NCBI GenBank assembly: GCA_020403045.1
Contig: JADBYK010000072.1
Location: forward strand, 1-51,573
Direction: 5' to 3'
DNA: 51,573 nucleotides
Origin: Cytophagales bacterium
GTDB taxonomy: Bacteria > Bacteroidota > Bacteroidia > Cytophagales > Cyclobacteriaceae
Under the pieces are notes generated by a model. The model did not search any database, was not told the DNA's origin, and was given only the letters and a program-made list of their open reading frames with translations. A program made the position numbers and the translations under genes. Numbering within the stretch: the stretch's first letter is position 1; each line of letters starts with the position of its first letter. Positions 1-51,573 of the stretch are shown one piece after another.

Positions 1-82
1 GACATTTATCGTCTGACCTGACAATGAAAATCACCAACTTGGTTTTATTACTTGGGGCTAAATCGTTGATTTTCATTCGTCA
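1..82. other. Left edge, gene-free, long inverted repeat
   Basis: No coding sequence is visible. An 11-base inverted repeat (AATGAAAATCA at 23-33, TGATTTTCATT at 67-77, 33-base loop) lies just outside the palindrome that follows the hip operon. It may be part of the same intergenic repeat unit, but the left part of that unit is cut by the window edge. Confidence 0.4.
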
Positions 83-120
83 ATTATGCAATGCTGACAG
101 TACCGTCAGCATTGCATAAT
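83..120. terminator. 38-bp near-perfect palindrome after hipT-like gene
   Basis: Left half 83-101 and right half 102-120 are complementary with one mismatch next to the centre (GACAGT/ACCGTC). It sits 6 bases beyond the stop of the kinase gene on the minus strand, so it could end hip-operon transcription. There is no clear U-run. The core resembles palindromes at 2102-2125 and 47338-47361, so it may instead be a copy of a dispersed repeat that also serves as a terminator. Confidence 0.5.
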
Positions 121-126
121 CTGGGT

Positions 127-1140
127 TTAAAGTTGTTTTTTAAAGGAGTAGCTCATCCTCGTTAATTTATCGCTATATAATTCTAAATACTTAACCTTCA
201 TATCATCTGTTAGGAATGAACGCCCTACCAGCTCAGTTACTTTTTCCTTATTGCTTAAAAACAAGTTAATTTCATCTTTAACTATGGCCTCGGGCAATCC
301 TGCCCGCACACCAAGGCTAAGAAAGTCATCATAGGCATAAAACCCATTGCTATCAAAGCTTTCAGTAGAATACCCTTCAGCAAAAAGACCGTCTTTAAGC
401 GCCAGATCCGGATCATTCACGTGTATTCTAGAACAGAGCAGGTCATAGGCCGGACTGAGAAGATAATCGCCATTGATAGTTTCCAATAATGAAAAGTTCT
501 TCAGGTGAGCATCGCCATTAGAAAAGACATAGTTGAATAGGATCAGACGAAACAGTCGCTGGCTCTCAATTTTATAAGCGCCTACATTTTGATTCAATAT
601 TTTAAAAAGATCCTCAGCGCTAGCCTCGTACTTAAAATCCTCTCCATGGCTTTGTTTTGTCTTGCCAGCAAGAGACGAGAAATCTTCCATTCCGAACTTC
701 TTACCGTCCAGTGTGCGATCAAATCTTTTGGTGATGTAGGCTGGTTGCCCATCTTGAAAAAATATCAAGGCATTTGGCGCTGTTTGAATACCAAAAACTT
801 GTTCTGCCAGTTGCATCGTTAAATGTTCATTGGCTGGCACCTGATCAGCTTTTTTTAATTCATCAGGAATGGGTTTGAGAATATACAGGCCATGTTGTGT
901 TGGATCTGTAAGGGTCAATATATTCTTCGCAAGAAATAGCGACAATTTTTTCTGAACGCCAGAAATACTAATCCGTGTTCGGTTCTTCATGAACAACTCT
1001 TTCACCTGTTCGTCTTTTTCAGGTGGTAGAAACGGAAGGATATGGCTTACTTTCTTGCCATAAAAGACTTTCTTGAGTGCGGTTGTGCTATAGGTACTAA
1101 TTCCTTTTTTTAAAGTGGAAGGGCAATGGTCAACAATCAT
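127..1140 (-). CDS. HipA/HipT-like serine/threonine kinase toxin
   Basis: A 337-residue kinase of the HipA family. In known members this fold phosphorylates aminoacyl-tRNA synthetases (GltX for HipA, TrpS for HipT) and halts translation. Visible motifs are a SISGVQKK segment near residue 58 (glycine-loop region), an ITKRFDR strand, the catalytic-loop motif NGDAHLKNFS around residue 210, and a metal-binding SPAYDLL about 20 residues later. The N-terminal HipA subdomain is missing and is encoded by the gene just upstream, with a 4-bp stop/start overlap (1137-1140). Length matches HipT of HipBST rather than full-length HipA (about 440 residues). Family is certain from motifs; the target is not predictable from sequence. 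Confidence 0.88.
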   Translation of the reverse strand: MIVDHCPSTLKKGISTYSTTALKKVFYGKKVSHILPFLPPEKDEQVKELFMKNRTRISISGVQKKLSLFLAKNILTLTDPTQHGLYILKPIPDELKKADQVPANEHLTMQLAEQVFGIQTAPNALIFFQDGQPAYITKRFDRTLDGKKFGMEDFSSLAGKTKQSHGEDFKYEASAEDLFKILNQNVGAYKIESQRLFRLILFNYVFSNGDAHLKNFSLLETINGDYLLSPAYDLLCSRIHVNDPDLALKDGLFAEGYSTESFDSNGFYAYDDFLSLGVRAGLPEAIVKDEINLFLSNKEKVTELVGRSFLTDDMKVKYLELYSDKLTRMSYSFKKQL

Positions 1141-1460
1141 AGCGATTCGGCTTTAACAGTGATGCACCCAATAGTGTCTTCTCCGGCTGTTTTTGTTAAG
1201 AGAGAGAAGTAGTCATTCTCATCTATTTGTAGTTGGCGGCACTGCAATTTTTTATTAACGCCTTCTGCCAGCATGTTGAAAAAAAAGGGGAAGAAGATTT
1301 TACTTCTATATTCCTGTTGCACTTTTGGAAGGGTAAGGCTTATAGCCTTCTTGCCTTGATCTCTAAAGTAAAAATCATCGTAGCGGAAGATGTATTCCCT
1401 TTCTGATTCGGTCAGTTTTCCTGCCAAGTCATTATTTCGGTAGACCAGTGCCGTTCGCAT
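1137..1460 (-). CDS. HipS-like HipA N-terminal-domain protein
   Basis: A 107-residue protein equivalent to the N-terminal subdomain of HipA (couple_hipA type). It carries the family's typical features: opening MRTALVYRNNDLAGKL, a YDDFYFRDQGKKAISLTLP stretch and an FFFNMLAEGVNK stretch. In E. coli HipBST the equivalent small protein HipS neutralises the kinase, while HipB is the DNA-binding partner. Gene order here (hipB, this gene, kinase) is the same, and the 4-bp overlap with the kinase gene suggests coupled translation. An antitoxin role is therefore inferred from architecture and not shown; it could also simply be the detached domain of a two-piece HipA. Confidence 0.8.
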   Translation of the reverse strand: MRTALVYRNNDLAGKLTESEREYIFRYDDFYFRDQGKKAISLTLPKVQQEYRSKIFFPFFFNMLAEGVNKKLQCRQLQIDENDYFSLLTKTAGEDTIGCITVKAESL

Positions 1461-1467
1461 GTCTTAT

Positions 1468-1686
1468 TTATTTCTTAAGTTTTACTCTAAGTTCAAGGCC
1501 TAATATATCAAGCACTTTTTCAATCGTATCCAGTGATGGATTGCCAATGCCCTGTTCGAGTTTGTAGATCGTTTTCATCCCCACCTTCGAGAGCTTGGAG
1601 AGTTGCTCTTGTGTGATGCCCAGAACTTCTCTGCGGCCCACAATGGTCTTAGAGAGATCTTGCATGTGATAATCCAATATGGTCAT
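1468..1686 (-). CDS. HipB-like XRE-family regulator
   Basis: Small helix-turn-helix protein; residues from GRREVLGITQEQLSKL through VGMKTIYKLEQGIGNPSL form a standard XRE fold, followed by the LDILGLELRVKLKK tail common in Bacteroidota HipB proteins. It is expected to bind the operon's operator and repress it together with the toxin. I chose the ATG at 1686 (72 residues) because a 15-base direct repeat and a palindrome lie just upstream; a longer reading frame starts at 1731 (87 residues), and another ATG is at 1665. Seven bases separate it from the HipS-like gene, consistent with one operon. Confidence 0.85.
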   Translation of the reverse strand: MTILDYHMQDLSKTIVGRREVLGITQEQLSKLSKVGMKTIYKLEQGIGNPSLDTIEKVLDILGLELRVKLKK

Positions 1687-1688
1687 AT

Positions 1689-1703
1689 AATCAGTATTAA
1701 AGT
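1689..1703. repeat. 15-base direct repeat, copy 1 (hipB upstream)
   Basis: AATCAGTATTAAAGT occurs here and again at 1841-1855, 152 bases apart, on either side of the hipB promoter region. If hipB starts at 1686 this copy lies in its leader, a plausible HipB operator half. No binding data can be derived from sequence. Confidence 0.35.
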
Positions 1704-1755
1704 GCTGAAATGGATGCAACTCAATACACAAAATTATGTAATTACATACTAATAT

Positions 1756-1767
1756 GTACTATAGTAC
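1756..1767. promoter_or_regulatory. Candidate hipB operator palindrome
   Basis: GTACTATAGTAC is a perfect 12-bp palindrome 70 bases upstream of the chosen hipB start (25 bases from the alternative one) in an AT-rich stretch. HipB proteins bind palindromes upstream of their own operon, so this is the best operator candidate. It is short enough to occur by chance. Confidence 0.35.
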
Positions 1768-2101
1768 TGAATTATAAATATTCCGAATTTAAGTGCTGAT
1801 TCTAATGAATTCGGGTCGATTGTAAACAGGAAATGATAACAATCAGTATTAAAGTACGGATACTTGCTGAGTCATTAAAGCTAACGAGCAGTCTCTTCCA
1901 ATAATCTCTGAAGCACTAATGTCCTCCCATACCAGCCAAAATAATTACCTTCACCTTGTCGTAATTTGTACTATCGCCATTGATCATCGAAAAAAGCAGT
2001 CCAACTGCCTGCCCTACTTTTTTATCCCAAATTTTGCAGTAGCAAAATTTGCCTGCGGTTGACGCAAAATGCATGGCATTTTAGTAGAGCTTAACCCTGA
2101 A

Positions 2102-2125
2102 AATACTGAAGGTACCGTCAGTATT
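2102..2125. repeat. GGTACC-centred palindrome, copy 2
   Basis: A 24-base sequence, palindromic apart from one position, with core ACTGAAGGTACCGTCAGT. It matches the perfect palindrome at 47338-47361 at all but one base and shares the GTACCGTCAG core with 83-120. All three are intergenic. Confidence 0.6.
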
Positions 2126-2335
2126 CTTCACCCTCCGGGCAGATCTTGCAGCCAACTGCAAAATCTGGGTTTATCAACAAAACGATCAAAACACAAAAAA
2201 GTTAATCCTGTTCCTACCTTGTTGCTGCTACTCTTTCCTCATGTGCGTTTGAAACTATCAATGCCCCGCATATGGTTCAAACGGGCCTACCAAGCAGGGA
2301 CTAAAAGCAAAGAAGAACTACGGCAAACGTAGACT

Positions 2336-2989
2336 CTAGGCATCCATCATTCCATCTCTGATTTCCAGTCTGCGATCGGTAATAGAGGCCAATTCCTGAT
2401 TGTGGGTAACAATCACGAAGGTTTGACCGAACTGATCGCGGAGACGAAAAAAGAGCTGATGTAATTCTGCCGCGTTTTTTGAATCCAAATTACCGCTTGG
2501 CTCGTCCGCCAGCACCAACAATGGAGAATTGATTAATGACCTGGCCACCGCCACCCGCTGTTGCTCCCCTCCCGACAACTCAGAAGGCTTATGATTTTGC
2601 CTTTCTGCCAAACCTAGAAGTTCAAGTAACTCGATAGCTCGCTTTTTCACTTTCCCTTGGCTAGTCTTGGCAATCAAACCGGGTATCATGACATTTTCGA
2701 TGGCCGAAAATTCCGGCAGGAGATTGTGAAATTGGAAGACAAAGCCAATACTGCTGTTCCTGAAAGCTGCCAGCCCATCAGCGGTTTGCCGAAAGACATC
2801 TCGTCCATCTATTTCTAACGATCCCGCATCGGGCACATCCAACGTTCCTAAAATATGCAAGAGTGTGCTTTTGCCTGCACCTGAAGCGCCTACAATGGAG
2901 ACAACCTCGCCTTTATCAATTTGAATATCAACACCCTTCAGGACTTTTAGATCCCCGTACGACTTCTGAAGGCCTCTTCCTTTTAGCAT
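2336..2989 (-). CDS. lolD: LolD-like ABC transporter ATP-binding protein
   Basis: A 217-residue ABC ATPase of the LolD/MacB class (export or lipoprotein-release type). Seen: Walker [10 protein letters not shown] near residue 35, Q-loop [12 protein letters not shown], signature [15 protein letters not shown], Walker [14 protein letters not shown] and the H-loop IVTHN. LolD energises release of lipoproteins from the inner membrane with LolC/E. No LolC/E-type permease is adjacent, as is usual in Bacteroidota, where these genes are often scattered. An unusually good Shine-Dalgarno site AAGGAG (2995-3000) lies 5 bases before the ATG. The gene stands alone between convergent repeats and the divergent sucC. 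Confidence 0.85.
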
Positions 2990-2994
2990 ACTAT

Positions 2995-3000
2995 CTCCTT
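2995..3000 (-). promoter_or_regulatory. Strong Shine-Dalgarno site of the lolD-like gene
   Basis: AAGGAG on the minus strand, 5 bases before the ATG at 2989. Notable because most genes in this window lack a recognisable site; it fixes the start of this gene. Confidence 0.6.
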
Positions 3001-3154
3001 TTATTTTGATCGTTGTTGGTTAGCAAAGTAATGATAATAACACTGCCAGATAGTCCTGAATAAAAATAATTCCGCAAGCTGCAATGCTAAAAAACACTTA
3101 CCCTGTAGTGAAATAAGCATTAAAAAAAGTAGCTTGCTAGCAAAACTGACAATC

Positions 3155-4369
3155 ATGAATATTCACGAGTACCAAGCCAAGGACATTCTTAAAAAATATG
3201 GCGTTGCCGTTCAAAGAGGTATTGTTGCAGACACCCCCGACAAAGCGGTGGCAGCAGCTAAAGAAATCCAAACCGAAACCGGATCCAAGTGGTTCGTGGT
3301 GAAATCACAGATTCATGCAGGCGGGCGCGGAAAAGGAACGGTGAAAGAAACGGGTTCGAGAGGGGTTGTGCTCGCAAAAAGTGTAGACGAAGTTTTTGAA
3401 AAATCAAAGGCCATATTGGGCGGAACTTTAGTGACTATCCAAACTGGCGCTGCCGGGAAAAAAGTGAATAAAGTACTGATTGCGGAAGATGTCTATTATC
3501 CGGGAGCAACAGAACCTAAAGAGTACTACATGAGCATCTTGCTGGATCGCTCAACGAGTAAGCCCGTAATCATGGCTTCTACCGAAGGAGGCATGAATAT
3601 CGAGGAAGTAGCTGCCACTCATCCTGAAAAAATAGTGAAAGAATGGATCGATCCAACCATCGGCCTACAACCGTTTCAGGCTCGTAAAATTGCCTTTTCT
3701 CTTGGCTTAGAGGGAAATGCATTCAAGGAAATGGTCAAGTTTGTGAATTCGTTGTACAATGCTTACATGGGCTTAGATGCTTCCATGTTTGAAATCAATC
3801 CCGTTTTAAAGACGTCTGACAGCAAGATATTGGCCGTTGACGGTAAAGTGAACTTAGACGACAATGCCCTGTACAGACATAAAGATTTAGAAGAGCTGAG
3901 AGATATCAGTGAAGAAGATCCATTAGAAGTTGAAGCGGGCAAGTCGGGCTTAAACTATGTGAAGTTAGATGGGAATGTGGGCTGTATGGTAAACGGTGCC
4001 GGCCTTGCCATGGCAACCATGGACATTATTAAACTCTCCGGTGGCGATCCGGCCAATTTCCTGGACGTGGGTGGTGGTGCCAATGCAGAGACCGTAGAGG
4101 CGGGTTTTAGGATCATTTTAAAAGACCCTAACGTAAAGGCGATCTTGATCAATATTTTCGGTGGCATCGTGCGCTGCGACAGGGTAGCATCGGGGGTGGT
4201 TGAGGCCTACAAAAAGGTAGGAGATATTCCGGTGCCTATTATTGTTCGCCTGCAAGGCACCAATGCGGAAGAGGGGGCAAAAATTATCAAAGAATCAGGG
4301 TTAAAGGTTTTTTCTGCCATCCTCCTTAAAGAGGCTGCCGAGAAGATCAGGGAAGTTTTAGCTAAGTAG
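3155..4369 (+). CDS. sucC: Succinyl-CoA synthetase, beta subunit (ADP-forming)
   Basis: 404 residues starting [17 protein letters not shown], the standard SucC opening; a TTG seven codons upstream is in frame but lies before the conserved start. The N-terminal ATP-grasp domain includes [13 protein letters not shown], and the CoA-ligase domain includes [13 protein letters not shown] and [13 protein letters not shown]. With SucD it interconverts succinyl-CoA and succinate with ATP formation in the TCA cycle, in the cytoplasm. sucD is not in the window, so the two subunits are encoded separately, as in many Bacteroidota. Length is slightly above the E. coli protein (388). Confidence 0.95.
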
Positions 4370-4422
4370 TTGGTTTCCTTATTGATAGAAATTCGATAAA
4401 TTAGGGTTTTAAATGTTGGTAA

Positions 4423-5286
4423 ATGGGTAAAATAGTTGGCTCAGTAATCTTATTATTGACGATTTCTTTTCTGACTGAAGCACAGAGTTTCTATTCAGCC
4501 AGAAGAGAGCGCTCTTTGATTCTCAGTGGAGGGCTGGGCACATCAACCTATTATGGTGATTTAGCTAATTCAAATGCCTACGTAAAGGCAAACCCTAACG
4601 TCAACGCTGCACTACAGTATTTCCTATCAAACAGAATAGGAGCCCGAGTTGAGTTGAATTGGTTTACATTAGCCGGAGATGACAAAGATGCAAATGGTGG
4701 TGGAAGAGTTGAGCGTAACCTTTCTTTCCAATCCAGTAATTTTGAGCTTAGTGCCGTAGGTATGATCAATCTGTTTACCCACGGTGATCGGTTTTATCGC
4801 AGGCCCGGAATAAATATTTATGGTTTTGCGGGAATTGGTCTTCTTTACTTTAACCCAAAAGCAACCGATCAACTTGGTAATTCTGTTTCGCTGCAGCCAC
4901 TAAAAACAGAAGGAGTTTCTTATAGCCTCGTTGCACCCGTTGTCCCGGTTGGCTTAGGTATTAGATTCAAGGTTAGCCCACTTTTTAATTTGTCGATTGA
5001 AGCAGGTTTTAGAAAAACGTTTACTGATTACCTCGATGATGTGAGTACAACTTATCCGGGGTCTGCTTCCTTCAATGGTGACGCTCAGGCGATTTACTTT
5101 TCTGATCGAAGGGTAGACCCGGGGGTTAACGGAACCGTAGGGGGTATTCGCGGAAATCCAGATAACCTGGATTCTTACATGCTTCTTAATGCAAAAGTAG
5201 AATATTACTTGCCATGGGCTTTTGGCGGTGAGGATCGGAAAAAGTATTCAAAGAAAAGACGTTCTCAAAAGAAAAAGAGGCGCTAA
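4423..5286 (+). CDS. Outer-membrane beta-barrel protein (DUF6089-like)
   Basis: 287 residues: an N-terminal signal peptide (about residues 1-20, ending TEAQS), then alternating beta-strand sequence with LSGGLGTSTYYGDLAN near the start, typical of the Bacteroidota DUF6089/porin-like family. The tail is a lysine/arginine-rich stretch (EDRKKYSKKRRSQKKKRR), which is odd for a barrel that would normally end in an aromatic residue and may lie in the periplasm. It starts 53 bases after sucC and ends 22 bases before the convergent pglF-like gene. Function unknown; a structural or permeability role is a guess. Confidence 0.75.
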   Translation: MGKIVGSVILLLTISFLTEAQSFYSARRERSLILSGGLGTSTYYGDLANSNAYVKANPNVNAALQYFLSNRIGARVELNWFTLAGDDKDANGGGRVERNLSFQSSNFELSAVGMINLFTHGDRFYRRPGINIYGFAGIGLLYFNPKATDQLGNSVSLQPLKTEGVSYSLVAPVVPVGLGIRFKVSPLFNLSIEAGFRKTFTDYLDDVSTTYPGSASFNGDAQAIYFSDRRVDPGVNGTVGGIRGNPDNLDSYMLLNAKVEYYLPWAFGGEDRKKYSKKRRSQKKKRR

Positions 5287-5308
5287 CGTCTTTGGTTTCA
5301 GCCCAAAA

Positions 5309-7210
5309 CTATTGTTTTGTATCTAACATTTCATAGCGAGAGTAATTGCTTTTGTACTCCGGCACGAGTTCCTTCATCAATGCAACCATCTTTAGTTCAT
5401 TCTTATCATAGACAAGATCATTGAACAACTCGACATATCTGTTGATCTCATCATAGGGATATTCCTTTACCTTGGCAATCATGATTTTGGCATGATGAGT
5501 TGGAACGGTATTCTCATTCTTAGTTAGTAGTTCTTCGTATAATTTTTCTCCTTCCCGAAGACCCGTAAAAACAATGTCTATATCGCGACCTGGCTCCAAC
5601 CCGGATAGATAAACCATTTTCTTGGCGAGGTCAACGATTTTAATGGCCTTACCCATGTCAAAAATAAATATCTCCCCTCCTTTTCCCATGGTTCCTGCTT
5701 CCAGCACCAATTGGCACGCTTCAGGAATTGTCATAAAATAACGGGTGACTTCCGGGTGAGTAACAGTTATAGGGCCACCAGCCTGGATCTGTTTTTTAAA
5801 CATTGGAATGACAGATCCGTTAGAACCCAACACATTTCCAAATCGGGTGGTCACAAAAGAAGTTGAAATTGCCTGTGCACCGCCCAACGAATTATTATAC
5901 GACTGAACATAAATTTCCGCAATTCGTTTCGAGCAGCCCATCACATTTGTGGGATTAACGGCCTTGTCGGTGGAAACCATAACGAATTTAGAAACACCAT
6001 ATTCAACCGAAAGATCAGCCAGCAACTTAGTACCCAGTATGTTACAAAGCACCGCCTCCGAAGGATTGCTCTCCATCATGGGCACGTGCTTGTACGCTGC
6101 GGCATGATAGACAATCTCCGGCTTATGGTATTCAAAAATCGCTTTGATCCGATCTCGATTGGTAATATCTGCCAAGTAGAGCGTAATGTTGGCTCTGGAA
6201 TCAAGCCCTTTTATTTCTCGCTCGATGGAATAGAGATCCGACTCAGCCTGATCAATTAGAACCAAACCAGCCGGAGCATATTGAATAATTTGCCTCACCA
6301 ACTCACTGCCGATCGAGCCCGCTGCGCCCGTTATCAGGATTCGTTTTGCCCGCAAGTCATCCTTTACGTTCTGACGGTCTAGTCTAATCGACTCTCTCCC
6401 CAATAGATCCTCGATATTTATTTCTTTTATCTGGTTGAAACTGAGCTCCCCTTTTACCCATTTATCAACCGGGGGAACAGTGCGAATCTTCACCTGATTT
6501 TGGATACAGATATCCACCAGCTCATTCTTTTTCTCGAGCGACATATCGCGAACCGTAATGACGAGTTCGTCAACACCGATTTCCCTGATCAGCCGTTCCA
6601 GATCATCCGTATAAGCTTTATAAATCTTCACTCCATCGAGCAGTTTTCCGGCTTTGTTTTTATCATTCTCAAAAAAGCCCACCGTTTGCATGCGCGGTGA
6701 AGAATCAATGACATGTCTGGTAATAATGCCAGTCTGCCCTGCTCCATAAATAACAACGCGGGATTTTTTAACTACTGCATTTTTGTAATAGGCGAAGAAA
6801 TATTTGACAAGTAATCGGTAATTAAACAGCAATAGCGATGACGAGAGGAACGTGATGACAATGACCGAATAAGGAATAAGATTGATCTCAAAATTATAGT
6901 GACTGACCAAATTAGCCACAGACGCGAGTAGCGCATTTAAGAATACCATGGTGATAATCCGCGCACCATCTTGCAGGCCGGTATATCGGATGATCCCTTT
7001 ATAACTACTGGTTGCAAAAACAGTGATTGCCCCTAAAACCGTGTATGCAAAAATACCCTTAACAAAGCCGTTATGCTCGAGCTCAGGAAGTGAGAAATTA
7101 AATCGAAGGATATACCCTAGAAAACAGGAAAAAGAAATAATAGAAAGGTCAATAAAAATAATGACCCAACGGGGAAGGATTTTGATCGTTCGAATTAAAC
7201 CGACAAACAA
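5309..7210 (-). CDS. pglF: Membrane nucleotide-sugar 4,6-dehydratase (PglF/WbpM/CapD type)
   Basis: 633 residues. The N-terminal part has about four membrane segments (residues 12-120) and a CoA-binding-like domain (VVIYGAGQTG); the C-terminal part is an extended SDR domain with ITGAAGSIGSEL (about residue 292) and STDKAVNPTNVMGCSKR, where Met replaces the usual Tyr, as in PglF and WbpM. Such enzymes convert UDP-GlcNAc to the 4-keto-6-deoxy sugar, the first step to bacillosamine-like residues. The start is a TTG immediately after the stop of the 63-residue protein gene; no ATG lies in the expected region. It is the last gene of the polysaccharide locus. The partner aminotransferase, acetyltransferase and phosphosugar transferase are encoded upstream at 12327-15664. 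Confidence 0.88.
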   Translation of the reverse strand: MFVGLIRTIKILPRWVIIFIDLSIISFSCFLGYILRFNFSLPELEHNGFVKGIFAYTVLGAITVFATSSYKGIIRYTGLQDGARIITMVFLNALLASVANLVSHYNFEINLIPYSVIVITFLSSSLLLFNYRLLVKYFFAYYKNAVVKKSRVVIYGAGQTGIITRHVIDSSPRMQTVGFFENDKNKAGKLLDGVKIYKAYTDDLERLIREIGVDELVITVRDMSLEKKNELVDICIQNQVKIRTVPPVDKWVKGELSFNQIKEINIEDLLGRESIRLDRQNVKDDLRAKRILITGAAGSIGSELVRQIIQYAPAGLVLIDQAESDLYSIEREIKGLDSRANITLYLADITNRDRIKAIFEYHKPEIVYHAAAYKHVPMMESNPSEAVLCNILGTKLLADLSVEYGVSKFVMVSTDKAVNPTNVMGCSKRIAEIYVQSYNNSLGGAQAISTSFVTTRFGNVLGSNGSVIPMFKKQIQAGGPITVTHPEVTRYFMTIPEACQLVLEAGTMGKGGEIFIFDMGKAIKIVDLAKKMVYLSGLEPGRDIDIVFTGLREGEKLYEELLTKNENTVPTHHAKIMIAKVKEYPYDEINRYVELFNDLVYDKNELKMVALMKELVPEYKSNYSRYEMLDTKQ

Positions 7211-7402
7211 TTACAGATTGTTTTTCTTTTTTGACATCATCTTCTTTAAGCCAAGCGCGCCACCTACTCCTAGCAACACCTCGATGCCCGTAATGGGTAC
7301 TGACGGGTTCCCTCCACCTCCAGGGTCTCCACCGGGCTGGGCAAACACACTGAATGAATTCAGAATCAACAATAAGAATAAAGCCAACCGAATATTTCTC
7401 AT
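7211..7402 (-). CDS. 63-residue secreted protein with exosortase-type (PID-CTERM-like) tail
   Basis: A very small protein in three parts: a signal peptide (residues 1-21, ending SVFAQ), a Gly/Pro-rich spacer (PGGDPGGGGNPSV), and a C-terminal tripartite tail with a PITGIE motif, a short hydrophobic stretch LLGVGGALGL and a basic end KKMMSKKKNNL. This layout matches the short PID-CTERM proteins of Bacteroidota, which I recall as predicted sorting substrates; an XrtF-type exosortase is encoded 6 kb upstream. It overlaps the T9SS protein gene by 4 bp and abuts the pglF-like gene, so all three should be co-transcribed. The family assignment is from memory of the motif and was not searched; the mature part would be only about 40 residues. 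Confidence 0.7.
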   Translation of the reverse strand: MRNIRLALFLLLILNSFSVFAQPGGDPGGGGNPSVPITGIEVLLGVGGALGLKKMMSKKKNNL

Positions 7403-10400
7403 CGTTTTAAAACTCTAATTGATTTGATCTCGTTGCCGGACGTAATATTGAGAATATATAAACCGGTGCCTGCTTGACCCATCTCAATTGTTTTTACGCC
7501 AGGTTCCAGGATTTTTTTGTCATTCTCGCTAGAATAAATCACCGATCCCTTCATATCATAAAGAAAAATGGAAAGAATAGGTGCGTCCAGTTGCTCAGGT
7601 ATTACGATTGTTAGCCTACCATCAGAAGAAACAGGATTAGGGTAAACCAAAACTTCTTGCGATAGAGTTGGTTCAAGTGCCGTAACGATGTCTTTTCTGA
7701 AGACAAGTTCAAATCGCGCGCTTCCCGTTGTTGACGCATTTGAAGTAATCGAAAATTCGTACTCTTCATTATCCTCAATCTCAACTTCCTTTGAAAGGAA
7801 TTTGTCCTTTAAGAAAATCTTATAGCCCAAATCAAACGTAGAAAGCTCGGTAAACTTTAGTGTATAATTACCATTTTTCGCATCGGCCACCTTCAGCGGT
7901 ATTATTCGTGTGGCTTCAGTAGCAGAAAGCGGAGCAATTCCTTTGATTGCATAATCAATAGCAGCAGAAACAGTGTACACGGACAGATTCAGATAATTGT
8001 TTTGTCCAAGAGCTGACACATAGTTTCCATTCTTACGCTTAACAGCATCGAATTTTCCATTCAAATCATCTGAGCCGCCATCGGCAAAACGAATAACCGC
8101 TTCGTCAAGTTGATCAGCCCCGGTCAAGGTCAACCGAACGTAGTTTGTGGGTGTTTCTGTTCGTAGAAAGCGAACCGAATTGTTCGTTTTATCCGTTTCA
8201 TTCAAGGTTAACGTTGACCCTCCTCCATTTGACTGCGTCCAAAACGATTGACCAATTGCAATTTCACCGCCCCAACCAACGAATGGCGGCAAGGTAGCAA
8301 CCCCACCCACATAGGAGGAAAAAGTATTATTTCCAGTCCGTAGCCACAAGGAGTTATTGATGTTCGATTTGCTAATATTATCAAAATCAATTGGAGATGG
8401 ATAAGGATTCGGCACCAAATTAAAATTGCCGTTTACATTAGAAATGGAAATAGGAACGCTGCCCGTTTCAATGGCACCGCGGTAAGAGGCTGTCGTTGAG
8501 CTGTTATTGTAGTTATATGCAACATAACCTGTTCTACTGCTTAGTGTGGTTGCCCCAGTCGTTACCCCGGTTACACCCACATAGGCTGTTCCGTTCCATG
8601 TGAATACTGAAGGATTGGTATTACCTGAATCCTGGATGTTAGCGAATTCTGAATTGACACTTCTATCTGAAAACGCACCGGTAACCCCGATCGCAGCTTT
8701 CCAGCGACTCAAATTGTTTTGGTTGGTTGTAACAGGCATTGAGAGGTACCGATAGTCTCCACCGGCCTGGCTATGAATAAAACGTTGAACAGTAACTTCT
8801 CCACTGAAATTGCCGGGGTTAGGCAACGCGGCTATACGACCGCCAGCGTTTTGATCTAGGGAAGCAACTGTAAATACTCCGCCACCAGAGCCATCTGCAT
8901 CAAAAATACCGCTTGAACTAAGTGTCAACACACCATTGAGCGTAACATTTCCGTTAATAGAAACCGAACCACCAGAGGTGGTATTGCAATTAATGTTTGT
9001 CAATGTAGAAGTGCCAGAAATTGACTGCGCATTTGTACCATTGAATGTTATTGTACCATTGTTGGAATTAAATGACCCGGAATTAGATAAATTTCCAGCA
9101 ATCGAGAAAGCAGAAGGCGCTGTAAAACTACCTGTTCCGCTTATTGTTAAATTGTTTAGGGATGGTGAGCCTGAGGTAATAGAAGTAGCTCCAGTGATTG
9201 TTAGAGTACTGTTTGAAGCAACCAAAGATCCACTGACCGATAAATTTCCTGAAAGGTTGACGTTATTTGAGCCAAGATCGAGCGTGCCGCTCGAAATAGT
9301 CAATCCATTTTGAATAGTGAGATTCTGAGAAATCGTAAGTGTTCCAGCAGATTTGTTCACTTGTAACCCTCCATTGAAATTGGCAGTGCCACCACCTGAA
9401 AAAGCCTGCGCACCTGATCCGTCAAAAATTACAGGGAACGAAGACGAACAAGTAATACCGGAGTTGGCAAATGAAAAATTTCCTGACACGTTCATTGATC
9501 CGCTTCCAGCAACTGTCTTTGTTCCGGAACCACTCAAAGTTAAATTTGTATAACTGCGTGTGTAAATATTTTGGCTCGGTCCGGAGTAATTAATTGTCGA
9601 TGTGGGATCTAAAGTGACAGTGGTAGGTCTGTTGCTATTTGACCACCACCCTTCAGTCTGTGAACCGCCCGAGAAAGAACTATTTAGCCCCCCCCCGGCA
9701 TTCATCAAGAAAGTTCCTGATGTGTTGAGTGCATTGGACACATTGATCGTACCTGTTATAGTTGTCGCATTTGTTGTTATAGTCCCACTCGAGTTCAATA
9801 CTCCCCCGCTATTTACCGTTAAAGACCCCGCACCGCCTGCCGCAGAAATAGTGCTAGAGGTTTGGAGAGTACCAGAAATTTGATAGTTATTGAAATTTAT
9901 CAGAGGATCATCAGTTATCAAAGATGCACCAGCATCAATTTGCAATGTGGCAGTTGAATTTCCTGAAAGGTCGGATCCTGGGTCGGCTGTCAATGATCCA
10001 CTTTGAAGTCTTAAAATAGCTGATACCGATAGGGGGAAAAGTAAATTTTTTGTGCCACTAAAATTGAACGTAACTCGCCCGAGGGGTACTGTATTGTCCC
10101 AAAAGAATACTAGGTAAGGATCATAAGTAGGCTGAATATTTGCGCCAGTAAAAATCATACTTGAACCAGCTGCAAATGTCAAAACAGAAGTATTGGGAAA
10201 TTCCTCAAACGTTCCTGCATCATCCCACCCATTCAAGGTGCCAGTAACGGTGATGGTCCGTCCTGCACTTATCGCTAGCGAATTTGCAATATTGTAGGAG
10301 ATATTTAGATTTCTACAAGTAGCACTACCTGAAGGAAGTGTAACAAGAAAAGTATTAGTAAAAACATCATCGGTGGCCGTTGGAATGGCAGCAGAACCTG

Positions 10401-10530
10401 GTGCGCCCGCTGGAGTTGCCGCCCAAATGGCGGTATTCCATGGCCCGTTAGCACGAGCATACCGTTGAGCATGGCAAAAGAAGCTGATTAACATCAAACC
10501 TATTAATACTACTCCTCTAGACATTGACAT
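7399..10530 (-). CDS. Large repetitive secreted protein with T9SS type A sorting domain
   Basis: 1043 residues. A signal peptide (ending FFCHAQ) is followed by about 500 residues of Ser/Thr/Asn/Gly-rich repeats of the pattern SGTLTI-SGNLSNSGSFN, typical of a right-handed beta-helix. Then comes a globular C-terminal half and a final domain beginning VYPNPVSSDGRL and ending GLYILNITSGNEIKSIRVLKR, the standard T9SS type A sorting tail. Expected fate: Sec export, then outer-membrane passage by T9SS and surface anchoring. It probably acts as an adhesin or matrix protein. It is unusual to find it inside a polysaccharide locus, overlapping an exosortase-type microprotein gene. A TAnnTTTG promoter motif lies just upstream (10558-10565). 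Confidence 0.88.
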   Translation of the reverse strand: MSMSRGVVLIGLMLISFFCHAQRYARANGPWNTAIWAATPAGAPGSAAIPTATDDVFTNTFLVTLPSGSATCRNLNISYNIANSLAISAGRTITVTGTLNGWDDAGTFEEFPNTSVLTFAAGSSMIFTGANIQPTYDPYLVFFWDNTVPLGRVTFNFSGTKNLLFPLSVSAILRLQSGSLTADPGSDLSGNSTATLQIDAGASLITDDPLINFNNYQISGTLQTSSTISAAGGAGSLTVNSGGVLNSSGTITTNATTITGTINVSNALNTSGTFLMNAGGGLNSSFSGGSQTEGWWSNSNRPTTVTLDPTSTINYSGPSQNIYTRSYTNLTLSGSGTKTVAGSGSMNVSGNFSFANSGITCSSSFPVIFDGSGAQAFSGGGTANFNGGLQVNKSAGTLTISQNLTIQNGLTISSGTLDLGSNNVNLSGNLSVSGSLVASNSTLTITGATSITSGSPSLNNLTISGTGSFTAPSAFSIAGNLSNSGSFNSNNGTITFNGTNAQSISGTSTLTNINCNTTSGGSVSINGNVTLNGVLTLSSSGIFDADGSGGGVFTVASLDQNAGGRIAALPNPGNFSGEVTVQRFIHSQAGGDYRYLSMPVTTNQNNLSRWKAAIGVTGAFSDRSVNSEFANIQDSGNTNPSVFTWNGTAYVGVTGVTTGATTLSSRTGYVAYNYNNSSTTASYRGAIETGSVPISISNVNGNFNLVPNPYPSPIDFDNISKSNINNSLWLRTGNNTFSSYVGGVATLPPFVGWGGEIAIGQSFWTQSNGGGSTLTLNETDKTNNSVRFLRTETPTNYVRLTLTGADQLDEAVIRFADGGSDDLNGKFDAVKRKNGNYVSALGQNNYLNLSVYTVSAAIDYAIKGIAPLSATEATRIIPLKVADAKNGNYTLKFTELSTFDLGYKIFLKDKFLSKEVEIEDNEEYEFSITSNASTTGSARFELVFRKDIVTALEPTLSQEVLVYPNPVSSDGRLTIVIPEQLDAPILSIFLYDMKGSVIYSSENDKKILEPGVKTIEMGQAGTGLYILNITSGNEIKSIRVLKR

Positions 10531-10557
10531 AGTGAAAATTTAAACCAACTTCTATTG

Positions 10558-10565
10558 CAAATATA
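10558..10565 (-). promoter_or_regulatory. Candidate -7 element for the T9SS gene
   Basis: TATATTTG on the minus strand fits the Bacteroidota -7 consensus TAnnTTTG and lies 27 bases before the start codon at 10530. No -33 element is at ideal spacing. It suggests that the T9SS, microprotein and pglF genes can be transcribed independently of the upstream operon cut by the REPtron. Confidence 0.45.
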
Positions 10566-10651
10566 GCGTAAAAGTAACCAATTTTTATATTAATGATCAA
10601 GTTTGAACGGTATAGATTAGTCTAAATAACGCATTTCGCGGAACTCCTCCC

Positions 10652-11244
10652 CGCCCTTGTTGGTGTTGCGGGTTAGCAAATGGCGTATGGCTCACCCCGC
10701 CCTTGTTGGTGTTGCGCGTGAGCAAAGGCGCATTGGCTCACCAACAAGTGCTTTCCTTAATTTCGAGATGAACCCCCGCCCTTGTTGGTGTTGCGGGTTA
10801 GCAAATGGCGTATGGCTCACCAACAAGCTCCGCCCTTGTTGGTGTTGCGCGTGAGCAAAGGCGCGTAGGCTCACCAACAAGCGAGATGAACTCAAATAAC
10901 AAGTGCTTTCCTTAATTTCCCCCGCCCTTATTGGTGTTGCGGGTTAGCAAATGGCGTATGGCTCACCAACAAGCGAGATGAACTTAAATAACAGGTACTT
11001 TCGTTAATCCCCCGCCCTTGTTGGTGTTGCGCGTGAGCAAAGGCGCGTAGGCTCACCAACAAGCGAGATGAACCCCCGCCCTTGTTGGTGTTGCGCGTGA
11101 GCAAAGGCGCGTAGGCTCACCAACAAGCGAGATGAACCTCCGCCCTTGTTGGTGTTGCGCGTGAGCAAACGCGCTTAGGCTCACCAACAAGCCCGCCCTT
11201 GTTGGTGTTGCGGGTTAGCAAATGGCGTATGGCTCACCAACAAG
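10652..11244 (+). repeat. REP-like hairpin array, nine units (forward orientation)
   Basis: Nine units of about 51 bases start at 10652 (3' truncated), 10698, 10777, 10831, 10923, 11013, 11077, 11141 and 11194. Each begins CGCCCTTGTTGGTG and, when complete, ends CTCACCAACAAG, so the ends pair as a 10-bp stem. Two inner variants alternate: one with GCGGGTTAGC...GGCGTATGG, the other with GCGCGTGAGC...GGCGCGTAGG. Spacers also repeat (CGAGATGAAC, and CTCAAATAAC plus GTGCTTTCC). The array ends 44 bases before the transposase gene. Hairpins preceded by a fixed CGCC fit REP elements mobilised by RAYT transposases. Confidence 0.85.
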
Positions 11245-11288
11245 CGAGATGAACTCAAATAAAAAGTGCTTTCCTTAATTTTGTGTTG

Positions 11289-11816
11289 ATGACGGAAGAA
11301 ACTATTCTCTCAGAAGAGTATGCCGAGTTTTTGACCGTCACTTGTTTGGAGTGGAAGCACGTTTTGAAAGACGACAGATTTAAGGACATCATCACAGAAA
11401 GCCTCAACTATCTTGCCCAGTCCAACCGTGTTTATGTTTACGCGTTCGTAATCATGAGCAACCATTTCCATCTGATATGGCAAATGATGGGCGAACACAA
11501 AAAGGCAAATGTGCAGCGAGACTTTTTGAAATACACAAGCCAACAGATTTTGAAAGCAATGAAAACCGAAAAATCGAAACTGCTGAACGAGCTATTGGTC
11601 AACGCAAAAGACCGGAAATACCAAGTGTGGGAACGGAACTCGTTGGGTGTGCCGTTGTGGAAACCTGAAGTACTTGAGCAGAAGCTCGATTACATACACA
11701 ACAACCCAGTGAAGGCAGGCTTCTGCCAGTACCCCGAGGATTACAAATATTCAAGCGCAAGGTTTTATGAGAAAAATTTAAAAGACTGGGTATTTTTAAG
11801 TCATCATGAAGGGTGA
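11289..11816 (+). CDS. REP-associated tyrosine transposase (RAYT, IS200-like)
   Basis: 175 residues from the ATG at 11289; a GTG two codons earlier (11283) is in frame. The HUH metal site is SNHFHLIW, preceded by VYVYAFVI. A possible catalytic tyrosine lies in the segment RDFLKYTSQQI, though some Bacteroidota relatives carry Phe there, so this residue needs alignment. The tail has YIHNNPVKAGFC and YKYSSARFY, both typical of RAYTs. In E. coli the family cuts and rejoins single-stranded REP DNA. The only plus-strand gene within the polysaccharide locus; its last codons are duplicated downstream. Appears intact. Confidence 0.88.
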   Translation: MTEETILSEEYAEFLTVTCLEWKHVLKDDRFKDIITESLNYLAQSNRVYVYAFVIMSNHFHLIWQMMGEHKKANVQRDFLKYTSQQILKAMKTEKSKLLNELLVNAKDRKYQVWERNSLGVPLWKPEVLEQKLDYIHNNPVKAGFCQYPEDYKYSSARFYEKNLKDWVFLSHHEG

Positions 11817-11834
11817 GCAGTGTCCAACGTTCAT
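11779..11834 (+). repeat. 56-base repeat containing the RAYT 3' end, copy 1
   Basis: The last 12 codons and stop of the transposase gene plus 18 downstream bases are repeated exactly at 11964-12019, and a shorter copy (from TCATCATGAAGG) is at 12229-12262. The terminal codons have therefore become part of the repeat unit. Confidence 0.8.
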
Positions 11835-11837
11835 TAA

Positions 11838-12224
11838 GCTTGTTGGTGAAGCCATCCGCTTTTCCTTCGCGCAACACCAACAAGGGCGAAACGTTCATCA
11901 AGCTTGTTGGTGTAACCATCCGCTTTTCCTTCGCGCAACACCAACAAGGGCGAAGGAAAAAAATAAAAGACTGGGTATTTTTAAGTCATCATGAAGGGTG
12001 AGCAGTGTCCAACGTTCATCAGCTTGTTGGTGAAACCATCCGCTTTTCCTTCGCGCAACACCAACAAGGGCGAAGTGTCCAACGTTCATCAAGCTTGTTG
12101 GTAAAGCCGTCCGCTTTTCCTTCGCGCAACACCAACAAGGGCGAAAGGGTGAGTAGTGTCCAACGTTCATCAAGCTTGTTGGTGAAGCCATCCGCTTTTC
12201 CTTCGCGCAACACCAACAAGGGCG
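11838..12224 (-). repeat. REP-like hairpin array, five units (inverted orientation)
   Basis: Five units at 11838-11888, 11902-11952, 12022-12072, 12093-12143 and 12174-12224. Read on the minus strand each begins CGCCCTTGTTGGTGTTGCGC, the same as the upstream array, but the inner part is a third variant (GAAGGAAAAGCGGATGG) and the end is CACCAACAAGC, with single-base variants. Spacers repeat GTGTCCAACGTTCATC. Opposite orientation on the two sides of the transposase gene is clear. Confidence 0.85.
11964..12019 (+). repeat. 56-base repeat containing the RAYT 3' end, copy 2
   Basis: Identical to 11779-11834, including the transposase stop codon, but here without the rest of the gene. It lies between inverted units 2 and 3. 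Confidence 0.8.
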
Positions 12225-12326
12225 AAAATCATCATGAAGGGTGAGCAGTGTCCAACGTTCATCAAGCATTGGATTCCACAAAGAATGTATTTCGATTAAT
12301 GCATTCTACATTTTGACAGCTTTCCG

Positions 12327-13457
12327 TCAGCTCAAAAGGTCCAAAATCAATATCGTCATTATTCTCAGTTCGTCTTCCTTTAACGCAGATCCCGAGGGCA
12401 AACAAAGACCTTGTTCAAACAGCTTTTCGCTCACCCCTCCCCCATAGTTTGGAAACTGTTGAAAAATAGGCTGCAAATGCATAGGCTTCCACAAAGGCCG
12501 GCTTTCAATATTCTCTTTTTCTAAGGCTAAACGGATATCTTCTCGCGTAACGCCCCCACTTTTAGAAGGATCGATGAGCATCGTGGTTAGCCAACGATTG
12601 GCGAATGAGCCGCTCATTTCGGGTTGAAAGGCTATGCCCGGCAAGTGCGAGAGCGCAGCTTGGTAAAAATCAAAGTTGGCTCTTCGCTGCCGAACGCGAT
12701 CGTCAAGCACTTTTAATTGTCCCAGCCCAATGCCGGCAGATATATTACTCAACCGATAGTTATAGCCTATTTCTGAATGTTGGTAATGAGGGGCAGCATC
12801 TCTTGCCTGGGTAGCCAAAAACCGAGCCCTTTTAATCCAATCTTCATTTTTTGAAACGAGTGCACCTCCCCCCGAGGTGGTAATGATCTTGTTGCCGTTG
12901 AACGAATAGACACCAAAATCACCAAAAGTCCCGGCTTTCTGACCAAAATAGGTAGAACCAAGTGCCTCGGCTGCATCTTCGATAACCGGAATCTCGTATT
13001 TGCGGGAGATCGCCATGAGTTCGTTCAGTTTGGCGGGCATTCCATACAAATGCACGAGAATAATTGCCTTGGGTTTTTTGCCTTTCCTGATACGATCCAA
13101 AATTGCTTCTTCCAAAAGAACCGGATCCATGTTCCAGGTTTCTAATTCGGAGTCAACAAAGACAGGGATGGCACCAACATAGGCAATTGGGTTACAAGAG
13201 CCGGAGAAAGTGAAGGTGGAACAAATTACTTCGTCACCGTGCTTGATGCCTAATATGATCAACGCCAAATGAATGGCTGCCGTGCCTGACGACAAAGCAG
13301 CACAATACTCCATGCCATTGTAAGTAGCCAGTTCCTTTTCAAATGTATCGATGTGCGGCCCAGCCGGAGAAACCCAGTTGGTATCAAACGCCTGATGGAT
13401 GTACGTTAGTTCTTCTCCGCCCATGTGTGGCGGAGACAAATAGATGCGTTTGCTCAT
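12327..13457 (-). CDS. pglE: PLP-dependent sugar aminotransferase (PglE-like, DegT/DnrJ family)
   Basis: 376 residues of the DegT/DnrJ/EryC1/StrS family. Seen: opening YLSPPHMGGEEL, a SSGTAAIHLAL PLP-phosphate site, the IEDAAEALGS motif whose Asp contacts PLP, and SFNGNKIITTSGGG with the Schiff-base lysine. It would transaminate a UDP-4-keto-6-deoxy-HexNAc to the 4-amino sugar, between PglF and PglD in bacillosamine synthesis. It overlaps the exosortase-associated gene by 4 bp. The REPtron begins 65 bases beyond its stop and separates it from the pglF-like gene. Confidence 0.88.
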   Translation of the reverse strand: MSKRIYLSPPHMGGEELTYIHQAFDTNWVSPAGPHIDTFEKELATYNGMEYCAALSSGTAAIHLALIILGIKHGDEVICSTFTFSGSCNPIAYVGAIPVFVDSELETWNMDPVLLEEAILDRIRKGKKPKAIILVHLYGMPAKLNELMAISRKYEIPVIEDAAEALGSTYFGQKAGTFGDFGVYSFNGNKIITTSGGGALVSKNEDWIKRARFLATQARDAAPHYQHSEIGYNYRLSNISAGIGLGQLKVLDDRVRQRRANFDFYQAALSHLPGIAFQPEMSGSFANRWLTTMLIDPSKSGGVTREDIRLALEKENIESRPLWKPMHLQPIFQQFPNYGGGVSEKLFEQGLCLPSGSALKEDELRIMTILILDLLS

Positions 13458-13891
13458 TCCTTCTTTATAAACCGCTGGAAATATACGGCAGGAATAAGTA
13501 AAATCATGAGGGTGGGATTGACAATCAGACGATGAAATTGAGATAACAGTGGAGACGAGATTTCGATATCTCCTTCCACATTCAATTTCACCAATAAATA
13601 AACGGGAAGTAAAATGAAGAAATCAATCAGTTGAATAGCAAATGCCAGCCGAAGAACGGACCTCGACTGAAACCATCCGGCCAGCAATAGCAGCATAAAA
13701 AAATCATTGAGAAAAAGGCGAAGGGCTCGATTGACAGAAAAGGAAAAATAGGGCTGGTTCGCTTTATCAATCCAACCAGCCAAAAAACCAGCTTGTTGAA
13801 AAAGATAAACCACCGCCAGACCGACAACGCCTAACCCAACGAGCGCCCATCGAGCCGACCGAGATAGGGAAAGATCATCCTGCTGCCTCAC
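13454..13891 (-). CDS. Exosortase F-associated membrane protein
   Basis: 145 residues with about four hydrophobic segments (VGLGVVGLAVVYLF, FFMLLLLAGWF, LIDFFILLPVYLL, LMILLIPAVYF) and the conserved-looking NRALRLFLNDFFMLLLL stretch and RLIVNPTLMILLIP tail, characteristic of the small protein always found beside XrtF in Bacteroidota. It overlaps xrtF by 17 bp and the pglE-like gene by 4 bp. The function of this partner is unknown; a complex with the exosortase in the inner membrane is inferred from the pairing. Confidence 0.82.
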   Translation of the reverse strand: MRQQDDLSLSRSARWALVGLGVVGLAVVYLFQQAGFLAGWIDKANQPYFSFSVNRALRLFLNDFFMLLLLAGWFQSRSVLRLAFAIQLIDFFILLPVYLLVKLNVEGDIEISSPLLSQFHRLIVNPTLMILLIPAVYFQRFIKKE

Positions 13892-14408
13892 GTTTTACTT
13901 TTTTTGCCCAAAGAAACCATAGCAAGAAAACAACGGCATAGATGCCCCCTGTAAAGAGGTATTTGTGGAAAAAATATAGGTATCGCTGCCAATAGATTTC
14001 AATGGCGTATAGCATTGCCACCCGAAACAAATTCATTAGATAAATAATGATCAGGCCACCCAAAGAAAAAATAAGAGTGGATTTTAACCTTCCACGGAAT
14101 GCTGCCATAAAGGACACAAATACAATCATCACATTCACGCTATTGCAACCTTCAAATACTTCAATCACCGTTCGATAGCTATTTTTCAAGATCACATTTT
14201 TATAACCCGCTTTCAACGCATAAGTAACAGAGTCATCCCACCATGATAGCAACCACGCTACGTGTTTAGAAACGACAAGCGTAATAGGATCAGGCTGTGG
14301 CAAGAAAGAGTTGACATAAAAGCCGTAGATGGTATTCAATAGCAGATACAAACCAACGAAAGTGAGCAAGAAAAGAATGGCAGGTTTGTTTTCCCGGAAG
14401 AGTTTCAT
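13875..14408 (-). CDS. xrtF: Exosortase XrtF
   Basis: 177 residues, polytopic inner-membrane protease/transpeptidase of the exosortase family. The proposed Cys-Arg-His triad is visible: Cys88 in EGCNSVNV, Arg129 in NLFRVAMLY and His148 in FFHKYLF. Exosortases are thought to cut a C-terminal sorting tail and pass the protein on to the envelope, and they occur in polysaccharide loci. The gene lies between the PglD-like gene (4-bp overlap) and its partner (17-bp overlap). The likely substrate inside this locus is the 63-residue protein at 7211-7402; others may lie elsewhere in the genome. Confidence 0.88.
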   Translation of the reverse strand: MKLFRENKPAILFLLTFVGLYLLLNTIYGFYVNSFLPQPDPITLVVSKHVAWLLSWWDDSVTYALKAGYKNVILKNSYRTVIEVFEGCNSVNVMIVFVSFMAAFRGRLKSTLIFSLGGLIIIYLMNLFRVAMLYAIEIYWQRYLYFFHKYLFTGGIYAVVFLLWFLWAKKVKREAAG

Positions 14409-15049
14409 TTGGGAGCAAGAGGTTTTGCGGGAATCCCGACAGCTGTAACATCTGACCCAATGCTTCGAGAAACCACTGCCCCAGCTCCAATAATTGATCT
14501 CTCCCCTATAGCAACCTGATTAATAATCTTTGCGCCTGTTCCTATAAAAACGCATTCTCCGAGCTCGACTTCACCCGACACATTGACACCAGGCATTATG
14601 GAGCAATAGTCACCTATTTTGGTGTCGTGCCCAACTGTGGTTGACAGGTTTAAAATCACATGTGCACCAATTGAAATGTTAATGGTCACGATAACGCCTG
14701 CAGTAATTATCGTCCCCTTTCCAATAGAGACATCGTCCTTTCCAATTTGGCAATTGGGATGAATTAGGATGGGGAAAGAAAGCAGTGCATTCCCAGCTAC
14801 TTTGTCAATCACTTTCTTCTTTACTACAGGATTGCCGATCGCGAAAACCACTTCTAATTGTTCTGCATACTTCAGCAACTCATCGCCCCCACCAAAAACC
14901 GGATATCCATTAACTACTTCTCCTTTTAGAATTCCATCATCAAAGAAGCCAATGAATTCCCATTGTTTAGAACCCTCGTTGATTTGATCAATCAACATTT
15001 TAACTTCCCGACCAAAACCTCCAGCCCCGAAAATCGCAATCTTCTTCAT
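14405..15049 (-). CDS. pglD: Sugar O/N-acyltransferase (PglD/NeuD type)
   Basis: 214 residues from the ATG at 15049 (another ATG two codons earlier at 15055). A Rossmann-like N-terminus KKIAIFGAGGFGREVKML is followed by a left-handed beta-helix of hexapeptide repeats (IGKDDVSIGKGTIITAGV, ISIGAHVILN). The His in TVGHDTKIGDYCSIMPG is the expected catalytic base. PglD acetylates the 4-amino group of UDP-4-amino sugars with acetyl-CoA. It lies between PglC- and XrtF-like genes, within the operon. Confidence 0.85.
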   Translation of the reverse strand: MKKIAIFGAGGFGREVKMLIDQINEGSKQWEFIGFFDDGILKGEVVNGYPVFGGGDELLKYAEQLEVVFAIGNPVVKKKVIDKVAGNALLSFPILIHPNCQIGKDDVSIGKGTIITAGVIVTINISIGAHVILNLSTTVGHDTKIGDYCSIMPGVNVSGEVELGECVFIGTGAKIINQVAIGERSIIGAGAVVSRSIGSDVTAVGIPAKPLAPK

Positions 15050-15058
15050 AAGCATTAG

Positions 15059-15664
15059 CTAATTTTTCCCATTGAATCTAGGCATCGTTTTTACTCCACT
15101 TGCTCCAATCCCCTCTGCCTTAAACACTTTCTTGATTGTTCTGGCGAAAATGGATGCGTCAACCGAAAAAGATACATGATCTACGTACCAGACATCATAC
15201 TCAAACTTTTCTTTCCACGAGATCGAATTTCTTCCGTTTACTTGTGCCCAGCCTGTGATCCCCGGTCTCACCTCATGCCTCCTCCTCTGAACACTATCGT
15301 AGAGCGGGAGGTAGTCCACTAAAAGTGGACGCGGTCCAATGAGAGACATATGGCCGAGCAGCACATTCACCATTTGTGGCAATTCATCTAATGAGTATTT
15401 CCTAACGAAATTACCAATCGTTGTAATGCGCAAATCATCTGGTAAGAGTTTGCCTTCATTATCTTTGGCGTCATTCATTGTTTTAAATTTAATTAATCGA
15501 AACACACGTTCATCTTTCCCTGGTCGTGGCTGAACAAAGAATGGCATTCCACGATTGGCAACCGCTAAGGCGATCGTTACAATAGCAATTATTGGAGAAG
15601 TGACCACTAACATAAAGAAGACAAACAGTAGATCAAGCAGTCGCTTTATGACCTTATACTTCAT
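15059..15664 (-). CDS. pglC: Initiating phosphoglycosyl transferase (PglC-like)
   Basis: 201 residues. A single N-terminal re-entrant hydrophobic segment (residues 8-35) and FKTMND, EGKLLPDDLRITTIGNFVRK, SLDELPQMVNVLLGHMSLIGPRPL and RPGITGWAQVNGRN are all hallmarks of monotopic phosphoglycosyl transferases; the Asp-Glu of SLDELP is the catalytic dyad. It transfers a phospho-sugar from UDP-sugar to undecaprenyl phosphate, starting repeat-unit assembly on the inner face of the membrane. The sugar is presumably the diacetamido-type product of PglF, E and D. It overlaps the upstream glycosyltransferase by 11 bp. Confidence 0.92.
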   Translation of the reverse strand: MKYKVIKRLLDLLFVFFMLVVTSPIIAIVTIALAVANRGMPFFVQPRPGKDERVFRLIKFKTMNDAKDNEGKLLPDDLRITTIGNFVRKYSLDELPQMVNVLLGHMSLIGPRPLLVDYLPLYDSVQRRRHEVRPGITGWAQVNGRNSISWKEKFEYDVWYVDHVSFSVDASIFARTIKKVFKAEGIGASGVKTMPRFNGKN

Positions 15665-16898
15665 TGACTAAAGATGCCATTAGCTCCAGATATTTTATTG
15701 AAAGTATTCTGCGATCAAAATTGTTCTTTGCGAAGAGGTATCCATTTTTTCCCATTTGCGATTTCAATCGGGGCTGATTAATTAAAAGCTTTGTTTTCTC
15801 AGCAAAGCTGTGTGGATCTTCCGGCTTAACAAATAGACCCGATTCAGAATATTCTACCAATTCGCGAGAAACACCATCAATCCCCATCAGTATTGGTTTT
15901 TCACATGCCATGTAATCAAATGTTTTATTGGAGTAGACCGTCTTGAAAGTTTCCACATTTTTCAAGACAGATGTTCCAACATCGGCAACAAGAATGTACT
16001 TATAAATTTCCGGTTTTGGAAAAGGCCCAAGAAACAATACATTTTCAATGGACTCCTTTTCTTTCCTTTCTATTAAACGTTTCTTTTCCATTCCATCGCC
16101 TATCAACAAGAACAACACGTTAGCGTCTTTAAGCAATAGCGCTGCATCTAAAAGTTGATCCAACTGATTGGCGACTCCATGTGCCCCTACATACGTGACT
16201 ATGAATCTGCCCTTCCAACTATGTTTCTCAAGAAAAGCCTCTCTATCGAACGTACTCTTTAATATATCCACCGCACTAAAATCAGCGGCATTGGGAATCT
16301 CAATTATTTTGTTGCCTGGGACTTTTTTCTTGGCGATTAATGAAATCTTAAATGAAGGAGTTAAGACTACAATTTTTGAGGCCTTTTTATAGATGAATTT
16401 TTCAACCCAATAGGCCAACCTAATTACGGTATTATTTTTAAGTACTCCCGTATCTATTGCTGATTCGGGCCACAAGTCTCTAACTTCAAAAATCCACGGT
16501 ATTCTTCTTACCCTTGACGTGATGTAACCAATCACACCAACAAAAAGTGGTGGGGATGTTGAAATTACTAAATCAAATTTTTGTGACCGCAATGTAAAAA
16601 GTGATGCTACTAAACCGGAGAGAACAAACGAAAAATAACCCCACAGCCTGCCCCTGAAACTCTTGTTGTAAGATGACGAAACATAACACCTAACCACATT
16701 GACTAACCCTTGTTTTTTTTCGACAAAAAATTTACCCTTGTATTCGTCCCTCTTTTCAGACGCATAGGCATGAACCATTCCGGCTATTACCGTTACTTCA
16801 AATCCTTGTTCCGTCCACAGTTTGGTAAATTCATTGAAGCGAGAACCTCCGGGTTCGTCTTCTTCTAAAAAATATTGATGGATTAGTAATATTCTCAT
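15654..16898 (-). CDS. Glycosyltransferase family 4 (WbuB-like)
   Basis: 414 residues with GT-B layout: N-terminal ILLIHQYFLEEDEPGGSRFNEF, a WIFEVRDLWPESA motif typical of the WbuB group, and a C-terminal donor domain with FVTYVGAHGVANQLDQLLDAA. WbuB-type enzymes add the second sugar, often an N-acetylfucosamine, to the lipid-linked first residue. Its place directly before the PglC-like gene fits a role as second transferase, but the sugar cannot be read from sequence. Confidence 0.85.
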   Translation of the reverse strand: MRILLIHQYFLEEDEPGGSRFNEFTKLWTEQGFEVTVIAGMVHAYASEKRDEYKGKFFVEKKQGLVNVVRCYVSSSYNKSFRGRLWGYFSFVLSGLVASLFTLRSQKFDLVISTSPPLFVGVIGYITSRVRRIPWIFEVRDLWPESAIDTGVLKNNTVIRLAYWVEKFIYKKASKIVVLTPSFKISLIAKKKVPGNKIIEIPNAADFSAVDILKSTFDREAFLEKHSWKGRFIVTYVGAHGVANQLDQLLDAALLLKDANVLFLLIGDGMEKKRLIERKEKESIENVLFLGPFPKPEIYKYILVADVGTSVLKNVETFKTVYSNKTFDYMACEKPILMGIDGVSRELVEYSESGLFVKPEDPHSFAEKTKLLINQPRLKSQMGKNGYLFAKNNFDRRILSIKYLELMASLVNEV

Positions 16899-16906
16899 CT
16901 TTTATT

Positions 16907-18781
16907 TTAGGAATATTCTAAGACCGTTGATATTGTTCGCGCTGCCGTAAAAAATTCAATTTGAAGTGCCTCTTCAATTTCTCCATAGGTATTAGAATAG
17001 TAGCGTTGACTCTGTTTCAACGAACATCCAGGGTCAGTCAGGCTGAACTTGATCTCTTGGGTTGGATGCCATACTTGGCGCATAATAGTATCGCCAGGGG
17101 CTTTTCCCTCGATCGAATCTTTGACAACCACTTGTTTTTTGGCGCAGTCAATTTCAAGCTTCCGATAATGGATAATATTACCGATACTGTCAAAAGCCTC
17201 AACTGCGCCATTAAACTCGATGACTCCATCTCTGGTTTCGCTCCACCCCGCTGTCAATGCTTTTGACCAATTTAACCAAATAAAACGCGAAGCTTTTTGC
17301 ATTTGATCCGAATCGCCTAGCATCACGGTATTGTGCGACTCCGTTCCAAAAAAGTATTTAACAATCGTTTTTTCGGTGTTATACAGATACGAACCTCCAT
17401 CACGCAGTACGTTCTTTCCATCATACCAAACGTCCAGATGAAGGTTATCTGCTTGCGATGGTCGATCTTTATAAGAAGCACAGACAACCATTGCGAGCAG
17501 TTTTTCTCGTCTGAATACATACAGACCGCCTGAGGTAAAAGAATAACAACCATCTTCAATAGTCAATCCCGGGTAACGTGTTTTTGACTTGCCCTCCAAC
17601 CCAAACCATGCCCGATCTTCAAAACTGTTTGAATAAAAATTTCTACCTGTCAAATAGTAGTGTAATGCATCTAAAGCAGGAGAAAAATTTCGAAAGGACT
17701 CGTCATTCCAATTAAAAAACAATGAACCATCATTAGCACCATAGTTTGGCAACTGGCCGGATATTCGATCCTGGCAAGTAGCTAACAAGTGGAGAGTTCT
17801 ATTGGCACTCTGATAAATTTGCTCGCTAAACTGATCATCGTGATACTCACTGATCGCAAATGCCCACGTTAATAATTGAACAACTACTCGTTGATAGTTG
17901 AAACTGAACTGAAGATAAGATCCATCTTCGTAAATCTGATATAGGATTTCTTCTTCCAACCATTTCTTTCCTTCTTTTTTCCATTGATTGGATTCTTGAA
18001 AAAATGGAAATAAAAGACCTGCCGTATAAAGGCATAACGTTTCAGTGATCGCGTGGTTATTGCGAACGGCAATTCGTGAAAAGTGAATATTTGCACGCAC
18101 GTGTTTAACCTGCCAATAAATCGAATGAATTATCTTTTCAAAACGCGGTTCTGTTAGATGAACGGAATCTTTGTAGAAATAAAGCGCCAATATCCAGTTA
18201 AAAACGCGCAGCGAAATCTCTTGACTACATCGGTAATTAGGACCCAGATTGACAGGATTGTGGGCGATCCAACTTTCGATTTGCGAAAACACCCAATCGG
18301 ATGAATCTTCATCAAAAGCAACATCACTGCGCAGAATGGGATGTAAAAAGCTAAATCTACTCTTCTCCCACACGTATTTGATGTCTCCCATTGACTCGTC
18401 AAAATCCGGAATTTCGCTCCAATATTTTTTGTTGGAATACTGATATTTGTTTGACGGATTCAATAACCACTCATCGAGTGCTATTCTGATCCACGCACCT
18501 TTAAAAAACTGAATCTCTCCAGCCTTAATTCGTAACGCTGATTCTCGCAAGCCAGAATTTGCGGTGACTTTTGATTTCAGAGATGCGCGCGATTCAAAAA
18601 AAAATGGCGGTGTTTTATCACGCCACTGTGAGAGTGTGATCCACTTTCGATGAGGAACTGAAGTTGGGAATCTCCGTTTGACAAGCCCGGTTTTGATTTG
18701 AATTTCGTGAAACAAACGGAATCCAATATAACGAATCCCCATCATCTCTGCCCACTTCATCCATTTCAAAATCGTTTTCAA
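16907..18781 (-). CDS. Heparinase II/III-fold protein (alginate lyase family)
   Basis: 624 residues. The N-terminal two thirds is an alpha-toroid with IAVRNNHAITETLCLYTAG carrying the usual Asn-His pair, and the C-terminal beta-sandwich has LHLDVWYDGKNVLRDGGSY and FFGTESHNTVMLGD, typical of the family. Members cleave uronic-acid polysaccharides by beta-elimination. There is no signal peptide (start MKTILKWMKWAEMMG), which is strange for a lyase and common to the copies in polysaccharide loci. It overlaps wecB by 4 bp. Its role may be editing of uronate-containing polymer, or a non-lyase function. Confidence 0.82.
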   Translation of the reverse strand: MKTILKWMKWAEMMGIRYIGFRLFHEIQIKTGLVKRRFPTSVPHRKWITLSQWRDKTPPFFFESRASLKSKVTANSGLRESALRIKAGEIQFFKGAWIRIALDEWLLNPSNKYQYSNKKYWSEIPDFDESMGDIKYVWEKSRFSFLHPILRSDVAFDEDSSDWVFSQIESWIAHNPVNLGPNYRCSQEISLRVFNWILALYFYKDSVHLTEPRFEKIIHSIYWQVKHVRANIHFSRIAVRNNHAITETLCLYTAGLLFPFFQESNQWKKEGKKWLEEEILYQIYEDGSYLQFSFNYQRVVVQLLTWAFAISEYHDDQFSEQIYQSANRTLHLLATCQDRISGQLPNYGANDGSLFFNWNDESFRNFSPALDALHYYLTGRNFYSNSFEDRAWFGLEGKSKTRYPGLTIEDGCYSFTSGGLYVFRREKLLAMVVCASYKDRPSQADNLHLDVWYDGKNVLRDGGSYLYNTEKTIVKYFFGTESHNTVMLGDSDQMQKASRFIWLNWSKALTAGWSETRDGVIEFNGAVEAFDSIGNIIHYRKLEIDCAKKQVVVKDSIEGKAPGDTIMRQVWHPTQEIKFSLTDPGCSLKQSQRYYSNTYGEIEEALQIEFFTAARTISTVLEYS

Positions 18782-19872
18782 ACGGAAAGAACTTTTTCAA
18801 GTGCGGTTACAATTCTGCCCGCTGTTTGCCCATCCCATTTTTCAGGAATAATCCCTCTTTTCCAATTCCCTTCGAATACCTTCTGCATGGCCGGCCTAAT
18901 CGCACTTGGATCGATTCCCAACAACTCGTTAGTGCCCATCGTGACTGTCTCCGGTCGTTCTGTACTCGTCCGCAAAGTCATGCATGGAACTCCCAACACT
19001 GTTGTTTCCTCTGTAACACCACCCGAATCGGTAATCACTGCTTTTGCATGTTTCACCAAATAGTTAAACTCAAGATAGCCCAATGGATCAACACAGAACA
19101 AGTTAGACCAGCTAAGATTTGCTGATAGAAGTGTTTTGCGTGTACGGGGATGAACAGGAAATATAATGGGTAGTTGTTGTGCACTCAAAGTGATTTCACT
19201 CAACAACTTTTGCAACTGATTTACTTCATCTACATTGGACGGACGGTGGAGTGTGATAATGAAATACTCCTTTTCTTTAAGACTGAGATCCTTCCAAAGA
19301 GACGGTTGCGAAAATCTCGATTGGTTTTTAAGAAGGGTATCGATCATCGTATTGCCTACAAAGAAAATAGCTTTCGGATCCACGCCTTCCTTTATCAAAT
19401 TCTGATTAGCGACCTCGGATGTAGTGAAGAAATAGTCAGTAATAGAATCCGTGACCATGCGATTGATTTCTTCCGGCATTGTCAGATCGAATGAACGAAT
19501 GCCACCTTCTACATGTGCCACTTTAATATTCAGTTTTTTAGCAGCAATACTACAAGCCATAGTAGACGTAACATCACCCACTACCAGACACAAATCACAA
19601 GGGGACTCCATCAGAAGTTTTTCGTAGCGGACCATGATATTTCCCGTTTGCTCGGCTTGGGTGCCGGAGCCAACCTCCAGATTTATATCCGGATCAGGAA
19701 TATTTAGCTCTTCAAAAAAGCGCCCGCTCATTGCTTTATCATAATGTTGCCCAGTATGAACAAGGCGAAAAGATAGTTTGCTTCCATCTAGTTGCCGAAT
19801 TCGTATGGCGTCTATGATTGGCGCAATCTTCATGAAATTAGGCCGCGCACCTGCAATAATGTCAATCCTCAT
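18778..19872 (-). CDS. wecB: UDP-N-acetylglucosamine 2-epimerase (non-hydrolysing)
   Basis: 364 residues with the WecB/MnaA fold: opening IDIIAGARPNFMKIAPI, HVEGGIRSFDLTMPEEINR with the catalytic acidic and histidine residues, FVGNTMIDTL and the UDP-binding ITDSGGVTEE. It interconverts UDP-GlcNAc and UDP-ManNAc, giving a precursor for ManNAc or mannosaminuronic acid in the repeat unit. It overlaps the genes on both sides by 4 bp, so the module is tightly coupled. Confidence 0.92.
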   Translation of the reverse strand: MRIDIIAGARPNFMKIAPIIDAIRIRQLDGSKLSFRLVHTGQHYDKAMSGRFFEELNIPDPDINLEVGSGTQAEQTGNIMVRYEKLLMESPCDLCLVVGDVTSTMACSIAAKKLNIKVAHVEGGIRSFDLTMPEEINRMVTDSITDYFFTTSEVANQNLIKEGVDPKAIFFVGNTMIDTLLKNQSRFSQPSLWKDLSLKEKEYFIITLHRPSNVDEVNQLQKLLSEITLSAQQLPIIFPVHPRTRKTLLSANLSWSNLFCVDPLGYLEFNYLVKHAKAVITDSGGVTEETTVLGVPCMTLRTSTERPETVTMGTNELLGIDPSAIRPAMQKVFEGNWKRGIIPEKWDGQTAGRIVTALEKVLSV

Positions 19873-21989
19873 ATTGAAATGCGCGCGTTTTGTTTTAGGC
19901 TTTGAACCATTGCCAGCGTGACAGCCGTTACATGAAATAATTGACTTATCGGTATCAAGGGCTCGCCACTCTCAAACGCGATTTTCAGTTGTTTGATTTG
20001 TTCACTGTGACCTTTATCGATAGACGTTTTAAGCTTTGTGAAACCCGGCCATCCATAACCGGTCGTGATGCGGAAATTGTCCATCACCAAAGTCCTCTCC
20101 TGATAGTATAATTCAATCCTCTCTTTTGAATAGGCTTTTGAACCATTTGCAAAATAGTTAATGACTACATTAGAACCACTCTGCATCTCCAATAGAAAAC
20201 TGGCATTGTCGGAATTGCTATTCGAGGAAATACCCAGCGACTGACCTGTTACGCTTGCGACTTCGCTTCCGGTAAGATACACCGCTAAATCTACCAGGTG
20301 GCAGGCCTCTCCGATTATTCTTCCACCCTCCTTCGGATCTAACGTCCAGTGGTTAGGCGGCAATGCTCCTGCATTCATGGTAATAATGAGATGCATAGCT
20401 CCCGGCTGTAAACCTACCAGCTTTTTCAGTTGTAAAATATGAGGGGAAAATCTCCGATTGAAACCCACGTGCAACAATGAAGCTTGCGGCTTTGTAGTAA
20501 AAAGTTCTTGCAGCACATGAAGTTCTTCCTCATTTACCGCTAATGGTTTTTCAACAAATACATTTTTGCCAGCTTGAATAGCTTTTGTAACCATGCCGGC
20601 ATGCAGACTGTGGCGCGTTGTGATGATGACTAAATTAACATTTTCGTCTGCAAACAATTCCTGGTAGTCGGATGTAGAGAATTCAGCATTGTATTTTTTT
20701 GCCATGAGGGTGCCCGACAACCCATTGGCACTGGCAATACCTTGAATGGCAACTTGGTTTTTCTTCAAAGCCGGTAGCAAGGTTGCCATCGTAAAATTAC
20801 CCGCACCGATAATTCCTACGCGCAGCGATCCAGCCGAAGAAATGACAGGTTGAGGAAATACCACTTTTCTTGAAAGTACTCGAGGCTGTGACGGATAGGC
20901 CAATAAGGATGCAATCCTGGTTGGGTTCTTCATATCGCCATACACAAGCTGAAAATCTGAAAATGGAACCTGCTCCGAAATCAGTGTCTTCACATTCACC
21001 GACTGAGATTCGATCGCTTGCAATACTGATTCAAAATTTCGTTGTGCTGTCCACCGTACGAAAGCCAGAGGATAATCATTTCCCTTTTGCTCATAGTTAT
21101 CATCATAACGTCCGGGACCATAAGAACAAGACACCTGAAAGGTTAATTCCTTTTCATAAAAGTCCGCACGTTTTAAATCCAAACCTATCACGCCAATTAA
21201 AACGATACGTCCTCGTTTGCGGCTGATCAATGCCGCTTGATGAATAATCTCATCTCCTTTTGCAGAAGCCGTAATGAGAACGATATCTGCGCCAAGTCCT
21301 TGTGTAGCTTCTTTCACAGAAGCAATCGGATCATTGATCAGTGAATTAAATGATTTGATCCCAAGCAACCCTGCTAGTTTTACCTTTGCCTCATCGACAT
21401 CATATCCTATAACCCGGCAACCATTTGCTTTCGCAAGCTGCGCTGTTAGCAAACCGATTAATCCCAATCCTATCACAACGACAGTTTCTCCAAGCGTGGG
21501 TTGAGCCAGTCGTAATCCTTGCAGGCCAATAGAACCAATAACAGCGAAGGAAGCTTCTTCATCGCTAACCCCAGCAGGAATTTTTGCCACCAGATTCTTT
21601 GGGACGCAAACAAATTCCGCATGAGAGCCATTCGAAACAACCCGATCGCCTATTTGAAACTCGGTGACACCATCACCTAGTTGCGCCACCACCCCAACAT
21701 GACAATAACCTAATGGAATAGGCTGATCCAATTTGTTGAAGACCGCCTCTAAGGTGGGTAGTAAACCCTCCGCTCGTATTTTGTCAAGTACTTGCTGGAC
21801 TTTATCGGGTTGCTGCCGCGCTTTTTGAAACAGCGAGGCCTTGCCGAACTCCACCAACATACGCTCGGTGCCCAACGATACAAGAGTGTGCGTTGTTTGA
21901 ATTAAGACCTGCCCCCTCCCCGGCTGTGGTACGGGAATTTCCTCGAGAGATGTGATCCCTGTTTTAAGATTTTGAATTAGTTGTTTCAA
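19869..21989 (-). CDS. Bi-domain oxidoreductase (zinc-type dehydrogenase fused to Gfo/Idh/MocA)
   Basis: 706 residues from the TTG at 21989 (KQLIQNLKTGITSLEEIPVP), where homology should begin; an upstream ATG at 22070 would add 27 non-conserved residues. The first half is a medium-chain dehydrogenase with VVIGLGLIGLLTAQLAKANG. The second half is a Gfo/Idh/MocA oxidoreductase with VGIIGAGNFTMATLLPAL, VFVEKPLAVNEEEL and GGRIIGEACHLVDLA. Such fusions recur in polysaccharide loci next to WecB, AsnB and heparinase-like genes. It may oxidise and reduce a nucleotide sugar at two positions; the substrate is unknown. Start overlaps the asparagine synthase stop by 26 bp. Confidence 0.85.
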   Translation of the reverse strand: MKQLIQNLKTGITSLEEIPVPQPGRGQVLIQTTHTLVSLGTERMLVEFGKASLFQKARQQPDKVQQVLDKIRAEGLLPTLEAVFNKLDQPIPLGYCHVGVVAQLGDGVTEFQIGDRVVSNGSHAEFVCVPKNLVAKIPAGVSDEEASFAVIGSIGLQGLRLAQPTLGETVVVIGLGLIGLLTAQLAKANGCRVIGYDVDEAKVKLAGLLGIKSFNSLINDPIASVKEATQGLGADIVLITASAKGDEIIHQAALISRKRGRIVLIGVIGLDLKRADFYEKELTFQVSCSYGPGRYDDNYEQKGNDYPLAFVRWTAQRNFESVLQAIESQSVNVKTLISEQVPFSDFQLVYGDMKNPTRIASLLAYPSQPRVLSRKVVFPQPVISSAGSLRVGIIGAGNFTMATLLPALKKNQVAIQGIASANGLSGTLMAKKYNAEFSTSDYQELFADENVNLVIITTRHSLHAGMVTKAIQAGKNVFVEKPLAVNEEELHVLQELFTTKPQASLLHVGFNRRFSPHILQLKKLVGLQPGAMHLIITMNAGALPPNHWTLDPKEGGRIIGEACHLVDLAVYLTGSEVASVTGQSLGISSNSNSDNASFLLEMQSGSNVVINYFANGSKAYSKERIELYYQERTLVMDNFRITTGYGWPGFTKLKTSIDKGHSEQIKQLKIAFESGEPLIPISQLFHVTAVTLAMVQSLKQNARISI

Positions 21990-23889
21990 GTATTTCGGTT
22001 GTCTTTTGCGTTGAGAATTGACGTATCCATGAATCGATAGCAAGCAATGACCAGATACTATATGATGCATCTATTTTCCCGGCTTCATTGTCGGCAATCA
22101 ATTGCTGAATTTTTTGTGAATCAAAAATACCAACGCCACTAATACGCATGGGACTAAGTCGTTCAGCGATCAGGGGCTTCATGTCGGTTGTGATCCATTT
22201 GCGCACAGGCGCTCCAAATCCTGTTTTGGGTCGGTAGATCACTTCATTTGGTAAATACCGCTCGGCCACTTTTTTCAAGATATACTTCGTCTCCTGCCCT
22301 TTCATTTTTAATGATGGCGGAATGGTACATGCGAACTCTACCAACTCGTTATCCAGGAAAGGCACCCGAACTTCCACCCCATGAGCCATCGCCATCTTGT
22401 CGGTGTAGTTCAAATTATGATCCACTAAAAAAGAAGTCATTTCCCAATAGAGCATTCTATTGAGCCAGGAGTTTTCATTTGGAATGTCGGCTAATCGGTT
22501 AATTAGGTAGTCGGTAGGGTTATGTTGTTTGACGATGGATTGATACTGCTCGTCAAACAATTGGTCGACTGTTTCTTTTGAAAGCCACCGGTAATAATTA
22601 GCTAATCGCTGTGCTGTTGTCTGCGTTGACTCTATCAATACCTTCGTAACTCTTCGAAAGAGGGGATTTTTTCGATTCAGTGGTAATTTAAGTAGGCCCT
22701 CGCTTACCCACCGTGGCAATAGTTTCAAATACTTCTCAATCTCTAATGCCTGGTGTCTACGATAGCCGGAAAAAATATCATCACCGGCTGTGCCGCCAAT
22801 CAACACTTTAAATCCCATTGAGCGGGCCTGCTGGCAGATGTTAGATACATTGAGTGGAGCTGCATCAGCCTGCGGCTCATCGAGGTGCCAAATCATCTTA
22901 TCAAAATCCCGGAGGATGTCAATATCTGCTTTAACAACATGCAAATCCACCTTTAAATAATCGGCTACTTTTTTCGCATAGTCTAAATCAGAAGTGAAAC
23001 CCTCGTCACTGATTTCCGCACCTGCGTCAATCGTGAAGCAATCTATTTTTTTTTGCGGATGTAGTCGTTTAGCCATGGCAACCAGAAGACTTGAATCTAA
23101 TCCTCCGGAGAGAAAGAAACCTACCGGGACATCGGATAGCAATTGGCGATCAACGGCCTGAAGTATTTTTTTTTCGCATAGGTCAATTAGTTCTTTTTCG
23201 CTGCTATCAGAATACTTTCCGATGAACGGAACCTGGTAAAATTCTTTTTTTTCCATTTTCAGTTCTTCGCCAACAAAATAAAACTTAATAGAAGAACCAG
23301 GTTCCAATTTATTGACGCTTAGAAACGGTGTGCGCACGCCCGGAGACCAAAGGAAGGTCAAATAGTTATCGAGAGCCGTAACATCTATTGACCGATCGGA
23401 AATAACTGGTAAGAGTGCTTTCAATTCAGACGAAAAAGAAACGCTGTGTTTCAACGATGAAAAATAAAGTGGCTTTACACCAAAACGATCTCGTGCTAAC
23501 AGTAGCGTTTGCTCTTGTCTATCGTAAAGCGCAAATGCAAAGATGCCGTTCAATTTTGCCAAACAATCAATACCCCATTGTTGATATGCTGCTAAAAGAG
23601 TTTCTGTATCCGAAGTAGAGCGATAGTGTCTGGCATTCAGTTCGCCACGCAATTCGAAATGATTGTATATCTCTCCATTAAAGATGATTACCAATCGGCC
23701 ATCTTCCGAAAACATGGGCTGGTTTCCGCTTTCACTTAAGTCTTGGATTGAAAGTCTTGTGTGGCCGAGAAATACGTTCGCTTCCACAAAGGACGCCTGA
23801 TGATCGGGGCCCCGATGCGCAATGGCGCCCATCATTTCTTCGATCGGCCATTGCTCCACACTACCAAATCCGCCTACGATGCCGCACAT
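21964..23889 (-). CDS. asnB: Asparagine synthase-like glutamine amidotransferase
   Basis: 641 residues. The N-terminal Ntn glutaminase domain starts with MCGIVGG, whose Cys2 is the nucleophile, and has AHRGPDHQ and RLSIQDLSESGNQPM. The synthetase domain has the PPi-loop SGGLDSSLLVAMA and later HGVEVRVPFLDNELVEF. True AsnB makes asparagine, but homologues in O-antigen loci (WbpS is an example) amidate the carboxyl of uronic acids. Context with wecB and a bi-domain dehydrogenase favours a sugar uronamide here. The alternative, a housekeeping AsnB, cannot be excluded. Confidence 0.88.
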   Translation of the reverse strand: MCGIVGGFGSVEQWPIEEMMGAIAHRGPDHQASFVEANVFLGHTRLSIQDLSESGNQPMFSEDGRLVIIFNGEIYNHFELRGELNARHYRSTSDTETLLAAYQQWGIDCLAKLNGIFAFALYDRQEQTLLLARDRFGVKPLYFSSLKHSVSFSSELKALLPVISDRSIDVTALDNYLTFLWSPGVRTPFLSVNKLEPGSSIKFYFVGEELKMEKKEFYQVPFIGKYSDSSEKELIDLCEKKILQAVDRQLLSDVPVGFFLSGGLDSSLLVAMAKRLHPQKKIDCFTIDAGAEISDEGFTSDLDYAKKVADYLKVDLHVVKADIDILRDFDKMIWHLDEPQADAAPLNVSNICQQARSMGFKVLIGGTAGDDIFSGYRRHQALEIEKYLKLLPRWVSEGLLKLPLNRKNPLFRRVTKVLIESTQTTAQRLANYYRWLSKETVDQLFDEQYQSIVKQHNPTDYLINRLADIPNENSWLNRMLYWEMTSFLVDHNLNYTDKMAMAHGVEVRVPFLDNELVEFACTIPPSLKMKGQETKYILKKVAERYLPNEVIYRPKTGFGAPVRKWITTDMKPLIAERLSPMRISGVGIFDSQKIQQLIADNEAGKIDASYSIWSLLAIDSWIRQFSTQKTTEILETTNSKS

Positions 23890-23891
23890 GG

Positions 23892-24704
23892 TTATTTATC
23901 TGCCTCAATAAGCATTGCCAGTCCGTGCTTTTTAAAAAAAGTTCTGATCAGCCAGCGCGGGTAAATTTTCCGCGCCAGGTCTAGTAAGAATCCTTTGTGT
24001 CTTTGGCCTGCTTGGGACGTTAGAAGGTCTCCATGACCCAAAATGGTTTCAATTCTCACATTCTTAAATGCGCTAAATAATTGCTTTGCTTCTTGTAGGC
24101 TATAGGCCTTCGTTCCCGGACTCTCCAGATACTTTGAGTAGATCGTCTCCAAACTTGTAAATGGCTTCAGCGTAAGTAGTGCATAACGAATCCATAACAT
24201 ATAACCAACCATGCTATGCTTATGGTATATCATTACTTTACAGCTGCCATTCGGCTTCAAGACGCGAAATATCTCATGTACACATTTTCTTGTGTTGGGA
24301 CTATGATGAATGACGCCCCAACTATACACAAGGTCAAAAGTTTCATCACTAAATGAAAGATTCTCTGCATCACCTACGGCCAAATTGGATTTCAAACCAA
24401 ACAAGGAAAGACGCTGGGTAGCATAACGTATGGCTCGTTCGGTAAGGTCAATTCCAGATAGCTCCGCGCCTTCTTCTGCAAATTGTTGGTGATCCGAACC
24501 CAGACCAACGCCAATCTCAAGCACTTTCTTTTTTTTAAAATTTTTGAAGTCGGCAAAATTCAAAATAAAAGGCTCGAGATGATATCGTTCTTGCATTTGG
24601 TTTTTAAATTGTTGCATCTCTTCTTCCCCTTTTAGATAAAGTTCTTCTCCGCAGGAAGCTTCATTCCAAAAATCTCTTACTTTCTCTTTTTCTTTGTCCA
24701 TCAT
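23892..24704 (-). CDS. Class I SAM-dependent methyltransferase
   Basis: 270 residues. The SAM motif KKVLEIGVGLGSDHQQFAEEG lies near residue 55, with the acidic residue in LSGIDLTERAI and a VYSWGVIHHSPNT motif, as in small-molecule methyltransferases of the UbiE/COQ5 type. It sits 2 bases upstream of asnB in the same operon, so a sugar or lipid-carrier substrate is likely. Target position unknown. Confidence 0.82.
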   Translation of the reverse strand: MMDKEKEKVRDFWNEASCGEELYLKGEEEMQQFKNQMQERYHLEPFILNFADFKNFKKKKVLEIGVGLGSDHQQFAEEGAELSGIDLTERAIRYATQRLSLFGLKSNLAVGDAENLSFSDETFDLVYSWGVIHHSPNTRKCVHEIFRVLKPNGSCKVMIYHKHSMVGYMLWIRYALLTLKPFTSLETIYSKYLESPGTKAYSLQEAKQLFSAFKNVRIETILGHGDLLTSQAGQRHKGFLLDLARKIYPRWLIRTFFKKHGLAMLIEADK

Positions 24705-24707
24705 ATA

Positions 24708-25817
24708 CTAATTACTCAAAAAATCGAACGTCCGCCTTGATGTATTCTCCCACGAAAACGCCTGCGCACGGGTGAATGCCTTCTCGCTAAGTACGCGTCT
24801 CAGATATTCATCAGTTGCCAATTTCTCAATAGCCCGCTCTATTGATTTTACTTCTTGCGGATCGAAATATACGGCTGCATCTTGAGCTATTTCTTTAAAT
24901 GAGGGGATCGAAGAACACGCAATGGGCATACCCAAGGCCAAACTTTCTGTAAGCGTCATCCCAAAAGACTCGCACGAAGACGCAATCAAACTGATGTCGC
25001 TTTTTTCATACTCAGCTATCTGTTCTTGGTGTGACATCACTCCTTTGATTTGCACCCAATTACGCCCGTTCGCCACTGATCCCATCACCCGCTGCAACCG
25101 CCTTAGGGTTGGCTTGTAACTGCTGCCGACCAAACTTAACTGCACGGGTATTGCTCTTTGATTGAGATTGATTACTGCCTGTGCAACGGTATCCTGGTGT
25201 TTGTACTGATCTATATTGGAAACATATAGAACTTTTGTTACGCCTTCAAATCGCGCATCCCCAGTCCTTTTAAATAAACGATGATCAATGCCATGATGGA
25301 TAACCGTATGCTTCTTCAAATCTCTCTTTATTCTGGTTGGTAATACTTCGTAGCAATGTTGTGTAAGGAAAATTACACCCTCGGCATTTCGATATGCTTT
25401 TAAGTGAACAAACCGTAAAATCAACAAACGAAGAGTCACCAATGAAAAACCAAATCTCAACAACTCTCTTAGTTCCAACGGTAAAAGATTTTGGCAAATG
25501 GTGTAATAAGAATAGTCGAAAGGTGGTTTAATGGTTCCTACACAAAACAAAATCGGGTTACCATATGCTTTCAATACCTCTCTAAATCTAAACTTCCTCC
25601 ATCGCCAACGGTCGAAATAAGAATTCGAATCGATCAGCATTTCTCCGTGCTTTATCAACCATGGATGATTGGGAAGTCTATTCAAGGTATCTGTTGAAGA
25701 GCAAACAATGACTTTTGAAAAAATGAACGATGTAGGATTTGCGTGTTCTAAAATTGAATTTAGGTGAACAAGCCCACCACCACCTCGTATGTTTGTTGCG
25801 TCTATGAAAAGATTCAC
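24708..25817 (-). CDS. Glycosyltransferase family 4
   Basis: 369 residues, GT-B fold. N-terminal LFIDATNIRGGGGLVHLNSIL contains the Gly-rich acceptor loop; the C-terminal donor domain has KVLYVSNIDQYKHQD and SCESFGMTLTESLALGMP, the E-x7-E motif of retaining GT4 enzymes. It overlaps the preceding glycosyltransferase by 4 bp. Sugar specificity is not deducible. Confidence 0.85.
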   Translation of the reverse strand: MNLFIDATNIRGGGGLVHLNSILEHANPTSFIFSKVIVCSSTDTLNRLPNHPWLIKHGEMLIDSNSYFDRWRWRKFRFREVLKAYGNPILFCVGTIKPPFDYSYYTICQNLLPLELRELLRFGFSLVTLRLLILRFVHLKAYRNAEGVIFLTQHCYEVLPTRIKRDLKKHTVIHHGIDHRLFKRTGDARFEGVTKVLYVSNIDQYKHQDTVAQAVINLNQRAIPVQLSLVGSSYKPTLRRLQRVMGSVANGRNWVQIKGVMSHQEQIAEYEKSDISLIASSCESFGMTLTESLALGMPIACSSIPSFKEIAQDAAVYFDPQEVKSIERAIEKLATDEYLRRVLSEKAFTRAQAFSWENTSRRTFDFLSN

Positions 25818-26866
25818 CTCGCTGGCTCTTTTGTTTCTACTTCGACTAGCTTAGATAACTGGGAAGCCGAAAAAAATGGAGTGATTTCTCGAGATAGCGC
25901 CCGACTAAGTGCTCTGCCTCTTTCTACCTCATCCGGCTTCAAGGAAAGAAGATACATCAAGCCATTCACCAATTCATCTTGATCACTTGTTTTAAAAACA
26001 TAACCGTTCTCATCTTGCCGAACGAAAGAATCACCAGCTCCACAGGCATCAGAACAACAAATCAGTAAGCCGGCTGCTGCCATCTCATGAACTACTACAC
26101 CCCATGGCTCTTCCACACTAGGCAGACAAAAGATACGAGAAGCCTGAATGGCATCTTTAAGTAGAGATTGGTCGGCAAAATCATTACAAATAATCCATTC
26201 TTCGTGCGGTATTTGATCTTTCAAAGAACCACTACCATAAATCCTCAATTTGCCTGTAAAAGCGTTGCGAGTTTTCAATGTTCTAACTGCCTCTACCAGC
26301 AGCATTACTCCCTTAATCGGTTCCAATCTGCCCACGAACAAAATGTCGTCACCTGTAGCATTAATGGTCTTAAAGAGATCAATATTCGCGCAGTACAATC
26401 CTTCCACAATCCGATCGTTGGTAAAACCAACTTTATTGCAATACACACGCTGTCGCTCCCCAGGTATGCAGGCATGCGTAAAATAGGGTCGATAAAAATA
26501 TTTTTGAAAAACGAAAAATATCCAATCTTTCCAGTTTCCTTTCCATTGTTTGTCAGAACCCATGATAACGGGGATGGAACGTGTCTTTGCCTGACGAGCA
26601 ACATACAAATAATCACGATCCATTCTTCCCGAAACAAAAAGTGCCTCGGGTTTAATTGATTCAAACAATGAAATCAATGAGTTACGGTCATGCTCACTTC
26701 GCTTGTAAAAACTAAATTCAGATCCCGGGTATTGATACGGTGTTAACTTCTTATGATCCCAATAGACCACGTGGACATCGAAACCAAAATCAGATTTGAG
26801 TGACAACCAAACAGGTATATTGTAGGGCATAAACTCGGAATACAAAAAGAGTATTCGTTTAGGCAT
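25814..26866 (-). CDS. Glycosyltransferase family 4
   Basis: 350 residues. Donor domain with ILFVGRLEPIKGVMLLVEA and SVEEPWGVVVHEMAAAGL (E-x7-E). N-terminus MPKRILFLYSEFMPYNIPVW is a normal GT4 acceptor-domain opening. Overlaps its neighbours on both sides (8 and 4 bp), in line with a tightly packed assembly operon. Confidence 0.83.
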   Translation of the reverse strand: MPKRILFLYSEFMPYNIPVWLSLKSDFGFDVHVVYWDHKKLTPYQYPGSEFSFYKRSEHDRNSLISLFESIKPEALFVSGRMDRDYLYVARQAKTRSIPVIMGSDKQWKGNWKDWIFFVFQKYFYRPYFTHACIPGERQRVYCNKVGFTNDRIVEGLYCANIDLFKTINATGDDILFVGRLEPIKGVMLLVEAVRTLKTRNAFTGKLRIYGSGSLKDQIPHEEWIICNDFADQSLLKDAIQASRIFCLPSVEEPWGVVVHEMAAAGLLICCSDACGAGDSFVRQDENGYVFKTSDQDELVNGLMYLLSLKPDEVERGRALSRALSREITPFFSASQLSKLVEVETKEPAR

Positions 26867-27836
26867 TGGCTACCATATCATAATAGAAGTCCAAGTACTC
26901 ATCTGTAATTCGCTTTGGATTAAATTGTTTCGCGTGCTCCAAACCTTTTGACTGGAGTTCCGCATACCATGATTTGTTTTTCCAAAGCTCACAAATTGCA
27001 TTGCGTATTTCACTGGCGCTTTTCCAGTCAACCAGAACGGCACAACCACCAGCAATTTCCTTCATAGGATCAATGTTAGCCGTAATCACAGGTCGACCAC
27101 TTGCCATCGCCTCAATAATGGGCAAGCCAAATCCCTCATAGGATGAAGCGAAAAACAATAAATCACAATTGGCATAGCACTCGATCAATTGATTTTTTGT
27201 CAACCGACTACGAAACTCATAGTCTATTTTTTTTTGTTGTAGCAGAGAAATTAGATGTTCGCTGGCCGTTCTTACCAATATCAATTTGCATTTGATACCC
27301 ATAACTGCCTCTATCAGCGTTTCGATATTTTTATTGGCACCACCACCAATCTGCAATATCACGGGATATTCATTTTCATGTTTTGGGAGGACGTGAAAAT
27401 CAGCACTAACCGGGTTGTAAATCGTCTTTATTTTCTTTCCGTTGACATTGCAGTGTTTTTTGACTTCTCTTTGCGTGAAATCCGAAATAGTGGTAAGGTA
27501 CCTGATTTTTTTTAAAGGTAAGTTCCAAAAAAGCAACTTATAGATTTCTTTCTTTATGCCTTTTAAAGTTTCCGTCAAATGTCCCAAGTCATGGATTGTC
27601 AATACCGTTCGGCTGGATGGTAAAGCGAGCGCAGCATAGTTAATCGCACCTGTTATATGGTGAACATCTGCTTGCAGTGTCTTCAGTTTTAGCAAATAGC
27701 CGATATCAAGAGTCCGAGATGCCGATAGGGAGGAATAAGTGATCCCGTCTGGCAAATTCTGCTGCACAGTTTCAAAAACATTCTCGATACTAAAATTGGT
27801 TGGTTCAGGCTTTCTATAATAGTAATTGATCGTCAC
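26859..27836 (-). CDS. Glycosyltransferase family 4
   Basis: 325 residues. The HITGAINYAALALPSSRTVLTIHDLGHL stretch and SSYEGFGLPIIEAMASGRPV (E-x7-E) place it in GT4, mannosyltransferase-like branch. Short for the family but complete at both ends. It overlaps the methyltransferase gene by 4 bp. Confidence 0.84.
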   Translation of the reverse strand: MTINYYYRKPEPTNFSIENVFETVQQNLPDGITYSSLSASRTLDIGYLLKLKTLQADVHHITGAINYAALALPSSRTVLTIHDLGHLTETLKGIKKEIYKLLFWNLPLKKIRYLTTISDFTQREVKKHCNVNGKKIKTIYNPVSADFHVLPKHENEYPVILQIGGGANKNIETLIEAVMGIKCKLILVRTASEHLISLLQQKKIDYEFRSRLTKNQLIECYANCDLLFFASSYEGFGLPIIEAMASGRPVITANIDPMKEIAGGCAVLVDWKSASEIRNAICELWKNKSWYAELQSKGLEHAKQFNPKRITDEYLDFYYDMVANA

Positions 27837-28564
27837 AACTTATCTCCTACAGCTATTAAGTTCGAAGTGAAAATTCCTTTTCCACTGCCCGTCTCCACCG
27901 CTTTCCAAAATCGATGAACCAACACTTTGCATTTCCACAGAAGCGACCTCACCGAACTAACAAAACCATGCGGCACTGGGCCAGTCGGTCTACAAAATGA
28001 AGATGAAAAACCAGTATTGAGAAATAACTGGCTTACGGATGACTCTGTATAGGCCTGCTCATGCGTATAGTCTCCATAAAAAATCGATGTAAAATAAATT
28101 CCCTGGCCGTTGGGCACTTGCATGATGAATCGACCTGATTTTACTAACCGAGCGGAAACCAACAAAAGCAAATCAAACGCTTCTTGTCGGGTCAAATGTT
28201 CCACTACATCGCGGGCAATAATGCAATGGTATGTATTACTTTCCTCCAGTGCTGAAATCGCATCTTGCACTTTGATGTTCGTAATTCCCAGCTTGTGCCC
28301 TTCGTTAATCTGCTCAGCTGATAAATCGACTCCAAATGCATTTTTATAACCGCGTTGATGAAGATAATAAATAAAGCTTCCATTGCCACATCCGATATCA
28401 AGAATAGGGAGATTTAAATCGGTTGGAAGAATCGATTTATAATAATTGTCCCAAACCACAAAATTGCTTTCAATTATTGAAAGTGTTGGCTTGTCATAGA
28501 GAAGACCAGTATGGGTGGTGATGTAATTGGTATAGAGTTTTTGTTTGTACGAACCTGCCATCAT
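27833..28564 (-). CDS. Class I SAM-dependent methyltransferase
   Basis: 243 residues from the ATG at 28564, which follows the upstream stop by one base; a longer frame beginning at 28672 would overlap the upstream gene by 107 bases and adds unlikely sequence. SAM motif ILDIGCGNGSFIYYLHQRGY, acidic residue in AFGVDLSAEQI and IIARDVVEHL are typical of Methyltransf_23-type enzymes. Probably methylates a sugar of the repeat unit. Confidence 0.82.
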   Translation of the reverse strand: MMAGSYKQKLYTNYITTHTGLLYDKPTLSIIESNFVVWDNYYKSILPTDLNLPILDIGCGNGSFIYYLHQRGYKNAFGVDLSAEQINEGHKLGITNIKVQDAISALEESNTYHCIIARDVVEHLTRQEAFDLLLLVSARLVKSGRFIMQVPNGQGIYFTSIFYGDYTHEQAYTESSVSQLFLNTGFSSSFCRPTGPVPHGFVSSVRSLLWKCKVLVHRFWKAVETGSGKGIFTSNLIAVGDKL

Positions 28565-28565
28565 T

Positions 28566-29606
28566 CTAAGAAAATTTTTTAATACAGTCCTGTAAGACAC
28601 TAAGGTAGTCGTATCTGCTGGCAACACAACGGTGATAACCCGCTGTGGCGATTTTACCACGTGCATTTTCATTTTTTAGGTAGAAGATTACTTTTGACAA
28701 AAGTTCTTCATCGTTGTCAAAAAACTCAGCTTCTTCTCCCTCCTTAAAAAGCGACAAATGTTCAGTTGTGCGCTCTGCCAACAAAAAACCGCCACATGCA
28801 GGTATTTCAATACTTCTTTGGGTCTGCAAATCTCTATTACCTTTAAATAGAAAACCCAAATTAATTTTAGTTGCCGATATGGCTTTCGCGTAGTCCACAC
28901 CGCTATAAAAAAAAGGATCAACCTTGAGTTGCGAAAAAGAGTTTCTCCATTCAACCCATTGCTTTCCTTTTACGTTTACAGGTACGCCATTCTTAACTAA
29001 GAAGAGAATTGAATTTAGACGGGGTTCCTCAAAATTACCAATAAAGCCAACATCCGCAGCCAATTCAATGAGTTCGCGTTGTTCCAATTTCATTGGCCGG
29101 TGGATTTTCGGATCATAAGAGTTAGAAACAAAATGAACATTTTGTGCTCCCAGTGCCTTGAACTCAGCTACGTTAAATGATTTTGTAGTAATTATTTGTT
29201 CGTACACTCTTATTGACCTGAGATAGTTGTTTGTTTGATTTATTGGATTAAACATGTCGTCTGGGCTATAGGAAACCAGTGTTGTTATTGGGCAATTAGA
29301 TTTTACCCTACGCAAAGTACCTGGTCGAATAGTAATCCCTTTATCTATCCACAAATAGTCGTAGGCGTTGGTCTCAATTAGTCTTCTTATCTTGTTATTT
29401 GCACCGACTAGATCAAGGCCAAACCCAAGCTTATGAAAAATATTGACCAGCTTAACCAATAACCAATTGCTTCGCAAACTCGTATCCACCGAATCAACTA
29501 TAAACCCAAGTTGACACAGTGCGTCTCTCCGCCACAATGCCGTGCTTCCATACCACAAATCCCCCACATATAATATCCTTTTTGAACCCACTATTTGTTT
29601 CCCCAT
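28566..29606 (-). CDS. CgeB-like glycosyltransferase
   Basis: 346 residues with the CgeB/DUF3880-type layout: KRILYVGDLWYGSTALWRRDAL at the start, a VSYSPDDMFNP motif, SNSYDPKIHRP, VGFIGNFEEPR and a C-terminal TQRSIEIPACGGFLLAERT, which resembles the nucleotide-sugar binding end of these GT-B enzymes. Sugar unknown. It starts 96 bases after the polymerase gene, a gap with no visible gene. Confidence 0.78.
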   Translation of the reverse strand: MGKQIVGSKRILYVGDLWYGSTALWRRDALCQLGFIVDSVDTSLRSNWLLVKLVNIFHKLGFGLDLVGANNKIRRLIETNAYDYLWIDKGITIRPGTLRRVKSNCPITTLVSYSPDDMFNPINQTNNYLRSIRVYEQIITTKSFNVAEFKALGAQNVHFVSNSYDPKIHRPMKLEQRELIELAADVGFIGNFEEPRLNSILFLVKNGVPVNVKGKQWVEWRNSFSQLKVDPFFYSGVDYAKAISATKINLGFLFKGNRDLQTQRSIEIPACGGFLLAERTTEHLSLFKEGEEAEFFDNDEELLSKVIFYLKNENARGKIATAGYHRCVASRYDYLSVLQDCIKKFS

Positions 29607-29702
29607 TTCAAAAAATACTCTTACCTAACTGGTAGCATTACTTTTTCGCCATATGATGTTGTAAAAGAAAAGAGCCAATCATGAATCAAAAAAAGTTGTT
29701 CA

Positions 29703-31040
29703 TTATTGAACGGTCGCCCGCTTAATCACAAAAGGCGACATGACAAAAGTAAAAAGATAACAAAAGAAAATCATATAAACAACTGTCCGAATGACACTGA
29801 TCAGTGGCTCAATGTTAATAGTTGCAATAAAAACAAGGTACATATTCCCTACCCAAAAAACGGTAAACAAATCAACACCTTTCCGCGTAATTTTATTCAA
29901 CAATATTCCTTCTGCGAGTAGACCTATTAATACTAAAAAAAACAAATTTACTAGAAAGCCAAATTTTCCATAGCGCCAAATGCCATCTGCCAGCGCAGAA
30001 AACTCCACGCTGTTTGAAAGATTCACAGAGTACCCATACAAATTAGCCGGGCCTGTACCCCAGAGCCGCTCCAAGTACTGCTCACGAGATTCCTCTAACG
30101 TTTTGCCGCTAATAAATGTATTGGTGAAAATGAAAGCAAGATCATTCTTAAGATTATCAAACCCAACACTGGGAACTTCCCGATCCGTCATAATCATTAC
30201 CGACAAATTGGGCCATATAATGTTGCGGGCAAAACTTGACTCTGAACTTTTTTCATACTTTTCATTATTCTGGTACTCACGTGTTAGTAACTCAATTCGC
30301 TCCTGATCAACGTCTTCATACTCTAGTCGCCCAAACTCCGACCGAAAGAGTTCAATAAAGCCCAAGAAAGGAACCACCACAATCATGAGCAACGCCACTG
30401 CTAACAAATAATATCGAAATAGTACCCGGTTCTTTTGGTTGGCCAACATGCCATAGGTAAACGTGAAAAACATGACGGCCATATAACCACGACTGCCTAC
30501 CAAAAGATTTAGCACCACAAAAAAAAGGGCCACTGCCAAAAAAACGAAAAGTGTCCTTCTTTTAAAATCCTGTATGAAATAGCCAATGAGCAAGGGGACA
30601 AAACTGATGTGGTAAAACCCGAGCCGCATGACCTTGGCGAAGAAATTATTCAAATCTGTAGAAACCAAAAAAATTAATGCTATCACGCTATAAACCAATA
30701 TCAACTTGTCGATGGAAAAGAGCATAATATCTGTATCTATTTTTCTAAGAGCCGTGTTTTGTCTTGGAAAAAAGTAATAAAACAGTAGCCCAAAAAATAA
30801 TATACCCGCAATATAAACTGCAAAATTTAAAAGAATAAAATCGATGTCACCCTCTTGAAGCAGTCGAAAATGAATAAAATTATTAGCAAGAAAATCGTCT
30901 AAAAAATAGTAGCCATAATAAACATAGACACTTTGTTGAAAAGGAACCAGACCCATCATAATCAAGATGAATGAACCCAACTTAATGAGGCGATATAAGA
31001 GAAAAGCGGAAACCGACAAAATCAGAACGGAGATGATCAT
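29703..31040 (-). CDS. wzy: O-antigen polymerase-like membrane protein (Wzy)
   Basis: 445 residues from the ATG at 31040, which shares bases with the stop of the upstream gene (ATGA); a longer frame from 31085 overlaps that gene and is rejected. About ten to twelve membrane segments, a large loop between residues about 260 and 345 containing the acidic stretch RSEFGRLEYEDVDQERIELL, and LVGSRGYMAVMFFTF are typical of Wzy/oligosaccharide repeat unit polymerases. It would join lipid-linked repeat units in the periplasm. Assignment is from topology and location, since the family is poorly conserved. Confidence 0.78.
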   Translation of the reverse strand: MIISVLILSVSAFLLYRLIKLGSFILIMMGLVPFQQSVYVYYGYYFLDDFLANNFIHFRLLQEGDIDFILLNFAVYIAGILFFGLLFYYFFPRQNTALRKIDTDIMLFSIDKLILVYSVIALIFLVSTDLNNFFAKVMRLGFYHISFVPLLIGYFIQDFKRRTLFVFLAVALFFVVLNLLVGSRGYMAVMFFTFTYGMLANQKNRVLFRYYLLAVALLMIVVVPFLGFIELFRSEFGRLEYEDVDQERIELLTREYQNNEKYEKSSESSFARNIIWPNLSVMIMTDREVPSVGFDNLKNDLAFIFTNTFISGKTLEESREQYLERLWGTGPANLYGYSVNLSNSVEFSALADGIWRYGKFGFLVNLFFLVLIGLLAEGILLNKITRKGVDLFTVFWVGNMYLVFIATINIEPLISVIRTVVYMIFFCYLFTFVMSPFVIKRATVQ

Positions 31041-31933
31041 GACGCATTTCGAATTTGCCAGCCTCTTGGAATAGCATCCTTGCACTCCCAGAAACTGAGG
31101 TCGGGTGCAAATATTTTTTTATTGACATAATTGCTGAGCCAGGCGGCCCACCAACTAAATGTGCTATTGGAGATAATAAAATGTTTGCATTGGCTCATCA
31201 GCCAAAAGTCTTCATGGCTACGATCGGCTCCATATTGGTTATGTGTAACAAAGGTAATCGGGTAGCGTGACTGCAGATTTTGCTGAAACCATTCTGGGTA
31301 GTCAGAGAAACAATAAAAATGCGGATTTTCTACCTGAACAGCCAACTCCTCCATGCATTGGTAATAATACGCCAGAGAGAGCGAACGCACCCCCGGCTTA
31401 GGTTTTGCATTTTTTTCATTGGGAACACCATGCAATCTGCGCGCATGCATGGCTATCGCATTGCGCGACTGGATCTCTTTTGCCCATGCTTTATTTTCAT
31501 CATCGTGAATTTCTTTCATTTGAAATTCCTTACGAATAACTGACTCAATTGATTTAAAATAATAGTCCGATTGCCAGTATCCATCCAAATAGACGAAACC
31601 ACGTTTTGGTTGGTCGAAAAATGCCGCATCTGCTCTTGAACCATCGCGCTCAGAATAATAGTATTGATGCATCCAATCATTTTTTGTTGCAAGCTTTCGT
31701 AGCGCTCCAATCGTTTGGATACCCGCTGGAAACTGAAAACTCTGCCAACTTTTTGCTGGCTGATAGGCAATATTAAAAAAATTGAGGATCGGTTCACGCC
31801 TATAAAAATCCTTCGTAAAGCCAGAACTTATATCCAATACCAATGAGTGACCACTATGCTCCGCTAAACTTTTGGCAGCTGCATAGCAAAATAGTTGGTT
31901 GCCCAAACCGCCAAAAATTCTTGCAATAATCAT
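31037..31933 (-). CDS. Alpha-1,2-fucosyltransferase-like (GT11)
   Basis: 298 residues. MIIARIFGGLGNQLFCYAAAKSLAE is the classic GT11 opening; AIAMHARRLHGVPN is the HxRR donor-binding motif and FIISNSTFSWWAAWLS is the conserved C-terminal motif. Members transfer L-fucose from GDP-fucose. The gene beside it encodes a GDP-mannose 3,5-epimerase-like protein and no GDP-fucose genes (gmd, fcl) are in the window, so GDP-L-galactose is a possible donor. This substrate idea is inference. Confidence 0.88.
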   Translation of the reverse strand: MIIARIFGGLGNQLFCYAAAKSLAEHSGHSLVLDISSGFTKDFYRREPILNFFNIAYQPAKSWQSFQFPAGIQTIGALRKLATKNDWMHQYYYSERDGSRADAAFFDQPKRGFVYLDGYWQSDYYFKSIESVIRKEFQMKEIHDDENKAWAKEIQSRNAIAMHARRLHGVPNEKNAKPKPGVRSLSLAYYYQCMEELAVQVENPHFYCFSDYPEWFQQNLQSRYPITFVTHNQYGADRSHEDFWLMSQCKHFIISNSTFSWWAAWLSNYVNKKIFAPDLSFWECKDAIPRGWQIRNAS

Positions 31934-31952
31934 CTATGAAAACCCAGTTTGC

Positions 31953-31978
31953 GCAAAGCCCTCGACAATTGGCTTTGC
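31953..31978. terminator. Hairpin between GME-like and GT11 genes
   Basis: GCAAAGCC (31953-31960) and GGCTTTGC (31971-31978) form a perfect 8-bp stem with a 10-base loop, 20 bases before the GT11 start on the minus strand. There is no U-run after it, so attenuation or RNA stabilisation is as likely as termination. Confidence 0.3.
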
Positions 31979-32032
31979 TCTTACATCATCCAAGTTGTTA
32001 CCAGTTCAGTAGTGATTGGACGACTGATTAGT

Positions 32033-33040
32033 TTAATACAGGTTTACAACGCTCTTTCCACTGCCGCTGCCCTTCATCTCTTGTTCAATCCAAGCATACG
32101 TTTGCCGCAAGCCATCTATCAACTTGATAGATGGCTCCCATCCAAATACCTGTTTAATCAATTCGTTATCACTGTTGCGACCACGCACACCTTTTGGAGC
32201 GTTCAAATTATAGCTTCGTTTCAATTTGATTCCGGCAATACCTTCTACGATGTCAACCAGTTGATTGATGCTCACCATTTGGTTGCTGCCTAGGTTTATC
32301 GGCTCATGCCAGTCGGATTGTAGAATATCAAATGTCCCCTTCAGGCAATCATCAATAAACATGAAACTGCGCGTTTGTTCGCCATCACCCCAAATTTCAA
32401 TTTCATGCTTAGCGGACATTTTCGCCTCAATCACTTTACGACAAATAGCAGCCGGTGCTTTTTCTCGTCCACCTGCATAGGTACCGAATGGACCATACAC
32501 ATTGTGGTAGCGTGCCACCCGTGCGGCAATACCAAAGTCCTCTCTAAAATGGCGACACATTCTCTCGCTAAAAAGCTTTTCCCAGCCGTACCCATCTTCC
32601 GGTTCGGCCGGATAAGCATCAGCTTCCTTCAACGCAGTTACATCGGTGATCAATTGTTTGCCCGCGGCATATACGCATGCCGAAGAAGCAAAAAAGAAAC
32701 GCTTCGCACCCACGTCTTTGGCAGCCTGCAACAAGTGCGTGTTTATTAAAACAGAAAGCATACAAAGCGCCTTGTTGTTTTCGATAAAGCCCATGCCGCC
32801 CATATCTGCCGCCAGATTGTATACTTCATCAATGCCCTGCATCGCTGTATAGCAATTGGGAAGAAGACTCAAATCCAGAGTTAGGTTTTCGATAGACGTG
32901 TTGCGTTGGTACCATTGTGTCTGTGGTTTTTTGTCCACAGCACGCACACGATACCCTTTCGCTAGAAGAAATTCAATTAAATGCCCGCCAATAAAACCAC
33001 CGGCACCCGCTACTAATACGTTTACTGTTTTGTTGTTCAT
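32033..33040 (-). CDS. GDP-mannose 3,5-epimerase-like protein
   Basis: 335 residues, extended SDR. NVLVAGAGGFIGGHL binds NAD. AADMGGMGFIENNKA, FFASSACVYAAGKQL (catalytic Cys), DGYGWEKLFSE (Tyr-x3-Lys) and NVYGPFGTYAGGREKAPA closely match GDP-mannose 3,5-epimerase, known from plants, where it makes GDP-L-galactose and GDP-L-gulose. Bacterial homologues occur in polysaccharide loci. It lies directly upstream of the GT11 gene, with a hairpin in the 99-base gap. Confidence 0.85.
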   Translation of the reverse strand: MNNKTVNVLVAGAGGFIGGHLIEFLLAKGYRVRAVDKKPQTQWYQRNTSIENLTLDLSLLPNCYTAMQGIDEVYNLAADMGGMGFIENNKALCMLSVLINTHLLQAAKDVGAKRFFFASSACVYAAGKQLITDVTALKEADAYPAEPEDGYGWEKLFSERMCRHFREDFGIAARVARYHNVYGPFGTYAGGREKAPAAICRKVIEAKMSAKHEIEIWGDGEQTRSFMFIDDCLKGTFDILQSDWHEPINLGSNQMVSINQLVDIVEGIAGIKLKRSYNLNAPKGVRGRNSDNELIKQVFGWEPSIKLIDGLRQTYAWIEQEMKGSGSGKSVVNLY

Positions 33041-33189
33041 AATCTCTATCTTTTATTTACGTTTAAACTCATACAAGCCGCATCTATAGTCACATTACAA
33101 AGAGAAACAGCTCTTACATTCGCGAGTAACCGAAGTGGGTCTAAAGAAAAATGCAGAAAAAAAACGATGCCATCTGATGAGAAGTCGTT

Positions 33190-34293
33190 TTATTTCAATT
33201 CTTCGTTACGTTGCTTTATTGAAATCTCTTTCAATAATGAAGTGGGCGTGTATATATTTCTATTTCTCCATATATCCCAGCGGATGGATATTGCCTTTAA
33301 TCCTAAGTATTGCTGCAGTATCACCTTTATACCAAACAAACAGTTTTTAAAACTCATTTTCACATTTACGCGTTTTAATAATTCTCTTCGAAACACCGAG
33401 GTAACGCGTGGATCTAAGTATAATGTCAGGTACCAGTTTGCTGCCTGGTACGCGAGCAATTCACGTGTTCTGTCAAGTGGCTTGTTCAATAAATCTGGAT
33501 GGTTCATCAGTTCCAGTACTAACATGTCCATAACACCTGAGTTCCACCCATATGAATGGTTAAAGGGCGCATTTACTCGCTCGTGCAATGAAGTGCCCCG
33601 AATACAACCATGCCAATGGCATCCAATCACCTTCGCTGGGGTAAGTTGTATAGCTACCAGAAGATAGTAGGGAAACATGATGTTACGGGTTTCATAATCC
33701 AACCAGGTTTGGGTTTCCGTCCACTGTTTCGCTTGTTTGATGGCTGCTTTAAAGTTGGGCGTAAACCGGTAGGTTTGGCTGCCAATAAATACGTTGCCAA
33801 AATCTTCAAAATCTGAGAAGGAAAGAATTTGACCTTGGTCATCACGATTTCTCACAGGCCAATTTCCACGGTATTGAATGGATGTGATACTCAAAAAGGT
33901 CAACCCACTGCAAACACCTGTCAATAAAAAATCCGCTTGCCGCGTAGCTAACAACGATAGACGATCAGCCAAACTCCACGGGGTCAGTAAGTCATCGTCA
34001 CCATGCAACACCACCATTTCTTCTTCATTGGCAAAATCCAAAATAGTTTGGTACCAGTTGTCAACAGCAGGTACTGTATTCAATTGGTGATGAAAAACTA
34101 CTTGCCACTTGTTGAAGTTCGGATGAGAACAAAGGGTGGTTACAATTTCTTCAACAGCTTCACTGTGTGGCGGGTAGTTGTTGCTAATCACAAGCCTACA
34201 CGTTTCATCGGGAGGCAACTCATTGTTAAAAATAGAAAGCAAAGACAGCCGTAAGCAATCCAGACGTTTATAAGTGGGCACCACGACAAGCAT
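33190..34293 (-). CDS. Glycosyltransferase family 2
   Basis: 367 residues, GT-A fold: MLVVVPTYKRLDCLRLSLLSI at the start, ISNNYPPHS and the metal-binding HGDDDLLTPW around residue 100. The long C-terminal part (residues 190-367) has no feature I recognise. The gene lies 2 bases after the next glycosyltransferase in the operon and 149 bases before the epimerase gene; that gap shows no gene. Confidence 0.82.
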   Translation of the reverse strand: MLVVVPTYKRLDCLRLSLLSIFNNELPPDETCRLVISNNYPPHSEAVEEIVTTLCSHPNFNKWQVVFHHQLNTVPAVDNWYQTILDFANEEEMVVLHGDDDLLTPWSLADRLSLLATRQADFLLTGVCSGLTFLSITSIQYRGNWPVRNRDDQGQILSFSDFEDFGNVFIGSQTYRFTPNFKAAIKQAKQWTETQTWLDYETRNIMFPYYLLVAIQLTPAKVIGCHWHGCIRGTSLHERVNAPFNHSYGWNSGVMDMLVLELMNHPDLLNKPLDRTRELLAYQAANWYLTLYLDPRVTSVFRRELLKRVNVKMSFKNCLFGIKVILQQYLGLKAISIRWDIWRNRNIYTPTSLLKEISIKQRNEELK

Positions 34294-34295
34294 AT

Positions 34296-35204
34296 TTACG
34301 TCAATTTAGATCGCCATTGGCGAAGCTGATATAGAAAACTCATTATTCCATCGTGCAGGAATTCTTGCAACCGATCATATAAAGTGAGTTGAATGGAAAT
34401 ATGGATAGGGTTTTCAAAACGCTGCAATTCTGCAGGAAGTAAACCGGTGAATGGAACTGCCTTCACCCAGTCTACTGAACAGAATGGATTAATGTTTCGT
34501 TTGTCGAAATGCCAGGCAAGCCACTTCCACTTAAACCAATTTTTATTGACTTGATGCGCATGCCCCCAAGTGCTAATCTTAATAAACATATCAATGTCTG
34601 AAAAGACGTAGGAAAGGTGAAAGCAAATTCCCTTAAGCTGGAATACACTGGTCGAATTTTTAGGCACACGTCTGCTTTCAAATTTCACCGGCAGGCGAAG
34701 ATTTATAGCAAACAATGGGCATGTACTATAAAGTGTGTTGGATACACCAAGATGCTGCTTATGCACCAAGGCATACCGGGTTGACTTCCAAAAATTAATC
34801 CAGGGCGTTTGATACACCTCATACTGAGGGTTCTCCACCATCAGTTGAATATTCGATTCGTAATCTTCGGGCAGATAAAATTCGTCTGCATCTTGCACAA
34901 TAAGAAAATCGTAGCCCTGCTCTTGCGCGATTAATCGACAGGCTTCCCTTTGTGCTTCTTCGGTTTCCCAAACACCTTGCACTATTTCCACTTTTGAATA
35001 GTTAATCGATTGCCGGACTATATCCAAAGAAGATTGGTTCTTGAAGTCGTTAAGTGCATCCTTGTTATACACTGACCATGGACTAGGGCTATATGACAAA
35101 AATATTTTATCTACATGGCTGACACAATTTGCCAGCGTATGTAGAATAAAGTGATGACTATTAAAGTAAAGAATTTGAACCGCGATCTTTTTATTATTTC
35201 TCAA
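34296..35204 (-). CDS. Glycosyltransferase family 2-like protein
   Basis: 302 residues. [22 protein letters not shown] and [17 protein letters not shown] (DxD) suggest a GT-A glycosyltransferase of the group that starts with a diverged GT2 fold. The start is TTG at 35204, overlapping the stop of the rfbH remnant in the sequence TTGA, so translation may be coupled to the remnant. No other start codon fits better. Confidence 0.72.
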
Positions 35205-35419
35205 GATCTTTGAAGGTATTTAGACAGGACTTCCACAATGTAGTTGTAATGTCGCAGGTCTAAGCCTGGCCATACTCCCAACCAAAATGATCTATTCATA
35301 ATTGTATCGGTATTCGTTAGGTTGCCTACTACCCTATGATTGATATTTTTAAATGTGGGGTGGCGCAATAAGTTCCTTCCAAAAAAAAGTGGCTTAAGGT
35401 CAAGTCTTTTAAATCGCAC
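35201..35419 (-). pseudogene. C-terminal fragment of a second RfbH-type dehydrase
   Basis: 72 codons whose product contains [27 protein letters not shown] and HYNYI, matching the last 65 residues of the intact RfbH at 38207-39511. The PLP and iron-sulfur parts are absent. At the DNA level the match is strong but not identical (for example 35270-35345 against 38271-38346), so it is a diverged relic and not a fresh copy. It lies between the flippase gene and a glycosyltransferase and keeps an open frame. Likely left by recombination at homologous rfbH ends. Whether the 72-residue peptide is made is unknown. Confidence 0.8.
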
Positions 35420-35422
35420 ACA

Positions 35423-36922
35423 TTAATTCGTGAGGCTATTATTCGGAAAAACGATTGTTTTCAAGACTAATAGTCGTTTTATTATTGAGCGGTTACTTTC
35501 GTTTAACATAAAGAAATAGAAAGACAACGAATAAATTAAGATCAGTAAAAAACAGTCGCTAATTAGATTAAATGCTGAATAATAGACAAAAGCTGAACAA
35601 ATCACTGCAAGAAGTAAGATAACGAAATTGAAGCCATAGTGCTTGAAATAGATAAAAATCCTGACCTGAAGTGAAGAAGATAACAAGTATGGCAAGTACC
35701 AAAAATTTGTTAAATAATGACCTGCTAAAGTACCAATGACCACACCGAACACGCCCAACGTCCTAACTAGCAAAAGAGATACTACCAAGTTTATAGTTAG
35801 CTCTAAAACTGACCCAGCTACCCTCTTTCTAAAAAGGTTTTTCGTATTAACCATCAAAGTTGTTGGAATTATTGTATTCAAATAAACGAAATTAGCCAAC
35901 ATAGCGTAAAGTATAACCCTGTCGAGAGGTTCGGTACCCATCCATCTACTATAAAATTCATCGAAAAAAACAATGATCAAGGGTGCAACTAGGATTACCA
36001 ATACAAAACTTATTGCAAGAAGTTCGCTCCACAAAGATGCAACTTTAGAGGGATCACCTTTAGCAACCATTTCACCGGCACCTGCTTGTGCAACGTTAAC
36101 GAATAAAAAAAATACTGAGGTGATCTGCATAAACAGGCTTACATATATTGAATAACGAGCTACATAAGAAACGTCCAAAAAATACGAGATAACCAGATAA
36201 TCTGTTTGGAAGACAATTAAAACTAAAATTTTATCTATAAAAACATATTGGGCAGAGCCTTTAAGAAAAGTATAATCCCTAATTTCAGCAAAAACATTAA
36301 GCCAAGGAAGTCTTCGAGATATAACCAAATTTATAACTTGATAATAGAAAAAATTGATCAATACTGTTGCTACCCCAACCCCTAACAAGCTAAAACCAAG
36401 ATAAACAGCGTATAATGAAACAAGGGATATTAACGGTTGCAGAAAGATATTGATCCAACCTATGTAGTAGCCCTTTTGAGTTGCATTCAATACGAGAGCA
36501 GGAACTCCAAAAAAATAGCTGAACGAGATGTTCAACCCAAAAAGTAGCAGTACAACACCAGCATTTTCAGTCTGTTTAAGGTGAAAAATATCCTGAAAAT
36601 ATAATGAAAGAATCGTAGTAAAAACAATAAGTATTACTCCTAAAAACGCATAGAATCTTTGCGCACCACTTGCATACGAATTAATCTGATCGAACCATTT
36701 TTTGTCAAGTGCTGAGTAGATTGATAAACTAAGGCTAACGCCAATCCCGAATTCAACCAAATTGAAATAGCTAACAATCTGAAGAATTAATTGATAGGTA
36801 CCATACTCAGTCGCGCCAATAAAATGGAGGATTTTAGGTGTAACGTAGAAATAGGTAACAATACCTAATAGCTTTCCTGCATTTGCAATCAGCAGATTAA
36901 AAAGTGCATTCCTCGTTCTCAC
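35423..36922 (-). CDS. wzx: Polysaccharide flippase (Wzx-like)
   Basis: 499 residues with about 12-14 hydrophobic segments. The opening NALFNLLIANAGKLLGIVTYFYVTPKIL and IGATEYGTYQLILQI resemble the PST/MOP exporter family (Wzx, RfbX). It would move undecaprenyl-linked repeat units across the inner membrane. The sequence is AT-rich and the gene shares one base with the preceding glycosyltransferase gene (36922). It lies inside the segment bounded by the rfbH remnant and intact rfbH. Confidence 0.87.
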   Translation of the reverse strand: MRTRNALFNLLIANAGKLLGIVTYFYVTPKILHFIGATEYGTYQLILQIVSYFNLVEFGIGVSLSLSIYSALDKKWFDQINSYASGAQRFYAFLGVILIVFTTILSLYFQDIFHLKQTENAGVVLLLFGLNISFSYFFGVPALVLNATQKGYYIGWINIFLQPLISLVSLYAVYLGFSLLGVGVATVLINFFYYQVINLVISRRLPWLNVFAEIRDYTFLKGSAQYVFIDKILVLIVFQTDYLVISYFLDVSYVARYSIYVSLFMQITSVFFLFVNVAQAGAGEMVAKGDPSKVASLWSELLAISFVLVILVAPLIIVFFDEFYSRWMGTEPLDRVILYAMLANFVYLNTIIPTTLMVNTKNLFRKRVAGSVLELTINLVVSLLLVRTLGVFGVVIGTLAGHYLTNFWYLPYLLSSSLQVRIFIYFKHYGFNFVILLLAVICSAFVYYSAFNLISDCFLLILIYSLSFYFFMLNESNRSIIKRLLVLKTIVFPNNSLTN

Positions 36923-37914
36923 TATACCCTATTAAAACGATCTGAATGAACCCTATAGACCTTTCTCGTCAAATAGTAATTCGCAACCAACTTAAAAAGG
37001 TGGGAATTCCGCACTATTAGACTCAAAAAAATATAATCCAAATATTCGTTCAAAGTGGCAAAAGGCTTACGCAAGGAAAATATCAAATGAAAAATATATC
37101 GCAGCTGACTATGACTTGTGAAACCCCTTGAAAAAAGCAAAAGATTTAAGAACAAGGCTTTTGGTGGTAATGAACTCTCCGCCAATTTTGCTGCCAACCT
37201 TTTGAAATTTTTTTGAGAAATCTGCATGGGCAAGTGCAATAAATTCAATAAACCTAAACTTAGGGGTATCATTGACCAAGTGTCTTCTATGTCCGGAGTC
37301 TTCCATTTTACCAACTCATGCTCCGAAAAATACACCTTGCCGTCTTTACCTAAATTGCAAAAAAGTAACGCCAAATGAGGTGCAACTGTTATCGTATACA
37401 TGACCGCAAATCGCAGCGATTTAGATAAAAGCGAAACATTATAAACGCCACTCGAAAAAAACAAAAGGTTCTGAAATGAATCAACTTTACACACCAGCTC
37501 ATCCATACCTGTAGTCTCAAATGATCTGTTCCGACTCAATGTCCATTCATGCGTTGAAAAATTTATAAAGGTATAATCATCTTTGTCGATTAATGTGTCT
37601 TTAATTAATCCAACTGAATGTTCAGTAGGCAAATCGTCATCGCTCAACAGCCACATCCATTTAGTTTCGCAAAACTCAATGCACTTGATAAAGTTGCCAG
37701 CTAATCCCACATTCACTTTGTTACGTACCACTCGGAGTATGTTTGGATGTGTTTCTAACTCAACCTTAAGAGTCTGTTCTACTGGTATGTCAGAGGAGTT
37801 GTCGATTACAAGAATTACAACTCTTTCTAAATTTTGTCGTAAAACTGAAGACAAATTCGCTTGCAATTGAGTATTGCGATTAAACGTGGGGATTGCAATG
37901 GTTAAATCTTTCAA
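36922..37914 (-). CDS. Glycosyltransferase family 2
   Basis: 330 residues: MKDLTIAIPTFNRNTQLQANLSSVL, VILVIDNSSDIPVEQ, RNKVNVGLAGNFIKC and metal-site LLSDDDLPTEHS are all classic GT2. The C-terminal 130 residues are lysine/phenylalanine-rich and have no recognisable domain. First gene downstream of the 292-base gap after rfbH. Confidence 0.85.
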   Translation of the reverse strand: MKDLTIAIPTFNRNTQLQANLSSVLRQNLERVVILVIDNSSDIPVEQTLKVELETHPNILRVVRNKVNVGLAGNFIKCIEFCETKWMWLLSDDDLPTEHSVGLIKDTLIDKDDYTFINFSTHEWTLSRNRSFETTGMDELVCKVDSFQNLLFFSSGVYNVSLLSKSLRFAVMYTITVAPHLALLFCNLGKDGKVYFSEHELVKWKTPDIEDTWSMIPLSLGLLNLLHLPMQISQKNFKRLAAKLAESSLPPKALFLNLLLFSRGFTSHSQLRYIFHLIFSLRKPFATLNEYLDYIFLSLIVRNSHLFKLVANYYLTRKVYRVHSDRFNRV

Positions 37915-38206
37915 AATACTTTTAATTGCCGAGGGGCAATTTGCTACTTTAAACGTATTATGTCATCTACATTGTTACAAGCAAGAATGACTCTGGTAAC
38001 AATTTCATTCGTCAATCAAATGACCGATCACTTAAGTGATAGAATTTAATAAATACCAACTATCTCCTCGTGCAGTCAGTTTTTTAGTTTTGAAACAACA
38101 AGGAATATCTTCACTTCACTGACGATTGGAATTAAAAAAAATAATGTTAAAGCCAATTATTTTGCCTATATACAAACAATTACTTGCCGAAAAAAAATAA
38201 ACTTAC
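37915..38206. other. Gene-free gap between rfbH and a GT2 gene
   Basis: A 292-base AT-rich interval, the longest gap in the central part of the locus outside the REPtron. I see no gene and no clear TAnnTTTG motif. A promoter for the downstream genes could be here. It adjoins the end of rfbH, the side where cassette exchange is suspected. Confidence 0.3.
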
Positions 38207-39511
38207 TCAACGGGTATAATTCATGACAACATCACTAATGTACTCATAATGTGAATTATTAAGGCCTGGCCACACTCCCAACCAAAATGATCTATTCATA
38301 ATCGTATCTGTGTTAATGAGGTCGCCTACTACCCTGTGATTGATATTTTTATATGCGGGTTGGCGCAATAAGTTACCCGCAAAAAGTAAACGCGTGCCAA
38401 TTTTGTTTGCCTCCAGGTGTTTTACTAAATGATTTCGGTCGATCGGGCTGCTATCGCGTAAAGTTATCAAAAACCCAAACCAACTTGGGTCGCTGTGAGG
38501 CGTAGCTTCTGGTAAAATAAAATGCTCTTCAAAAGGTTTCAACATTTGATAGAGCAGCCGGTGGTTTTCGCGCCTGCGCTGCACAAAATGGTCTGCCTTT
38601 TTTAACTGACTGAGACCAATGGCAGCCTGCATGTCTGTCACTTTCAAATTAAACCCTATATGCGAGTAGGTATACTTGTGATCGTATCCAAAAGGCAAGT
38701 CACCCAATTGCCAGGCGTGCCGTTTCAGGCAGGTATTATCTTTACCCGGCTCGCAATAACAATCGCGGCCCCAGTCGCGGAAGCTCTCCACTATTTTTTT
38801 CAGTGCAAAAGAATTGATCAGCACGGCACCCCCCTCGCCCATGGTAATGTGGTGGGCCGGATAAAAAGACACAGTTGCTAACTCGCCAAAGGTGCCGGTT
38901 TTCTTGCCACGGTACGTGGCGCCCAGGCTATCACAGTCATCTTCTATCAACCACAGATTGTGTTGCTTTGCAAATGCCGTTACCACATCCAGGTTAAACG
39001 GATTGCCCAGTGTATGCGCAAGCATGATCGCCTTTGTTTTGGGACTTAGCGCGCGTTCCAATTGGGTAACATCAATATTGTAAGTTGGAATTTCTACATC
39101 CACAAAAACCGGCACACACCCAAATTGAATCATCGGGTTGACCGTAGTTGGGAAACCCGCTGCAACGGTAATTACTTCATCACCGGGTTTAATGGCACGC
39201 TCGTCAAGTTTGGGTGAAGTGAGCGCATAAAAGGCAACCAGGTTGGCCGAAGAACCACTGTTCACCAATGCCGAAAACCGTGCTCCAAAATAAGCGGCAA
39301 ACTCTTTTTCAAACTGAGGCCCAAAACGCCCCGTGGTGAGCCAGCCATCCAACACCGCATCTACACCCATTAACAAATCATCGGCATCGAGTACTTTACC
39401 AGTCACAGGTATGTAGTCGTGCCCCGGCTTTATAGTCTTATCGGTTGTTTGTTGCGCCTTTGCTCTCAGCAATGCGAGCAGTTCAGTATCAAAGTTTTTA
39501 TAGGTTATCAT
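38207..39511 (-). CDS. rfbH: CDP-4-keto-6-deoxy-glucose 3-dehydrase (E1)
   Basis: 434 residues of the DegT aminotransferase fold adapted for dehydration. The Schiff-base lysine is replaced by His in [14 protein letters not shown], as in all E1 enzymes. The iron-sulfur pattern C-X57-C-X-C-X7-C is complete: Cys in [10 protein letters not shown], then [17 protein letters not shown] exactly 57 residues later. It removes the 3-hydroxyl of CDP-4-keto-6-deoxyglucose using PMP and a reductase partner. The reductase gene (ddhD type) is absent from this window. A C-terminal remnant of a related gene lies at 35201-35419. Confidence 0.93.
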
Positions 39512-39535
39512 CCTGTATAATTGAAAAATTAGATT

Positions 39536-40426
39536 CTATATCCAAAAGAACCCTTTGGCCGCATAGGCAGATGCGAATGCATCAACATTAACATACGTTA
39601 AAAGAGGATCAAAGTCATAAAGTCTTTTGTTTACCAGACCACCCCTTAAAGGCCGAACTGCGCTCTGGCTTCCGCCCCCAGACTTCTGTGGTCGGATGTA
39701 AACTTGATGCCCAGGGACATAGGCTAGCACTTTTTGAGCAAGTTGAAATCTATTGTAATAGTCGGTTCCTGCAACATGAAAGATGGTTGCGCTTTTGCTA
39801 CCAAGTACTAACTCAATTGACCTCGCAATGTCAAATGAGTATACAGGTGTGGCAAACTGGTCTTGTGGGATATCCAAATCTATTCTTTGACCAGCCTTTG
39901 CTTGTTTAATGAGTCTAACTACAAAATTTTTTCCTCTACTCTCTTCACCATACACATTCGTGACCCTAAAAATCGCAAAATTTGAAAGCTCACGTTGAAT
40001 AATTTCCTCCGCTTTAAGTTTATGCCTTCCATAAACATTGATTGGGTTCACGTTATCTGTTTCGTAGTAAGGGCCCTTTAATCCATCAAAAACATAGTCT
40101 GTAGAAATATATAATAATTTGGCACTAGTATTTTTTATTTTATCTACTATCAACTGGGTTAATGAGACTGTGTTTTTAAAGCTAAAGTCAACTTCTTTTT
40201 CGCAAAGGTTTACATCTGTCAATGCGGCTGTCAAAATTATCGCGTCCCATTTTTGATCTAAAAGAGCCAAGCTTGAAGGATTGCCGAGGGGATCGAATAC
40301 CAGAAAACGATGATCGCTTTTAAAAGATCTGAAAGTTCCTGTAACAATGTGCTGCGTGCTTTTGGAAAAATAATCAAAGCATGCACCGCCCACGAGACCA
40401 GAAGCTCCAATTATCAAAATATTCAT
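39536..40426 (-). CDS. RmlD-like NDP-sugar reductase (SDR family)
   Basis: 296 residues: NILIIGASGLVGGACFDYFSK (NAD(P)-binding), DAIILTAALTDVNLCEK, LLYISTDYVFDGLKGPYYETD and VYGRHKLKAEE (Tyr-x3-Lys), like dTDP-4-dehydrorhamnose reductase. With CDP-sugar genes on both sides it more likely reduces a 4-keto CDP-deoxysugar, as AscF-type reductases do. Stop/start overlap of 4 bp with the epimerase gene. Substrate inferred from context. Confidence 0.85.
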   Translation of the reverse strand: MNILIIGASGLVGGACFDYFSKSTQHIVTGTFRSFKSDHRFLVFDPLGNPSSLALLDQKWDAIILTAALTDVNLCEKEVDFSFKNTVSLTQLIVDKIKNTSAKLLYISTDYVFDGLKGPYYETDNVNPINVYGRHKLKAEEIIQRELSNFAIFRVTNVYGEESRGKNFVVRLIKQAKAGQRIDLDIPQDQFATPVYSFDIARSIELVLGSKSATIFHVAGTDYYNRFQLAQKVLAYVPGHQVYIRPQKSGGGSQSAVRPLRGGLVNKRLYDFDPLLTYVNVDAFASAYAAKGFFWI

Positions 40427-40956
40427 AAAAATGGTGATCTGAATTCGGAAAGCGCTGGAAAAGACTGATCTCTCAAGGAAAGTGTAGGAATGTCAACCGG
40501 CCAATTAAAACCAAAAGAATTCCAAAATATACCGGCATCTGATGATTGATTATAAACCGTTGTCACGTTGTAGACTACCGTTGCAGAATCAGATAAAGTC
40601 AAAAATCCATGCGCACACCCTTTCGGAATAAAAACAGACGAACCAAAGGCCTGTAACCGAAGCGAAACAAATTGCTTAAATGTTGGCGATTCTGTCCTCA
40701 AGTCAAGGACAACATCTTCTACCTCACCATCTGTAACATAAACTAATTTTTCATGGTCAAAAGGCGGTAATTGAAAATGCATGCCCCGAACCACGTTTTT
40801 GACAGACTTTGAATAGTAGCTTTCTTTGAATGGTTTATCTAGTCCTTGCGATGCAAAATCCTGTTGATGAAATGTTTTTACAAAGACGCCACGATTGTCT
40901 ACCGCTTTAAAATTGTCCACTAGAAATACGCCCGGCAATTTTGTTTCTTTAAACAT
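40423..40956 (-). CDS. RmlC-like NDP-sugar epimerase (cupin)
   Basis: 177 residues. KESYYSKSVKNVVRGMHFQLPP contains the catalytic His, KLVYVTDGEVEDVVLDLR is the core cupin strand pair and FIPKGCAHGFLTL plus VYNVTTVYN carry further active-site residues. Related to dTDP-4-dehydrorhamnose 3,5-epimerase. Between rfbG and the reductase gene it may act as a 5-epimerase on a CDP-4-keto sugar, as AscE does in ascarylose synthesis. This is inference from neighbours. Confidence 0.85.
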   Translation of the reverse strand: MFKETKLPGVFLVDNFKAVDNRGVFVKTFHQQDFASQGLDKPFKESYYSKSVKNVVRGMHFQLPPFDHEKLVYVTDGEVEDVVLDLRTESPTFKQFVSLRLQAFGSSVFIPKGCAHGFLTLSDSATVVYNVTTVYNQSSDAGIFWNSFGFNWPVDIPTLSLRDQSFPALSEFRSPFL

Positions 40957-40958
40957 TT

Positions 40959-42032
40959 CTAACTGGAGAATTCCTTGATTTGATTGCTAATAACATGCAA
41001 CGCGTTTTCGGTGTCTTTAAAGATAGCTGAATACCATTGAATCGTACGTTCTATCGCACGAGTGGCATTCCAATTTGGAGCCCACCCGAGCTCCTCAACC
41101 GTTTTACTAATGTCTAACTTGAGTAGAGTAGCTTCATGTACTTGGTTTTCTAATGCAGGCTTAGCATATGTTCCACTTCCCCAAAAGCGTATGGCCAACT
41201 TTACTAGTGTCTCCACGTTTAATACATCCTGTTGAGACGGCCCAAAATTCCAGGCCCCTGAAAATGCAATCGGATCTTGTTGCATTTTTAAACCCAATTG
41301 GAGGTAGCCACCCAGTGGATCGAGCACATGTTGCCACGGTCTGATAGCAGCGGGATTTCTTACTATTACGTCTTCGCCTTTTTGCAAAGCCCGCACAATG
41401 TCAGGTATAATGCGATCTTTCGCCCAATCGCCACCACCAATCACATTCCCAGCGCGAGCACTGGCGATACTTTTTTTGTGGTGCTGGTAAGAGGCAGGAT
41501 TAAAGAATGAATTTCTGTAACTAGCGATCACTAATTCTGCACCAGCTTTACTGGCACTGTAGGGGTCATAACCACCCAATCTATCAGATTCTCGATAAGG
41601 ATAGTGCCACTCTTTGTTTTCGTACACTTTGTCGGTGGTAATAAGTACTACGGCACAAGGTTTTTCCAATTTTCTCGCTGCCTCCAGCAAGTAGGTTGTA
41701 CCTAATACGTTTACTTCCCATGTTTCCAGAGGAATTTCATAAGAAAGCCTAACAAGTGGCTGGGCCGCCAAATGAAATATAAAATCGGGTTGGAACGTAA
41801 GTAACTCACTTTCAAATCTCTCTTTATCTCTGATATCTGCGATGACTGAATGGCAAAGTAAATCGCCCTGAATTCCAGTATAAAGCGCATTTTCGTCATT
41901 TGGTGCTAGTGCGTATCCCTTCACCAAAGCACCTAATTCTTGCAACCATGCCAACATCCATGAACCTTTAAAGCCCGTGTGGCCTGTTAGGAATACTTTC
42001 TTATTGCGGTAGGCTGAAAAGTCCAAAGTCAA
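40959..42032 (-). CDS. rfbG: CDP-glucose 4,6-dehydratase
   Basis: 357 residues: KKVFLTGHTGFKGSWMLAWL is the diagnostic RfbG N-terminus; LAAQPLVRLSYEIPLETWEVN, VLITTDKVYENKEW and YRESDRLGGYDPYSASKAGAEL (Tyr-x3-Lys) follow. It converts CDP-D-glucose to CDP-4-keto-6-deoxy-D-glucose, second step of the dideoxyhexose route. It lies 11 bases after rfbF. Confidence 0.94.
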   Translation of the reverse strand: MTLDFSAYRNKKVFLTGHTGFKGSWMLAWLQELGALVKGYALAPNDENALYTGIQGDLLCHSVIADIRDKERFESELLTFQPDFIFHLAAQPLVRLSYEIPLETWEVNVLGTTYLLEAARKLEKPCAVVLITTDKVYENKEWHYPYRESDRLGGYDPYSASKAGAELVIASYRNSFFNPASYQHHKKSIASARAGNVIGGGDWAKDRIIPDIVRALQKGEDVIVRNPAAIRPWQHVLDPLGGYLQLGLKMQQDPIAFSGAWNFGPSQQDVLNVETLVKLAIRFWGSGTYAKPALENQVHEATLLKLDISKTVEELGWAPNWNATRAIERTIQWYSAIFKDTENALHVISNQIKEFSS

Positions 42033-42043
42033 TTAGAATTATT

Positions 42044-42814
42044 TTACCAAGTTTTCCATTTGGCATGACCAGAAATCCAATCATTTTCAAGTTCCATTTT
42101 GTCGCGCAGCGTGTCCATCGGTTTCCAGAAACCGTGGTGTTTAAAAGCGGCCATTTGTCCATCTGCCGCCAACTGCTCAAGTGGTTCACGCTCCCAGGTG
42201 GTGGCATCCGCTTCTATGTAGTTCAATACCTCCGGCTGGCACACAAAAAACCCTCCATTGATCCAACTTCCGTCACCCTTAGGCTTTTCCAAAAAGGAGA
42301 TTACTTGATTTCCCGAATCCAAGTTGAGGGCACCAAACCTACCAAAAGGCTGAACGGCCGTAACTGTGCATAATCTTCCTGTTGTTTTGTGATGTTCTAC
42401 AAGCTGATCAATTGCCACATTTCCGACCCCGTCTCCATAGGTTAACAAAAAAGGAGAATTACCGATATGGGAGGCAACGCGTTTTATCCTTCCACCCGTC
42501 ATGGTATTCATGCCTGTATCCACTAATGTTATTTTCCACGGTTCGGCTTGCGTATCATGAACACTCAACGCATTCGTTTTCAAATCTATAGTGACGTCTG
42601 ATTGATGTAAAAAGTAATTGGCGAAATATTCTTTTATGAGATAGCCTTTGTAGCCCAAGCAAATTATAAAGTCATGGAAGCCGAAAGAAGAATATATTTT
42701 CATCACGTGCCATAAGATAGGCATCCCACCAATTTCAACCATCGGCTTTGGGCGAAGAGAGGTCTCTTCACTTAAGCGAGTTCCTAGTCCACCTGCTAAT
42801 AGAACAACTTTCAT
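42044..42814 (-). CDS. rfbF: Glucose-1-phosphate cytidylyltransferase
   Basis: 256 residues. MKVVLLAGGLGTRLSEETSLRPKPMVEIGG is the standard nucleotidyl-transfer signature; LTYGDGVGNVAI and EKPKGDGSWINGGFFV are typical of RfbF. It makes CDP-glucose from CTP and glucose-1-phosphate, committing to CDP-deoxysugars. First biosynthetic gene after the export pair, 20 bases from wzc. Confidence 0.95.
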   Translation of the reverse strand: MKVVLLAGGLGTRLSEETSLRPKPMVEIGGMPILWHVMKIYSSFGFHDFIICLGYKGYLIKEYFANYFLHQSDVTIDLKTNALSVHDTQAEPWKITLVDTGMNTMTGGRIKRVASHIGNSPFLLTYGDGVGNVAIDQLVEHHKTTGRLCTVTAVQPFGRFGALNLDSGNQVISFLEKPKGDGSWINGGFFVCQPEVLNYIEADATTWEREPLEQLAADGQMAAFKHHGFWKPMDTLRDKMELENDWISGHAKWKTW

Positions 42815-42834
42815 TTACTGGAAATTATTAGCCA

Positions 42835-45213
42835 TTATTCAGAATAATACCCGTAGCCATTCTTCCCTTTCTTTCCATACCCATAGGAATACCCGTAACT
42901 ATACCCATATCCATACCCATACCCATACCCAGGTCCGTAGCGGTAAACATCGTTAAAAACAATACTAATATTTTTAAGTTTTCCGGTGGCATAGTAGTCC
43001 TGTGCAGTTTTCAATAATTCTTTCGGGGTATAATTTTGCCGAACAAGAAATATCGTATGATCTGCGTACTCGGTCAATGGAAAGGCATCTGTAATGATAG
43101 CCAAAGGCGGTGTATCTATCACTACGTAGTCGTATTGCTGGCGTGCCGCTGCCATAAATTCAGCCATTCGCTTGCCGAGTAATAATTCTGATGGGTTAGG
43201 CGGAACCGGACCCCCGCTTACCAAATCGAGGTTTTTGAATTTCGTTTTTTGAATGATCGTTTCGAAATCGGCAATTCCGGCCAAATAACTGCTGAGCCCC
43301 ACATCGTTGGAGGCGTTAAAGTCTTTAAACAGTTTTGGCTTGCGCATGTCGGCCCCCACAATCAGGGTGCGTTTTTCTGATAGTGAAAAAACCGAGGCCA
43401 GATTAATAGACGTAAACGTCTTACCTTCTCCACTGATTGAACTGGTAATCAAAAACACCGCCTTTTCCTGCTTACCAAGAAAATAATTTAAATTAGATCG
43501 GAGGGCACGAAAGGACTCCGCAATGACTGACTTAGGTGAGTTGAGTACTTCAAGGTTGACATCCGTCCGCTTGTGACCAATGCCACCAATGAAAGGAATA
43601 GTGGTAAATTTTTCGATATCATCTTTCGATTGCACGCGAGTGTTTAAGTATTCAATCAAAATAAATATCAGCAATGGAATGGCCAATCCAACGATCGCAG
43701 CGATCATCAAGTTTTGGCTTACTTTCGGGACGATTGCATCACCCGCAACCATTGGCGGATTGACAGTGACCAGATCGGATACATTGGCGGCTTTGCTGAT
43801 TTCCGCCTCTGCTTTCTTCTGCATGAGATAAACGTACAAATTTTCAAGCAACGAATAGTTGCGTTGAATGGAAATGTATTGGCGCTGCGCCAGAGGCAAA
43901 TAGCCAATCTGCTTCTCTACCTCAGCTATTTGCTTATTAATGAAATCAAGTTTGATCTTATCGGTCGAGCGTAAACTCTCCACCGATTCAAGTACATCTC
44001 GTTTTAATTCGGTGAGCCTGTTCATGCGGCTGGTTACCAACGGATTGATTGATTTCTCCTTGTCGAGGTATAATTTAATCTCGAGTTGAAGGTTTATTAC
44101 ATTGTTAATGAGACCACTTAAAATTGGATCATTGACGCCAATCGCACTCGGCAAAATAATCTGATCAAGGTTTTTACTCTCAGCGATGTATTTCTTTAAA
44201 TAAGAAAAATAGTTTGCCTTAATCAGTAGTTCTGTTTTCTGAACTTCCAGCCCTTCCACTTTGCCATACATACGCTGGCCATCAACCCCAAGGTCTCCCG
44301 CGGTACGATTGGTCTTTTTAAAAGCTTCCAGCTGCCGCTCAAATAGTTTTAAAGAATCTGAGATACTTAACAATTGCCCTTTGATAAATGTCACGGTGCG
44401 ATCGGCTGTTTGGTTTTTCTTTTCCAGATCATACGATTGATAGTTGCGAACAAGGCTGTTGATAAAGTCGATTTCCTTCTCGGGGTTGGAGCCAACCAGA
44501 TTGATATTCATTACACCAGCACCTTTTTCAGCCCATTTTACATTTAGTTTTCCTACGTATTCAGCAGCTACTTGCAACGGAGTTCGCAATACCATCAAGT
44601 AGGTGACATTGAGGTTTTCTTTCAAGGAACTTTCAGGGATTCTCGAAACAAGCAATTCTCGTTTATCAAATGTAAACGGACGCTCGAAATTGAAAACAAC
44701 CGCGTCCTTTTTATCCTCCGAATCTGCTCTCCTGATAGAAAATTGCTGGTCATTTAAAATCAAAAAATAATACCTGCTGCCGGCTTTTGGCAATGTCTTG
44801 ATTGCCGTCACTTTCACCGGTATCCCATTATAAATTTCAGTAGTGATAACTCGCCCCTCTAAAAAGAAAGAAGTCGTAAACTGCAGCTCTTCCGCAGCAC
44901 GCGCCACCAGCGGGTAAGAACGCAAAATGTAAGGCTCGTTAAGGTAGTTACGGTATTGGTCGATTAACGTGTTTTTGTAAAGCAACTCCGCTCCACCGTT
45001 TGTTTCCTCTTTTTCTTTGACAATGATAGACGCAGACACAGGATAGATTTTCTGAGTGTATCTGTTTTTGTAGTAGGCAATTGACAAACAGATAAGCAGC
45101 GATAGCACCACTAAATGCCATTTCGTGACAGCATGGTACACAATCCTTTTTACGTCAATTGCATTGGCAGATGACTGTAGCAATTGTTTTGAGTCGGGCG
45201 TTGAAACGTTCAC
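42835..45213 (-). CDS. wzc: Polysaccharide co-polymerase with tyrosine autokinase domain (Wzc-like)
   Basis: 792 residues from a GTG at 45213, one base after the stop of the Wza-like gene; a TTG at 45237 is an alternative. Two membrane segments (about residues 30-50 and 500-520) bracket a long periplasmic coiled-coil part. The cytosolic BY-kinase domain has Walker A TSSISGEGKTFTSI, Walker A' LIVGADMRKPKLF and Walker B YVVIDTPPLAIITDA. A tyrosine-rich tail of GYGYGY repeats at the C-terminus is the autophosphorylation cluster. It sets chain length and drives assembly with Wza. A hexanucleotide repeat encodes the tail. Confidence 0.93.
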   Translation of the reverse strand: MNVSTPDSKQLLQSSANAIDVKRIVYHAVTKWHLVVLSLLICLSIAYYKNRYTQKIYPVSASIIVKEKEETNGGAELLYKNTLIDQYRNYLNEPYILRSYPLVARAAEELQFTTSFFLEGRVITTEIYNGIPVKVTAIKTLPKAGSRYYFLILNDQQFSIRRADSEDKKDAVVFNFERPFTFDKRELLVSRIPESSLKENLNVTYLMVLRTPLQVAAEYVGKLNVKWAEKGAGVMNINLVGSNPEKEIDFINSLVRNYQSYDLEKKNQTADRTVTFIKGQLLSISDSLKLFERQLEAFKKTNRTAGDLGVDGQRMYGKVEGLEVQKTELLIKANYFSYLKKYIAESKNLDQIILPSAIGVNDPILSGLINNVINLQLEIKLYLDKEKSINPLVTSRMNRLTELKRDVLESVESLRSTDKIKLDFINKQIAEVEKQIGYLPLAQRQYISIQRNYSLLENLYVYLMQKKAEAEISKAANVSDLVTVNPPMVAGDAIVPKVSQNLMIAAIVGLAIPLLIFILIEYLNTRVQSKDDIEKFTTIPFIGGIGHKRTDVNLEVLNSPKSVIAESFRALRSNLNYFLGKQEKAVFLITSSISGEGKTFTSINLASVFSLSEKRTLIVGADMRKPKLFKDFNASNDVGLSSYLAGIADFETIIQKTKFKNLDLVSGGPVPPNPSELLLGKRMAEFMAAARQQYDYVVIDTPPLAIITDAFPLTEYADHTIFLVRQNYTPKELLKTAQDYYATGKLKNISIVFNDVYRYGPGYGYGYGYGYSYGYSYGYGKKGKNGYGYYSE
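42892..42935. repeat. Hexanucleotide repeats encoding the Wzc tyrosine tail
   Basis: Imperfect tandem copies of a six-base unit (CCCATA) code for alternating Gly-Tyr on the minus strand. Changes in copy number would stay in frame and alter the number of phosphorylatable tyrosines. Confidence 0.6.
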
Positions 45214-45214
45214 G

Positions 45215-45997
45215 TTACCTGGTGTAGTTAAGTACAATCAAGAGCAAAGAAATGGAGGAGATGATCAATGATATATTCTGACCGAAGTACTTTCGAAAGG
45301 GACGCTGGCGCAATGCCGGCACGATCAAAATATCATTTTGGTAAACATAGTAGTAGGGAGATTGGATAAAATTTTCATCCAGTACATTTAAATAAACGAC
45401 CTCTGTGTCGTTTCCTTTTTGGCGTATGAGCTTGATACTGGTCTTATCAGCCAAATCAGTCAGCCCCCCGGCAAGCCCGATAGCCTCTAACATGGTTACA
45501 CGATTATTGTTGAGTGTGATCGACCCTTCGCGGTTCACCTCACCTAAAAATGTAATGCGGTAGTTCAATAACCGGACTTTGACAATCGGTGACTCGAGGT
45601 ATTGGTTGGCTATTTTTTGCAAATAATCCTGTATTTCATAAACGGTCATCCCAATTACCTTTACCTTGCCGACCACCGGAAAAGGCATTTCACCGTTTTC
45701 GTCCACTAAGTCGCCCAACAATAATGCACCTCCTACAAATGGGTTAGCCGCATTCGGATCGGCTCCTTTGGAGAGAAAATCGTACTCTTTTGGCGTTAGA
45801 CTTTCGAATCTCACCGATAAGATATCGTTCGTCTGTATTTTGTAATCAAACGGCTCAATCGAATACTTGCGAAAAACCGAATCAGAAGGCATGTTCTGCT
45901 TATTCACATCGTTCTTCTGCATCATTTGGTACTTCTTATTGGTAACACAAGAGCCAAACACCAAAACAGACACGACCAATAGCGATAATAAACGCAT
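45215..45997 (-). CDS. wza: Polysaccharide export lipoprotein (Wza-like)
   Basis: 260 residues. A lipoprotein signal ends in VLVFGSC, Cys17 being the lipid-modified residue. A Poly_export domain follows (DYKIQTNDILSVRFESL, with GEMPFPVVGKVKVIGMTVYEIQDYL) and an SLBB-type segment (VNREGSITLNNNRVTMLEAIGLAGGL). A C-terminal hydrophobic segment (ISLIISSISLLLIVLNY) crosses the outer membrane. It forms the outer-membrane exit channel for the polymer and sits upstream of wzc as usual. Confidence 0.92.
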   Translation of the reverse strand: MRLLSLLVVSVLVFGSCVTNKKYQMMQKNDVNKQNMPSDSVFRKYSIEPFDYKIQTNDILSVRFESLTPKEYDFLSKGADPNAANPFVGGALLLGDLVDENGEMPFPVVGKVKVIGMTVYEIQDYLQKIANQYLESPIVKVRLLNYRITFLGEVNREGSITLNNNRVTMLEAIGLAGGLTDLADKTSIKLIRQKGNDTEVVYLNVLDENFIQSPYYYVYQNDILIVPALRQRPFRKYFGQNISLIISSISLLLIVLNYTR

Positions 45998-46117
45998 TTA
46001 CGAACTAAGTTAAAGGGTTAAAGGTAAGGATAACATTCACAATTGTAATAGTCTCTTCAAAGCTTCGCCTCCTCAGTCCCAAAGGGATGAGTAGGCACAC
46101 CAAAAAATTCTTCCATG

Positions 46118-46684
46118 CTAAGCCCTGAGCTCAGCCTCATCACCCCACAGCCAAATGGCTTTTTCAGGATGAAGATTTCCTTTATTCAATTCGTACTCTG
46201 CAGGTGACAAAACAAGTGTCCGTATCTTTCTTTTTATTAATTTCTCCGCTTTCTGAACACATGTGCCTAAGTAGGGTTGATCGATCTCCCCTACCAATAC
46301 CAAGTCAATGATGCCACTGTCTTTCCCACTGGCATAGTCTCCCACAATGAACACACCGTCTACTTTACCGAGGCGATCGACCACTTTATGAACTACACTA
46401 TCAAGAATCGTTTCAAAGCCTAAGTACTTGTGCACTAGCTTCCTTAGCTCCTGATAAAGTAGGTGTTTGGTGTTGGCTCGGTAAGCAATGGTGCGACCCT
46501 CGCTGGAGGAGATTAAATAGCCCGCGCTCGAAAGCTTGTTCAATTCATGCCGGATCGAGTTAGTAGATTCACCAAACTCTTCCGCCATTTCACGGAGGTA
46601 GGCAGAGGAGTGACTGTTGGAAAAAAACTTCAACAGCATCTTGATTCGCGTGCGCGAAGTGATCAATGACTCTAACTCTAGCAC
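46118..46684 (-). CDS. Winged-helix regulator with nucleotidyltransferase-like domain
   Basis: 188 residues from a GTG. Residues 1-85 form a winged helix (ITSRTRIKMLLKFF, SSAYLREMAEEFGESTNSIRHELNKLSSAGYL). Residues about 100-188 resemble a minimal nucleotidyltransferase domain: FIVGDYASGKDSGIIDLVLVG. Proteins of this form are common at the head of Bacteroidota polysaccharide loci. It lies between upxY and wza, with a palindrome 18 bases before its start, so autoregulation and control of the locus are likely. What ligand or partner the C-terminal domain senses is unknown. Confidence 0.82.
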   Translation of the reverse strand: MLELESLITSRTRIKMLLKFFSNSHSSAYLREMAEEFGESTNSIRHELNKLSSAGYLISSSEGRTIAYRANTKHLLYQELRKLVHKYLGFETILDSVVHKVVDRLGKVDGVFIVGDYASGKDSGIIDLVLVGEIDQPYLGTCVQKAEKLIKRKIRTLVLSPAEYELNKGNLHPEKAIWLWGDEAELRA

Positions 46685-46702
46685 GCCACAAATCTACACT
46701 TT

Positions 46703-46723
46703 TTGAGTAATTCTGTTACTCAA
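46703..46723. promoter_or_regulatory. Palindrome between upxY-like and winged-helix genes
   Basis: TTGAGTAA (46703-46710) and TTACTCAA (46716-46723) are perfect inverted repeats around TTCTG, 18 bases upstream of the GTG at 46684. Size and spacing suit a dimeric winged-helix operator; a weak intercistronic hairpin is the alternative. Confidence 0.45.
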
Positions 46724-46730
46724 TAAAGTA

Positions 46731-47267
46731 CTAAATTATCAGTACCGAGCTATTCAGCTCTTTATCAGTAAGTTTCCTCACTGCATGCTTATCGATTTGT
46801 GCGGTAATCACCTGCCTGATCGACTCCAGAACCACACTAAATTGGTGTTTGTTGTGCACCGATGTGAGCCGGCCAATTGCGCCCTTTAGTGGCCCATCCA
46901 ATACCTTCACAAGATCACCCACGGCAATTTGAGTAAAATCGGAACCGGCTTCTATAAGCCAACCCGTTTCGATAAATCGCTGGATAGTATTCAGTTCGTT
47001 CACATGTAGTACGGCCGGCTTGTCATTGTGTCTGATATTCCAGGCAATACCCGGCACCTGTAAGACGTCTGAAATTAGATGCTCTTCTACAAACACGAAA
47101 ATATAAGAGTTGAATAGCGGCACGGTCACTTTCTTCTTTCGATCGCTCCACTGCCGCATGACCTGCTGCATGGGAAGAAAGGGTTCAAACTTCTTCTTGA
47201 GCAAGAGCTCGTTGACCTTCTTCTCTTGCCTGCTCTTGGTATAGAATACAAACCACTTTTTGTCCAT
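46731..47267 (-). CDS. upxY: UpxY-family transcription antiterminator (NusG-like)
   Basis: 178 residues. The N-terminal NGN domain opens KKWFVFYTKSRQEKKVNELLLKK and contains YIFVFV; a KOW motif follows at about residue 120 (VKVLDGPLKGAIGRLTSV). UpxY proteins bind RNA polymerase and let it read through the leader of long capsule operons. As first gene of a 42-kb single-strand locus this is the expected position. The leader upstream (47268-47515) holds strong hairpins on which it could act. Confidence 0.9.
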   Translation of the reverse strand: MDKKWFVFYTKSRQEKKVNELLLKKKFEPFLPMQQVMRQWSDRKKKVTVPLFNSYIFVFVEEHLISDVLQVPGIAWNIRHNDKPAVLHVNELNTIQRFIETGWLIEAGSDFTQIAVGDLVKVLDGPLKGAIGRLTSVHNKHQFSVVLESIRQVITAQIDKHAVRKLTDKELNSSVLII

Positions 47268-47300
47268 GCATCAATCGGTAGCGCAAGTTAGATAAACCGC

Positions 47301-47332
47301 AATAATGCAATAGGAAAACCTATTGCATTATT
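47301..47332. terminator. Strong hairpin in the leader of the polysaccharide locus
   Basis: AATAATGCAATAGG and CCTATTGCATTATT pair perfectly over 14 bp around AAAA. On the minus strand it would lie in the RNA 34 bases before the UpxY start codon, if transcription begins further upstream. AT-rich, without a U-run. Candidate structure for antitermination control. Confidence 0.4.
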
Positions 47333-47337
47333 TGACG

Positions 47338-47361
47338 AATACTGACGGTACCGTCAGTATT
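47338..47361. repeat. GGTACC-centred palindrome, copy 3 (perfect)
   Basis: A perfect 24-bp palindrome with core ACTGACGGTACCGTCAGT, matching 2102-2125 at all but one position and related to 83-120. Flanking AACCC/GGGTTA-type sequence is also shared with the 2091-2173 element. Confidence 0.65.
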
Positions 47362-47490
47362 GTCAAGGTTAACCCTGCCAAACCATCGCCTGGCGAAGAT
47401 TGGGTTAGACCTAATCAAAAAAAAGGATGCATACTGCTTTTTATGGGTAAAGTTTCATTTCGGGATTAGGATATTCAAGACGAAATGAAG

Positions 47491-47498
47491 TAGGTTTG
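47491..47498 (+). promoter_or_regulatory. Candidate -7 element of the acylase gene
   Basis: TAGGTTTG fits the Bacteroidota TAnnTTTG consensus and ends 17 bases before the ATG at 47516. No good -33 element is evident. Confidence 0.45.
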
Positions 47499-47515
47499 TT
47501 TCAAGCATACTACTT

Positions 47516-49948
47516 ATGAAGTTTCTAAAACCTATCCTCTCGCTAGCTATCACTGTTGCTCTTGTCGTCTTCCTTAACAAAAGCTGGAACTTTGGTTCAC
47601 CTATCCCTCCACTCGGCAAGTTCTTAGATCCTTTTCATGGATTCTGGAAAAATGCAAAGACCAGCGAAGTGGAAAATGAATCTATTTCCTTATCTGGCTT
47701 GACCGACAAAGTATCCATCGTTTACGACAGCGCGTTAATCCCACATATCTATGCTGCTAATGATAATGATCTGTTTGCAGCCCAGGGCTATATCACCGCC
47801 AAGAATAGGTTGTGGCAGATGGAGTTTCAAACCCATGCTGCAGGGGGAAGACTGAGTGAAATAGTCGGCAAGGCCGCTCTTGACTTTGATAGAACTCAAC
47901 GCAGGCTAGGAATGGTCTATGCCGCTGAGAATGCCGCCGAGTCGATGGAGTCTAATCGTATCGCTAAAGCGATGGTTGAGAGTTACACCAAAGGAGTCAA
48001 TGCGTATATCCAATCGCTGGATTACGAGGCGCTACCTATCGAATATAAGTTGCTGGGGTATGAACCCGAATTATGGACCAACCTCAAATCAGGATTGCTT
48101 CTGAAGTACATGGCCAAAACCCTCAACATGGGAGAGAAAGATTTAGAAATGACCAATGCCTTGAAGCTGTTTGGCAAAGAAACACTAGATCTTTTGTATC
48201 CTGATCATGAAGGTGTTGGCGACCCTATTGTAGATAATACCGGCAACTGGAAATTCAACCCCGTTACATTAGACTCATTGCCGTTGGCAGAACCTACCGA
48301 ATTGATTGCCATCCAACCCATGGAAAAAGTTTCGCATGAAATTGGCAGCAACAATTGGGCAGTGAGTGGTTCTAAAACAGCCACTGGCTCTCCTATTCTT
48401 TGCAATGATCCTCACCTTGAATTAAATCTTCCCTCTATCTGGTATGTTGTTCATTTATCTGCTCCCGGCATCAATACGATGGGTGCATCTCTTCCAGGTT
48501 CCCCGAATGTGATTAGTGGCTTCAATGACTCTATTGCCTGGGGTGTTACCAATGCTCAACGCGATTTGGTAGACTGGTTTAAGATTGAGTTCAAAGACAA
48601 AAACAAAAACGAATATTTAAGCGATGGCCAGTGGAAGCCAACCCGAAAAGTAATTGAAAAGATTCAACTGAAGGGTGAAAAGGCTTTTTATGATACCGTC
48701 ATTTATACTCATCACGGTCCCGTGGTTTTTGATGAGAGGTTTCATGGTGAAAGTGAAAAAAATCATTACGCTTTCCGCTGGATAGCGCATGATCCATCCG
48801 AAGAAGTGATTGCATTTTACAAACTTAACCGGGCGAAGAATCACGCAGACTATATGGAAGCCCTTGATCATTACGGATCGCCTGCACAAAACTTCGTGTT
48901 TGCATGCGTTGACGGAGACATTGCCATGCGGATTCAAGGAAAATACCCCGTGCGTAGAAAAAATGAGGGTAAGTTTGTTTTAGATGGCACTAAAACCTCA
49001 AACGATTGGCATGCCTTTATTCCCAATGAACACAACATCGCTTACAAAAATCCAGAGCGCGGTTTTGTCAGCTCGGCCAACCAGTATCCGGTAGATCAAT
49101 CCTATCCTTACTATATAAATGCGAGCAACTGGGAGGAGTATCGCAACAGACGAATTAACAAAATCTTGACTGAGTTAAACCAGATAAAGCCGATTGATTT
49201 GATGAAGTTGCAATTAGATAATTTCAATTTAAAAGCGTCTGAAAGTCTTCCGACATTCCTCAGCTATATCGACAGCACTCAACTGAAGGGAGCCGAAGCC
49301 ATCGCTTTTCAAAAATTAAGTAAGTGGGACTATTATAACAACAAAGAATCGGAAGGCGCCTCTTATTATGAAGCCTGGATACGTGCTTTTGTTCCAATGG
49401 TGTGGGATGAGATCAGCTCCTCCAAAGTAGCTTTGCCCAGGCCCGCTACCTATATGACCATTCGCTTAATGAAAGAAAAACCTGATCTAAGTTTCTTTGA
49501 TATCATCGAAACACCGGAAAAGGAAACCGTGAAAGAAGTAATCCGGAAATCATTTAGCGAAAGCGTGGCAGTGATAGAAAAATGGAAAGAAGAAAAGAAG
49601 GGCGATCCGACATGGGCTGATTACAAAGATGGATATGTGGGACATCTACTGCGACAGGAAGCGTTTAGCTATCATATCAAACATGGGGGGAATGGAAGTA
49701 TTGTCAATGCGCATTCAAAATCGAATGGCCCCAGCTGGCGGATGGTAGTTAGTCTAGAAAAGTCAGGCATCCAGGCTTGGGGTGTTTATCCAGGCGGGCA
49801 ATCCGGTAACCCGGGAAGCCCTTTTTACAATAACCTGTTAGACTTATGGACTGAAGGAAATTACGTTAAGTTCATTTTTACCGCTGATGTCTCAAAAATG
49901 AAAGAAAAAGAATTAGCCGTCATCACACTAAATCCTATTGCAAAATGA
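47516..49948 (+). CDS. Penicillin acylase family amidohydrolase
   Basis: 810 residues. An N-terminal hydrophobic segment (PILSLAITVALVVFL) suggests export to the periplasm. The family pattern is clear: VYDSALIPHIYAANDNDLFAAQGY, then the autocatalytic cleavage site HEIGSNNWAVSGS, where Ser278 becomes the Ntn nucleophile of the beta chain, followed by NDPHLELNLPSIWY and GRPQRDL-like AWGVTNAQRDLVDWF. Members hydrolyse beta-lactam side chains or acyl-homoserine lactones; the true substrate here is unknown. Expected maturation removes a short linker before Ser278. Translationally coupled to the next gene (4-bp overlap). Confidence 0.9.
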   Translation: MKFLKPILSLAITVALVVFLNKSWNFGSPIPPLGKFLDPFHGFWKNAKTSEVENESISLSGLTDKVSIVYDSALIPHIYAANDNDLFAAQGYITAKNRLWQMEFQTHAAGGRLSEIVGKAALDFDRTQRRLGMVYAAENAAESMESNRIAKAMVESYTKGVNAYIQSLDYEALPIEYKLLGYEPELWTNLKSGLLLKYMAKTLNMGEKDLEMTNALKLFGKETLDLLYPDHEGVGDPIVDNTGNWKFNPVTLDSLPLAEPTELIAIQPMEKVSHEIGSNNWAVSGSKTATGSPILCNDPHLELNLPSIWYVVHLSAPGINTMGASLPGSPNVISGFNDSIAWGVTNAQRDLVDWFKIEFKDKNKNEYLSDGQWKPTRKVIEKIQLKGEKAFYDTVIYTHHGPVVFDERFHGESEKNHYAFRWIAHDPSEEVIAFYKLNRAKNHADYMEALDHYGSPAQNFVFACVDGDIAMRIQGKYPVRRKNEGKFVLDGTKTSNDWHAFIPNEHNIAYKNPERGFVSSANQYPVDQSYPYYINASNWEEYRNRRINKILTELNQIKPIDLMKLQLDNFNLKASESLPTFLSYIDSTQLKGAEAIAFQKLSKWDYYNNKESEGASYYEAWIRAFVPMVWDEISSSKVALPRPATYMTIRLMKEKPDLSFFDIIETPEKETVKEVIRKSFSESVAVIEKWKEEKKGDPTWADYKDGYVGHLLRQEAFSYHIKHGGNGSIVNAHSKSNGPSWRMVVSLEKSGIQAWGVYPGGQSGNPGSPFYNNLLDLWTEGNYVKFIFTADVSKMKEKELAVITLNPIAK

Positions 49949-50271
49949 AATTCCTAATCCAGGTACTTATTACAATTGCTATTTGTTTTTTGATTCAGAC
50001 ATTTTTACCGTGGTGGACTATGGCTATCGGATCTCTTGCCATTGGCTACGGAATGGGGAACAAAGGAGGGGTTTCTTTTGCAGCCGGTTTCATTGGTGTT
50101 GGCGTACTTTGGTTTGGGATGGCCTACTTTATAGACCAGACCACGCACTCCATTTTAACCGAAAAGGTAAACAAGCTTTTACCGCTTAATTCATTTGTGC
50201 TTACCACGTTAATCGGTGGTTTGGTGGGAGGATTTGCAGCCCTTACCGGAGCGTTGTTAAAGCAAAAATGA
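49945..50271 (+). CDS. Small four-segment membrane protein, unknown function
   Basis: 108 residues with about four hydrophobic segments (residues 2-20, 24-40, 44-62, 84-104) and Gly-rich helix contacts (GSLAIGYGMGNKGG, IGGLVGGFAALTGALL). No family recognised. It overlaps the acylase stop (ATGA), so it is probably made together with it. Confidence 0.75.
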   Translation: MKFLIQVLITIAICFLIQTFLPWWTMAIGSLAIGYGMGNKGGVSFAAGFIGVGVLWFGMAYFIDQTTHSILTEKVNKLLPLNSFVLTTLIGGLVGGFAALTGALLKQK

Positions 50272-50384
50272 TGGGCCTTTCTTTGCAAAAAAGTGATCTA
50301 CTTAATTGGGCTTTTCAAAAAAAACAAAAGATGGCGCGAAATAAGATCATTGTACCTTATATTTGAGTTCTTTTTTAGCTCCAC

Positions 50385-50474
<90 letters not shown>

Positions 50475-50585
50475 TGATTAGTATCTTAATCTTTATCAGG
50501 TTTAGGTATCAGTTTAATAGAACGTAAGATTGAATGATCTTTGACATGTTGGTCTCGTAGCTCAGCTGGATAGAGCAACTGCCTT

Positions 50586-51227
50586 TAACAAATAGGAGCC
50601 TTTGTTCAAAAACAAAAAATGGACAAAGTGGATGGTGCTGTATCGGTGAACCCTTCGTCAATTTTGTAAATTGGCATGGCAATACCGAGGAAATTTTCGG
50701 TCTTATTATTTTAAATATGAAAAAACATCATATTAAGAATAAAGGAGACTTAGGAGTATTAAAGGCTCAAGCTGATTTGTGCTCAAAAGGCTTTCTGGTT
50801 TGTTTGCCTTTGTCTGAGCATTCTCCCTTTGATCTGGTTATTTATCAAAATGGCAAATTCAAAAGAGTGCAAGTTAAGGCAAGAAGCCTAAATAGAGGAA
50901 GCCTTTCTGTAAGATTTGAGCATAGTTATTCCGATAGCAAAGGAGTACACACAACAAAAGTCGATATAGATTCAGTAGATGTTTATTGCATCTATTGTAT
51001 TGATAACGATGAGTGTTACTACTTCAACGCGAAGGAATTCAGTAAAAATAGCACAGTAAGTTTGAGGGTAGATACCCCAAAAAATAGTCAAGGCCAAAAC
51101 ATAAATTGGGCTAAAGACTATCGGGAAGTTCCGTAGAGACTATACGCATCACACCTGAAATCGGTGAAGATATAGTCCAGACCACGAACCCCAGTCCAAA
51201 GGGGGCGATGAAAATCGAAGTGGTAAG
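50586..51227 (+). ncRNA. Group I self-splicing intron
   Basis: 642 bases. The guide UAGGAG (50593-50598) pairs with the joined exons: GAG with CUU of exon 1 (P1, with the expected G-U pair at the 5' splice site) and UAG with CUA of exon 2 (P10). The last intron base is G (51227). P3 is UGGUGC (50633-50638) with GCAUCA (51146-51151); P7 is GACTATA (51138-51144) with TATAGTC (51171-51177) within the familiar AAGATATAGTCC; P8 is CACC/GGTG (51152-51155, 51163-51166). P5 and P6 hairpins lie near 50660-50700, and P9 hairpins near 51190-51225. The endonuclease gene occupies the P6-P7 side. Confidence 0.92.
50717..51136 (+). CDS. Group I intron PD-(D/E)XK homing endonuclease
   Basis: 139 residues. 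KGDLGVLKAQADLCSKGF, then PFDLVIY (Asp39) and KRVQVKARS (Gln52 and Lys54) form the PD-(D/E)XK core, with Q-x-K as in I-Ssp6803I, the cyanobacterial tRNA-intron enzyme. A NINWAKDYRE tail is also typical. It would cut intron-less tRNA-Arg genes and so spread the intron. The residue where relatives usually have Glu (GE in KGD-GE) appears to be Val14, so activity is uncertain. The stop lies two bases before the P7 strand, so the gene is embedded in the ribozyme. Confidence 0.88.
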   Translation: MKKHHIKNKGDLGVLKAQADLCSKGFLVCLPLSEHSPFDLVIYQNGKFKRVQVKARSLNRGSLSVRFEHSYSDSKGVHTTKVDIDSVDVYCIYCIDNDECYYFNAKEFSKNSTVSLRVDTPKNSQGQNINWAKDYREVP

Positions 51228-51266
51228 CTAAGCAGTAGGTCGCTGGTTCGAATCCAGCCGGGATCA

Positions 51267-51367
51267 CATTAAACTTTGATTCAAGGTTTGAAATTCAAAA
51301 TTTAGACTACATTTGCGTCCTCAAATTTTGAGGTTCGCATTGTTGAATTTTAAACTTTGAATCATTT
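51267..51367. other. Gene-free spacer with terminator-like hairpin
   Basis: AT-rich, with CCTCAAATTTTGAGG (51319-51333), a 7-bp stem around one or a few bases, which could end tRNA transcription. Two near-complementary AAACTTTGA-type stretches flank it. No gene. Confidence 0.4.
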
Positions 51368-51428
51368 CGGGGTGTAGCGTAGCCCGGTATCGCGTGGCGC
51401 TTTTGGCGCCAAGGTCGCAGATACGAAT
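51368..51428 (+). repeat. tRNA-Pro-like truncated repeat, copy 1
   Basis: The first 60 bases follow a Bacteroidota tRNA-Pro body: CGGGGTG, GTAGCGTAGCCCGGTATCGC D-arm, anticodon stem TGGCG/CGCCA and AGGTCGCAGA. The loop CTTTTGG would put TTT at the anticodon position. The T-loop reads TACGAAT and there is no pairing T-stem or 3' acceptor strand, so it cannot be a normal tRNA. Confidence 0.75.
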
Positions 51429-51445
51429 CTAGGTTAAAGAAAATT

Positions 51446-51504
51446 CGGGGTGTAGCGTAGCCCGGTATCGCGTGGCGCTTTTGGCGCAAAGGTCGCAGAT
51501 ACGA
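51446..51504 (+). repeat. tRNA-Pro-like truncated repeat, copy 2
   Basis: Nearly identical to copy 1 over about 59 bases, with CGCAAAGG in place of CGCCAAGG, which breaks the anticodon stem. Lies 78 bases after copy 1. Also without 3' acceptor. Confidence 0.75.
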
Positions 51505-51542
51505 AACGAGCTAGAGTATTTTGAAATTGTGAGTAGTAAATT

Positions 51543-51573
51543 CGGGGTGTAGCGTAGCCCGGTATCGCGTGGC
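51543..51573 (+). repeat. tRNA-Pro-like repeat, copy 3, cut by window end
   Basis: The first 31 bases match copies 1 and 2 exactly. The rest is outside the window, so this one might be a complete tRNA or another truncated copy. Confidence 0.7.

Follow-up and report, generated by a model that had tools for sequence, protein, structure and literature searches.

A probable mobile group I intron splitting the one tRNA-Arg(UCU) gene detected in a Cytophagales bacterium, and phage relatives of its endonuclease

How are AGA codons read in a genome whose only detected tRNA-Arg(UCU) gene is interrupted within its anticodon? The question is raised by a locus near the end of contig JADBYK010000072.1 of a Cytophagales bacterium. 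The whole stretch that was analysed, 51,573 nucleotides, is called the window. AGA makes up 131 of the 580 arginine codons in the 32 mechanically called ORFs of at least 200 amino acids in the window (both strands, spurious ORFs included). When run without introns on the window, ARAGORN reports only tRNA-Ser(GCU) and misses the split tRNA-Arg(UCU). Fusing the two flanks of the insert by script yields a tRNA-Arg(tct) of 75 bases by ARAGORN, with the break in the anticodon, between U34 and C35. Structure and homology make it very probable that the anticodon loop is interrupted by a mobile group I intron, which would splice out of the transcript and home by means of its own enzyme. The features of the locus are as follows.

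50385..50474, + strand: neighbouring tRNA-Ser(GCU) gene, called by ARAGORN.
50551-51266, + strand: tRNA-Arg(UCU) locus, split by the intron.
50551..50585, + strand: 5' exon of tRNA-Arg(UCU), last base U34; identical to the 5' half of the intronless gene in two genus-mates, with the ARAGORN call on the joined tRNA.
50586..51227, + strand: group I intron, 642 nt, terminal G at 51227; limits from homologous introns and empty sites, and covariation.
50593..50598, + strand: internal guide UAGGAG; its GAG forms P1 with exon CUU, a U.G pair standing at the splice site, and its UAG forms P10, as read by eye, with CUA of exon 2.
50600..50628, + strand: P2 hairpin; 8 of 8 counted pairs vary on both sides.
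50633..50638, + strand: P3 5' strand, partner 51146-51151; 6 of 6 pairs vary on both sides.
50644..50687, + strand: P4 (50644-50647 with 50684-50687) and the P5 domain; RNAalifold prediction with little variation, both-sided changes in 1 of 4 pairs of P4 and 0 of 2 of P5.
50689..50692, + strand: P6 5' strand, partner 51129-51132, which are codons at the ORF end; pairing and covariation counts.
50717..51136, + strand: homing endonuclease gene, 139 aa, PD-(D/E)XK (PF11645); Pfam, structure and dN/dS.
51138..51142, + strand: P7 5' strand GACUA, partner 51173-51177; 2 of 5 pairs vary on both sides.
51146..51151, + strand: P3 3' strand; covariation in 20 introns.
51152..51166, + strand: P8 hairpin; 3 of 4 pairs vary on both sides.
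51173..51177, + strand: P7 3' strand UAGUC; covariation in 20 introns.
51228..51266, + strand: 3' exon of tRNA-Arg(UCU), C35 to discriminator A at 51266; intronless genus-mates and ARAGORN on the joined tRNA.

Intronless forms of the gene are common in the genus. Among its 62 genomes, 26 have the locus with an intact intronless tRNA-Arg(UCU), that is, an empty site, and 3 carry the intron; the remaining 33 fall outside both counts. At 21 of the 26 empty sites tRNA-Ser(GCU), tRNA-Arg(UCU) and tRNA-Pro(UGG) stand together. Base for base, the exons in the three genomes with the intron are the same as the intronless genes of two genus-mates (G011 and G041), and the window minus its intron aligns with one intronless locus (L050) at 82% identity over 444 alignment columns. 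The locus is therefore an insertion into a conserved gene whose empty site is known. Both the clean joined tRNA that the original prediction had claimed and the comparison with intronless relatives that it had proposed are thus borne out by ARAGORN and by the 26 empty sites. Downstream of the split gene, at 51368-51573, lie two truncated tRNA-Pro(UGG)-like copies (from 51368 and 51446), and a third begins where the contig stops; in the close relative L034 an intact tRNA-Pro(UGG) comes after a single truncated copy.

The genome holds 35 tRNA matches, whose arginine anticodons by ARAGORN are CCT, CCG and ACG. No TCT anticodon was called in 30 of these loci or in the stretches around the other five matches, some of which ARAGORN did not call clearly. 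Searching this genome with the joined tRNA as DNA query brought up no further full copy among the listed matches, so the proposed check for a second tRNA-Arg(UCU) came back empty by either route. At 98.96% completeness the assembly is spread over 124 contigs, and there are gaps in its tRNA list, one of which could hold a second gene; the list has no whole tRNA-Pro(UGG), and the contig analysed here ends inside such a gene. A similar state is seen in Bacillus sp. FJAT-14578 and Priestia abyssalis, where the DNA search finds two tRNA halves but no full-length copy. As no second tRNA-Arg(UCU) was found in a census with gaps, splicing is probably essential for reading AGA. A tRNA-like gene at G000:C48:114813-114887 (L042:114-189) is given a four-letter anticodon, gaag, by ARAGORN.

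Covariation supports the intron core, including the P3/P7 pseudoknot, beyond chance. From seven ORF-less cores RNAalifold proposed P1, P2, P3, P4, P5, P6 and P8 unprompted; P7 was entered by hand as a pseudoknot, replacing a small local RNAalifold hairpin at its 5' strand. In these seven cores 96.5% of structure cells are paired, against 34-44% in slid versions. The same percentage, 96.5%, is paired in an alignment of 20 tRNA-Arg(UCU) introns from Bacteroidota and Bacilli, against 33-41% with the partners slid, a comparison that favours the structure as it was derived from part of the same sequences. The alignment takes in 20 of the 38 tRNA-Arg(UCU) introns; near-duplicates, the longer introns and most of the others with an ORF are not part of it. 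Both-sided changes occur in 24 of its 41 pairs; the shuffle mean is 11.9 and the observed level was reached in 0 of 500 shuffles, with the caveat that relatedness can itself lift sequences above shuffles. All 20 introns have the P1 U.G at the 5' splice site, with no both-sided changes in P1. The four pairs of inner P6 are 90% paired and none varies on both sides in the 20 introns, while extended P6 has both-sided changes in 3 of 11 pairs (seven introns). A hairpin near the intron 3' end varies on both sides in 4 of 4 pairs (20 introns), and the last intron base is G in 12 of 12 introns. Read by eye, P10 has three pairs in the window intron, and the middle one is absent in L037 and L038, a point against the intron reading. 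In one Bacteroidota relative (L078:1347-2008) the intron appears to have moved to 36|37 (CTTCT|AA) with an altered guide, as if splice site and guide had shifted together. The predicted elements, namely the guide spanning the junction with its U.G pair, P3, P7, P8 and the terminal G, are all present, and exon joining, empty sites and covariation agree that the anticodon loop of tRNA-Arg(UCU) holds a group I intron.

The Rfam group I model, RF00028, gives no match at the window intron, whether searched with the window, with its 3' half or with the whole genome; the genome search yields three weak matches elsewhere (E 0.8-4.3). Related introns score across a wide range. Six ORF-less tRNA-Arg(UCU) introns give 57.3 bits (L138), 24.7 (L148), 18.3 (L150), 17.4 (L165) and no match (L122 and L124), and 7 of 20 loci pass the 50-bit cut-off, which is a detection threshold and not a structural definition. 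The ORF in the P6 loop may partly explain the missing match. The original prediction had proposed this model as a check and the lack of a match as a refutation; the match is indeed lacking, but it does not refute the intron because ORF-less siblings score low too, yet L138 passes. L138, which shares host tRNA and insertion site with the window intron, links it to the known group I family.

The ORF is placed in the P6 loop. The codons at its end also serve as the P6 3' strand, and the UAG stop codon falls between P6 and P7. The product matches PF11645 (PDDEXK_5) at 118.1 bits, E 3.8e-34, against a cut-off of 26.1; it is a PDDEXK protein and not a GIY-YIG one. Its best structural match is I-Ssp6803I (PDB 2ost), whose fold it shares and to whose chains it is 19-26% identical in structural alignments. 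A single-sequence search of the PDB gave no match for the window protein, and profile searches reach 2ost at E 0.051 and then E 3.6e-5. An initial structure model, built from 6 sequences, was of low quality (pLDDT 41.6) and was set aside. D39, Q52 and K54, which we take to be the nuclease-site motif (P)FD...QVK, are invariant in 22 of 22 sequences. The window ORF and that of L034 have a dN/dS of about 0.10, and the endonuclease is under purifying selection; dS between the window and L041 is near saturation. Pfam and structure thus agree with the prediction that the intron has its own PD-(D/E)XK endonuclease of the I-Ssp6803I type. Phage family phrog_5018 is matched by the window protein and by the scanned viral relatives L091 and L092.

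These features suggest how the element could work. The primary transcript would fold through P1-P9, and guanosine would be used to cut after U34, which would then be joined to C35. The mature spliced tRNA, judged from structure and homology, should still read AGA. The 139-aa enzyme encoded in the P6 loop would cut the anticodon-arm DNA of other tRNA-Arg(UCU) genes where it is still uninterrupted; repair that uses the copy with the intron as template would then spread the intron.

The endonuclease is found in 3 of 96 genomes among relatives, this one included, and a search with its profile gives matches, two of them weak, in 8 of 395 Bacteroidota genomes. All six strong Bacteroidota relatives, including L078 with its shifted site, have an intact ORF in a tRNA-Arg(UCU) intron. 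The same holds for 4 of 5 relatives from named genomes (L034-L037), and in the fifth, L038, the ORF is disrupted. Genome G377 holds one of the two weak relatives, which lies within a tRNA-fMet intron (L080, L133). Plasmids gave no endonuclease relative at E 0.001.

A covariance model was built from the 3' half of the tRNA-Arg(UCU) introns, without exons. It finds 36 matches in 27 of 395 Bacteroidota genomes, 24 matches in 23 of 299 Bacilli genomes and introns in 3 of the 62 genomes of the genus; the Bacteroidota and Bacilli searches used stricter filters, with which weak matches are lost. Loci were read for all but 6 of the 36 Bacteroidota and 4 of the 24 Bacilli matches, which stay outside the host-tRNA counts. 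The 30 Bacteroidota hosts, read partly by eye, are tRNA-Arg(UCU) in 13 loci, tRNA-fMet in 10, tRNA-Leu(UAA) in 6 and tRNA-Lys(UUU) in 1. Four loci gave no tRNA with the host-tRNA script, which also set L130, L137 and L141 wrongly; the assignments by eye are Leu(UAA) for L126, L129, L130, L137, L142 and L144 and Arg(UCU) for L141, with L130 and L141 re-read. All 20 Bacilli loci read are tRNA-Arg(UCU), each split at CTT|CTAA. The single tRNA-Lys(UUU) intron (L145:1264-1609, CTT|TTAA) is a group I intron in genome G372, which also holds a tRNA-fMet intron (L139).

The ORF is full-length in 2 of the 20 Bacilli loci, L146 (the same as L036) and L159. Relics of it, either start and end or the end only, with the middle missing, are found in 7 of the 18 ORF-less Bacilli introns (E 0.001 or better, database of 24 introns) and in 0 of 5 ORF-less Bacteroidota introns. 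The relic-bearing introns look like a decay stage of the homing cycle. Genome G630 (L147) has two adjacent tRNA-Arg(UCU) genes with introns; one has a deleted ORF, and the second has a long ORF but splits a tRNA whose T arm is damaged. The original prediction had expected the combination to be new or rarely described. Rare it is not, given the many Bacteroidota and Bacilli, and no description of it was found in the literature.

Relatives of the enzyme are also present in phages. A scan of viral contigs found 21 relatives, and 21 of 21 lie in or beside tRNA-Arg(UCU), in a search that was seeded with the tRNA-Arg enzyme and so favours tRNA-Arg neighbours; in L088 ARAGORN calls the tRNA Pyl(cta), and it was read as Arg(UCU) by eye. 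They take three forms. L091 is a group I intron with an ORF in tRNA-Arg(UCU). Of nine proteins scanned on its contig three match phage families, the major head protein and integrase among them, and a second intron on this contig, in tRNA-Leu(UAA), is above the RF00028 cut-off. Twelve relatives are free-standing ORFs adjoining an intact tRNA-Arg(UCU), downstream of it in L082-L090, L100 and L101 and upstream in L102; L100, L101 and L102 are partial viral matches. The remaining eight (L092-L099) are cassettes, each a whole tRNA-Arg(UCU) plus the ORF, inside the anticodon loop of another tRNA-Arg(UCU). The cassette is 568 bp long in the three loci that were checked.

The flanking halves of the cassettes vary by locus. 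Their pairing is kept in L098 and L099 (ACTGC/GCAGT and ATTGC/GCAAT, by eye) and is incomplete in L092 and L095. The eight cassettes form three protein groups and therefore do not represent eight events. No group I core is seen in the eight loci, and the intron model has no match on the whole records G793 (L092) and G794 (L096). The carried tRNA is flanked in L092-L099 by an inverted repeat, AGAACAACC / GGTTGTTCT, whose last base differs in L099. In all, 30 phage records match the enzyme, 28 of them at 26-34% identity; one of these 28, from Mycobacterium phage Wilder (L105), has the gene beside tRNA-Gly. Cyanophage Sf-FR1 has a cassette between a remnant left half and tRNA-Val, and in Acinetobacter phage Herod a free-standing ORF stands next to tRNA-Arg(UCU). 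The Wilder gene is one of the more distant relatives of the endonuclease; another is present in a haloarchaeal virus, Haloarcula tailed virus 2.

Phylogenetic reconstruction places the bacterial and phage intron-borne enzymes in one group, with support of 94/97, just below the mark set by the program. The remaining enzymes are free-standing, and the cassettes nest among them (99/100). The tree has a midpoint root, which is arbitrary, 10 of its 22 inner branches are drawn open, and its row L103 is a cassette though labelled free. Bacillaceae enzymes fall inside the intron group, among Bacteroidota sequences. This fits a transfer between phyla, in either direction, and the tree is likewise consistent with movement of the lineage among the two phyla and phages.

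Eleven invaded sites share 22-29 of 29 bases with the window target, and six carried or neighbouring phage tRNAs share 12-20 of 29, ranges that nearly touch; the comparison was made without the neighbours of L083, L087, L089, L090 and L100-L102. The tRNA carried by the cassette shares 15 of 29 bases of the anticodon-arm region with the target. Self-protection of the phage through divergence of the carried tRNA is thus partly supported by the sequences. The distribution shows an enzyme lineage, present in two bacterial phyla and in phages, that specialises on the tRNA-Arg(UCU) anticodon arm, and the simplest reading is one enzyme family aimed at this arm and tolerated in three ways. We lean slightly towards the fuller proposal of a specialist parasite lineage that persists in this vital gene with three tolerance devices: a healing ribozyme in bacteria and one phage, a divergent tRNA copy of its own alongside in phages, and the 568-bp tRNA-replacing cassette, which breaks the target tRNA but supplies a diverged substitute. 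If this is true, the cassette would represent a mobile element of a new kind, and the three forms would be a natural record of an intron acquiring a mobile endonuclease. Because one target is shared by forms of the enzyme family that are intron-borne, free-standing or accompanied by a tRNA, it can be tested directly how mobile introns arise, decay and are transferred.

Other explanations of the window locus were weighed against the same data. It could be a dead intron in a pseudogene, with AGA read by an unseen second tRNA-Arg(UCU). The 124-contig assembly with its gapped tRNA list, the blindness of ARAGORN and RF00028 at the locus, the broken ORF of L038 and the damaged tRNA around the second copy in L147 all point this way, but the exons are identical to intact copies, the core is intact, the ORF is intact and under purifying selection, neither the 35 tRNA matches nor the DNA search holds a second UCU tRNA, and two Bacillaceae genomes are likewise without a full-length copy in the DNA search. 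We regard a pseudogene as very improbable. It is still harder to credit that the insert is a non-ribozyme endonuclease cassette like those of phage tRNA genes. The same endonuclease family does split phage tRNA-Arg(UCU) in eight loci where no group I core is seen, two of them (G793, G794) on records without an intron-model match. The window insert has a full covarying core and no replacement tRNA, and the phage cassettes are the reverse.

The role of the protein and the autonomy of the ribozyme also bear on the mobile intron preferred here. Strong purifying selection would be expected of a maturase, or of another host function taken up by a protein that is no longer a homing enzyme; many siblings without the ORF keep the core, however, and the presumed nuclease-site residues D39, Q52 and K54 are invariant in 22 of 22 sequences, and such a role is very improbable. 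Together with the dead pseudogene and the non-ribozyme cassette it was considered and rejected on this evidence. An intron that is real but not self-splicing, and that requires a host protein, is compatible with the main explanation and is a minor though tangible possibility. P8 is short, the P6 loop is long, and some group I introns are protein-dependent (PMC7717549, in the portion available), whereas the core here is complete and the Bartonella tRNA-Arg(CCU) group I intron self-splices in vitro according to the same portion of that source.

Mobile group I introns of tRNA genes are a known kind of element; it is the host tRNA, the breadth of distribution and the phage cassette that were not found described in the literature. 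Among titles and abstracts, none was recognised as describing a group I intron of tRNA-Arg(UCU) or a tRNA-carrying cassette, a scope that leaves tRNA-gene databases aside. Bonocora and Shub (2009) and Zeng (2009) are both said to have found that a free-standing endonuclease in phages and an intron-borne gene elsewhere share one cut site. The present system differs from theirs in its tRNA-Arg(UCU) target, its PD-(D/E)XK enzyme and a third form with another tRNA. The Synechocystis tRNA-fMet intron with I-Ssp6803I (2ost) is likewise a tRNA group I intron with a PD-(D/E)XK endonuclease and provides the closest solved structure. It differs from the window intron in that the latter is hosted by tRNA-Arg(UCU), is inserted at U34|C35 and belongs to Bacteroidota and Bacilli, and its protein is only 19-26% identical. 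This Synechocystis intron is the one PD-(D/E)XK entry of a 2007 table, with figures of 655 and 150 that we read as intron and ORF length (PMC1995217, in the part available). The tRNA-Leu(UAA) and tRNA-fMet introns are also found in Bacteroidota by the model built from tRNA-Arg(UCU) introns, and several pass RF00028; they have other host tRNAs and lower model scores.

Split arginine tRNAs missed by annotation are also described for alphaproteobacterial tRNA-Arg(CCU), in Agrobacterium and in Bartonella (BbgpI), where the intron splices in vivo and self-splices in vitro (PMC7717549, portion available). These introns differ in the anticodon; the available portion of the source mentions no endonuclease, and CCT repeats suggest another insertion point, a comparison made by description only. 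Missing fMet or Ile2 tRNAs in 36 genomes were explained by group I introns with tRNAscan-SE 2.0 (PMC8450103, available part). Here, an intron in the tRNA for a common codon escapes both ARAGORN and Rfam and is found in two phyla, and intron-bearing genomes may seem to lack tRNA-Arg(UCU). In phages, the SegB endonuclease gene stands beside tRNAs and its product cuts in tRNA genes (PMC13096335, available part); SegB is a GIY-YIG enzyme, whereas the phage relatives reported here are PD-(D/E)XK enzymes by tRNA-Arg(UCU). A 2014 statement, as worded in the available part of PMC3984707, placed phage group I introns in protein-coding genes only, and the phage tRNA introns found here call it into question. 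Phage introns with the host read by eye as tRNA-Leu(UAA) were seen in L167 and L168: L167 was found by the covariance model only, and L168:1346-1600 passes RF00028 and seems, by eye, to hold an HNH-like ORF.
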